From NCBI GenBank assembly GCA_003218945.1, contig QHPE01000163.1:1-36110 (forward strand): 36,110 nucleotides of DNA, given 5' to 3'. The notes under the pieces were generated by a model. The model saw nothing but the letters and a program-made list of their open reading frames with translations, made no database searches and was not told the origin of the DNA. This document shows, piece by piece, positions 1 through 36,110 of the stretch (positions are counted from its first letter, which is position 1; every line of letters begins with the position of its first letter). The position numbers were made by a program, and so were the translations under genes. The stretch comes from Verrucomicrobiota bacterium. GTDB lineage: Bacteria > Verrucomicrobiota > Verrucomicrobiia > Chthoniobacterales > UBA10450.

Positions 1-698
1 CGGCGAACTATCGCTCAGCGCTCGAGGTACTTTTCTCAAGTGGGTACGCGCGGATTCCAAGTATGCCAATGACGCGGCTGTCGCTCCGATATGAAAACTG
101 GGACGAATATTTCGGTGCACTCAGCAAGGCAACCCGAAAAGATTTGCGCCGGAAGTTTCGCAAAGCGGAGCGCGCACCGAACATTCAGATGGAAGTGGTG
201 ACCGACGTCTCGCCGTTCATTGATGAAATTTATCCGCTGTATCTGGCTGTCCACGAGCGGTCAGCATTAAAATTTGAGACACTGACGAAAGAGTATTTCC
301 GGGCAATTGGCCAACAAATGCCGGAGCGCGCCCGATTTTTTATCTGGCGACAGAACGACAAGATCGTCTCGTTCAGTTTTTGCCTTGTGTGCGGCGACGC
401 TATTTATGACGAATGCATCGGGCTTGATTACGAGGTTGCGCTCGATCTGCACCTCTATTTCTACACGCTGCGCGACATCATTTCGTGGGCGCTGCAACAA
501 CGGTTAAAATACTACTAGAGCAACCCGCTCAATTATGAGCCGAAGCTGCACTTGGATTGCGAGTTGGTTTGCCTCGACCTGTACGTCATACACACGAATC
601 CACTGCTGAATCCGATCTTTTGCCGGCTAATCAAATATCTCGGGCCGACCCGGCACGATCCAGTTTTGCGGAAGTTTCCGAATGCGCACGAGCTTTGA
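1..698 (+). pseudogene. GNAT-like acyltransferase, 5' truncated, interrupted by in-frame TAG
   Basis: The frame is open from the left edge (first complete codon at base 3) to TAG at 516-518, then continues in the same frame without another stop to TGA at 696-698. The part after the TAG (SNPLNYEPKLHLD..., ending near PVLRKFPNAHEL) looks like a natural continuation, because SNPLNYEPK follows the YY motif as in GNAT-fold / FemAB-like acyltransferases of this kind. The basic segment LSKATRKDLRRKFRKAE and the aromatic segment DLHLYFYTLRDIISW fit such a fold. I read it as one gene with a nonsense substitution, the upstream part lying outside the window. An ATG at 63 could restart translation, but the frame extends further upstream. 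The family assignment is tentative. Substrate is unknown. Confidence 0.6.
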
Positions 699-716
699 TA
701 GCGTAGCGATCACGTT

Positions 717-778
717 GGTAGGGCGGGCAGTCCTCTGCACGCCGAAAGCCCGACGCGCACGGAGTGGCGCGCCCTACC
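717..778. repeat. Palindromic intergenic repeat with GGTAGGGC ends
   Basis: The outer arms GGTAGGGC (717-724) and GCCCTACC (771-778) are perfect inverted copies, with a GC-rich interior that includes GACGCGCACGGAGTGGCGCG. The same end motif (GTAGGGC) bounds the element at 34566-34620. It lies between two same-strand genes. It resembles REP/MITE-like intergenic palindromes. No coding content. Confidence 0.6.
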
Positions 779-831
779 TATGCGTAATTCGAAATGTGTT
801 GCGGTGATTTCATCGCGCGCTACAAAAGCGG

Positions 832-1236
832 ATGCAAAATCGGCCATCCGGCTTTGGCAACCCATGGCTACAACTCGGGTTAAGCATCGCCTGCGTGTTG
901 GTCTCCGAACTTCTTTTGAAACGGGGCGCAACTGAAGTTGCCGAGCCGCAGAGCGGATTCTCCTGGACCGGAGTCAATGGGTTGGCGTCTCCGCTGGTGT
1001 GGTGGGCGATTCTTCTCATCATCGCCAGCTTCATCAGCTGGCTTTACGTGCTTCGTTACATCCCGCTCAGCATGGCTTATCCACTCTCCCGGGTGGTCGA
1101 TGTTCTTGTACCGCTGGGCTGCTGGTTTTTTTTAGCCGAACACATCTCCGGGTTACGTTGGTGCGGGATTTCGCTAGTGGTCACCGGGCTGGCATTGGTG
1201 GCCAGACCGATCGCAAAGATGGAGGAACGCCTGTGA
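832..1236 (+). CDS. Small DMT/SMR-type membrane transporter subunit A
   Basis: A 134-residue, very hydrophobic protein with four predicted membrane helices at about residues 11-27, 50-70, 78-100 and 106-125. Size and topology match the EamA/SMR-like half transporters (EmrE, ArnE/ArnF type), which work as dimers in the inner membrane. The next gene is a second protein of the same size class, overlapping by 4 bases (GTGA), so the two are probably translationally coupled and form a heterodimer. ArnE/ArnF pairs flip lipid-linked amino sugars; whether this pair does so is inference from architecture alone. Start is ATG 832 without a strong ribosome binding site. Confidence 0.75.
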   Translation: MQNRPSGFGNPWLQLGLSIACVLVSELLLKRGATEVAEPQSGFSWTGVNGLASPLVWWAILLIIASFISWLYVLRYIPLSMAYPLSRVVDVLVPLGCWFFLAEHISGLRWCGISLVVTGLALVARPIAKMEERL

Positions 1237-1577
1237 GTTTTCCCGCATTCTTCTTCATCGTTGTATCACTCGTGACGTTTGTGGCAGCGCAGCTCATCCT
1301 CAAGCGAGCGATGGAATTCTCAGCGACAAGCGGTATGAGCAACCGCTATTTCATCTCCCGCGTTGTGATCGGCGTTTTTCTTATGACGATTTCTTTTTTC
1401 CTGACGCTCGGCCTGTTACAGCGTTTCGATCTCAGTTATCTTTATCCGTTCCAAGGTTTGAGCGTTATCTTCATCACCGTACTTGCCGCAGCCGTGTTGA
1501 AGGAAAGAATAGGCGCGCGGCTTGCCATTGGCGCGCTGCTGATCACCGCTGGGATCGTCCTGGTCTCAATGAGCTAG
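1233..1577 (+). CDS. Small DMT/SMR-type membrane transporter subunit B
   Basis: Start is GTG at 1233, overlapping the TGA of the previous gene in a GTGA junction; this gives 114 residues beginning VSFPAFFFIVV. An upstream in-frame ATG exists (999) but the extension it adds runs through the preceding gene out of frame and is not hydrophobic in the right pattern. Four membrane helices are visible at about residues 4-20, 36-56, 65-85 and 93-112, with the ERIGARL(A)IGALLITAGI ending typical of EamA half domains. Together with the preceding gene it likely makes a two-subunit transporter; the substrate cannot be deduced here. Confidence 0.75.
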   Translation: MSFPAFFFIVVSLVTFVAAQLILKRAMEFSATSGMSNRYFISRVVIGVFLMTISFFLTLGLLQRFDLSYLYPFQGLSVIFITVLAAAVLKERIGARLAIGALLITAGIVLVSMS

Positions 1578-1730
1578 GACAAATCGCACCGATAGCGTTT
1601 TCGCGCCAAGTCGGTATCGATGGCAGGATTTTATTCGAGATTGACTCTTCGTGCGGACCCCGGTCGTCCAGCCTCCTAGTGTCCAGCGAAAGCGTACGAA
1701 AGAAAAGGCGAACCTCAGCGCACCCGTGGA

Positions 1731-1761
1731 AATAAAAGCGGCGGCCGCACGCGACCGCCGC
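1731..1761 (-). terminator. Intrinsic terminator of the redoxin gene
   Basis: Read on the minus strand, the stem GCGGCGG (1761-1755) pairs with CCGCCGC (1744-1738) around a 10-base loop and is followed by TTTTATT. It sits 35 bases beyond the stop codon of the minus-strand redoxin gene, so the position and polarity fit that gene. Confidence 0.8.
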
Positions 1762-1795
1762 TTGGAATTCTCCCAATTTTGTCAGCAGCGAAATT

Positions 1796-2410
1796 CTATG
1801 ACGACTTATATTTTACGGAGCAACCGTAGGGCTTCGTCTCTGGTGTGCTAACGGATTTCCCTGCCAACGATTGATCCAGAGCCGCCTTCACGTAATTGGT
1901 TGAACTCGGAATATCCGAAGGATTTGGCGTGGCTTTGCTGTCAATGGCACCATGGTAAATGATCTTCCCATCGGGATTAACGATCACCATGTTGGGTGTG
2001 TTTTTCGCGCCGTAAGCCTGGCCCGCTTTCCCGTCGGGGTCTAGAAGCAGTGCGGTTTCATGCGTCTTCCACGAGGTCGCAACCCTGTCGGCCTCTTCCG
2101 GCGTCAGGTTGCCCTGCGTACCCGGGGCATTGGAATCGATGGTCAACCAAACCACACCTTTGTCCGTGTACTCTTTCTGCAGGTTTTGCATGTTGCCGGT
2201 GCCGTAATGCTTTTTCACAAACGGACACTCTGGATTAAACCACTCGAGCACGACATATTTGCCCTTGTATTGTGAAAGCGAATGCGGCTTGCCTTTGGCA
2301 TCGGTGAGGGAAAAATCCGGCGCGGCGTTTCCAACCGGCGGTGCATCCGCGGCAAAAAGTGTAGTTCCAATCAATGATGTGACGGCGGTTAAGAGTAGTT
2401 TCATGTTCAT
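1796..2410 (-). CDS. Exported thioredoxin-fold redoxin (AhpC/TSA-like)
   Basis: 204 residues. An N-terminal signal peptide (MNMKLLLTAVTSLIGTTLFA, cut near AADAPP) is followed by a redoxin domain with APDFSLTDAKGKPHSLSQYK, the active-site strand WFNPECPFVKKHY and the TPNMVIVNPDGKI cis-proline segment. The active site shows one cysteine (ECPF) rather than CxxC; a second cysteine lies near the C terminus (YGCSVKY) and may act as resolving cysteine. These are features of periplasmic peroxiredoxin-like proteins. The DsbD-like gene directly upstream on the same strand is a plausible source of electrons. An ATG three codons in (MKLLL) is an alternative start. A hairpin terminator follows. Confidence 0.85.
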   Translation of the reverse strand: MNMKLLLTAVTSLIGTTLFAADAPPVGNAAPDFSLTDAKGKPHSLSQYKGKYVVLEWFNPECPFVKKHYGTGNMQNLQKEYTDKGVVWLTIDSNAPGTQGNLTPEEADRVATSWKTHETALLLDPDGKAGQAYGAKNTPNMVIVNPDGKIIYHGAIDSKATPNPSDIPSSTNYVKAALDQSLAGKSVSTPETKPYGCSVKYKSS

Positions 2411-2543
2411 ATGGTTGATTAGAAAACCGAGTCGCTAAGACGTTTAAAGTTCGATTAAAACAATCCTCGTGGCCGGAAAAATTTCAACGTGCAGCGATTC
2501 GATTCCCTGCGCATGCATCACGCCGCTCGCGAAAGCGCCAGCC

Positions 2544-4700
2544 TTAATATTGCGAAGCGACGCGACCCGCGACTGTTTCGAGCTTGTCCAGCAGCATACT
2601 TTTCGTGAGCAGCTCGGGAAAAACAATGGGCTCCTCGTTGTTGGCTGGATAAAGTACGTATAGCGGAACACCTGGTCGCCCGAACTGTCGCAACAACTTG
2701 GTAATCGCCGGATCGCCGTTGGTCCAGTCGGCTTTGAGTTTCACGATTCCATGACGTTGAAATGCATCTTTCACATCCTGAGCTTCGAGCACATTTGCCT
2801 CATTGAATTTGCAGGTGAGACACCAGGCGGCGGTGAAATCGACAAAAACGGTGTGGCCCTGTCCCAATTCGGCTTGCAATCGTTCAGGAGTAAACGCTTG
2901 CCAGTTCCCGGGAAGGCGTGAATCGGCGGAAGCGATTTTCGCCGACTGAAATTTGTCACCGATCAGGTAAACGCCGCTGCCGAGGACGAGCATCAGCATG
3001 AGTACGCGCACGATGGTTCGCTTCGTACCTGTGGCTGTTGGCGAAACGAACGCACCTTTCATCCAACAAGCGATACTGACCACAAGAAGAAAACAGCTCG
3101 CCCACATCGCGCCGTCCAAACCGCGCTGTGCGCCAAGGATATAAAGAAGAAACAGCAAGGTCGCCAGCAGCAGAAATCCCATGAACTGTTTCACGTGAAT
3201 CATCCATGGGCCGGGCCTCGGCACTAACCGAAGCCATGCAGGTTGGACACTCAGCAAGAGGTAAGGCGTGCTCATGCCGGCCGCGATGGCTATGAACATT
3301 GCCAGGATGATTACGGCTGATTGTGTAAACGCGAAACCCAGAGCCGTGCCGAGAAACGGTGCCGTACACGGCGTCGCCAGCACCGTTGCGAATACGCCTT
3401 GCAAGAACGAACCGAGGTAATCCTTGCGCTCGCTCGTTGAGAGCAAACTGCGCGTAACAGATTGCGGCAACCAAATCTCGAAAACACCAAATAGGTTCAG
3501 AGCGAATACGAGCACAATCACACTCAAGGCCAGAACGAAGTAAGGATTGGTGAACTGAAATCCACCCCAGGTGACGTCGCGCCCGGCTCCTTTAAGTGCA
3601 ATCAGCAGGACCGCAAGCGCGATAAACCACGCAAAAATTCCCAGCGTAAACGCGATGCCGCTTCGGAATATTTTCTGCCGGCTCTGGCCCGCTTGCTGGA
3701 TGAAGCCGAAAATCTTCAGCGAGATCACAGGCAACACACAGGGCATCAAATTCAATATCATCCCACCGAGAAACCCAAAGAGCAGAAAGGTAAAGATGCC
3801 CCGTGCGGCCGCAGGGCGAGCGGAGAGTAGCGCAGACGATCCTGTCTGCACTGCTGCCGATGCACGCGCAATCTGCCACGCCGCGCGATGTTCGCCGTTC
3901 GGTTGCTGCGCAAATACCACCAGACCTGCGATCGATGACAGATTCTTGGGCGCCGATTCAAGCGGAATGCGGAACACGATTTCGTTGTTGTTCCGCGATT
4001 GAACCGCAGGATGACCAACGATCGTGTCCTGCTCGGGCAACGGAAAAAAATCGAGTGGAGGAGATTTCGCCAACATCTCACTACTGATTTTCAGGCGGAG
4101 CTCGGACCCAACCCGGCTCCAACTGGCGGTTGCCACGTTCGGTCCCGGCCAGTTTTGCGGAACAAGCCGCCGATAACGCGCAAAAACGTCTGCGTTCGCT
4201 GGTTCACTCGAGGATGCTACGGGCAAATCCAACCGCAATGTTGCGCTGCCGGGGATACAGATTTTTTCGCACACGAGCCAATTCGCTTCGGCGGCGAGTT
4301 GCACAGACGAAACATCGAGCTTCAATGGCGGCGTGATTTCCTGCATCAGCAGGATTTCATCTTGATAGCCGTACGTCTCAATGTCCCCTGGATCGATTGT
4401 TTTTAGCGGGATCGGCCATTGGATCTCGCCGATTTTCCATCCCGGTGGCAGTTTCCATTTCATTTCGGTCGGAAGACCTGCGTCGCCGGAAAATTTCCAG
4501 TAGGTATGCCAGCCCGGGGCCATTCTCAGCAACAGGCCAACCGTGAACGGCTTACCGGGAACGAGGGCTTTCGTGTCGGCCAGAAGCTCAGCCCTAACCA
4601 GCTGTTTTCCCTGGTAGGTCTGCGCGAGGCCATGTGGCGCAATAGCAACGAGCAGCCAGAAGAGCAGCGAAAAGAGAGCAACCCGTGAGGCTAGTCTCAT
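2544..4700 (-). CDS. dsbD: DsbD-like thiol:disulfide interchange protein
   Basis: 718 residues from the ATG at 4700, which starts a signal peptide (MRLASRVALFSLLFWLLVA, cut after GLAQ). The N-terminal periplasmic domain (about 20-280) resembles the DsbD alpha/DsbC-binding region with paired cysteines in WLVCEKICIPG. The central part (about 300-580) has eight or so membrane helices with the conserved NLMPCVLPVISLK and ATPCTAPFLG cysteine-proline motifs of the CcdA/DsbD core. The C-terminal thioredoxin domain carries AAWCLTCK, cysteines at about 627 and 630. The family moves electrons from cytoplasmic thioredoxin to periplasmic proteins. The frame is open further upstream to 4814, but that stretch runs through a palindromic repeat and is unlikely to be coding. 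The exported redoxin downstream is a natural partner. Confidence 0.9.
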   Translation of the reverse strand: MRLASRVALFSLLFWLLVAIAPHGLAQTYQGKQLVRAELLADTKALVPGKPFTVGLLLRMAPGWHTYWKFSGDAGLPTEMKWKLPPGWKIGEIQWPIPLKTIDPGDIETYGYQDEILLMQEITPPLKLDVSSVQLAAEANWLVCEKICIPGSATLRLDLPVASSSEPANADVFARYRRLVPQNWPGPNVATASWSRVGSELRLKISSEMLAKSPPLDFFPLPEQDTIVGHPAVQSRNNNEIVFRIPLESAPKNLSSIAGLVVFAQQPNGEHRAAWQIARASAAVQTGSSALLSARPAAARGIFTFLLFGFLGGMILNLMPCVLPVISLKIFGFIQQAGQSRQKIFRSGIAFTLGIFAWFIALAVLLIALKGAGRDVTWGGFQFTNPYFVLALSVIVLVFALNLFGVFEIWLPQSVTRSLLSTSERKDYLGSFLQGVFATVLATPCTAPFLGTALGFAFTQSAVIILAMFIAIAAGMSTPYLLLSVQPAWLRLVPRPGPWMIHVKQFMGFLLLATLLFLLYILGAQRGLDGAMWASCFLLVVSIACWMKGAFVSPTATGTKRTIVRVLMLMLVLGSGVYLIGDKFQSAKIASADSRLPGNWQAFTPERLQAELGQGHTVFVDFTAAWCLTCKFNEANVLEAQDVKDAFQRHGIVKLKADWTNGDPAITKLLRQFGRPGVPLYVLYPANNEEPIVFPELLTKSMLLDKLETVAGRVASQY

Positions 4701-4742
4701 ATGATTACGTAGCACTCGCCGATCTGTCCGGCAATCAGTCAG

Positions 4743-4830
4743 CTGTAGCCGCTTCGCTGTGCGAAGCGTGACCGTCGATACTCCTTTTTGAACACGGGCG
4801 AACGTCGCCCACACAGAGCGACGGCTACAG
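4743..4830. repeat. Palindromic intergenic repeat with CTGTAGCCG ends
   Basis: CTGTAGCCG (4743-4751) and CGGCTACAG (4822-4830) are perfect inverted arms. Just inside the left arm lies a hairpin GCTTCG-CTGTG-CGAAGC. The element fills the gap between the dsbD-like gene and the upstream lipoprotein gene. Its arm sequence differs from the GTAGGGC group but the layout is the same. Confidence 0.6.
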
Positions 4831-4833
4831 GAC

Positions 4834-5376
4834 CTAGGGCACGATAAAAATTTTGTCAGTCCAAGGATCTTTAACTTTGGTCCCCGGAGTGTAACCGCTC
4901 ACATCCACGTACCTGCCGGTCGAATCAAATGGACTAAACACGTATCCCGGCTTGTCAGGCACCGCCTTAGCAGTTGGGAACGTCGTGGACGTAGAGGAGG
5001 CTTGCGCCGGCGACGACGGTTTTGGTTCGGGTTGCGTGGTGCCGCTGTGAGCGACAGGCGGAGTTGTTTTGGGCGGCTTTTGAGATCTTGTCGTATCAGC
5101 CTTTCGCCGTGGTTGCGGTGCCGAGGCCACCTGTGTCGATGCAGCAGGGTGGCCGGGCTGGGTCACATCGGATTCGACCGCGTCTGTCGTCCCGATCATG
5201 GTCGGCTCGTTACCGTGGCGGCGCAGAGCGTAATGCACCGGCGCGGTCGCAACGCGATAAGAACCGACTGCCACGTCGCGCGTCACGTGATATGAACTCA
5301 CAGCCACGTTGCGCGTGGTTCCGCATCCGGCGAGTAAAACTGCCCCTAACACCATCGCTCGTTCAAATAGGTTCAT
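4834..5376 (-). CDS. Proline/threonine-rich outer-surface lipoprotein
   Basis: 180 residues with a type II signal peptide: MNLFERAMVLGAVLLAGC, lipobox LAGC, lipidated cysteine at 18. A short imperfect repeat follows (VAVSSYHVTRD / VAVGSYRVATA). The middle (about 70-135) is low-complexity, rich in Pro, Thr, Ser, Ala and Lys, like a cell-wall spacer. The conserved-looking end (about 140-180) is YVFSPFDSTGRYVDVSGYTP followed by GTKVKDPWTDKIFIVP, a segment that looks like a folded tail. Family function is not known to me. It lies upstream of the dsbD-like gene on the same strand, with a palindromic repeat between, so a shared transcript is possible but not shown. Confidence 0.75.
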   Translation of the reverse strand: MNLFERAMVLGAVLLAGCGTTRNVAVSSYHVTRDVAVGSYRVATAPVHYALRRHGNEPTMIGTTDAVESDVTQPGHPAASTQVASAPQPRRKADTTRSQKPPKTTPPVAHSGTTQPEPKPSSPAQASSTSTTFPTAKAVPDKPGYVFSPFDSTGRYVDVSGYTPGTKVKDPWTDKIFIVP

Positions 5377-5413
5377 CTCGTTTGTAAGATCGTTGCCGGC
5401 GCAATCTGTTCAA

Positions 5414-6453
5414 TCATTTAATCGCGACAAAATCGCCAACCAGCATTGAAATCTCCTCGTCTGTGATGGACCACGAACACATCAGACGGTAAATGTCCGG
5501 CTCCACAAATTTATAAAATCGCCAGCCGCGCGCGTGCAGACCCCGCGCGACTTGATCCTCCAATTTGCACGAACACCGCATTCGATTCCACCGGGAATAC
5601 GTTTTCCACCCCAGCCTCATTTCTAAGGCGCTGCGCAACCTTGCGCGCCGCCTCGTTCGCGTGTCGCGCGTTTCGTAACCAGACATCTCCATTCAATAAC
5701 CCCAGCCACGGCGCGGCGAGAAAGCGCGTTTTCGAGCCGAGGTGCCCGGCTTGTTTCACCCGATATTGAAAATCCCGCGAGGATTTCTTGTCGAAGAAGA
5801 TAACCAGCTCGCCCGCAGCAACGCCATTTTTCGTTCCGCCAAAGCTGAGTACATCTACGCCCGCTTTCCAAGTGGTCGTTTTCGGCGAGCAGCCAAGCGA
5901 TGCAACGGCATTGGCAAAGCGCGCGCCGTCCATATGAAGCAACATTCTGTGCGCCCGCGCAAAGGCGCCAATCGCCTCAACTTCATCCGGCGTGTACACG
6001 GTCCCGAGCTCCGTCGCCTGTGCGATGCTATGGCGCGCATCAGGTGCCCGTGCAGCTCGACCTGTTGCGCGACGACTTTTTCTGTCTCGCCTAGGTCGAT
6101 CTTTCCGTCATTGGTTTTCGTCAAAAACAATTTGGCTCCCCGGGTATAAAACTCCATAGCGCCGCCTTCGTCCGTCTGGATGTTGGCGCGCTCGTGACAG
6201 ATCACGCCGTGGAAGGGTTGGCAAAGCTGGGCCAGACCTAGCGCGTTCGCCCCGGTGCCGGTGAACACGAAATAAACATCGCAATCGTCTTCGAAAATTT
6301 GCCGGATGCGTGCGCACACCTCTGCGGTCCATTCGTCCTCGCCGTAGGAGGGCGCATAATGGGCATTCGCTTGCTCCAAAGCTGTCCACGCCTCGGGACA
6401 AATCGCCGCCGTGTTATCACTGGCAAATCGTGACGGATCGTATCGGCGCGCAT
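5414..6453 (-). pseudogene. Threonine-aldolase/beta-eliminating lyase, three frameshifts
   Basis: Three overlapping minus-strand frames together spell one PLP-dependent fold-type I lyase. Segments in order: MRADTIRHD, then FASDNTAAICPEAW...HYAPSYGEDEWTAEV and TGTGANALGLAQL, then HSIAQATELGTVYTPDEVEA with the Schiff-base lysine in SFGGTKNG, then LEDQVARGLHARGWRFYKF to the TGA at 5414-5416. The frame changes at a TTT run (about 6425), a GGG run (about 6047) and an AAA run (about 5564). Adding one base at the first two and removing one at the third gives 347 codons, the usual size of the family. Normal enzymes cleave L-threonine or L-allo-threonine to glycine and acetaldehyde. As given it cannot be translated whole. 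Either decay or assembly errors could explain it. Confidence 0.8.
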
Positions 6454-6500
6454 CGGGTCTCTGTTACGCGAGTTTTGCCGCCTGACAATCAGCACAAAGA

Positions 6501-6548
6501 GATTGCCTGACAGCGGAGCCCTGGGCCTCCAAATCTGCCAGGCAAATC
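6501..6548. other. Imperfect hairpin in the gap before putA
   Basis: GATTGCCTGACAG (6501-6513) and CTGCCAGGCAAATC (6535-6548) form a stem with one mismatch and one bulge. The rest of the 262-base gap between the lyase remnant and putA (6454-6715) shows no open frame of note; it must hold the putA promoter, which I could not pick out with confidence. Confidence 0.35.
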
Positions 6549-6715
6549 CATCCTGTATTTGCTCCTCGAATTGAGTACAGCAGCTTCATTTCTATTTCGG
6601 AGAGAGCTGGTCGGGTGAGCGTGTTTTCAAGTAAATTTTTGCGCCTCGAAATCGCTTTTCGCGTCGATGTTCTGTTGCATTTTGCCTAACCCTCGGGCGC
6701 GGACTAACCTTCGCA

Positions 6716-9700
6716 ATGAGATCGCTCCAGAGCGACATCGAGCAGCGCGGCGCATGTATTTTTGAGCTGGTCGATAAACATCCGGAGCGATTTTTCAGCA
6801 AAGCTGGATTTTATCAGCGCCTGATGGCGCTCTCAATGCATGACGAGCGATTCAAGACGCAATTGTTCCGATTCGTCGCCGTCCTGCCATCACTGCGTCG
6901 GTCAAGTGAGATTATTCAGCATCTCGAAGAATATTTCAGCGATGGCAATGATGGTTTCCACCCACTCGTCAGCTTGGGAGTTCGCGTGGCACGCCTCGTC
7001 CCATGGATGAGCGCCGCCGTCCTGCGATGGAATGTTTCCGAGACGGCGCGCCAATTTATCGCGGGACGAAATCCGCATGACGTCATAGCGACACTGCGCA
7101 AGCGACGGGCGCAAAAAATCGGCTTCACCGTCGATGTCCTGGGCGAAGCTGTTGTGAGCGAAGCCGAGGCGGATGAATATGCAGCGCGTTATGCGGATTT
7201 ACTGGACAAACTCGCACGCGAAACAAAAGACTGGACAGACCCTCTCGGAAAAAGCGCGGAGTTTTTCCCGGTTCTAAATCTGTCAGTCAAAATCTCTGCT
7301 CTGTATTCGCAAATGAGTCCGGCCGCGCCGGCGGATGCGATCGCACATCTCTGCAGCAAGTTACGGCCGCTTCTTCGCCGCGCACGGGAGCTAGGCGCAT
7401 TTATCAACTTCGATATGGAGAGTTACGCGCTCAAAAACACTACTCTCGAGCTGTTCAAAACCACTTTGACCGAGGCGGAGTTCAAAGACTGGCCGCATGC
7501 CGGGATTGCCATCCAAGCCTATTTGCGAGATTCAGAACACGACTTGCGTGATCTCATTGAGTGGGGCCGGGCACGCGGCACGCGCTTTGCAGTCCGCCTT
7601 GTGAAAGGCGCATATTGGGATTACGAGACAACGAAATCGGGCCAGAACGGATCGAATCCTCCTGTGTTTCTTCAGAAGCCTGAAAGCGACGCAAATTTCG
7701 AGGAGCTCACGCGCGTGCTTTTTGAAAATGAGGCGATTGTTACCGCTGCATTCGGATCGCATAACATTCGCAGCATCGCGCATGCGCAGGCGGTCGCGGA
7801 CGAACTCCGGGTTGATCGGAGCCGCTTCGAGTTTCAGTTGCTTTACGGCATGGCGGGTCCGATCAAGCGCGCGCTGGTGGAAATGGGCTACCGCGTCCGC
7901 GAATACTGTCCCATTGGCGAACTGCTGCCCGGAATGGCCTATCTCGTTCGACGTCTGCTCGAGAACACGTCGAACGAAGGATTTTTGCGGGCAAAATTTG
8001 CCGGGAACGTGCCCGCGAAAGAATTGCTGCGCGACCCAAAAGAGCTGATCAAAGCCCCTGTAGCCAGGATCGCTGGATCGAACCAGAAAAATGGTGCTTC
8101 ACTTCGCGCAGCAGCTGGCGATATTTTCCGCAACGCTCCGCTTGTGAGTTTCATTTACAAAGATAGCCAGGACAAAATGGAGAGCGCATTGCGCGAAGAG
8201 CGAAAGCGCTTGGGTGAAAAGCATCCATTATACATCGGAGGAGAAAAGATTTGGACCGATCATTTGACACCCTCGGTTAATCCAGCCGAGCCAACCGAGA
8301 TTGTCGGTTACGGAACGGAAGCTGGAGTCGACGAAGCCGAGCGTGCCGTTAAGGCGGCGCGGGCGGCATTTGAAAAATGGAGATGGACCCCATTCGAGGA
8401 GCGAGCGCAATTACTGGAGCGCGCGGCCGATATCATGGAGCGCAGGCGCTACGAGCTCTCGGCAGTAGAAGTTTTCGAAGTCGGCAAGCCATGGTCTGAA
8501 GCCGACGCCGACATTCGCGAAGCGATCGATTTCTGCAGGTTCTACGCGCAGCAAATGCGGCGACTCGGACGCCCCAAACTCACGCAACAGGTGCCCGGAG
8601 AAGAGAGTTATCATCATTACTGGCCGCGTGGCGTCGCCTTTGTAATCGCGCCGTGGAATTTTCCGATCGCGATTCTCTGCGGCATGGCGTCCGCTGGAAT
8701 TGTTACGGGAAACGCCGTGATCATGAAGCCGTCCGAACAATCGATTATCTGCGGCGCCATGCTCATGCAGGTGTTCGAGGAAGCAGGCGTTCCGCCGGGG
8801 GTGTTGAATTTTCTTTCCGGGCACGGCTCTGTCGTCGGGGCGCACCTTGTCGATCACAAAGATGTCGATTTGGTCGCGTTCACCGGGTCACGGGAAGTGG
8901 GACTAAAAATTTGGGAATCCGCCGGCATCACTCGGCCGGGCCAAAGGGAGCTAAAGCGGGTGATTTGCGAAATGGGCGGTAAAAATGCCATGATCGTCGA
9001 TACCGATGCAGATCTTGACGAGACGATCATGTATTCGATTTATTCCGCCTTCGGTTTTCAGGGGCAAAAGTGCTCCGCGCTGTCGCGTTTGATTCTTCTC
9101 GAGGAAAACTACGGCCGCGTGATGGAGCGTTTAATCCCGGCGGCAGCGAGTCTTCGCATCGGAAATCCGGAGCAACCAGGTATCATGGTCGGCCCAGTCA
9201 TCGACGAGGCCGCATACAGACGCATTTTGGAATACATCGAGATCGGGAGAAAAGAAGCGACACTTGCTTTTCAGGCAAAGGAAGTCCCGCCGCGCGGCTA
9301 CTTCATTCCGCCGACAATTTTCACCGACGTGAAACCGCACATGCGAATCGCGCGCGAAGAAATTTTCGGACCGGTGTTAAGTGTGCTGAAGGTCCGCGAT
9401 CTCGACGAAGCTCTCGAAGTGGCGAATGGAACTGACTACGCGTTAACCGCCGGCTTTTTCTCGCGCAGCCCGGACAACATCGAACGCGTCAAGGCGCGAC
9501 TCGAAGCCGGCAACGTTTACATCAATCGCTCATGCACAGGCGCGATCGTCGGCCGCCATCCTTTTGGCGGGTTCAAAATGAGCGGCAGCGGCACCAAGGC
9601 CGGCGGCGAAGATTATCTTCTGCACTTTCTCGTTCCCCGTGTGGTGACGGAGAACACTAGTCGCCACGGGTTCGCCCCGGAACAGTCGCCCGAGTATGGC

Positions 9701-9733
9701 GACGAATTTCTCTGGCCCAAACCGCGACGGTAA
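6716..9733 (+). CDS. putA: Bifunctional proline / glutamate-semialdehyde dehydrogenase
   Basis: 1005 residues. The proline dehydrogenase barrel (about 130-450) contains FINFDMESYA, RLVKGAYWD (near 293), YGMAGPIKRALVEMG and YCPIGELLPGMAYLVRRLLE, the FAD- and proline-binding elements. The aldehyde dehydrogenase domain (about 500-990) contains APWNFPIAI, KPSEQS, FTGSREVG, the general base Glu752 in CEMGGKN and the nucleophile Cys786 in QGQKCSA. It oxidises proline to glutamate via channelled P5C, using FAD and NAD. It lacks the N-terminal ribbon-helix-helix DNA-binding domain of E. coli PutA and the long C-terminal domain, so it is a catalytic-only form. No putP transporter is adjacent. The start at ATG 6716 lacks a clear Shine-Dalgarno. 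Confidence 0.95.
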   Translation: MRSLQSDIEQRGACIFELVDKHPERFFSKAGFYQRLMALSMHDERFKTQLFRFVAVLPSLRRSSEIIQHLEEYFSDGNDGFHPLVSLGVRVARLVPWMSAAVLRWNVSETARQFIAGRNPHDVIATLRKRRAQKIGFTVDVLGEAVVSEAEADEYAARYADLLDKLARETKDWTDPLGKSAEFFPVLNLSVKISALYSQMSPAAPADAIAHLCSKLRPLLRRARELGAFINFDMESYALKNTTLELFKTTLTEAEFKDWPHAGIAIQAYLRDSEHDLRDLIEWGRARGTRFAVRLVKGAYWDYETTKSGQNGSNPPVFLQKPESDANFEELTRVLFENEAIVTAAFGSHNIRSIAHAQAVADELRVDRSRFEFQLLYGMAGPIKRALVEMGYRVREYCPIGELLPGMAYLVRRLLENTSNEGFLRAKFAGNVPAKELLRDPKELIKAPVARIAGSNQKNGASLRAAAGDIFRNAPLVSFIYKDSQDKMESALREERKRLGEKHPLYIGGEKIWTDHLTPSVNPAEPTEIVGYGTEAGVDEAERAVKAARAAFEKWRWTPFEERAQLLERAADIMERRRYELSAVEVFEVGKPWSEADADIREAIDFCRFYAQQMRRLGRPKLTQQVPGEESYHHYWPRGVAFVIAPWNFPIAILCGMASAGIVTGNAVIMKPSEQSIICGAMLMQVFEEAGVPPGVLNFLSGHGSVVGAHLVDHKDVDLVAFTGSREVGLKIWESAGITRPGQRELKRVICEMGGKNAMIVDTDADLDETIMYSIYSAFGFQGQKCSALSRLILLEENYGRVMERLIPAAASLRIGNPEQPGIMVGPVIDEAAYRRILEYIEIGRKEATLAFQAKEVPPRGYFIPPTIFTDVKPHMRIAREEIFGPVLSVLKVRDLDEALEVANGTDYALTAGFFSRSPDNIERVKARLEAGNVYINRSCTGAIVGRHPFGGFKMSGSGTKAGGEDYLLHFLVPRVVTENTSRHGFAPEQSPEYGDEFLWPKPRR

Positions 9734-9754
9734 GCGCTCGAAACAGTCGCGCGA

Positions 9755-10048
9755 TCAATTGAGCGGCCGGCCTTTGCTGAGCAATTTCACAACCGTAAAG
9801 ATCATGTAGATCACCGGCCAGGCGGAAGTGAGAACAATGACCGCAAATACCGCCATTTCCCGCGCTCGTTCTCGCGCCGCTTCGAGACGGTATTCGCGTC
9901 CCAAATCGTAAAGATTCCTGAAGCGCGATCTATCTTCTCCGTCGGAAGGCCAGAAGGAGCCGTTCCATTGACCAAAACCGGAATGAAAAAAATAGTCCGT
10001 CTGCGGAAAGCGTCCCTTACCGCCCGTGGGAGGACTCCTCGGTTTCAT
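9755..10048 (-). CDS. Small single-helix membrane protein, unknown
   Basis: 97 residues from ATG 10048 (MKPRSPPTGGKGRF...). The frame is open upstream to 10186 but that part is AT-rich with no matching composition, so the internal ATG is preferred. The N-terminal half is polar and aromatic; a charged segment (REYRLEAARERARE) precedes one membrane helix near the C terminus (about residues 66-86, MAVFAVIVLTSAWPVIYMIF). Not recognised. It is convergent with putA, ending 21 bases from its stop, and divergent from the acyltransferase gene. Confidence 0.5.
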   Translation of the reverse strand: MKPRSPPTGGKGRFPQTDYFFHSGFGQWNGSFWPSDGEDRSRFRNLYDLGREYRLEAARERAREMAVFAVIVLTSAWPVIYMIFTVVKLLSKGRPLN

Positions 10049-10165
10049 AGACTCTGACCGACTAGTGAATTGGAACCAGCGAAACAATATCACGTTCAAA
10101 AAATCAATCAGCTTGAAAAAAAAGTTTTCGATTTCGAAAGAGATACGAAACACTGCAACGGCAAA

Positions 10166-11956
10166 ATGAAAACGGCCTTTTACCACGCCTGCAAACTACT
10201 GGTTAAACTGGTGTTTGGCTGCATCGCTCTGATCCGTGTAATCGGGCGCGAAAATCCAAATCGTTCCAGCGGATTTTTGCTGGCCTCGAATCACATCAGT
10301 CATTTCGATCCGTTTCTGATAGGGCTGGCGGTGCGACGCAAAATCGATTGGATGACCATGTCCGAATTCTTTCGAGCGCCTGCGCTCGGCTTCCTTCTGC
10401 GCTCGATTGACGCATTCCCAGCCGAGCGGGATCACGCGGATCTCAAAACGATTCGCACCGCAATCGAACGGCTGAAACACGGGCGGGTCGTCGGCATTTT
10501 CCCGGAGGGGGGGATTCGCGACGGGGCTCGCTCGCTGCTCCAAGGGGCACCGCTTCGGCCGGGCGCAGCAACGCTCGCGCAGATTGCTGGCGTCCCGATC
10601 GTACCGTGCGTGATCCTCGGAAGCGATCGTTTCTATTCAAAAAAACGATGGCTGCCGTTCCAGCGTCGGGTGCCGGTCTGGATCGCATTCGGTACACCAA
10701 TCTCACATTTTTCCGAGCTGCAAAAATGTCAGGCACGCGAACGCATCGAATCCGAACTGGCTGTCGCTTTCCAGCGTCTTTACGCCGAATTGCGCGAGAA
10801 CTTTCGCCTCACAACAGACGATCTGCCCCTTTCGCCTCAGGACCGGATGAAACCCCGCCGTCGTCCCGAGCGAAGTCGAGGGAGCTCGTTGCAAGACGCT
10901 AAACTCACGCCGCGGGATTCCTCGACTTCGCTTCGCTTCGCTCGGAATGACCTGTTACGGTGGGCGAGCGCAAAAACGGTCGATGCGCTCCTCTGCGGAT
11001 CGATCAATCTCTTACACAGGCGGCACCGGCTGAACGGACGCAGTCGCGCGGAGATGGAGCGCTACCTGATTAAGTACGAGCAGTTCTCGCCTCAGCAGTA
11101 TTATGTCGTCCCCCAAGCGCACACTCGTAATTGTGAACCCGATTCAAAACCGACGGTCGACAGCATACGTGAGTCACGTATGGCAACGCTGTCATGGCGC
11201 AGCCCCATTGAAACGGCCTTCGACGCAAACAACGTCGCACGCGCGGATTTTTTTCGATGGAATGCACGGAAATGGCGGGACGCGCCGACGATTCTTCTGT
11301 TGCACGCACTTATGTCCGCCAGTCCCACCGGCTATTACCGTTGGGCAGAGCGGTTCAACGAATTCGGCTGGAACGCTTGCTTCATGCATCTGCCGTACCA
11401 TTTTTCGCGTGTCCCGATTGGTTACCGGAATGGCGAACTAGCAATCACACCGGATCTCATTCGCAACGCGGAAGGTTTGCGTCAGGGCGTCATTGAGTTG
11501 CGGCAGGTAATGGATGCACTGCGGGCAGAGGGCTGCCACAAGTTCGGCATGCTAGCCACGAGCTATGGGGGATGGATTGGCGCGCTGCTGACGCTTGTCG
11601 AAAGCGACTTCCGATTTGTGGCGTTAATGTCGCCGATTGTAAACGTCGAGCACGCGATCTGGCAAAGCCCGGCTTCGCGTCGTGTTCGGCGCGAACTGCT
11701 CCAGGCAAACATCGAGCGTACTCTCGTTGCGCGACATTTTCATCTGAGCTCACCTTTGCATGGCCAGCCGGTATGCGATCCCGCCCGGATTCTGTTTGTT
11801 ACTGGCGAATTTGATACCATCGCTCCACCGGCAGAAATCGAGGCGATTCACCAAACGTGGCGAGGCTCGGAGCTGCTGCGCGTGCGGCAGGGCCACTTCG
11901 GTTATCGAATGATGCGAGAAACAATCGCCCGATTGAGAGAGCGCGGCGATCTGTAA
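10166..11956 (+). CDS. PlsC-type acyltransferase fused to alpha/beta hydrolase
   Basis: 596 residues from ATG 10166; the frame reaches back to a TTG at 10070 but that leader is A-rich and unlike coding. The first domain (about 1-225) has acyltransferase motif I NHISHFDP (His43, Asp48) and motif III FPEGGIRDG (Glu114), as in 1-acylglycerol-3-phosphate acyltransferases. The second (about 350-596) is an alpha/beta hydrolase with HALMSASP, nucleophile Ser466 in ATSYGGWIG, Asp550 in GEFDTIAPP and His577 in QGHFGYR, a full triad. Residues about 232-262 are encoded by a palindromic repeat lying exactly in frame, so the fusion may be recent or the two may have been separate genes. A lipid-remodelling role is inferred from the first domain only. 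Confidence 0.75.
   Translation: MKTAFYHACKLLVKLVFGCIALIRVIGRENPNRSSGFLLASNHISHFDPFLIGLAVRRKIDWMTMSEFFRAPALGFLLRSIDAFPAERDHADLKTIRTAIERLKHGRVVGIFPEGGIRDGARSLLQGAPLRPGAATLAQIAGVPIVPCVILGSDRFYSKKRWLPFQRRVPVWIAFGTPISHFSELQKCQARERIESELAVAFQRLYAELRENFRLTTDDLPLSPQDRMKPRRRPERSRGSSLQDAKLTPRDSSTSLRFARNDLLRWASAKTVDALLCGSINLLHRRHRLNGRSRAEMERYLIKYEQFSPQQYYVVPQAHTRNCEPDSKPTVDSIRESRMATLSWRSPIETAFDANNVARADFFRWNARKWRDAPTILLLHALMSASPTGYYRWAERFNEFGWNACFMHLPYHFSRVPIGYRNGELAITPDLIRNAEGLRQGVIELRQVMDALRAEGCHKFGMLATSYGGWIGALLTLVESDFRFVALMSPIVNVEHAIWQSPASRRVRRELLQANIERTLVARHFHLSSPLHGQPVCDPARILFVTGEFDTIAPPAEIEAIHQTWRGSELLRVRQGHFGYRMMRETIARLRERGDL
10860..10951. repeat. Palindromic repeat inside the acyltransferase-hydrolase frame
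   Basis: CCGAGCGAAGTCGAGG (10866-10881) is inverted against CCTCGACTTCG...CGCTCGG (10920-10945); the right arm has an extra CTTCG-type tandem (CTTCGCTTCGCTCGG). Repeats with these CGAAGTCGAGG arms are known as interspersed intergenic elements in many environmental bacteria. Here it is translated as a basic low-complexity linker (PERSRGSSLQD...SLRFARND) between two enzyme domains. Confidence 0.75.
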
Positions 11957-12001
11957 TGAAAGGAACCATGGGTTGGCAGCCGCCGATTTCATGCTCGACC
12001 G

Positions 12002-12022
12002 CTGGGAAGCCGTCGTTCCCAG
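12002..12022. terminator. Hairpin between convergent genes
   Basis: CTGGGAA (12002-12008) pairs with TTCCCAG (12016-12022) over a 7-base loop, in the 67-base gap between the converging acyltransferase-hydrolase and SGNH genes. There is no strong T tract on either side, so it is a plausible but weak bidirectional terminator. Confidence 0.45.
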
Positions 12023-12023
12023 G

Positions 12024-13034
12024 TTATTGAATTCCTAGAAACTCCAAACTCGGTTTCAGATCTCTACATGCGGCTTCGGCAAGCGCATTGTGGCCTTCGA
12101 CCGATGCATGCCAACCGTCGATTGGATGCAGTAGTTCCGTGCGACTTAGGTCTGCGGTCGCCAGCGCATCGGAATATCGCAGCTGAACCTGTTCAAGGAC
12201 AATTTCATGATTCAACTCTTCAACCATCGCATGCAGCTCTTGGTTCGCCATCGCTGCAAGCCGAATCAAATTGCGTCGATAACACGGATGAAAGGACACG
12301 AAATACTTGTAAGTCGTTTCCAAATAGGGATACAGCGTTCTATCCGATTCTCGTCGGCGCTCGGCTGACTCGCGGCCTTTGAAATAGGATTCGAAGTTGA
12401 TCAGCCCGTAAACGACAATGGCCACCCGATGTTGCTGAATACGCGCGCGCCTAAGCAACCTTCGCAACTCGCGGGCGTAATTTTGCCGAAACTCCTTGCT
12501 CAAGCGTTTTAATCGCTCCTCCGATCTCTCCAATTCATTTGGCGGACATCGCCATGCCCAATCGACATTGTTGTGCCCGATCGAGATCAAAATCAGATCC
12601 GGAAAGCGACGCGCCCGCAGCAACTCAGCGACTTGTGCCGAAAAATTGCGCGTCCCCAAGATCCGGCGAAAAAGACCTTGCCGCCCATGCTCATGATCCA
12701 CGAGCGCACCGACTCCGGCACATTCGATGGCCACGAAAGGCGTGATTGCCTCCAGTGCTTTTGAAACACTGTAAATGCCTGGAGCAGGATCGAGATCAAA
12801 AAACCAATTGTTCCGCCGGGGAGTGCGAGCACGCCAGAAAGTGCCCCACGGGGACGAGATGTAGATGTTCATACACACGCTGTCGCCAATCATCGCAATG
12901 TGTGGTAATCGCGCGACTAACTCGGCGCGAGTTATGTCGCCTTGTCGGTAGGCCAGATAATCAGAATGAAATCGTGACGCAGGCTCGGCAATTCGTTCCA
13001 TGAACTTCGGACTAACAAACGGAGCAGATTTCAC
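12024..13034 (-). CDS. SGNH/GDSL-type hydrolase
   Basis: 336 residues. Block I is IGDSVCMN with the presumed nucleophile Ser52; block III is SIGHNNVDW (Asn in GHNN); block V is PIDGWHASVEGHN with Asp306 and His309 as DxxH. These are the hallmarks of SGNH esterases/acylhydrolases. No signal peptide is evident, so it is likely cytoplasmic or peripheral. Many Arg residues lie in the middle (about 175-240). An internal ATG at residue 12 is an alternative start. It lies downstream of the LMF-like membrane protein gene on the same strand with a 113-base gap. The substrate is not evident; GDSL enzymes act on acyl esters of lipids and sugars. Confidence 0.75.
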   Translation of the reverse strand: MKSAPFVSPKFMERIAEPASRFHSDYLAYRQGDITRAELVARLPHIAMIGDSVCMNIYISSPWGTFWRARTPRRNNWFFDLDPAPGIYSVSKALEAITPFVAIECAGVGALVDHEHGRQGLFRRILGTRNFSAQVAELLRARRFPDLILISIGHNNVDWAWRCPPNELERSEERLKRLSKEFRQNYARELRRLLRRARIQQHRVAIVVYGLINFESYFKGRESAERRRESDRTLYPYLETTYKYFVSFHPCYRRNLIRLAAMANQELHAMVEELNHEIVLEQVQLRYSDALATADLSRTELLHPIDGWHASVEGHNALAEAACRDLKPSLEFLGIQ

Positions 13035-13147
13035 ATTCAGAGGCTATGTAACTCAGGCATGCTGGCTGAGGCCGTCAAACGACTTCCAGCCCCTGCATCT
13101 AGTGTGCTCAGGATTTCTGCAAAACGAGACAGCCAGATTTCGCCGTG

Positions 13148-14677
13148 TTAGTCATCCAGCCAACCCATTCTCTCAAGCAAGCGGCGAAACTGTTGATCGT
13201 CTGTCGAGATCGCGGGTAGCCATTCCCCGATCGGCTCACGCTTCCACCAGGCGTTCTCGCCAATTGGCGCAAATCGATAACGATAAAGTCGCGCCCGAAT
13301 GTAATGCGGCGGTGTGTCCGGAAAGGGATTCTTTGCAAGCAGCGACAGCGTGCCGGGGTCATTGTGCAGAAGTTTCCAAACAAAGTGAAGCGTCCACGGG
13401 TAATCGGCTGGTGAGGCCATCGCCGCGAACCAGATTTGCCAGTCGATTCGCGGTTGATACGGCGCGACGAATGGCGGACGGCGATTTGGATCGCCCGGCT
13501 TGGCTTTGAATTCGTACTCCTGCCATTTTGTGTCGCCGGTGATCAGGGGGTCCTCTGTTCCCTCGAAAATAATTTCATCGCGTTCGCGGCCCACGGTGCC
13601 GAACGCGCCGTAGGTGTTAACAAGGTCAACTGGATCGAATGAGTAATTCATCAGCTGCCGCCCTGAAACGAGATTGAGCACCGTCGGTATGCTGAGCCAG
13701 ATCACCATTATGGATAATGCGATAGCAACCGCGTTATTGATGCCCGACGGCTGTGAGTCTTGAGCCGCGCGTTCTGCGCGCCTTACGATCGCGCCCGGCA
13801 AAAAATGTCGAAGGAAAATATCATCGAAGCACGCTAGAAAGGGAACAATCGTGAGATAATTCAGAAATGAAAGATTGCCGCTGATGATCAGGAAAATCTG
13901 AAACGTAACCAGCAGCACGCCCGCGATGTGGCGCGCAGCTCGCGGTCCAAACGAAAACCAGGGCACGACCAGTTCAATCAAGTGATTCCAAGCCGTCTCG
14001 AGTTTCAGTAGCCAATGCGGCGAAAAATGCAGGTACCGGCTGATCGGACTGGGGATTGGCTGCGTCTCGTAGTGATAGTAAAGGCACGTGAGATCACGCC
14101 AGCAGGGATCGCCACGCAATTTGATCAGACCGGCACCAATCATGATGCGAAAACCGAGCCAACGGAAAAGCCAGATCACCAGAATCGGCGGCCTGCACTT
14201 CGGGAACGGCCGCGCGTCGAGCAGTGGACATAGAAAGATCGACAAGAAACCGGTCTCCAGCAGCTGGATTTCCCAGCCGTAGCCGTACCAAATCTGGCCG
14301 ATGTGAACGATCGACATGTACATGGCCCAAAGCACCCCTAGTAGGATTGCGTTCGCGTATCCACTGAGAACAACGACCGACAGCGCGAAGCCGACCCAGG
14401 AGAAAATCAACAAGGCGTTGTCCGAACTTCCAAACCAGAAGAGCGTCGGAATTCGCAGCATCCCGGCGCTTCGCGAGCCGAGTTGCGTTTGAACCACGTT
14501 TAGAAAATCCCTGGCAGGCGTCAACCCGTGCTCGCCAATCAAAGGGAGCAGTTGGTTTGCTGCGACCAAAAATGCGATTGCATAGACAAATCCAAGTAGT
14601 CGCAGAATGACAAAGCGGGTCAGCCAGTACGAATTTCCGACTGCGAAAAATCTTTCGAGAACCCGCTCGCCATTCAT
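13148..14677 (-). CDS. Lipase maturation factor-like membrane protein
   Basis: 509 residues with several membrane helices: about 20-42, 80-100, 108-128, 180-200, 245-290 and 325-345. Motifs seen in the LMF1/DUF1222 family are present: GEHGLTPARDFL near the N terminus, QIWYGYGWEIQLLETGFL, MIGAGLIKLRGDPCW with DLTCLYYHYETQPIP, and the C-terminal soluble part with PRIDWQIWFAA and PPHYIRARLYRYRF. In animals LMF1 assists lipase folding in the ER; the role of bacterial members is unknown. The neighbouring downstream SGNH hydrolase on the same strand makes a chaperone-hydrolase pairing conceivable, but that is inference. Confidence 0.85.
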   Translation of the reverse strand: MNGERVLERFFAVGNSYWLTRFVILRLLGFVYAIAFLVAANQLLPLIGEHGLTPARDFLNVVQTQLGSRSAGMLRIPTLFWFGSSDNALLIFSWVGFALSVVVLSGYANAILLGVLWAMYMSIVHIGQIWYGYGWEIQLLETGFLSIFLCPLLDARPFPKCRPPILVIWLFRWLGFRIMIGAGLIKLRGDPCWRDLTCLYYHYETQPIPSPISRYLHFSPHWLLKLETAWNHLIELVVPWFSFGPRAARHIAGVLLVTFQIFLIISGNLSFLNYLTIVPFLACFDDIFLRHFLPGAIVRRAERAAQDSQPSGINNAVAIALSIMVIWLSIPTVLNLVSGRQLMNYSFDPVDLVNTYGAFGTVGRERDEIIFEGTEDPLITGDTKWQEYEFKAKPGDPNRRPPFVAPYQPRIDWQIWFAAMASPADYPWTLHFVWKLLHNDPGTLSLLAKNPFPDTPPHYIRARLYRYRFAPIGENAWWKREPIGEWLPAISTDDQQFRRLLERMGWLDD

Positions 14678-14800
14678 GATACCGGAAACCGCTTACCAGC
14701 ACCTTGAGAGAGGTTCAACGCGCAAAGTGTCCTGGAGCGATCCGTTGGCATCTTCACACGTTGACACTCGGTGTGTTGAGATAAAGTTTTCCTCCCTTCT

Positions 14801-14851
14801 GCAAGGGTAACTCAGTGGTAGAGCAGCCCCGAAAGCTTTCGGGGTTGGTCG
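14801..14851 (+). repeat. tRNA-like 5' fragment with palindromic arm
   Basis: Bases 14801-14826 match the 5' 26 bases of the tRNA at 14891 at 24 of 26 positions (acceptor strand plus D arm). Then comes the perfect palindrome CCCCGAAAGCTTTCGGGG in place of the anticodon arm, followed by TTGGTCG as in the tRNA variable region. No T arm follows. Bases 14817-14851 form a direct repeat with 15210-15244 (33 of 35 identical). It is not a functional tRNA. Confidence 0.75.
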
Positions 14852-14890
14852 TGCTTCTTCTCGCTGCTAGGATTGCATGAAAAGGGAAAC

Positions 14891-14962
14891 GCCAGGGTAG
14901 CTCAGTGGTAGAGCAGGGGACTCATAAGCCCTTGGTCGGGAGTTCGAATCTCCCCCCTGGCA
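14891..14962 (+). tRNA. tRNA with CAU anticodon (Met or Ile2)
   Basis: A full cloverleaf can be drawn: acceptor GCCAGGG/CCCTGGC with discriminator A, D arm GCTC...GAGC, anticodon loop CTCATAA, T arm GGGAG-TTCGAAT-CTCCC. The CCA end is not encoded. The last anticodon-stem pair is A-G. CAU can be elongator Met or, after lysidine modification, Ile2; the CTTGGTCG variable-side sequence recalls Ile2 tRNAs but the call is not settled. An initiator is unlikely because the acceptor opens with a standard G-C pair. Confidence 0.9.
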
Positions 14963-14971
14963 GTTTTATGA

Positions 14972-15214
14972 ATGGCTTGGGTTTACATTCTAGGCGGCTC
15001 AAGCGGTCGCTATTACGTTGGATCGTGCGTCGATTTAGACGCGCGGTTCGCGCAGCATCTTCGCGGTCATACAGCAACAACCAAGCGTCTGGGAAAGAAG
15101 CTTGAGATCGTGGCGAAAAAGGAGATGCCAACACTCGCAGATGCACGACGAATTGAGCGGGAGCTGAAACGGAAGAAGAATCCGCTACTCGCAATCTATC
15201 ATTTACGGCGGTAG
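14972..15214 (+). CDS. GIY-YIG nuclease-domain protein next to tRNA
   Basis: 80 residues, only a GIY-YIG domain: WVYIL (GIY position), YYVGSC (YIG position), the catalytic-type Arg in DLDARFAQH, and a C-terminal [11 protein letters not shown] with the conserved Glu. The protein is very basic. The start ATG lies 9 bases after the tRNA 3' end with no Shine-Dalgarno between, so the message may be cut out of, or be read through from, the tRNA transcript. The TAG stop (15212-15214) belongs to the D arm of a partial tRNA copy. Members of this UPF0213-like group are common, often without known function; a link to homing or tRNA-site insertion is inference from this layout. Confidence 0.85.
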
Positions 15215-15268
15215 AGCAGTCCCGAAAGCCTTCGGGGTTGGTCGGGAGTTCGAAACTCCCCCCTGGCA
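15210..15268 (+). repeat. tRNA-like 3' fragment with palindromic arm
   Basis: Starts with D-arm sequence GGTAGAGCAG, then the hairpin CCCGAA-AGCC-TTCGGG instead of an anticodon arm, then 31 bases (TTGGTCGGGAGTT... to CCCTGGCA) identical to the tRNA at 14891 except one T-loop-side base. The 5' acceptor strand is missing. It shares a 35-base direct repeat with 14817-14851. It overlaps the end of the GIY-YIG gene by 5 bases. Confidence 0.8.
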
Positions 15269-15274
15269 CTCCTC

Positions 15275-16048
15275 CTACTTCTTCGGCCTTGCGATGTATG
15301 GCTCTAAATCCTTGTCGCGACCGCGGATCGCAGCCATGAAGCAGACGCCACTGTGTTCGGTCACAGCACCGGTCCAGCCCTCCTGATGAACATAGCGCCA
15401 GTCTGGGAACCGCATTACTGCTCCGGTTTTGCTATTCCTCTCGGCCGGAAACAGAAAGAACTGCATGCGTTTCTCAGCAACCCAGATTTGCGCGATACGC
15501 CGCGACTCGTCATCTTCAAAAACGCGGCAACCAATCGTGCCAAAATCAGCGAATTCTGCCGGGACGTCATAGTGCTCCAGGCCATATTTCATAAAAAACA
15601 AATCGCTTAATGTTCCTGCTTCAGCGTTTACCGGATCCAGCATCACCGGTCGCGTGGAAGCAGCGGTTCCCAACAATTTGCGAGCTGTCGCCGAGGCTGG
15701 GAAATCATTCAGGTGGCTGAGGAAATTAGACACAAACACTCCCGCAATGACCGCAACGGCAATGCTGATAGCGAGCACGGCGGGGTTGCGCATCATTTTT
15801 TTCCAAGTCCACCGCGAGGCCGGGACCAGGTCTTTCTCCGAAAACCACTCGGCAGACTCAGCCGGAATGGGAATCAGACGAACCACATGCGCGACAGCAC
15901 GATCGAAGTTTTGTTGGCTAATAAAATCGGCGGAGCCGTCAACACGGGATATTGCCGCGCGCATGGAACGCTCAACCGATTGATCCGCTCTGATAGGCGC
16001 ACAGTTCAAAAGAGCGCGTTGGCGCCGCATTAATGACAGCAATTTCAT
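15275..16048 (-). CDS. Membrane-anchored protein, probable anti-sigma partner
   Basis: 257 residues. The N-terminal 85 residues are cytoplasmic in character (MKLLSLMRRQRALLNCAPIR...), followed by one membrane helix (about 88-110, NPAVLAISIAVAVIAGVFVS) and an exported domain of about 145 residues containing FFMKYGLEHYDVP, IGCRVFEDDE, WTGAVTEHSGVCFMAAIRG. It begins 3 bases after the stop of the ECF-like sigma gene, which strongly suggests co-translation. Topology and position fit an anti-sigma factor, but the zinc-binding HxxxCxxC motif is absent, so that role is inferred from context. Confidence 0.65.
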   Translation of the reverse strand: MKLLSLMRRQRALLNCAPIRADQSVERSMRAAISRVDGSADFISQQNFDRAVAHVVRLIPIPAESAEWFSEKDLVPASRWTWKKMMRNPAVLAISIAVAVIAGVFVSNFLSHLNDFPASATARKLLGTAASTRPVMLDPVNAEAGTLSDLFFMKYGLEHYDVPAEFADFGTIGCRVFEDDESRRIAQIWVAEKRMQFFLFPAERNSKTGAVMRFPDWRYVHQEGWTGAVTEHSGVCFMAAIRGRDKDLEPYIARPKK

Positions 16049-16051
16049 GCG

Positions 16052-16528
16052 CTAGCCCGGTTGAGGAAATTTCGCGTCCAGCCACGCCTGCAATTGCCGG
16101 CGGCCCCTGGCAAGCAAGCGCGAAAGCTCGTTTAATTTCAGTTCGGCGAGATCGAGGATTTCTCGGTAGTCGAATTCATCCAGATAAAATAGCGCCAGAG
16201 CGCTCCGCTGCGGATCGGGTGCGGCCGAAATCCAAATCGCGAGTTGCACGGGATCGAGTTGTTCGATCTGCGATGCAGCCGCCGCACAGAGGTCGTGCTC
16301 GTCGATTTCGACCGCCTCTGGCTGCAAATCATTCTTCGTTGCTTCCAAGCAGCGCCAGCGCGCCTCGCGGAATAACCAGAAGGGTTCGCTGGGCAGCTCC
16401 CCGTGCGCAGCGCCCTGAGCTGCCTCGCGCAATGTGGCGTGAAAGACTTCCTGCGCCTTGCGCGAATCGCCCAGCATCAAGAAACAAAAGCGATAAAGTT
16501 GCGGAAGATTTTGTTTTCGATCCGGCAC
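16052..16528 (-). CDS. ECF-type RNA polymerase sigma factor
   Basis: 158 residues. The N-terminal part (about 5-65) has LPQLYRFCFLMLGDSRKAQEVFHATL, as in sigma region 2 with the DxxxAxEVxxxT pattern, and the FWLFREARWRCLEA helix. The C-terminal part (about 100-150) has LDPVQLAIWISAAPDPQRSALALFYLDEFDYREI followed by a helix-turn-helix segment LAELKLNELSRLLARGRRQL, region 4-like. The linker is typical in length. It heads a two-gene unit with the membrane protein downstream. Such pairs switch on an envelope-stress or signal-specific regulon; no target promoters were identified. Confidence 0.75.
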   Translation of the reverse strand: MPDRKQNLPQLYRFCFLMLGDSRKAQEVFHATLREAAQGAAHGELPSEPFWLFREARWRCLEATKNDLQPEAVEIDEHDLCAAAASQIEQLDPVQLAIWISAAPDPQRSALALFYLDEFDYREILDLAELKLNELSRLLARGRRQLQAWLDAKFPQPG

Positions 16529-16628
16529 GCCAGATGGTCCCCGAAAAAACTTCGCGCACTCTACGCGTGTCGGGTCACGCAGGCAATCCTGCCCGCGTGT
16601 ATTCGGTTCGTAAACGAGATTGCCTGCA

Positions 16629-17870
16629 TTAGCAGCTTTGCAAGGTTTTCAACCGTCGCACTACTTCCTCGGCATTTTCCCTGCTGTTGAATGCCGAGAT
16701 GCGAAAATAACCTTCCCCTTGCGCGCCGAAACCCGCGCCCGGCGTGATGACTACGTTCAGCTGGCGCAACATTCGATCGAACATTTCCCAACTCGTTAGG
16801 CGTTCCGGCGTTTTCACCCAGATATAGGGAGCGTTAAGCCCTCCGAAAGCCTCCAATCCAGCGTCAGCCGCAGCATTGCGAAGGAGTTTTGCGTTCCCCA
16901 TGTAATGATCGATCAGAGCGCGCACTTGTTTACGGCCGTCATCGGAATACAACGCTTCGGCACCGCGTTGCACCGGGTAAGACACACTGTTCGATTTCGT
17001 GCTCCACCGCCGCTGCCACAGTGGATGCAGCGGGAGCCGACGGCCGTCGCCCGTTCGTGCAAGCACAGTTTTCGGCATCACCGTAAAGCCGCAGCGCACA
17101 CCGGTGAACCCACCGTTTTTCGAAAAACTGCGGAATTCCATGGCGCACTCGCGCGCGCCGGGAATCTCGAAAATGGAACGCGGAATTTCCGGATCGAAAA
17201 TATAGGCCTCGTACGCGGCGTCGAACAGCAGAAGCGCGTCGTGTTCGCGGGCGTAATCCACCCAGCGCGAAAGTTGCCCCTGCGATGCGACGGCGCCCGT
17301 TGGATTGTTTGGAAAACAAAGATAGACGAGATCGAGATGCTCGTTTGGCGGCTCTGGCACGAAATGATTTTCCGCGGTGCAGGGCAAATAATGAATGCCC
17401 TCGTAGCTGCCATCCTGCCGCACCTGGCCTGTGTGGCCCGCCATTACGTTTGCGTCTACGTACGCCGGATACGCAGGATCAGGCACCGCGACCTTATTTT
17501 GGCCACCGAGAATATCGAGAACGTGGCCGCAATCGCATTTTGATCCGTCAGAAACAAAAATTTCGTCATCGGCAATTTCAATGTTGCGGTCGCGGTAGTC
17601 GCGCTGCGCGATTGTCGATCTGAGAAATTCGTAACCTTGTTCGGGTCCGTAGCCGCGGAAAGTTTCGCGACACCCAAGCTCATCGACCGCGCGCTTCATG
17701 GCCTCAATCGCCGCACGCGGAAGCGGCTCGGTCACATCGCCGATTCCGCAGCGAATTAACCGCTTAGCCGCTTCAGGATTCGCCTGGTAAAATGCGCGGA
17801 CACGTCGCGCTACCTCCGGAAAGAGATAGCCCGCCTGAAGCTTGAGATAGTTTTCGTTCAAATAAGCCAT
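16629..17870 (-). CDS. dapL: LL-diaminopimelate aminotransferase
   Basis: 413 residues, aminotransferase fold type I. Seen: [94 protein letters not shown] and the PLP lysine Lys251 in [10 protein letters not shown] followed by RCGF. These match DapL, which makes LL-diaminopimelate directly from tetrahydrodipicolinate and glutamate, for lysine and peptidoglycan. The route is usual in Verrucomicrobiota, Chlamydiae, plants and cyanobacteria. No other lysine genes are adjacent. A 100-base gap separates it from the sigma gene downstream. Confidence 0.93.
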
Positions 17871-17876
17871 GCGTTA

Positions 17877-18020
17877 GGTAGCACATGCGTCCCGCGTGCC
17901 GGCTTCGGCGTAACGCCGAAACAACCTTTCATCGAAACTCTGTCGTCGATAATAGCGATCTCAAGAGAAAGTCGGCCGTCGCGAGACCCGCTCGTCAGCA
18001 CGCGAGACGGATGCGCTACC
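17877..18020. repeat. Large inverted-repeat intergenic element
   Basis: GGTAGCACATGCGTCCCGCGTGC split as arms 17877-17899 and 17998-18020 is inverted with three mismatches of 23. Inside is a hairpin TTCGGCG-TAA-CGCCGAA-like (17902-17920) and about 75 bases of unique-looking sequence. It occupies nearly the whole space between dapL and the sodA 3' end. It has the look of a MITE-like non-autonomous element; no target-site duplication was recognised. Confidence 0.65.
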
Positions 18021-18043
18021 CGAATGCAATTCGCTGGCGCGAA

Positions 18044-18640
18044 TCAGTAATTCTTCGCCACCGCGTCCCAGTTCACGACGTTCCACCACGCTTTGAGATA
18101 ATCGGCGCGGCGGTTTTGATATTTCAGGTAATAGGCGTGCTCCCACACATCGACGCCGAGGATGGGCGTGTTCCCGTCCATCACAGGGCTGTCCTGATTT
18201 GGCGTGGAAATGATTTCAAGACTTCCATTCTTATTCTTAATCAGCCATGCCCAGCCGCTGCCGAAACGGCCCACGCCGGCAGCAGCAAATTTCTCTTTGA
18301 AATCATCAAAGCTGCCGAACACGGAATTGATATCGTCGGCGAGTTTGCCTTTGGGTTGTCCACCGGCGTTCGGGCCCATGATCTTCCAAAAGAATGAATG
18401 ATTCGCGTGGCCGCCGCCGTTGTTGCGCACAACAGTGCGAATGTTTTCGGGAACGGCGTTCAGATCACTAATCAAGTCTTCCACCGTTTTTTTCTCAAGA
18501 TCGGTGCCTTTGATCGCCTTGTTGACGTTATCGATGTAGGCCTGGTGATGCTTGGTATAATGGATTTCCATCGTACGCGCATCAATGTGCGGCTCCAACG
18601 CATCATACGGATAAGGTAATTTGGGTAATTCGTATGCCAT
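18044..18640 (-). CDS. sodA: Superoxide dismutase, Mn-type
   Basis: 198 residues. Metal ligands are visible as His27 ([12 protein letters not shown]), His81 (GHANHSFFW), Asp164 and His168 ([12 protein letters not shown]). [11 protein letters not shown] with Gly77 and Gln149 in the TPNQDSP segment favour manganese over iron, though cambialistic activity cannot be excluded. It is full length and lacks a signal peptide, so it acts in the cytoplasm. It stands alone on the minus strand, upstream of an inverted-repeat element and downstream of shc by 96 bases. Confidence 0.95.
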
Positions 18641-18711
18641 AATATTACTGTTAGATCGAATTACGCCGAACGACAGGTTTTATTTTTTGCACCAGGGGTG
18701 GCGATGCGCTG

Positions 18712-18740
18712 GTAGGGACAGCGCAGCGCGCCGGCTCTAC
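18712..18740. repeat. Short palindromic remnant overlapping the shc stop
   Basis: GTAGGGACAGCGCAGCGCGC through CCGGCTCTAC has partly inverted ends (GTAGGG versus GCTCTAC) with a GCGC-rich core. The TAG stop of shc at 18739-18737 lies in the right arm. It resembles a degenerate member of the GTAGGG-ended palindromes. Confidence 0.35.
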
Positions 18741-20734
18741 GTGTCGCAACGATAAAAACCCGGGTGATACCCGATTCCGCTGCGACGATTCACATACGTC
18801 GCCAAAGCGAGCAGCGGAAAATTCTGGCGATACATATCGTACTTTAAATAAAACGTGCGCGGAAAGCCGGTACCGGTGATTTCCTCTTCATCCCAGGAAC
18901 CGTCTGGCTTTTGCGAGCGAAGCAGGTAACGCAAGCCGCGGTAAACGCTCGGCCGATCAAGGTCGCCGCAGGCACAGATACCCATAATGGCCCACGCTGT
19001 TTGCGATGCGGTGCTGGGGCCAATGCCTTTCGTCGAGGAATTTTCGTATGTGCCGCAGGTCTCGCCCCAGCCGCCGTCGCTGTTTTGACAACTCTCCAGC
19101 CAGTCCCGCCCGCGCAAAATCCAATCCTGCGACATGTCCTCGCCGATTGCCCACAAGCCACGAAGCACCTGCCACGCGCCATAGATGTAATTCACGCCCC
19201 AGCGCCCGTACCAGGACCCATCGTCACCCTGGGTGGCAACTAGATATTTGATCGCGTCCCGGACGCATTTGGCGTTGCGATCGAAGCCTATGTAGCCGAG
19301 CAACTCAAGCGTTCGCGCGGTCAGATCGCTGCACGTCGGATCGAGGATCGCGTTATGATCTGCAAACGGCATGTCTTCCAGCCATGGCGTTGTGACGTCC
19401 TTATCGAATGCGGCCCAACCGCCGTCGCGACATTGGAAACTAAGCTGCCATCCGAGCGCACGACGAAAGAGTTCGTCGAGTGAGTGTTGTTCCTTTGGCT
19501 GGACCAGCCTCAGCGCCATTAAGACCATGGCCGTGTCATCGGTGTCCGGGTAATAAACATTGCTATACTCGAATGCCCAGCCACTCGCTTCGGGATAGGA
19601 ATTGTTCACCGCCCAATCGCCCAGGACCCGAACCTCTTTGTTCACGAGCCACTCCGCGGCTTTTTGCAGTGTCGGATGTTCGGGGGGAAGACCGGAATCC
19701 GCGAGTGAAATGATCGTGATCGCGGTGTCCCAAACGGGCGACAGACAGGGCTGAATGCGAAAATCCTCAGGATCATCGACGAACAGTCCGACGAAATCTT
19801 TTTCCGCCTTAGCGTAGAGAGGGTTTTTTCTCGAGTAGCCGAGCGTGCGCAGCGCGATCATACAATTCAACATCGCAGGATAAACCGCCGCAAGACCGTC
19901 GCTGCCTTCGCCGATGCGTTCGAGCATCCAACGCTCAGCTGCTTCCAAAGCCCGCTGCCGCAGCAATCCAATACGAAGCGGCTGCAAAAACTTCAAAGTG
20001 TCATCGAGCCGGAGGAAGAAATTGCGCCAGGTCCAGAACTTCTGGCTGCGCGGCAGTCGCAAGTCGGCTTGCTCGGTGCCGAGAGGATAGAGTTCGTGCA
20101 GTTGTTTTTCGCCCGGCAGAACGCGTGTCGGTTTGAAATGATTGATGATGGACAGCGGCAGCAGCATCGCGCGACTCCATGACGACATTTTGTAAATGTG
20201 AAAGGGCGCCCAACTTGGCAGGAGCACCATCTCCACTGGTATCGCCGGCAAATATTTCCATGGAAAAACACCAAGCAGCGCCAGGTACAGTTTGCTAAAT
20301 GTGTTCATCTGCGGAATACCGCCGAGCCGCATGATAGTGGCGCGCGCCTCCTGCATGAACGGCGCGTCCACAGAACAACCAGCAAGTTTCAGGGCAAAAT
20401 ACGCCTTCACCGAGGCGTTAATCTCGCTTGGTCCACCGTGATAAATATTCCAACCGCCGTCAGGCAGCTGGCGTTTTAGAATGTGACGAACGCAGCGCCG
20501 CTGGAGTTGCGCATCTACTTCCCTGCACCAATGCATGAACACGACGTAATCGGAACAGAGCGTGCTATCCACGACCAGCTCGCCGCACCAATGCCCGTCA
20601 GGTTTCTGCTGGCGCAAAAGATTTTCCTGGGCGCGCGCGATCGCGGCCGCGATTTCGCCGGCCACGTCCGAGTAGGATTCCGATAAATCCGGCGCGCTCG
20701 GCAAGACAATCAGTTGATTCGACGACTCTCGCAT
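18737..20734 (-). CDS. shc: Squalene-hopene cyclase
   Basis: 665 residues from ATG 20734 (MRESSNQLIVLPSAPDL). The frame continues upstream to 20884, but that part overlaps the hpnH frame and is rich in Arg and Ser without family similarity. The catalytic DxDD is D397-T-D-D400 in YPDTDDTAMVLMAL. QW-type repeats occur throughout (PDGGWNIYHGG, RDGGWAAFDKD, DDGSWYGRWGVNYIYGAW, SDGGWGETCG, PDGSWDEEEITGTGFP). The enzyme cyclises squalene to hopene/hopanol at the inner membrane. The hpnH gene lies directly upstream (8-base gap), so the two form a hopanoid operon. The stop codon lies in a palindromic remnant. Confidence 0.95.
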   Translation of the reverse strand: MRESSNQLIVLPSAPDLSESYSDVAGEIAAAIARAQENLLRQQKPDGHWCGELVVDSTLCSDYVVFMHWCREVDAQLQRRCVRHILKRQLPDGGWNIYHGGPSEINASVKAYFALKLAGCSVDAPFMQEARATIMRLGGIPQMNTFSKLYLALLGVFPWKYLPAIPVEMVLLPSWAPFHIYKMSSWSRAMLLPLSIINHFKPTRVLPGEKQLHELYPLGTEQADLRLPRSQKFWTWRNFFLRLDDTLKFLQPLRIGLLRQRALEAAERWMLERIGEGSDGLAAVYPAMLNCMIALRTLGYSRKNPLYAKAEKDFVGLFVDDPEDFRIQPCLSPVWDTAITIISLADSGLPPEHPTLQKAAEWLVNKEVRVLGDWAVNNSYPEASGWAFEYSNVYYPDTDDTAMVLMALRLVQPKEQHSLDELFRRALGWQLSFQCRDGGWAAFDKDVTTPWLEDMPFADHNAILDPTCSDLTARTLELLGYIGFDRNAKCVRDAIKYLVATQGDDGSWYGRWGVNYIYGAWQVLRGLWAIGEDMSQDWILRGRDWLESCQNSDGGWGETCGTYENSSTKGIGPSTASQTAWAIMGICACGDLDRPSVYRGLRYLLRSQKPDGSWDEEEITGTGFPRTFYLKYDMYRQNFPLLALATYVNRRSGIGYHPGFYRCDT

Positions 20735-20742
20735 CTGAACCA

Positions 20743-22044
20743 CTACGACGCCTTCACGGCTGGCTCGGCTCGCTTGCCGGTGAGATGCCCGTTTCCTGAA
20801 CTCACGCCGTTGAAGCAGAGAACTTCGCTGCCGCGTCCAGTAGCTTTTGGCTTTGGACCAAAATTGAATTTGATGGTTTTCCAAGTGTCGCCGCGCTGAG
20901 CCTGCAGGCCCAGTGTTGCAGTCGGCTCATACCCGCAGTGCACCATGCAGTTTTCGCAGCGGCTGTCTCGCGCCACGCCATTGACGACTCCGTAACGGTC
21001 CCACTCAGTCTGTTCCAGCAGCTCCGCGTAGCTTGAGTAATGGCCGTCGGTCATTAAATAACACGGGCCTTTCCAACCGCGTATGTTTCGGGTTGGGATG
21101 GCCCAAGCCGAACAAGTCAGGTCGCGTTTGCCTGCGAGAAATTCAAAATAGACCGGCGTCCCTAAAAAGATGTATCGGTTCATCCAGTTCTCGATCTTTC
21201 GGAATTTTTGGACAGTCATCGCGCGGGTGAGAAAGAAATCCTCTGGCCGCAGGTTCAGCCGCTTGGTCATGTCTCGCTTGGCAGCGTCGTAATCGTACCC
21301 TGGAGTGATCGTGTGTCCGTCGACGCCGAGATCAGAGAGATAATCGAACATCCGTTCGATCTCCTGCATATCGGTCTCTTTGTAGATCGTGGTGTTCGTC
21401 GCGACTTGGTACCCGAGCGTCTTCGCCATTTTGATGGCCAGAATGCACTCCTTGAAAACGCCCTCGCGCTCCACAATCAAGTCGTGCGTTCGCTCCAAGC
21501 CATCGAGATGCACGTTCCAGTACATCCATCTGCTTGGCCCGATCGTCGGCTTTGCCGGATCTTTGGGGCCTTTGCGAATTTCGGCAGCGTCCTTTTCGGA
21601 AATTAATCCCCGTTCGAGGAGCACATCGATTTTACGCTGCAAGTTTTTGCCGCTGCCGTTTTGAGCTTTAGCTATTTCGCTGGTCAGCCATTCGCGCATT
21701 TTTTTACGCATGAACATGGCGTTAGTACAGATGTAAACGATCCGGTTCTGCGCGAGCAATCCTTTGACCAGAGCTTCGATATGCGGATAGATCAGCGGTT
21801 CGCCGCCGCAAATGGAAACCATTGGCGCGTTGCATTCTTCTGCCGCCGCCAGGCAGTCCTCCAAGCTCATCATGTCCTTGAGTGACGTTGAGTATTCGCG
21901 AATCCGCCCACAACCAGTGCACGTGAGGTTGCAGGTATGCAGCGGCTCGAGCTGAAGGACCGTGGCAAATTTCCTTGTGCCACGCAGTTTGTGTCCAATC
22001 ACGTATGCGGCGATTTTCGCAGTGAGCGGAAGAGGAAATCTCAT
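20743..22044 (-). CDS. hpnH: Adenosyl-hopene synthase, radical SAM protein
   Basis: 433 residues from ATG 22044 (MRFPLPLTAKIAAYVIGHKL), the usual N terminus of HpnH; the open frame reaches 22170 but the extra 42 residues are not family-like. The radical SAM cluster is Cys38, Cys42, Cys45 in HTCNLTCTGCG, with ICGGEPLIYPHI as the SAM-binding GGEP. Further family segments are DGHTITPGYDYDAAKRD, RKIENWMNRYIFLGTPVYFEFLAGKRDL, CSAWAIPTRNIRGWKGPCYL and CENCMVHCGYEPTA. HpnH adds adenosyl to hopene, the first side-chain step of bacteriohopanepolyols. About 50 residues around LQRKIDVLLERGLISEKDAAEI, rather than the shorter loop I expect, look inserted. Downstream shc completes the pair; hpnG was not found in the window. 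Confidence 0.92.
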   Translation of the reverse strand: MRFPLPLTAKIAAYVIGHKLRGTRKFATVLQLEPLHTCNLTCTGCGRIREYSTSLKDMMSLEDCLAAAEECNAPMVSICGGEPLIYPHIEALVKGLLAQNRIVYICTNAMFMRKKMREWLTSEIAKAQNGSGKNLQRKIDVLLERGLISEKDAAEIRKGPKDPAKPTIGPSRWMYWNVHLDGLERTHDLIVEREGVFKECILAIKMAKTLGYQVATNTTIYKETDMQEIERMFDYLSDLGVDGHTITPGYDYDAAKRDMTKRLNLRPEDFFLTRAMTVQKFRKIENWMNRYIFLGTPVYFEFLAGKRDLTCSAWAIPTRNIRGWKGPCYLMTDGHYSSYAELLEQTEWDRYGVVNGVARDSRCENCMVHCGYEPTATLGLQAQRGDTWKTIKFNFGPKPKATGRGSEVLCFNGVSSGNGHLTGKRAEPAVKAS

Positions 22045-22249
22045 AAAAGCGAGAATTTTACTGAGATGGGCTCGGGGTGTCAATGAGCCGGCCCGTTTGT
22101 ACTGTGAATCGGCCTGCGACGGTTGTTTGGATTTGCATCGGGACTGTAGCGTAATGGCTTCGAACAGCAAATAAACCCGCGACTACGATGGATTTGTGTG
22201 GTTTAATGGTCGCAAGTAGGATCCTAAATCAAATCGAGGAATTAAAGGT

Positions 22250-22660
22250 ATGAAACGATTATTGTTAGCAGCATCTGCTATTGTGCTGATCGGCTGCGCG
22301 AACCAACCCGCGCCCCCGCCCGGTCCGGCGGTAACGGGTAGTTACCCTTACTCCCGCTATTCGACGACGGCCGTAGTATGGGGCTATCGCAGCCCCGTAT
22401 ATCGGGATTGGACTACGGCCCAATTGCAGCAGCGCCGTCTCGATCTCTACGGGATGAATCCGCTGACTCAGACTCGCGAAGGGGTGCCCGCCTACATCTA
22501 TCACGGACAACCGACGGCGTCGCAGGACGAGATCAAGGCAATCGAAGTGGAGTTAAACTGGCGATATCAGCATGGCGATAAGACTGCCGAGTTGAAAGAA
22601 TTCTGGCCTTCGGCGCGGCGGCACATTGCGAGCGGCTCGCGTTTCGAATCAGGTTTATAA
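22250..22660 (+). CDS. Small lipoprotein, unknown
   Basis: 136 residues with a type II signal peptide: MKRLLLAASAIVLIGC, lipobox LIGC, lipidated Cys16. A Pro-rich linker (ANQPAPPPGPAV) and an aromatic, tyrosine-rich region (about 30-65, YPYSRYSTTAVVWGYRSPVY) follow, then a polar C-terminal part with IEVELNWRYQHGDK. The start is supported by GAGG/AAAGG purine stretches 5-15 bases upstream. Not recognised beyond being a lipoprotein. It is divergent from hpnH and convergent with the MarC-like gene, so it is a single-gene unit. Confidence 0.75.
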   Translation: MKRLLLAASAIVLIGCANQPAPPPGPAVTGSYPYSRYSTTAVVWGYRSPVYRDWTTAQLQQRRLDLYGMNPLTQTREGVPAYIYHGQPTASQDEIKAIEVELNWRYQHGDKTAELKEFWPSARRHIASGSRFESGL

Positions 22661-22749
22661 CGCGCACCGAAGTTCCACGGCAATCGCAACGGATGGAAGC
22701 CACCGGATGTCGGTGCGCAAACGCTGCGATCTTGATCCCGTCGGGGCAC

Positions 22750-23322
22750 TCACACTCCCTGCCACCCGCGTCTGATCAAACTGACGGCGATGGCAGCCAG
22801 GAGGAGCGCTACGATTTTTGAGACACCGCGCAGGCCTTGTCTGCCCATCCAGCGCGCAACCAGATCGGCATTCCAGAATGCGACCGCGACAAGGGCGAGA
22901 TTGACCACCATGGAGAACAGCGTAAAGATCAGCCCCACCGTATCGACCAGAATGAGCAGCGCTGTCAGCAGCGCAGGACCAGCAATCAAGGGCATGCCAA
23001 GCGGGACAACGCCGAAGTCGTTGGTTGCCTCCCGATCGGCTGGCGAAATGTTGAGCAATTCGCGTCCCGCCAGGCCAAGCAAAATCAGGCCACCCGCAAC
23101 CTGAAAATCTGCCACGGTAATACCGAGCGCCGTAAAAATAATCTTCCCGAGAAATACAAAACCAACCGAAACGCAAAGCGCCGTGAAGATGCCGATGAAA
23201 CCCTCCCGTTGGCGGTGTTCGCGCGAGGCGTTGCCAGCCAGACCCATGAACATCGCCACTAGCCCAATCGGATCGATGGCGACAAAAATCGGAATAAACG
23301 CAACGAAAAATTTGTGGATCAT
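22750..23322 (-). CDS. MarC-family integral membrane protein
   Basis: 190 residues from ATG 23322 (MIHKFFVAFIPIFVAIDPIGL); the frame runs on to 23424 without similarity to the family. Six membrane helices are expected, with the two half-repeats marked by FVAIDPIGLVAMFMGLA and FGVVPLGMPLIAGPALLTA, the latter the conserved MarC/NAAT second-half motif (PLAIPLIAGPG). MarC proteins sit in the inner membrane; a general drug-resistance role was disproved for E. coli MarC and the substrate is uncertain. It is divergent from the M3 peptidase gene, 163 bases apart. Confidence 0.88.
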   Translation of the reverse strand: MIHKFFVAFIPIFVAIDPIGLVAMFMGLAGNASREHRQREGFIGIFTALCVSVGFVFLGKIIFTALGITVADFQVAGGLILLGLAGRELLNISPADREATNDFGVVPLGMPLIAGPALLTALLILVDTVGLIFTLFSMVVNLALVAVAFWNADLVARWMGRQGLRGVSKIVALLLAAIAVSLIRRGWQGV

Positions 23323-23485
23323 GCCGCTAAACGTTTTGGCGAACGGGCCTTGTTCGCCACCGATGAACACCAGCCTTCGTGTAAAACTACGGCTTGGCAA
23401 GCAGATGGAACACAGATTCAGCAAAATTCCTTCTGCCCTGTCTGAAAGTGTGTAAATCTTTGACCGATTTCGCTATTCCACTCCT

Positions 23486-25645
23486 ATGTCGAACTATTCC
23501 ATTAAAGCCGTATTTCTTCGCGTCCCGCTCATTTTTCTTGCATCGAGTTTAGTTGTTTCAGCCGCCGAACTGAAAACGGTCGACGATTTTCGGGCCGCTG
23601 CGGCGAAAGCCAACGCGGTGCTGACCATTCCCGATTGGGAGCAAACGCCGGAAGCCGTCGAGGCCACAATGAAAGATGCGATCGTGAAGGCAAACGCGGC
23701 GCTCGATCAGATAGGTGCGCAGGACCTCGGCAAAGTCACTTTTAAGACCACCGTTATTGCGCTGGATGATGTCACATATCAGGCAAGTCTCGCGGCAAAC
23801 AAGGCCACAATCATCAAGGAAACGAACACAAATCCCGCGATGCGCACTGCCGCAGAAAACGCGGTGAAAGCCTTCCAGGATTGGGCAGTCGGCATTGATT
23901 ATCGTGAGGACGTTTACAAAGCCATCAAAGCTTTTGCCGACACGCATCCGAAGCTCACAGGTGAAGATGAAAAGCTCCTCAAAGAAACATTGCGCGATTA
24001 TCGCCGCGCAGGATTGGACTTACCCCCTGATCAGCGGAAAGAAGTCGAACAACTGCGCAAGGAATTATCCAAGCTCGGAACAGATTTCGACACCAACATC
24101 GTTAAGGCCAACGCTCCAGTGATGTTCACGAAGGCGGATCTCGATGCTCTGCCGGATAGTTTTTTTGCCTCGCCGGGGATTAAAACCGGAGACGACGTTT
24201 ATACCGTGATGGCAAACGTCACCTGGCAATTCAACACCGTTGAGGAAAACGCGAAAAGTGAGGCGACGCGCAAACAGCTTTACCTTGTTCGCGAAACGCT
24301 GGCGAAAGATGCAAACGTGACCGTTTTGAACCAGATGCTGGCCTTGCGGAACAAGATCGCGCTGCGCCTCGGTTACAAATCGTGGGACGACTACCAGACA
24401 GAAGTCAAAATGGCCAAAACCGGCGCGAATGCGGAAAAGTACATCAACGATCTGGTTACCGGCATCCAGCCGAAATTCGACAGCGAAGTAGCGGAACTCC
24501 AAAAATTGAAGGCTGCCGATACAAACGATCCCAACGCCAAAATCATGGTGTGGGACTGGCGTTACTACGACAACCAACGGAACAAACAAAAATACAACGT
24601 CGACAAGGAAGCTTTGCGCGCGTATTTCCCCTTCCAAAAAGTGCTCGATGGAATGTTCAACATCTATCAGAGCATTTTCGGCCTGAAATTCGAAAGGATC
24701 GCCGCGCCCTACAAATGGGTTGACGATCTCCAGCTTTATGTGGTCACAAATTCGGCCACGGGCGAACCGCTCGGCATGTTTTATCTCGACATGTTCCCGC
24801 GCGAAGGAAAATTCAATCACTTCGCGCAATTCGACATCATCAGCGGCAAACTTTTGCCCAACGGAAAATACCAGCGGCCAACTGTCGCGTTACTTTGTAA
24901 TTTTCCACCTGCCAGTGGCGATGCTCCATCATTAATGACGCACCAGGACGTCGAAACACTTTTCCACGAATTTGGGCATGCTCTGCATTCCATTGTCACG
25001 CGCGCGAAGTCCGGGCGTTTCGCGGGAACGCATGTGCCAGGTGATTTCGTCGAAGCGCCGTCGCAGATGTTGCAAAATTGGGTGTGGGACAAGAAGGTGC
25101 TCGACACTTTCGCTGCCGATTACCGCGATCCGTCAAAAAAGATTCCAGCAGATATCGTCAAAAAGTTGAACGACGCCAAGTTGGCAAATGCCGGTATTTT
25201 TTATCGGCGCCAGTTCGCGTTTGCCTCGCTCGATCTTGCTCTGCACGATCCGCACCCCGAAGAGATGCCGTATGATTCCGTGGCGATATCGAACCCGATT
25301 TTGGAAAAAGTTTTCCTGCCGATCGATCCCAGCACAACGTTCGTCTCCTACTTTGGTCACCTAAACGGTTACGACGCCGGTTACTACGGATACGCCTGGG
25401 CAGATGCGATTGCCGCCGATATGGCAACCGTTTTTGAAAAAGCCAAGGACGGGTACTTGGATAAACAAGCAGGAATGAAATTGCGCCGCGAAATTTACGA
25501 GCCAGGCGATTCACGCGACGTGAATGGGTCGATTGAAAAATTTCTCGGCCGCAAGCAATCGATCGAACCGTTTTTGAAGAAAATCGGCATCGGGACGCAA
25601 GACAAAAAGAAGGCGCCGGCCGGACCATCACAGGAAAACCGCTAA
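23486..25645 (+). CDS. Exported M3-family zinc oligopeptidase
   Basis: 719 residues with a signal peptide (IKAVFLRVPLIFLASSLVVSA, cut near AAELK). The zinc site is HEFGH at 494-498 in VETLFHEFGHALHSIV, with third ligand Glu523 in GDFVEAPSQ. The substrate-binding GYDAGYYGYAWADA and the preceding HLNG lie in the C-terminal part. This is the arrangement of Dcp/oligopeptidase A-type enzymes, which trim peptides shorter than about 20 residues. The export signal places it in the periplasm, unlike E. coli OpdA. A cluster of Lys/Pro at the tail (KKKAPAGPSQENR) is extra to the fold. It is followed after 22 bases by a HIT-like gene in the same direction. Confidence 0.92.
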   Translation: MSNYSIKAVFLRVPLIFLASSLVVSAAELKTVDDFRAAAAKANAVLTIPDWEQTPEAVEATMKDAIVKANAALDQIGAQDLGKVTFKTTVIALDDVTYQASLAANKATIIKETNTNPAMRTAAENAVKAFQDWAVGIDYREDVYKAIKAFADTHPKLTGEDEKLLKETLRDYRRAGLDLPPDQRKEVEQLRKELSKLGTDFDTNIVKANAPVMFTKADLDALPDSFFASPGIKTGDDVYTVMANVTWQFNTVEENAKSEATRKQLYLVRETLAKDANVTVLNQMLALRNKIALRLGYKSWDDYQTEVKMAKTGANAEKYINDLVTGIQPKFDSEVAELQKLKAADTNDPNAKIMVWDWRYYDNQRNKQKYNVDKEALRAYFPFQKVLDGMFNIYQSIFGLKFERIAAPYKWVDDLQLYVVTNSATGEPLGMFYLDMFPREGKFNHFAQFDIISGKLLPNGKYQRPTVALLCNFPPASGDAPSLMTHQDVETLFHEFGHALHSIVTRAKSGRFAGTHVPGDFVEAPSQMLQNWVWDKKVLDTFAADYRDPSKKIPADIVKKLNDAKLANAGIFYRRQFAFASLDLALHDPHPEEMPYDSVAISNPILEKVFLPIDPSTTFVSYFGHLNGYDAGYYGYAWADAIAADMATVFEKAKDGYLDKQAGMKLRREIYEPGDSRDVNGSIEKFLGRKQSIEPFLKKIGIGTQDKKKAPAGPSQENR

Positions 25646-25667
25646 CTTTACCTGATACCGAAAGAAA

Positions 25668-26150
25668 GTGAGGGACCTCGCGAAGCCTGCTCCGCCACTT
25701 TTCGGCAATGCGCACTCTATTGCAGACGCGTGTGGAACTTGCTACATCCCTGGCTATCTGATTGTGAGGGCAAGAGATGCCGTTGATTCGCTCTCACAGA
25801 TGAATCCTGCAGCTCTGGCATCGCTCGGACTGACATTGGCAATGGTCATTGCTGCAATCGAAGCGGCCGTTCAGCCAATGAGAGTTTATTGCGCCTTATT
25901 CTCAGAGCAGACATGCGTTGTTCACTTTCATCTTTTTCCCCGCACGGAATGGCTAACAGCCAAGTATTTTGCTGCGCATTCGGACGAGACAGAGATTTCG
26001 AGCCCGCAACTGATAGATTGGGCAAGGCGAACTTTTCAGACGGCAATTGGCGGTATGGACAGAGATGAGACATTGCAAAAAATTCAAGGCTGGCTCGCGC
26101 CGAGTGCGAACGAGAATAGCGCGCGACGCAAAACCAGCCTTCCTTTGTGA
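25668..26150 (+). CDS. HIT-like (histidine triad) protein
   Basis: 160 residues from GTG 25668. CYIPGYLIVRARDAVDSLSQM is the first HIT strand-helix region and VVHFHLFPRTEWL is the triad strand, where the usual H-x-H-x-H has Val in place of the first His, leaving two (His-Phe-His). ISSPQLIDWARRTFQTAIGG is a C-terminal helix. HIT proteins hydrolyse or transfer nucleotides (Ap4A, ADP-ribose type compounds). Activity is probable but the missing first His makes the exact reaction unclear. It probably shares a transcript with the upstream peptidase (22-base gap). Confidence 0.7.
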   Translation: MRDLAKPAPPLFGNAHSIADACGTCYIPGYLIVRARDAVDSLSQMNPAALASLGLTLAMVIAAIEAAVQPMRVYCALFSEQTCVVHFHLFPRTEWLTAKYFAAHSDETEISSPQLIDWARRTFQTAIGGMDRDETLQKIQGWLAPSANENSARRKTSLPL

Positions 26151-26267
26151 CTATTGAGTATCTCGCTTCGCATGCGACCTTGCAGCGTTCTCGCATGCCG
26201 CATACAACTCAGTTGCAACGCAGCGCGTTACATGGTTGAATCGGAACTCGCGAATTTGAAAATCTGA

Positions 26268-26372
26268 ATGGGCTCGCTGAAAAAACGAAGGAAAGCAAAG
26301 ATTGCCAAGCACAAGCGCCGCAAGCGCATGAAAGCGCATCGGCATAAGAAGCGGCTGCGGTACAAACTCTAA
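26268..26372 (+). CDS. AURKAIP1/COX24-type micro-ribosomal protein
   Basis: A 34-residue protein, MGSLKKRRKAKIAKHKRRKR followed by MKAHRHKKRLRYKL, nearly all Lys, Arg and His. The MGSxxKKRRKxxxKHKxRK pattern is that of the AURKAIP1/COX24 domain (mS38; bS22 in actinobacteria), a peptide that binds the small ribosomal subunit. It is too short for most gene finders. The start ATG has AATCTGA immediately upstream and no strong Shine-Dalgarno. The gap on its left (26151-26267) shows nothing else. Homology is judged by pattern, not search. Confidence 0.8.
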   Translation: MGSLKKRRKAKIAKHKRRKRMKAHRHKKRLRYKL

Positions 26373-26456
26373 CGGTTTCCATTAAGCTCCCTTGCCAAGA
26401 CGCAGCCTTCGAGGCGCGCGGTTTGCTGAAGGCGCGCCGGAAAGATAGAATAAAGG

Positions 26457-28289
26457 GTGAGCTTGCAGAAGAGGTCCTGGGGTTTCGGCCGCCAAATCAT
26501 CTTTGCGCTCAGCTTTTTCGTGGCAGCAGCTATTTCGCACGGCCAGCCCAAGGCTTCACTTGCAAAGATTCCTCGCGCGCATGCCGCAAAAACAGTCGGC
26601 CGGCAGGATGATTCGGTCACCTCGAAGCCACCTCCGGACCTGGCGTTGCGTTCGCAAGGCGCACACAAAGCGGATGCACTCGCGCGTTTCGTCGAAGGAA
26701 TAGCGCTCGAGGAAAACGGCGAGATGGAGCGCGCACTGGAAGCCTATCAGAAAGTGCTCAATGTTGAGCCAGGCCAGTCGCAGCTCGCCTCGCGCGTGGC
26801 CGGTTTGCTGATACAGCAGGATGATTTTCCGCAGGCAATTGACGTTCTGAAAGACTCAATCAAGGCAAATCCAAATAACGCCGAGCCGTATCAGCAACTC
26901 GCTTTCATCTACACGAGGTATCTGAAGAAAACGGACCAGGCGATTGATTATGCCAATCGCGCCATCGCTTTGAATCCAGGCGACGTAGAAGGTTATCAGC
27001 GTCTGGTTGAAATCGAACTCGCAGCCGGGCAAGAGAGAAGGGCCCTCGAGGCTCTGGATCGTGCGCTCAAAGTTCACAGCAATGATCCAAATTTCTGGAT
27101 ACGCCTCGGGAAACTATACGTCGCCATCCTTTTCAAGGCCGACTCGCAGCCGAAGCCCGACGAACTAACGAAGACCAACGAGATCTTCAAAAAAGCGGGG
27201 GAAAATGCCGCAGATGATCCGGGCATCCTTAAGGACGTAGCCGATTACTACGCAGCCTCGCAACAGCTCAAGGAAGCAATCCCGCTGTATTTGCGCGTTC
27301 TCGAACTGCAACCGGACGACGCAAATGCCCAAGAGAAGCTGGCCACAGGTTTTGTCCTGACAAATCAGAGAGACAAGGCAGTTGAGATGCTCGAGCAAAT
27401 CATCAAGGAGCACCCCGAAAAGTATCAGCCTTATGATTTACTGGCTCAGGTGCTCGACGAGGAAGCGCGTTCGCTCCAGCGTGCGAATCGCATCGACGAA
27501 GCCAAAGCGAAATTCGCCAAGGTAGCGGCCAATTATGAGCAAAGCCTGTTGATCAATCCAAACCATGCCGGGACATATCTGCGCCTGGCGGAGCTGCTTC
27601 TGGGCGCTTTGCGAGACCCCGATCGCGCAGTGAAATTGCTCGCCGAAGCCCGGCGCCGATTTCCAGGCGCACCGGAGATTGTTTATTATCTGGCAATCGC
27701 GCAACGGGAGGCGAAGCAAAGCCAGCAATCCGTGGCCACGTTCGAGGAGGCGCTGCATGAAGCGCAACTCGATGAGGACAACGATTTCTTAAACGCGAAG
27801 TTTTACTTCAATTATGGAGCGGGTGCCGAACAGGCGGGCTTGTACGACAAAGCGGCGGATTTGCTTCGTAAATCTATTACGCTCGACCCGGCGAACTCGG
27901 CCGAGGCATGCAATTACTTGGGCTACATGTGGGCAGATCACAACATGAACCTGGACGAGGCGGAATTGATGATCAGACGCGCCCTGGAAAGCGAACCGAA
28001 TAATGCCTCGTATCTGGATAGCCTCGGCTGGGTGGAATTTCGAAAGGGTCAGTTTGATCGAGCTTTGGACGACCTGCAGCGCGCTGCCAAGACCGCAGAA
28101 CACGAGGACCCGGTGGTGTTCGAACATCTTGGCGACACTTATTTAAAATTGAATCGGGCCCGGGAAGCATTGGAAGCCTGGCAAAAAGCGCTGGCGCTCG
28201 ATCCGAAAAACAAGAATCTCGCGGACAAGATCCAAACCACCAAAAAGACGATAGGCAAGGACTTACCGATAAGGACGAACCCGACCTAA
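26457..28289 (+). CDS. Exported TPR-repeat protein
   Basis: 610 residues from GTG 26457. A signal peptide (IIFALSFFVAAAISHG, cut near QPKA) is followed by a Pro/Lys/Ala spacer and tandem tetratricopeptide repeats over about residues 75-600: DALARFVEGIALEENGEMER, AEPYQQLAFIYTRYLKK, ILKDVADYYAASQQLKEAIPLYL, GTYLRLAELLLGALRD, NYLGYMWADHNMNLDEAELM, FEHLGDTYLKLNRAREALEA. TPRs act as protein-binding scaffolds, so it is likely a periplasmic assembly or tethering factor. It reads into the AI-2E family gene after a 103-base gap that contains a repeat. Confidence 0.88.
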   Translation: MSLQKRSWGFGRQIIFALSFFVAAAISHGQPKASLAKIPRAHAAKTVGRQDDSVTSKPPPDLALRSQGAHKADALARFVEGIALEENGEMERALEAYQKVLNVEPGQSQLASRVAGLLIQQDDFPQAIDVLKDSIKANPNNAEPYQQLAFIYTRYLKKTDQAIDYANRAIALNPGDVEGYQRLVEIELAAGQERRALEALDRALKVHSNDPNFWIRLGKLYVAILFKADSQPKPDELTKTNEIFKKAGENAADDPGILKDVADYYAASQQLKEAIPLYLRVLELQPDDANAQEKLATGFVLTNQRDKAVEMLEQIIKEHPEKYQPYDLLAQVLDEEARSLQRANRIDEAKAKFAKVAANYEQSLLINPNHAGTYLRLAELLLGALRDPDRAVKLLAEARRRFPGAPEIVYYLAIAQREAKQSQQSVATFEEALHEAQLDEDNDFLNAKFYFNYGAGAEQAGLYDKAADLLRKSITLDPANSAEACNYLGYMWADHNMNLDEAELMIRRALESEPNNASYLDSLGWVEFRKGQFDRALDDLQRAAKTAEHEDPVVFEHLGDTYLKLNRAREALEAWQKALALDPKNKNLADKIQTTKKTIGKDLPIRTNPT

Positions 28290-28300
28290 CGAGGGCCTTA

Positions 28301-28384
28301 ACATCAAACATCGAATAGCGAACATCGAACGCGGGAGTCCAGGTGAAATGTAGCTGCCGCGCACTCGTTCGACATTTTGATGAC
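28301..28384. repeat. CATCAAACATCGAA-type inverted repeat
   Basis: ACATCAAACATCGAA at 28301 and GCGAACATCGAACG at 28318 are tandem variants of one unit, and TTCGACATTTTGATG at 28369-28383 is an imperfect inverse of the first. Elements built from (A)ACATCGAAC units are widespread between genes in Verrucomicrobiota and Planctomycetota. It lies in the gap upstream of the AI-2E gene. Confidence 0.5.
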
Positions 28385-28392
28385 GTTGAGAG

Positions 28393-29751
28393 ATGAAGGA
28401 GTATCCCACGCCTTGGCAGCGCAAGATGATGTGGGCGGCCCTGACTGCATTTTTCGTCGTCGTTCTAATCGCGATCCTCGCTGCCGTGATCTGGGCCGGG
28501 GCCAGTATCATCAGTTTTCTGCAGCCAATCCTGATCCCGGTGGCTATCGCTGCGATTCTTACGTATTTGCTCGACCCGCTGGTGACGAAAATGTCTCGCG
28601 GACCGCTGACTCGCACCAAGGCAATCGCCCTGCTGTTCGCAATTGCGTTTTTTGCGTTGGGTGGGCTGGCGGCGTGGTTCGTCCCGACGATATCCGTTCA
28701 GAGCGCGAACTTTGCCAGGCAAATCCCTTCCTACACCGAACGAGCGCGGGATTACATCGTCGATCTTATCTATCGGTTTGACCGGACATTCGGATTGTTC
28801 AGCGCAGGACAGACGAGATCTGCGTCGAAGAATCTTACCAACTTTCTGATCGGCCCCGGTCCATCTCCTTCTCCCTACCGACAAGCCACGGCGAGTCCGA
28901 CCGCATCGCCGCAAGCCACTGCGCTCGCCACTCAGGTAATCGCACCGACTGAACCTAAGCTGAGCAGCGCCGAACGTCAGCGCATTCAAGCGTACGTGGA
29001 AAAACAGATGCCAAAATTGCAAGACGCGCTTCCAATTTTGCTCGGAAAATTGTGGGGCATGTTGAAGACGAGCATCGGCGGATTTCTCGGCGCTACCGGT
29101 TTTCTGCTCAGTCTTATTCTGGTCCCCGTCTACTTATTTTTTCTGCTCAAAGAAAAACCGCGTATTGAGGAAAGATGGACAGACTACCTGCCGTTACGAG
29201 CATCGCCGCTGAAGGATGAAGTTGCGGCCGTAATATCCCAAATCAACTCGTACGTTGTCGCGTACTTCCGCGGTCAGCTACTTGTCTGCCTGGTTGATGG
29301 CATTCTTATTGGTACTGCCTTGACACTGTTCGGCCTGAACTTTGCGGCAGTGATCGGTGCGATGGTGGTCGTGCTTACCATGATCCCGTACATCGGGATC
29401 CTCATCTGCTGGATGCCCGCTGTTCTCATCGCCGCCTTCCAGTGGGGCGATTGGATGCATCCGATCGGGGTGACCCTGATTTTCATTGGCATACAGAATC
29501 TGGAGGGATTCTTCTACGCGCCGCGCATTGTGGGTAACTACGTTGGCTTACATCCGATGACCGTGATCGTGTCCATCTTTGTCTGGGGTCTGATTATTGG
29601 CGGCGTGATCGGTCCGCTGCTTGCCGTGCCGCTTACCGCAACCCTGAAGGTCCTATTCGGACGTTATGTTTGGGGCCGACATTTGCGGGAACAATCTCTG
29701 CCGATCGAAACGGCTCTCAAATCCAACGAAATCGAACTGTCGAGTCGGTAG
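28393..29751 (+). CDS. AI-2E/PerM-family membrane transporter
   Basis: 452 residues. Membrane helices near residues 12-36, 45-65, 75-98, 235-260, 290-330, 345-365 and 395-425. Family marks: the N-terminal ILIPVAIAAILTYLLDPLV, the FLLKEKPRIEERWT segment, and VLTMIPYIGILICWMPA with LEGFFYAPRIVGNYVGLHP MTV. The loop at about 155-185 is a Pro/Ser/Ala/Thr-rich extracytoplasmic insert. PerM-like proteins (formerly UPF0118) are linked to export of AI-2 or to Na/H exchange in some cases; no specific substrate is evident. Start ATG is preceded by a GAGAG stretch. The next gene begins 15 bases after its stop. Confidence 0.9.
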   Translation: MKEYPTPWQRKMMWAALTAFFVVVLIAILAAVIWAGASIISFLQPILIPVAIAAILTYLLDPLVTKMSRGPLTRTKAIALLFAIAFFALGGLAAWFVPTISVQSANFARQIPSYTERARDYIVDLIYRFDRTFGLFSAGQTRSASKNLTNFLIGPGPSPSPYRQATASPTASPQATALATQVIAPTEPKLSSAERQRIQAYVEKQMPKLQDALPILLGKLWGMLKTSIGGFLGATGFLLSLILVPVYLFFLLKEKPRIEERWTDYLPLRASPLKDEVAAVISQINSYVVAYFRGQLLVCLVDGILIGTALTLFGLNFAAVIGAMVVVLTMIPYIGILICWMPAVLIAAFQWGDWMHPIGVTLIFIGIQNLEGFFYAPRIVGNYVGLHPMTVIVSIFVWGLIIGGVIGPLLAVPLTATLKVLFGRYVWGRHLREQSLPIETALKSNEIELSSR

Positions 29752-29766
29752 CTCAACCACACGCGC

Positions 29767-31812
29767 ATGAAAGGGAGAACTGGATGGACTCGCGCTGCCA
29801 CGGCGCAGCCTCAAGTCGCTCGGGAACTGGAGCACGGCGGGCGTGGAGTACGGCAGCGATCGTTTGATGGCCTGCGGTCAGTTTTTCAGCGCCACCACCA
29901 GCCGGGTCGCGTGCTCGTTGCCGTAGCTGCTGTGGCCATCGCCATTCTCCTAGGCGCACTGTTGGTTAGTTACGGTTCGAAACTATATCAAAACTGGCGT
30001 GAAAACGGGTTGTTAGATCGGGCGACTGCGCTTCTAGAGCAGGGAGAGCTCAGCAAAGCAGCGCAAATGGCTCGAGAACTCTTGACGCGGCATCCGGATT
30101 CTCTCCCAGCGCTGTCGATCCTGGCTGACACAGCGGAAAGACAAAATCTCGAAGAGGCGGTTTCGTGGCGCGAGCGCATCGCGCGATTTCGCCCCACGGA
30201 TCCGGAGAGCCAACTCAACTTCGCGTCCGCGGCGCTGCGATTCGGAAAGCTCGATGTGGCGCGAGAAGCGCTTACTCGAGTTTCTCAGAAAGACCGCGAC
30301 AGCGCAGCGTTCCACGTCGTTGCCGGCTGGCTGGCACGCGCTGAAGGAAACTTCGCAGAGCAGGAAGGACAATTCGCTGCCGCGGTAAAGAAAGAACCAA
30401 ACAACGACCTTTATCAGTTCAATCTTGCAGCACTGCAAATTCGGTCGAGTGACGCGGAAAAGAGCAACAACGCCCGTATTACGCTCGAGCGACTCAGTAA
30501 ACTAATAGGCTACCGGACTGGCACGCTGCGCGCGTTATTGAACGATGCAGTGGACCGCAATGACCTCGCCTCCGCAGATAGCTTTGCGCAACAACTCCAG
30601 ATGTCCCCCGATGTTACGTTCGGCGATTACCTGCTCTGCCTGAATTTTTATCGGAAGCTCGATCAGAAAAAATTCCGGCAGCTGCTCGAGAGAGTGAAAC
30701 CGTTTGCCGCGCGGAATGCAGCCGATGTCGCAGCGCTGATCGACTGGATGAATCAAAACGGACTCGCAGCAGACGTTGTTGAGTGGATCGACAAGTTACC
30801 GCCAGCACAGCTGAGTTCGCCGCCTGTGTCCGTATCCGTGGCCGATGCGTATGCAACAGTAAAGAATTGGTCGCGCCTGAAACGCTTCACGCGGACGGGC
30901 AACTGGGGCGATGCTGACTATCTGCGTCTCGCGTTCCATGCAATTGCCGTCCAGCACCTGAGGTCCGGCAGCGGCCCAAGCGCAACTTTGGAGTTCAGCA
31001 AATCTTGGCAAAGCACATACGAACTCTCCAAGAACGACTCGAAACACCAACTTATCCTCGCACGTCTAACCACCAAATGGCAATTGGAGAGCCAAGCCGA
31101 ACAACTCTGGCTTGCTATCGAAAAAGATCCGTCGATGCGGCGTGAAGCTCTTGACAATCTTCGCCGGATTTATCGTGCCGGGAGCGAAACCACTAAGTTG
31201 TACGAAGTTCTCGAACGGCTTCATGAGATTTCGCCTGACCAGGCGCCGATTACAGCTGACCTCGCGCGGCTGGGACTCAACCTCGAGCAAAACGTCGAAC
31301 GCTCACATCAACTCGCCAAGGAAGCGTATGACCGCGCACCTAACGAGATCAACTGCGTCGTAACGTACGGTTTTTCCCTGTATCGCCTTGGAAGAAATGC
31401 AGAGGCCCTTGCTGGCATCCAAACTTTGTCGCCCGACCAATTGCATGATTCACACGCAGCCGATTATGCCGCATTAGTTCTAATCGAGGCAGGGCAGATC
31501 GACGCAGCGAAAAAGTATATCGGTGCAGCAGAAAACGACAGGATTTATCCGGAAGAGAAGAAGCTGCTCGACGAAGCGAAAACCAAGCTTATGGCTGCAT
31601 TACAACTCCGCCACCCGGAGAATCCCCGGCGATACCTGCAGCAAGCGCAACACCACCATCATAGAAGCGCATCTGTGTTCGATGTTGTGCCGCTTCTCAA
31701 GCCCGGGTCACAGCTATGGCACAACTGTCAGGATGAGATCGGTTCCGTCGCCTCCGGAGTAACTGGCTTGGAAATTGTTGCCGTTGATCGTGACGATGCT
31801 GCCATCGGGTAG
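29767..31812 (+). CDS. Membrane-anchored TPR-like protein
   Basis: 681 residues. A basic, Gln/Arg-rich N-terminal region (1-48) precedes one membrane helix (about 49-70, GRVLVAVAAVAIAILLGALL), then TPR/solenoid repeats: ATALLEQGELSKAAQMAREL, ADTAERQNLEEAVSWRERIA, ASAALRFGKLDVAREALTRV and further copies to about residue 610. The repeats would lie on the outer face of the membrane. The last 60 or so residues (from about 622) are not repeat-like and the end is antisense to a converging gene, so the true stop may lie earlier or a frameshift may be present near 31640-31700. It probably works with the upstream TPR protein and PerM-like permease. Confidence 0.75.
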   Translation: MKGRTGWTRAATAQPQVARELEHGGRGVRQRSFDGLRSVFQRHHQPGRVLVAVAAVAIAILLGALLVSYGSKLYQNWRENGLLDRATALLEQGELSKAAQMARELLTRHPDSLPALSILADTAERQNLEEAVSWRERIARFRPTDPESQLNFASAALRFGKLDVAREALTRVSQKDRDSAAFHVVAGWLARAEGNFAEQEGQFAAAVKKEPNNDLYQFNLAALQIRSSDAEKSNNARITLERLSKLIGYRTGTLRALLNDAVDRNDLASADSFAQQLQMSPDVTFGDYLLCLNFYRKLDQKKFRQLLERVKPFAARNAADVAALIDWMNQNGLAADVVEWIDKLPPAQLSSPPVSVSVADAYATVKNWSRLKRFTRTGNWGDADYLRLAFHAIAVQHLRSGSGPSATLEFSKSWQSTYELSKNDSKHQLILARLTTKWQLESQAEQLWLAIEKDPSMRREALDNLRRIYRAGSETTKLYEVLERLHEISPDQAPITADLARLGLNLEQNVERSHQLAKEAYDRAPNEINCVVTYGFSLYRLGRNAEALAGIQTLSPDQLHDSHAADYAALVLIEAGQIDAAKKYIGAAENDRIYPEEKKLLDEAKTKLMAALQLRHPENPRRYLQQAQHHHHRSASVFDVVPLLKPGSQLWHNCQDEIGSVASGVTGLEIVAVDRDDAAIG

Positions 31813-32343
31813 GTTGTTGAAGTGCCCGCTGATGGCATTAGCTGAGGTGTTACTAATCAAGGTTAGTACTAAGCCCTGTCTCAAGGCTCCTCTGGTCTGG
31901 CCGCTCAGCGCGATCGTGGCGCCGCTGTTGATTGTGACACCATTGGCAAGCACCTTGTCCGTCTTTGATTGGTTGCGCCTGGCTTTGAAGGTGTAGGTAT
32001 AGGTTGAGTCGGAGTTAAAGGTAAGGCTGCTCTGGATAGTAAAAGCCCTGCGCCTGGATCGAAAACAATACCTCCAACGCCGCCACTTTGGGTAAGCTCG
32101 ACGTCGGTGATAGTCGAGACTCCGAAGTGCGCGAGGTCGGAGAAACCCGGGGACAGAAGGCGGCGACCAGTTCGCCGGGTTAAACCAATTGTTATCCACC
32201 GGATTAGCCAGCCAGGTGATATCATTGGCATAAGCCGAACTTCCAAAAAGGAGAATGAACCAAACAAGAAGAGGGACTGCCGTCAGGCCAAAGCGGCGGC
32301 ATCGCACACAGCACTGAAGACTAAGAATAGTAATCGTTTTCAT
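31714..32343 (-). pseudogene. Autotransporter-repeat-like surface protein, two frameshifts
   Basis: The start codon and signal peptide (FGLTAVPLLVWFILLFGSSAYA) are intact, then NDITWLANPVDNNWFNPANW. At about 32146-32152 (CCCGGGG) the frame slips by an extra base into GFSDLAHFGVSTITDVELTQ and SGGVGGIVFDPGA, and at about 32046 (a CCC run, GGG on the coding strand) it slips back by a missing base into FTIQSSLTFNSDSTYTYTFK through NGNNFQASYSGGDGTDLILT to VVP. Removing one and adding one gives a continuous protein of 209 residues. The sequence is that of autotransporter-associated beta-strand repeats. No membrane anchor or C-terminal sorting signal is visible. It converges with and overlaps the upstream TPR gene by 99 bases. 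Confidence 0.65.
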
Positions 32344-32351
32344 TTTTATTG

Positions 32352-32447
32352 CTATTTAAGGTGACTATCGAGAAAGCTGAGCACGTGAGCGCTAATCGTG
32401 ATGCACTTTGCCGTACCATCCAGTCCAAGATAGAGTTCTTTTTTCAT
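32352..32447 (-). other. Short unassigned ORF in the leader region
   Basis: A 31-codon frame, MKKELYLGLDGTAKC and on to SFLDSHLK, preceded by ACACACTCAA. Too short to assign and without a ribosome binding site. The end (VLSFLDSHLK) resembles the last helix of alpha/beta hydrolases, so it could be a leftover of one, but that is speculation. The wider gap 32344-32780 (437 bases) otherwise shows only a weak inverted repeat CCGGAACA/TGTCCCGG at 32491-32509 and the leader of the next gene. Confidence 0.2.
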
Positions 32448-32780
32448 TTGAGTGTGTTTGTTTGTTCGAGTTGTTTAAAACTGCAACGCTCCGGAACACT
32501 TTGTCCCGGCCGTTGGTGCGGCTCTGCTCCCTAACCGGGGTAGCCCGCGAGAAAATATGAACGGCAAACACACTCCTTTTTTCAACAGGGTGCCCACGCG
32601 CTCACTCCCCGCCCGCAGCCATAAGGTCTAGGCGATGAAGAAGCGAATGGGACTAGAAAGCGCGTGATTGACAAGATCGGAAGACTGTTACAGGTACTCA
32701 CTGTTTTGAGGGTTGGACAATCGCATCAGGCTTTGCCTCCTCCCAGGGCATTCCAAACAGATTACTGAAAGAGAATCTTC

Positions 32781-33248
32781 ATGAGACGAACACTCGTTAC
32801 AGCCGTCCTGGCCCTTACAGCAACCGCTATCGCCCTAGGGCAAAAGCAGAGCTCAAGCAGAGATCAAAGAAGCAGCGTTGAGCAGGCCATAAGACAACTG
32901 GATCGTGAACGCATTCAAGCGCAGATCGGTGCTGATGCGGTGGCCCTTGACCGTATCTACGCTAATGATTTTATCGGCGTAGGGCCAAGCGGCACAGTGA
33001 GAACCAAGGCGCAGGTGATTTCGGATTTCACGTCGGGTGATTTGAAATTTCAGTCTATCACGACCGACGAGGTTCAGGTGCGCGTCTACGAAAACACGGC
33101 TGTCGAGACTGGCTTGTCGACAATGGTTGGGCAAGACAAAGGCAAAGCCGTCCCTCGTGACACTCGGTTTACGAGGGTATGGGTAAAGCAGCAAGGCCGC
33201 TGGCGGTTGGTTGCCAACCACTACTCGTTACGGATTACGCAGCAATAA
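32781..33248 (+). CDS. Exported DUF4440/SnoaL-like protein
   Basis: 155 residues. Signal peptide MRRTLVTAVLALTATAIALG, cut near QKQSS. The mature part has the NTF2/SnoaL alpha+beta-barrel pattern of DUF4440: VEQAIRQLDRERIQAQIG, LDRIYANDFIGVGPSGTV RTK, QVRVYENTAVETGLSTM, FTRVWVKQQGRWRLVANHYS. Members often bind small ligands or have unknown function. GAAAGAGA lies about 7-14 bases upstream of the ATG and can serve as Shine-Dalgarno. It stands alone. Confidence 0.85.
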   Translation: MRRTLVTAVLALTATAIALGQKQSSSRDQRSSVEQAIRQLDRERIQAQIGADAVALDRIYANDFIGVGPSGTVRTKAQVISDFTSGDLKFQSITTDEVQVRVYENTAVETGLSTMVGQDKGKAVPRDTRFTRVWVKQQGRWRLVANHYSLRITQQ

Positions 33249-33497
33249 CGTAAACTAACAGGACTATGATTGTCGTTAAAGCGCGCCTAACCAGACACCC
33301 TGACGTAGTCCGTCAATGGTTTTTGGGGAAGTTATTCAGGCGGCTTGGGGGGGGTGAGCGAGGTATTGGAGCAAAGGGGAGCGGCGTTTTTGCAATGACT
33401 TGAGGTAGCGGAGTTCATCGTAGGGGGAGCGTCCGCGCTCACCCGCAGCAGCTCATCTTTGTCTCGTTGGACGAATTCGCGTCGTCTTAAACTCAGC
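33249..33497. other. Gap without a supported gene
   Basis: Between the DUF4440 gene and the TonB-C gene. It contains a run of eight G (33347-33354), a partial palindromic repeat CGTAGGGGGAGCGTCCGCGC (from 33419), and no convincing ORF. A 45-codon frame at 33266-33403 was considered and not retained. Confidence 0.4.
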
Positions 33498-34220
33498 TCA
33501 TTCGTAGCTGATCGGTACGAGGACTTGTGACACTGTTCCGGGTTTGAATCGCCAGCTTTTGAAAGTTTGGACAGTGAGTTTGTCGAGCATCGTGCTGCCG
33601 GTGCTTTTGGACATCTTTGCGTCGGTGACTCTCCCGGTCGCGACTTCAACGCTCACAATGCAAATGCCGTTACCGGTAAGATTGCGGCGTTTCGCTTCGT
33701 ATGGGTACTCGGGCAAAGGCGCGCTGATTGCCATCGATTGCGCCACGGATAAGGACATCGGAACGGGTTCCGATACGCCGCCCCCTTCGGATTCCACCTG
33801 AGGCGGCGGCTTCCTTTTCGGTCGAGGTTTCCTTGCCGGTGCGGTCGCCGGTGAAGACTCTTCCGGAGAGACTGGTTGCTCAACCGGATGCGGTGACGGC
33901 GCCCCTTTCGACGCCATCGTTGGAGGAGCCGAAGCTGCCTCGCTCTTTTTCTCGGCCGAAGGCACAATCAGCGGCGGCAATTCTTCCGCAGCCAGCGGCT
34001 GGCCGGACACGGGTGCAGTGTTTTGATTTGGTACCGTTGCTGGACTTTGCAAGTTTGATTCGGGCTTTTTCTTTTTCGACTTTTGAATTTGAAGCATTTC
34101 ACCGGTCTGAAATTGGTCCGGCAGATTTGCCGAAGTCGCCTCCTGAGCTCGCGCAAGCTCCCCACCGGCTAACGCAACGCCAGTCCACGCAACGGTGAGA
34201 ACCGCTCTCCGTACACGCAT
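33498..34220 (-). CDS. TonB C-terminal domain protein
   Basis: 240 residues from ATG 34220, which starts a signal peptide (MRVRRAVLTVAWTGVALAGG, cut near ARAQE). The frame is open to 34310 but that leader is not hydrophobic. Residues about 60-155 are a Pro/Lys/Ser/Ala linker. Residues about 165-240 form the TonB C-terminal fold: PLPEYPYEAKRRNLTGNGIC, VSVEVATGRVTDAKM, STMLDKLTVQTFKSWRFKPG, ending VLVPISYE. Canonical TonB has an N-terminal membrane anchor; here the signal looks cleavable, so it may be a periplasmic TonB-like adaptor. ExbB/ExbD are not adjacent. Confidence 0.85.
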   Translation of the reverse strand: MRVRRAVLTVAWTGVALAGGELARAQEATSANLPDQFQTGEMLQIQKSKKKKPESNLQSPATVPNQNTAPVSGQPLAAEELPPLIVPSAEKKSEAASAPPTMASKGAPSPHPVEQPVSPEESSPATAPARKPRPKRKPPPQVESEGGGVSEPVPMSLSVAQSMAISAPLPEYPYEAKRRNLTGNGICIVSVEVATGRVTDAKMSKSTGSTMLDKLTVQTFKSWRFKPGTVSQVLVPISYE

Positions 34221-34324
34221 CGGGCAAAATCTCCGCCCCGCGTCTCCAACGTCAAATTGACTCCGTCGGCCTTTTGCAAACCGAGAATGTGTTTCGTAGG
34301 TTCTCATCAAACGTTTCGATTCTT

Positions 34325-34549
34325 ATGCTTCTGGTCACTACGACAGACATTACGGTCTGGATCCTCTCAGTGCTCCTTGCCCTCGGGATTGGCTCGGCCA
34401 AATACGCGAAATGGAAAGCGCGCAACCAGCTCGTGCGCGAACTCGCAGTAATGGACCGTGAACGTCGTGAAAAAATGCTCAGCAGAATGAACCCCCAGCA
34501 AGCGATGGAGGCGCGCCAGGAATTGATGCGGCGATTTAATATTTTCTGA
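34325..34549 (+). CDS. Small single-helix membrane protein, unknown
   Basis: 74 residues from ATG 34325. An N-terminal membrane helix (about 8-25, DITVWILSVLLALGIGSAKY) is followed by a basic, charged helix (KWKARNQLVRELAVMDRERR, then EKMLSRMNPQQAMEARQELM), probably cytoplasmic coiled coil. A frame reaching back to 34274 is possible but starts in the divergent promoter region. Not recognised. It is divergent from the TonB-C gene, 104 bases apart. Confidence 0.6.
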   Translation: MLLVTTTDITVWILSVLLALGIGSAKYAKWKARNQLVRELAVMDRERREKMLSRMNPQQAMEARQELMRRFNIF

Positions 34550-34565
34550 ACCTTGCCTGTTGCCG

Positions 34566-34620
34566 TTGTAGGGCAACCGCCTCGGTTGCCGCGGGCGGAG
34601 GCGGAGTGCTTGCCCTACAA
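34566..34620. repeat. Palindromic intergenic repeat with TTGTAGGGCAA ends
   Basis: TTGTAGGGCAA (34566-34576) and TTGCCCTACAA (34610-34620) are perfect 11-base inverted arms; the interior has CCGCCTC and GAGGCGG as a second nested pair. The ends share GTAGGGC with the element at 717-778. It lies between the small membrane protein and thioesterase genes. Confidence 0.7.
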
Positions 34621-34674
34621 TCCATCTAGACGCTTGTTCCCATAACAGAACTAAAAAGTTTGATTCATTGTCCA

Positions 34675-35073
34675 ATGTCGTCTGCGGCTTTTGAAATGAT
34701 TGTGTCCGTTCTGCCCGAGGATATCGACCAGCAAAACCATGTGAACAACACCGTTTATCTGCGCTGGGTCCAGGAAGTTGCCACTGCGCATTGGCGGGCG
34801 GTTGCGACCGCGGATGCCCAGGAGAACATCGGTTGGGTGGTGCTGCGGCACGAGATCGACTACAAAACGCCGGCATGTCTCGGTGACGAAATTGTGTTGC
34901 GGACCTGGGTCGGCAAATCAACGCGGCTAACGTTCGAACGATTTACCGAAATACGCAGAAGCGGCGATGATCAGCTATTGTCAAACGCGCGGACGCTCTG
35001 GTGTCCAATCAATGCGCAAACCGCGCGGCCAGTCCGCGTACCGGCGGAAGTGCGCGAGCAGTTTTCGATTTGA
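34675..35073 (+). CDS. Hot-dog fold acyl-CoA thioesterase
   Basis: 132 residues from ATG 34675; a TTG five codons earlier is the only alternative. The catalytic region is VLPEDIDQQNHVNNTVYLRW, the 4-hydroxybenzoyl-CoA thioesterase/YbgC-type motif in which the Asp is normally at D-x-x-x-H-x-N; here DQQNHVNN keeps Asp, His and Asn. EIDYKTPACLGDEIVLRTWV and LTFERFTEIRR form the central helix and strand. Acyl-CoA substrate length cannot be told. A stand-alone gene between two repeats. Confidence 0.88.
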   Translation: MSSAAFEMIVSVLPEDIDQQNHVNNTVYLRWVQEVATAHWRAVATADAQENIGWVVLRHEIDYKTPACLGDEIVLRTWVGKSTRLTFERFTEIRRSGDDQLLSNARTLWCPINAQTARPVRVPAEVREQFSI

Positions 35074-35127
35074 ATTCTTAAGCCGCAGCGCCATTCCATT
35101 CGACCTCGCGATTAGGCCCTTCTTAGG

Positions 35128-35172
35128 GAGTTGAACATTGAGGGGTGAGCGTTGAGCGTTGGGTGTTGCAAC
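35128..35172. repeat. GTTGAGCGTTGAGCGTTGGG-type repeat
   Basis: AGTTGAACATTGAGGGGTGA followed by GCGTTGAGCGTTGGGTGTT holds tandem GCGTTG(A/G)G units; the flanks AGTTG and CAACT are inverted. This is another common intergenic repeat type in these bacteria. It overlaps the likely GTG start region of the following glycosyltransferase. Confidence 0.5.
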
Positions 35173-36110
35173 TTCCATCTGCCGAGTCCCGCCCGGTCGT
35201 CGCTTGTTACTGCGCTACGTTTCTCAAACCGGAGATGCTGCACATCTACCGGCAAATCACCGCGCTAGAACGATGCGCTCCGGTGGTGATTACGCAGAAA
35301 CGCGAGAATGCCGAGCGCTACCCGTTTGCTCCTGTTTATATCGTTCCCAAACCCGCAGCTCATTTCCTGCGTCGCTTTTGGTTCAGGCAAGTGCGCGATA
35401 CGCCGTGGCAGATTTCGGATGCCGAGCTACGTGCGTTAGTCAGGCTTCTAAACGAAACACGCGCGCGCCTTTTGCACATTTACTTTGGCCAAATCGCTGT
35501 CCATCTCCTGCCATTGATTCGGACGTGGGGTAATCCGTCGATTGTTTCCTTCCATGGCGCTGATGTGATGGTCGATATGAACAAAGCCGCCTATCGAACC
35601 GCGACCCTAAAAATGCTTGATGCAGTGAAGCTGGTGCTGGTTCGGTCAGAATCACTGCGATGTGCGCTCATCGATCTCGGCTGCGAACCTGAGAAAATTG
35701 AAATCCAGCGCACAGGAATTCCACTCGAGGAATTTTCATTTCGCGAACGTGCTGCCCCGAAAAACGGCGAATGGCGATTCGTGCAGGCTGGGCGATTGAT
35801 CGAGAAAAAAGGTCTGCCGGTAACCCTTCGCGCTTTCGAAGTCTTCGTTCGTCAATACCCAAACGCAAGGCTGACGATTGCGGGCGAGGGGCCGTTGCTC
35901 GGGGAACTCGAGACGTTGGCGCGCGAATTGAAGATCCGCGTGTCATTCACTGGGTTCATTTCGCAGGATCGATTGCGCGAGATCTATTACCGCTCGCACA
36001 TTTTTCTGCACCCGAGCCAGACCGGCCGCGACGGAAATCAGGAGGGAATTCCGAATTCAATGCTCGAAGCGATGGCTACTGGCCTTCCCGTCTTCGCAAC
36101 CGAGCACGGC
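35145..36110 (+). CDS. Glycosyltransferase family 4 (partial)
   Basis: Open from GTG 35145 (after TGA at 35139) to the right edge, 322 codons without a stop. Likely starts are GTG 35145 or GTG 35163; the protein proper begins near ESRPVVACYCATFLKPEMLH. GT-B fold marks: HIYFGQIAVHLLPL, SFHGADVMVDMNK, VLVRSESLR, RTGIPLEEFSFRE, VQAGRLIEKKGLPVTLRAF, LTIAGEGPLLGELE, and the EX7E donor-binding motif in NQEGIPNSMLEAMATGLPVF. Such enzymes add sugars from nucleotide donors to exopolysaccharide or LPS. It is truncated by the window, so the C-terminal end is missing. Confidence 0.9.
   Translation, partial: MSVERWVLQLPSAESRPVVACYCATFLKPEMLHIYRQITALERCAPVVITQKRENAERYPFAPVYIVPKPAAHFLRRFWFRQVRDTPWQISDAELRALVRLLNETRARLLHIYFGQIAVHLLPLIRTWGNPSIVSFHGADVMVDMNKAAYRTATLKMLDAVKLVLVRSESLRCALIDLGCEPEKIEIQRTGIPLEEFSFRERAAPKNGEWRFVQAGRLIEKKGLPVTLRAFEVFVRQYPNARLTIAGEGPLLGELETLARELKIRVSFTGFISQDRLREIYYRSHIFLHPSQTGRDGNQEGIPNSMLEAMATGLPVFATEHG

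What the first reader, a model, noticed from the sequence alone, without database searches (positions are those of the whole stretch)
14801..15268. tRNA-GIY-YIG module flanked by two tRNA copies whose anticodon arm is a palindrome
A 35-base direct repeat (14817-14851 and 15210-15244, 33 of 35 identical) flanks a CAU tRNA and an 80-codon GIY-YIG gene. Each copy is a tRNA piece in which the anticodon arm is replaced by CCCGAAAGC(T/C)TTCGGG. Left copy has the acceptor 5' strand and D arm; right copy has the T arm and 3' acceptor strand. If joined at the shared repeat they would make a complete cloverleaf without an anticodon. This looks like a mobile unit that uses tRNA sequence as target and carries its own nuclease, or a tandem duplication of such a unit.
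Basis: partly seen in the sequence, partly recalled or inferred. Interest (0 to 1): 0.75.

Follow-up and report, generated by a model that had tools for sequence, protein, structure and literature searches.

The report
Nuclease elements that split tRNA genes
In bacteria of the Verrucomicrobia, a tiny selfish-looking DNA element with one nuclease gene sits inside a tRNA gene, breaking it at the anticodon and marking the broken pieces with small hairpins, while an intact tRNA of the same kind between the pieces keeps the cell supplied.

Summary
In the window a CAU tRNA and an 80-aa GIY-YIG nuclease gene lie between the two halves of a second tRNA whose anticodon arm is replaced by an 18-nt hairpin. 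In the same family of genomes 31 of 71 tRNA-CAU loci and 20 of 68 tRNA-Lys loci carry this module or its remains; nearly all the others are plain tRNA genes. The window's flanks match an empty site (G178) to within 8 nt of the tRNA ends. The same design occurs at tRNA-fMet, Asn, Pro and Arg, the last in a one-contig genome. Met and Lys nucleases form separate lineages that do not follow host genus. In three genomes (about two events) the outer halves are the host's own allele and the intact inner tRNA is foreign. Best reading: a minimal homing-type element that invades a single-copy, presumably essential tRNA gene and leaves a working copy. Cleavage, transfer and the hairpin's role are inferred. 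Nine paper searches found no description; the closest precedent is phage SegB. Inner tRNAs are mostly native-type, so 'always brings its own tRNA' is not established.

The parts
14761..14787 (+). promoter-like TTGACA ... TAAAGT upstream of the left tRNA half
   Evidence: read; a TTGACA box also stands before the CAU tRNA locus in several relatives; by eye, not tested
14801..14826 (+). left fragment: tRNA 5' half (acceptor 5' strand and D arm) of the split outer tRNA
   Evidence: 92% to 14891-14916; upstream flank aligned with that of empty G178 to within 1 nt of it
14827..14844 (+). left hairpin CCCCGAAAGCTTTCGGGG in place of tRNA positions 28-42
14845..14890 (+). leader between left hairpin and inner tRNA (starts TTGGTCG, as the tRNA variable region does; possible promoter)
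   Evidence: promoter role not tested
14891..14962 (+). intact inner tRNA, anticodon CAU
14972..15214 (+). GIY-YIG nuclease ORF, 80 aa, intact; stop codon TAG is part of the right tRNA fragment
15210..15219 (+). right fragment: 3' strand of the D arm (GGTAGAGCAG)
15220..15237 (+). right hairpin TCCCGAAAGCCTTCGGGG
15238..15268 (+). right fragment: tRNA 3' half (variable region, T arm, acceptor 3' strand)
   Evidence: 97% to 14932-14962; alignment with the downstream flank of empty G178 starts at the 8th base behind it

Best explanation
A minimal homing-type mobile element. Its only recognisable gene is a single-domain GIY-YIG nuclease that (inferred) cuts a particular tRNA gene in or near the anticodon arm. 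Repair from a copy that carries the element (inferred) splits the resident tRNA gene at the anticodon arm: its 5' half stays on the left, its 3' half on the right, each ending in a hairpin that replaces the anticodon arm, and between them lie a complete tRNA of the same kind and the nuclease gene. The complete tRNA keeps the cell supplied, so no splicing is needed. The duplicated halves then recombine with the inner tRNA (inferred), which yields the partial states seen (left scar only; nuclease plus right fragment only) and finally an empty site again. Shown by sequence: anatomy, fixed boundaries, presence and absence at the same site, target-specific nuclease lineages, constraint on the nuclease, decay and scars, foreign inner tRNA in three genomes. 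Inferred: cleavage, repair route, self-spreading, essentiality of the tRNA, and the hairpin's job (most likely to stop recutting of the fragments or to keep them from folding with the real tRNA).
For: (1) Occupied and empty alleles of the same locus: Met/CAU 71 loci = 40 empty, 31 occupied; Lys 68 loci = 48 empty, 20 occupied. An empty partner aligned on both flanks for 24 of 31 and 9 of 20 occupied loci; five pairs, the window with G178 among them, align to within 10 nt of the tRNA ends on both sides. (2) In genus g5 six of seven empty Lys loci are GGGTCGG..CCGACCC; G117 and G120 have outer halves of that type and an inner tRNA of GGGTTGG..CCAACCC type; in g13 G145 has a right half with the T arm of the three empty congeners (GTGGG/CCCAC; G147 differs at one other base) and an inner CTGGG/CCCAG T arm. 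(3) A second nuclease gene follows the right 3' half in L010 and L045, and a one-contig genome has a three-unit array (L259). (4) Nuclease tree: 2 changes of target label against 11.8 in shuffles, no clustering by host genus. (5) pN/pS median 0.23 (66 Met pairs) and 0.29 (66 Lys pairs); conserved residues align with the UvrC nuclease domain. (6) Perfect hairpin of 6 bp or more in 32 of 38 left, 28 of 35 right and 28 of 31 other fragments, chance 3.7%. (7) 13 of 36 nuclease copies are broken, as expected of a homing-gene cycle. (8) The phage GIY-YIG enzyme SegB cuts inside tRNA genes next to its own gene (PMC13096335, sections 9 and 10 read).
Against: No cleavage or mobility was observed. In most occupied loci inner and outer tRNA alleles agree apart from scattered changes, so they cannot tell invasion from local duplication. 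G125 and G143 have sister Met nucleases (97/91 support) but different inner tRNAs, that of G125 being its genus's own type, which speaks against the tRNA always travelling with the nuclease. The inner tRNA keeps the whole anticodon arm, so the element seems to hold its own target; SegB too cuts its own locus. The tree rests on 79 columns with 2 of 27 inner branches well supported; 12 rows per target, many genera with one row, give little power on genus. On the Lys tree the inner-tRNA type needs 2 changes (shuffled mean 5.0), but only 18% of bootstrap trees need 1. The two tRNA surveys found loci by an intact anticodon region, so modules without an intact tRNA would be missed there; the hairpin search does not have that bias. 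None of 20 viral relatives lies near a tRNA, so no vehicle is known.
Confidence: 0.7

Rival explanations
1. Local tandem duplication. A resident tRNA plus nuclease gene was duplicated or amplified in place (as SegB amplifies tRNA-Tyr), and the extra tRNA copies decayed or were capped with hairpins. The nuclease promotes recombination but the unit does not invade new sites.
For: Tandem arrays exist (L010, L045, L259); left units repeat two or three times (L012; Lys loci of G135 and G184); inner and outer alleles agree in most loci.
Against: Foreign inner tRNA between native outer halves in G117 and G120, and against a native right half in G145; boundaries are fixed at the anticodon arm; Met and Lys nucleases form separate lineages across genera; empty congeners with flush flanks.
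Confidence: 0.17
2. A domesticated RNA device. The hairpin-capped halves are RNA signals (for processing of the tRNA-nuclease transcript, for mRNA stability, or as a decoy) kept by selection for a host function.
For: Hairpin stems are conserved (2.4-2.8% changed positions) while nuclease synonymous sites are saturated between most genomes; the RNA hairpin can extend to about 12 bp through GAGCAG/UUGGUC; one pair changes on both sides among fMet/Asn hairpins (5 of 12 distinct rows).
Against: Patchy presence, scars, broken nucleases and empty sites in congeners do not fit a useful host part; single-strand folding of the window's two fragments is little better than shuffled sequence (z -1.28 and -1.34).
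Confidence: 0.08
3. The halves are remnants of an ordinary integrase-type element that entered a tRNA gene; the nuclease is a passenger.
For: Integrative elements typically leave one complete and one partial tRNA (PMC9897764, passages).
Against: In the window the only plausible gene between the halves is the nuclease; the two other ORFs of 60 aa or more that start there (66 aa +, 115 aa -) overlap the tRNA and have no Pfam match. The inserts printed for relatives are of the same size. Both ends carry hairpins in the anticodon arm.
Confidence: 0.03

Closest known systems
SegB, free-standing GIY-YIG homing endonuclease of T-even phages (PMC13096335; sections 9 and 10 and passages read)
   Same: GIY-YIG enzyme encoded beside tRNA genes; cuts inside tRNA genes; drives recombination and tandem amplification of tRNA plus its own gene, which the authors ascribe to short homology between the tRNA 5' region and the segB 3' region. 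Here the nuclease 3' end likewise carries tRNA D-arm sequence. The reported SegB motif RAWTSGAAC is the reverse complement of a tRNA T loop (my reading).
   Different: Chromosomal, 80 aa with no DNA-binding extension, sits inside a split tRNA gene, with hairpin-capped tRNA halves at its sides and one intact tRNA; direct homology to SegB not tested; PHROGs gave no match for the window protein and a weak homing-endonuclease match (E 0.006) for a Lys relative.
Group I introns with homing endonucleases in tRNA anticodon regions, such as the tRNA-fMet endonuclease of Bonocora and Shub 2001 (seen only as a reference title in PMC3984707)
   Same: Target is the anticodon region of a tRNA gene; invasion must not destroy the tRNA. 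NCBIfam's best match, below its cut-off, is TIGR01453, group I intron endonuclease.
   Different: No intron RNA found by Rfam; the host tRNA stays split and a whole tRNA beside it replaces splicing.
tRNA-targeting integrative elements (PMC9897764, passages)
   Same: Complete and partial tRNA copies at the ends; direct repeats of tRNA sequence; empty sites.
   Different: No integrase found, element under 0.5 kb, break in the anticodon arm, fragments capped by hairpins.
Home-and-rescue gene drive (engineered; PMC7968924, search listing only)
   Same: Nuclease invades a gene that the host needs and the unit holds a working copy of it.
   Different: Natural, bacterial, tRNA target; a foreign rescue copy is seen in three genomes only and drive is not shown.
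Split or permuted tRNA genes of archaea and algae (PMC3218864, search listing only)
   Same: tRNA genes broken into pieces.
   Different: Here the halves lack an anticodon and should not give a working tRNA.

Membership tests
GIY-YIG superfamily nuclease | GIY-YIG domain with conserved Tyr, Arg and Glu | tested here: met
   PF01541 above cut-off; Y5, Y15, G17, R25, H29, E62 invariant in 18 rows; aligns with UvrC and UPF0213 structures. That these are the catalytic positions is recalled.
Free-standing homing endonuclease | gene absent from some alleles of the same site | tested here: met
   40 of 71 and 48 of 68 loci empty; five flush pairs
Free-standing homing endonuclease | protein cuts the empty allele and not the occupied one | not testable with these tools
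   needs an in vitro cleavage assay; the inner tRNA keeps the presumed target
Free-standing homing endonuclease | horizontal spread between lineages | tested here: inconclusive
   target-specific clades, no genus clustering, foreign inner tRNA in three genomes; low tree support
Group I intron with homing gene | self-splicing intron RNA around the ORF | tested here: not met
   Rfam at gathering threshold finds only tRNA in the window and in 9 loci
tRNA-targeting integrative element | integrase gene between the repeats | tested here: not met
   in the window only the GIY-YIG ORF is recognisable between the repeats
Split tRNA genes (trans-spliced) | halves together hold a full tRNA with anticodon | tested here: not met
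   anticodon arm is replaced by a hairpin in both halves
Home-and-rescue drive (works like) | inserted unit includes an intact copy of the gene it breaks | tested here: met
   found without bias by the hairpin pattern: 29 of 29 loci examined have an intact tRNA-Met or tRNA-Lys nearby; the 11+11 full loci were found through that tRNA
Home-and-rescue drive (works like) | the rescue copy comes with the element rather than from the host | tested here: inconclusive
   foreign in G117, G120, G145; native-type or uninformative elsewhere

The most novel reading that the evidence does not exclude
These are natural home-and-rescue drives of bacterial chromosomes: a family of sub-kilobase elements, specialised for different tRNAs, that destroy an essential single-copy tRNA gene with a GIY-YIG nuclease and replace its function with a tRNA they carry, so that losing the element by its end repeats is lethal. 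The hairpin ends are the immunity marks that stop the nuclease from cutting the broken host halves.
Probability: 0.4. Interest if true: 0.9.

Novelty: new variant of a known kind. Interest (0 to 1): 0.78.

Why it matters
Elements that enter tRNA genes are known to use an integrase with a matched end, or an intron that splices. This would be a third and much simpler solution: break the gene and bring or leave a spare. It would be a natural counterpart of an engineered gene-drive design, spread over several tRNAs in one phylum, and it explains a class of tRNA fragments that would otherwise pass for decayed paralogues. It also gives a set of small single-domain nucleases whose targets can be read from the genome next to them, so the question of how a bare GIY-YIG domain finds its site becomes testable.

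Tried and rejected
REP origin of the hairpin: in the window's genome CCCGAAAGCNTTCGGGG has 40 exact matches counted on both strands, 29 distinct places. Of the 14 places whose context one search printed, 10 are the core of a dispersed repeat of about 70 nt, 1 (L014) lies in another repeat-like context and 3 are tRNA modules. This suggested that a REP hairpin had jumped into the tRNA. Rejected as a general account: in G213 and G060 the module's own hairpin sequence occurs only in the module, and other targets use other hairpins. The link in this family stays unexplained.

Control that failed as a control: I took 20 weaker GIY-YIG hits (41-54 bits, picked by me near the top of the weaker hits) expecting genes unrelated to tRNA. 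17 of 20 lie next to tRNA-fMet, Asn or Pro with hairpin-marked 3' halves; 3 of 20 (L290, L298, L299) have no tRNA by ARAGORN. A contrast is the window's own genome: of 6 PF01541 hits the two of this subfamily adjoin a tRNA and the other four do not.

Excised form: a contiguous 5' half-hairpin-3' half was sought in its Met and Lys forms in the 306 loci then held (many overlap); the single sequence found (L045 and its duplicate L079) is the right fragment of an array.

Phage vehicle: 20 viral relatives, 33-41% identical, none near a tRNA by ARAGORN. Defence libraries: no PADLOC match for the window protein, marginal PDC-S14 matches (E 0.001-0.002) for a Lys relative. Inner tRNA type on the Lys nuclease tree: 2 changes, weak. 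RNA folding of the fragments: little better than shuffles.

Literature: nine searches listed no paper on tRNA-splitting GIY-YIG elements; the library lacks most subscription journals and all preprints. A 2006 survey of the GIY-YIG superfamily (PMC1564403, passages only) has no occurrence of COG2827 or UPF0213 and mentions tRNA only in other contexts. I recall, from no call, that GIY-YIG genes next to tRNAs are also common in Bacteroidota; I did not test it.

Full report
What is there. In the window an intact CAU tRNA (14891-14962) and an 80-aa GIY-YIG nuclease ORF (14972-15214) lie between two tRNA fragments. The left one is a 5' half (14801-14826), the right one a 3' half (15238-15268) with a short piece of D arm before it (15210-15219). 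In both, tRNA positions 28-42 (15 nt) are replaced by an 18-nt hairpin (14827-14844, 15220-15237). The nuclease stop codon lies in the right fragment. As RNA the hairpin can extend through GAGCAG/UUGGUC to about 12 bp. Two other ORFs over 60 aa that start between the halves have no Pfam match. The window's genome is a 2.8-Mb assembly in 250 contigs; the relatives named by record title are Verrucomicrobia MAGs, from soil by my reading of their names. Whether the CAU tRNA is elongator Met or Ile2 was not decided.

It recurs. A protein search of public genomes gave 11 relatives; with the two copies of the window's genome that makes 13 loci. All 13 have tRNA-Met(CAU) (11) or tRNA-Lys (2) upstream; 12 of 13 have a hairpin plus 3' half behind the nuclease (L007 is decayed) and 10 of 13 a 5' half plus hairpin before the tRNA (L003, L008 and L013 lack it). 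The exact hairpin-in-tRNA pattern is in 34 of 213 genomes of the order, the reversed pattern in none. I gave 29 of the 30 loci fetched there to ARAGORN, and all 29 have a tRNA-Lys or tRNA-Met. Several named loci are the same places as unnamed ones met later (for example L003 and the Met locus of G143), so counts from the two sets must not be added.

Occupied and empty sites. The anticodon region of the CAU tRNA (at most 1 mismatch) is found in 71 of 83 genomes of the family and that of tRNA-Lys in 68 of 83, one place each except two CAU places in G116. I examined one locus for each of these genomes. Met/CAU: 40 empty, 11 full (left half, nuclease, right half), 10 left scar only, 9 nuclease and right half, 1 left half and nuclease. 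Lys: 48 empty, 11 full, 4 nuclease and right half, 4 left only, 1 both halves without nuclease. Limits: three Met loci called empty (G122, G152, G172) and four Lys loci (G111, G136, G142, G181) have under 150 nt on one side; Met G137, called empty, has a 17.9-bit trace of the nuclease; Lys G179, counted empty, has a left hairpin scar; G116, counted as nuclease and right half, has a second whole tRNA instead of a hairpin fragment. These surveys start from an intact tRNA and would miss modules without one. One open stretch covers at least 70 profile positions of the nuclease in 23 of 36 copies (12 of 21 Met, 11 of 15 Lys).

The 500-nt flanks outside the halves were compared with those of empty sites. 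Both flanks gave an alignment to an empty locus for 24 of 31 Met and 9 of 20 Lys occupied loci, in some far from the tRNA or short (33 nt upstream for G113); the other 7 and 11 did not. In the window the upstream alignment (77% over 502 nt) ends 1 nt before the left half and 1 nt before the tRNA of empty G178; the downstream one (85% over 493 nt) begins at the 8th base behind the right half and the 7th behind the G178 tRNA. G166/G153 (Met) and G000/G176, G120/G121 and G180/G168 (Lys) are as tight, within 10 nt on all four measures. So left half plus right half stand where one tRNA stood.

Whose tRNA is inside? In genus g5, six of seven empty Lys loci (and the inner tRNA of G115) are of type GGGTCGG..CCGACCC. 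G117 and G120 have outer halves of that type, with some decay in G117, but an inner tRNA GGGTTGG..CCAACCC, as in genus g6 (and in one g5 genome, G123). In g13 the right half of G145 has the T arm of the three empty congeners (GTGGG/CCCAC; G147 differs at one other base) and its inner tRNA another (CTGGG/CCCAG). G117 and G120 may share one event, so this is about two events. In most other loci inner and outer agree apart from scattered changes, and the inner tRNA is native-type where congeners allow a comparison; these loci decide nothing. Against a strict rule that the tRNA travels with the nuclease: G125 and G143 have sister nucleases but different inner tRNAs, that of G125 being its genus's own type.

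The nuclease. Met and Lys versions separate on the tree (31 rows; 2 changes of target label, shuffled mean 11.8), whereas host genus does not cluster (Met 8 changes, shuffled mean 7.7; Lys 8, shuffled 8.6; 12 rows each). Support is modest on 79 columns. pN/pS medians are 0.23 and 0.29 (66 pairs each; synonymous sites saturated in 65 and 55 of the 66). Closest solved relatives are UPF0213 proteins and the UvrC nuclease domain; the nearest NCBIfam model, below its cut-off, is the group I intron endonuclease. No intron RNA is found in the window or in 9 loci.

Wider system. In 387 genomes drawn over the phylum, 20 have a match at E 1e-12 or better. Of the 17 loci L242-L258, 14 have a tRNA on the same strand (13 before the nuclease; in L244 behind it) and 3 have none by ARAGORN: CAU, fMet (by my reading of the sequence), Pro, Ser, Asn. 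In 7 of the 14 a right 3' half with at most 4 edits stands behind a hairpin; in the others it is decayed, absent, or only a left half is seen. G309, a one-contig genome, has tRNA-Arg followed by three nuclease genes in tandem, each followed by GATAGAGCAG-CCCCGACGAAGTCGGGG-3' half, so this is no assembly artefact. Of 20 weaker hits in the order that I picked, 17 are the same design at fMet, Asn and Pro: the nuclease match starts 5-37 nt behind the tRNA (L300: 340) and a 3' half with an inserted hairpin follows. Hairpin types go with groups of targets: CCCCGA..TCGGGG at CAU, Lys and Arg; TCCCGAC..GTCGGGA at some Asn; TCCSGC..GCSGGA at fMet and other Asn; GTCGCCGCGGCGAC at two Pro. All replace part or all of the anticodon arm.

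The hairpin. A perfect stem of 6 bp or more occurs in 32 of 38 left and 28 of 35 right fragments of the family and in 28 of 31 fragments at other targets or outside the family, against 3.7% of random 30-nt windows (the third set was scanned slightly more permissively). Stems differ at 2.4-2.8% of positions from the consensus (2 of 35 right fragments had no recognisable hairpin and are left out), tRNA halves at 4.2-4.3% from the inner tRNA. Among fMet/Asn hairpins one pair changes on both sides in 5 of 12 distinct rows. So the hairpin belongs to the element and seems constrained; its function is not shown.

How it most likely works. A break in the resident tRNA, repaired from an element copy whose ends are tRNA halves, can pair each broken end either with an outer half or with the inner tRNA. 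The four combinations give the four common states: full, nuclease plus right half, left scar only, intact tRNA. Recombination between the two end repeats would remove the only intact tRNA; such an excised form was not seen in the loci held. This repair scheme is inference. SegB gives a precedent for a GIY-YIG enzyme that cuts in tRNA genes at its own locus and amplifies tRNA plus its gene by recombination (PMC13096335, sections 9 and 10).

Verdict. What is new is the extent, the empty sites, the target-specific nuclease lineages, the hairpin-capped split as a general design, and the evidence in three genomes that the inner tRNA was foreign. Function remains to be tested at the bench.

Noticed in passing
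G000, e.g. L016, L020, L022, L025, L027, L037: The hairpin core CCCGAAAGCNTTCGGGG (29 distinct places in the window's genome) is also the core of a dispersed REP-like repeat (10 of the 14 contexts printed); in L014 it sits in another repeat-like context. The relation to the tRNA element is unexplained.
   Followed up: partly
L007 and L009 left fragments; L012 right fragment: Further small palindromes have inserted into the D loop of the left halves of L007 and L009 and, nested, into the loop of the right hairpin of L012 (by eye).
   Followed up: no
L012 (same place as the Met locus of G135), Lys loci of G135 and G184: The left unit (5' half, hairpin, leader) is repeated two or three times in tandem.
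   Followed up: no
PMC13096335 motif RAWTSGAAC: The reported SegB cleavage motif is the reverse complement of a tRNA T loop (GTTCSAWTY), which could explain why SegB cuts tRNA genes; my reading.
   Followed up: no
window 13148-16048 against L003, L008, L013: In several relatives the CAU tRNA points the same way as the neighbouring gene that resembles 15275-16048; in the window and in L055 it is inverted relative to it (by eye).
   Followed up: no
G000:C40:7605-7847 (L002): The window's genome has a second module at tRNA-Lys whose nuclease gene has an internal TGA.
   Followed up: partly
L287 (G105) and L291 (G155): fMet and Asn modules lie side by side, on opposite strands in L287 and in the same direction in L291, each with its own nuclease and hairpin type.
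   Followed up: no
L164 (G116): Two complete CAU tRNAs flank a nuclease fragment, without hairpins: perhaps a converted or reverted module.
   Followed up: no
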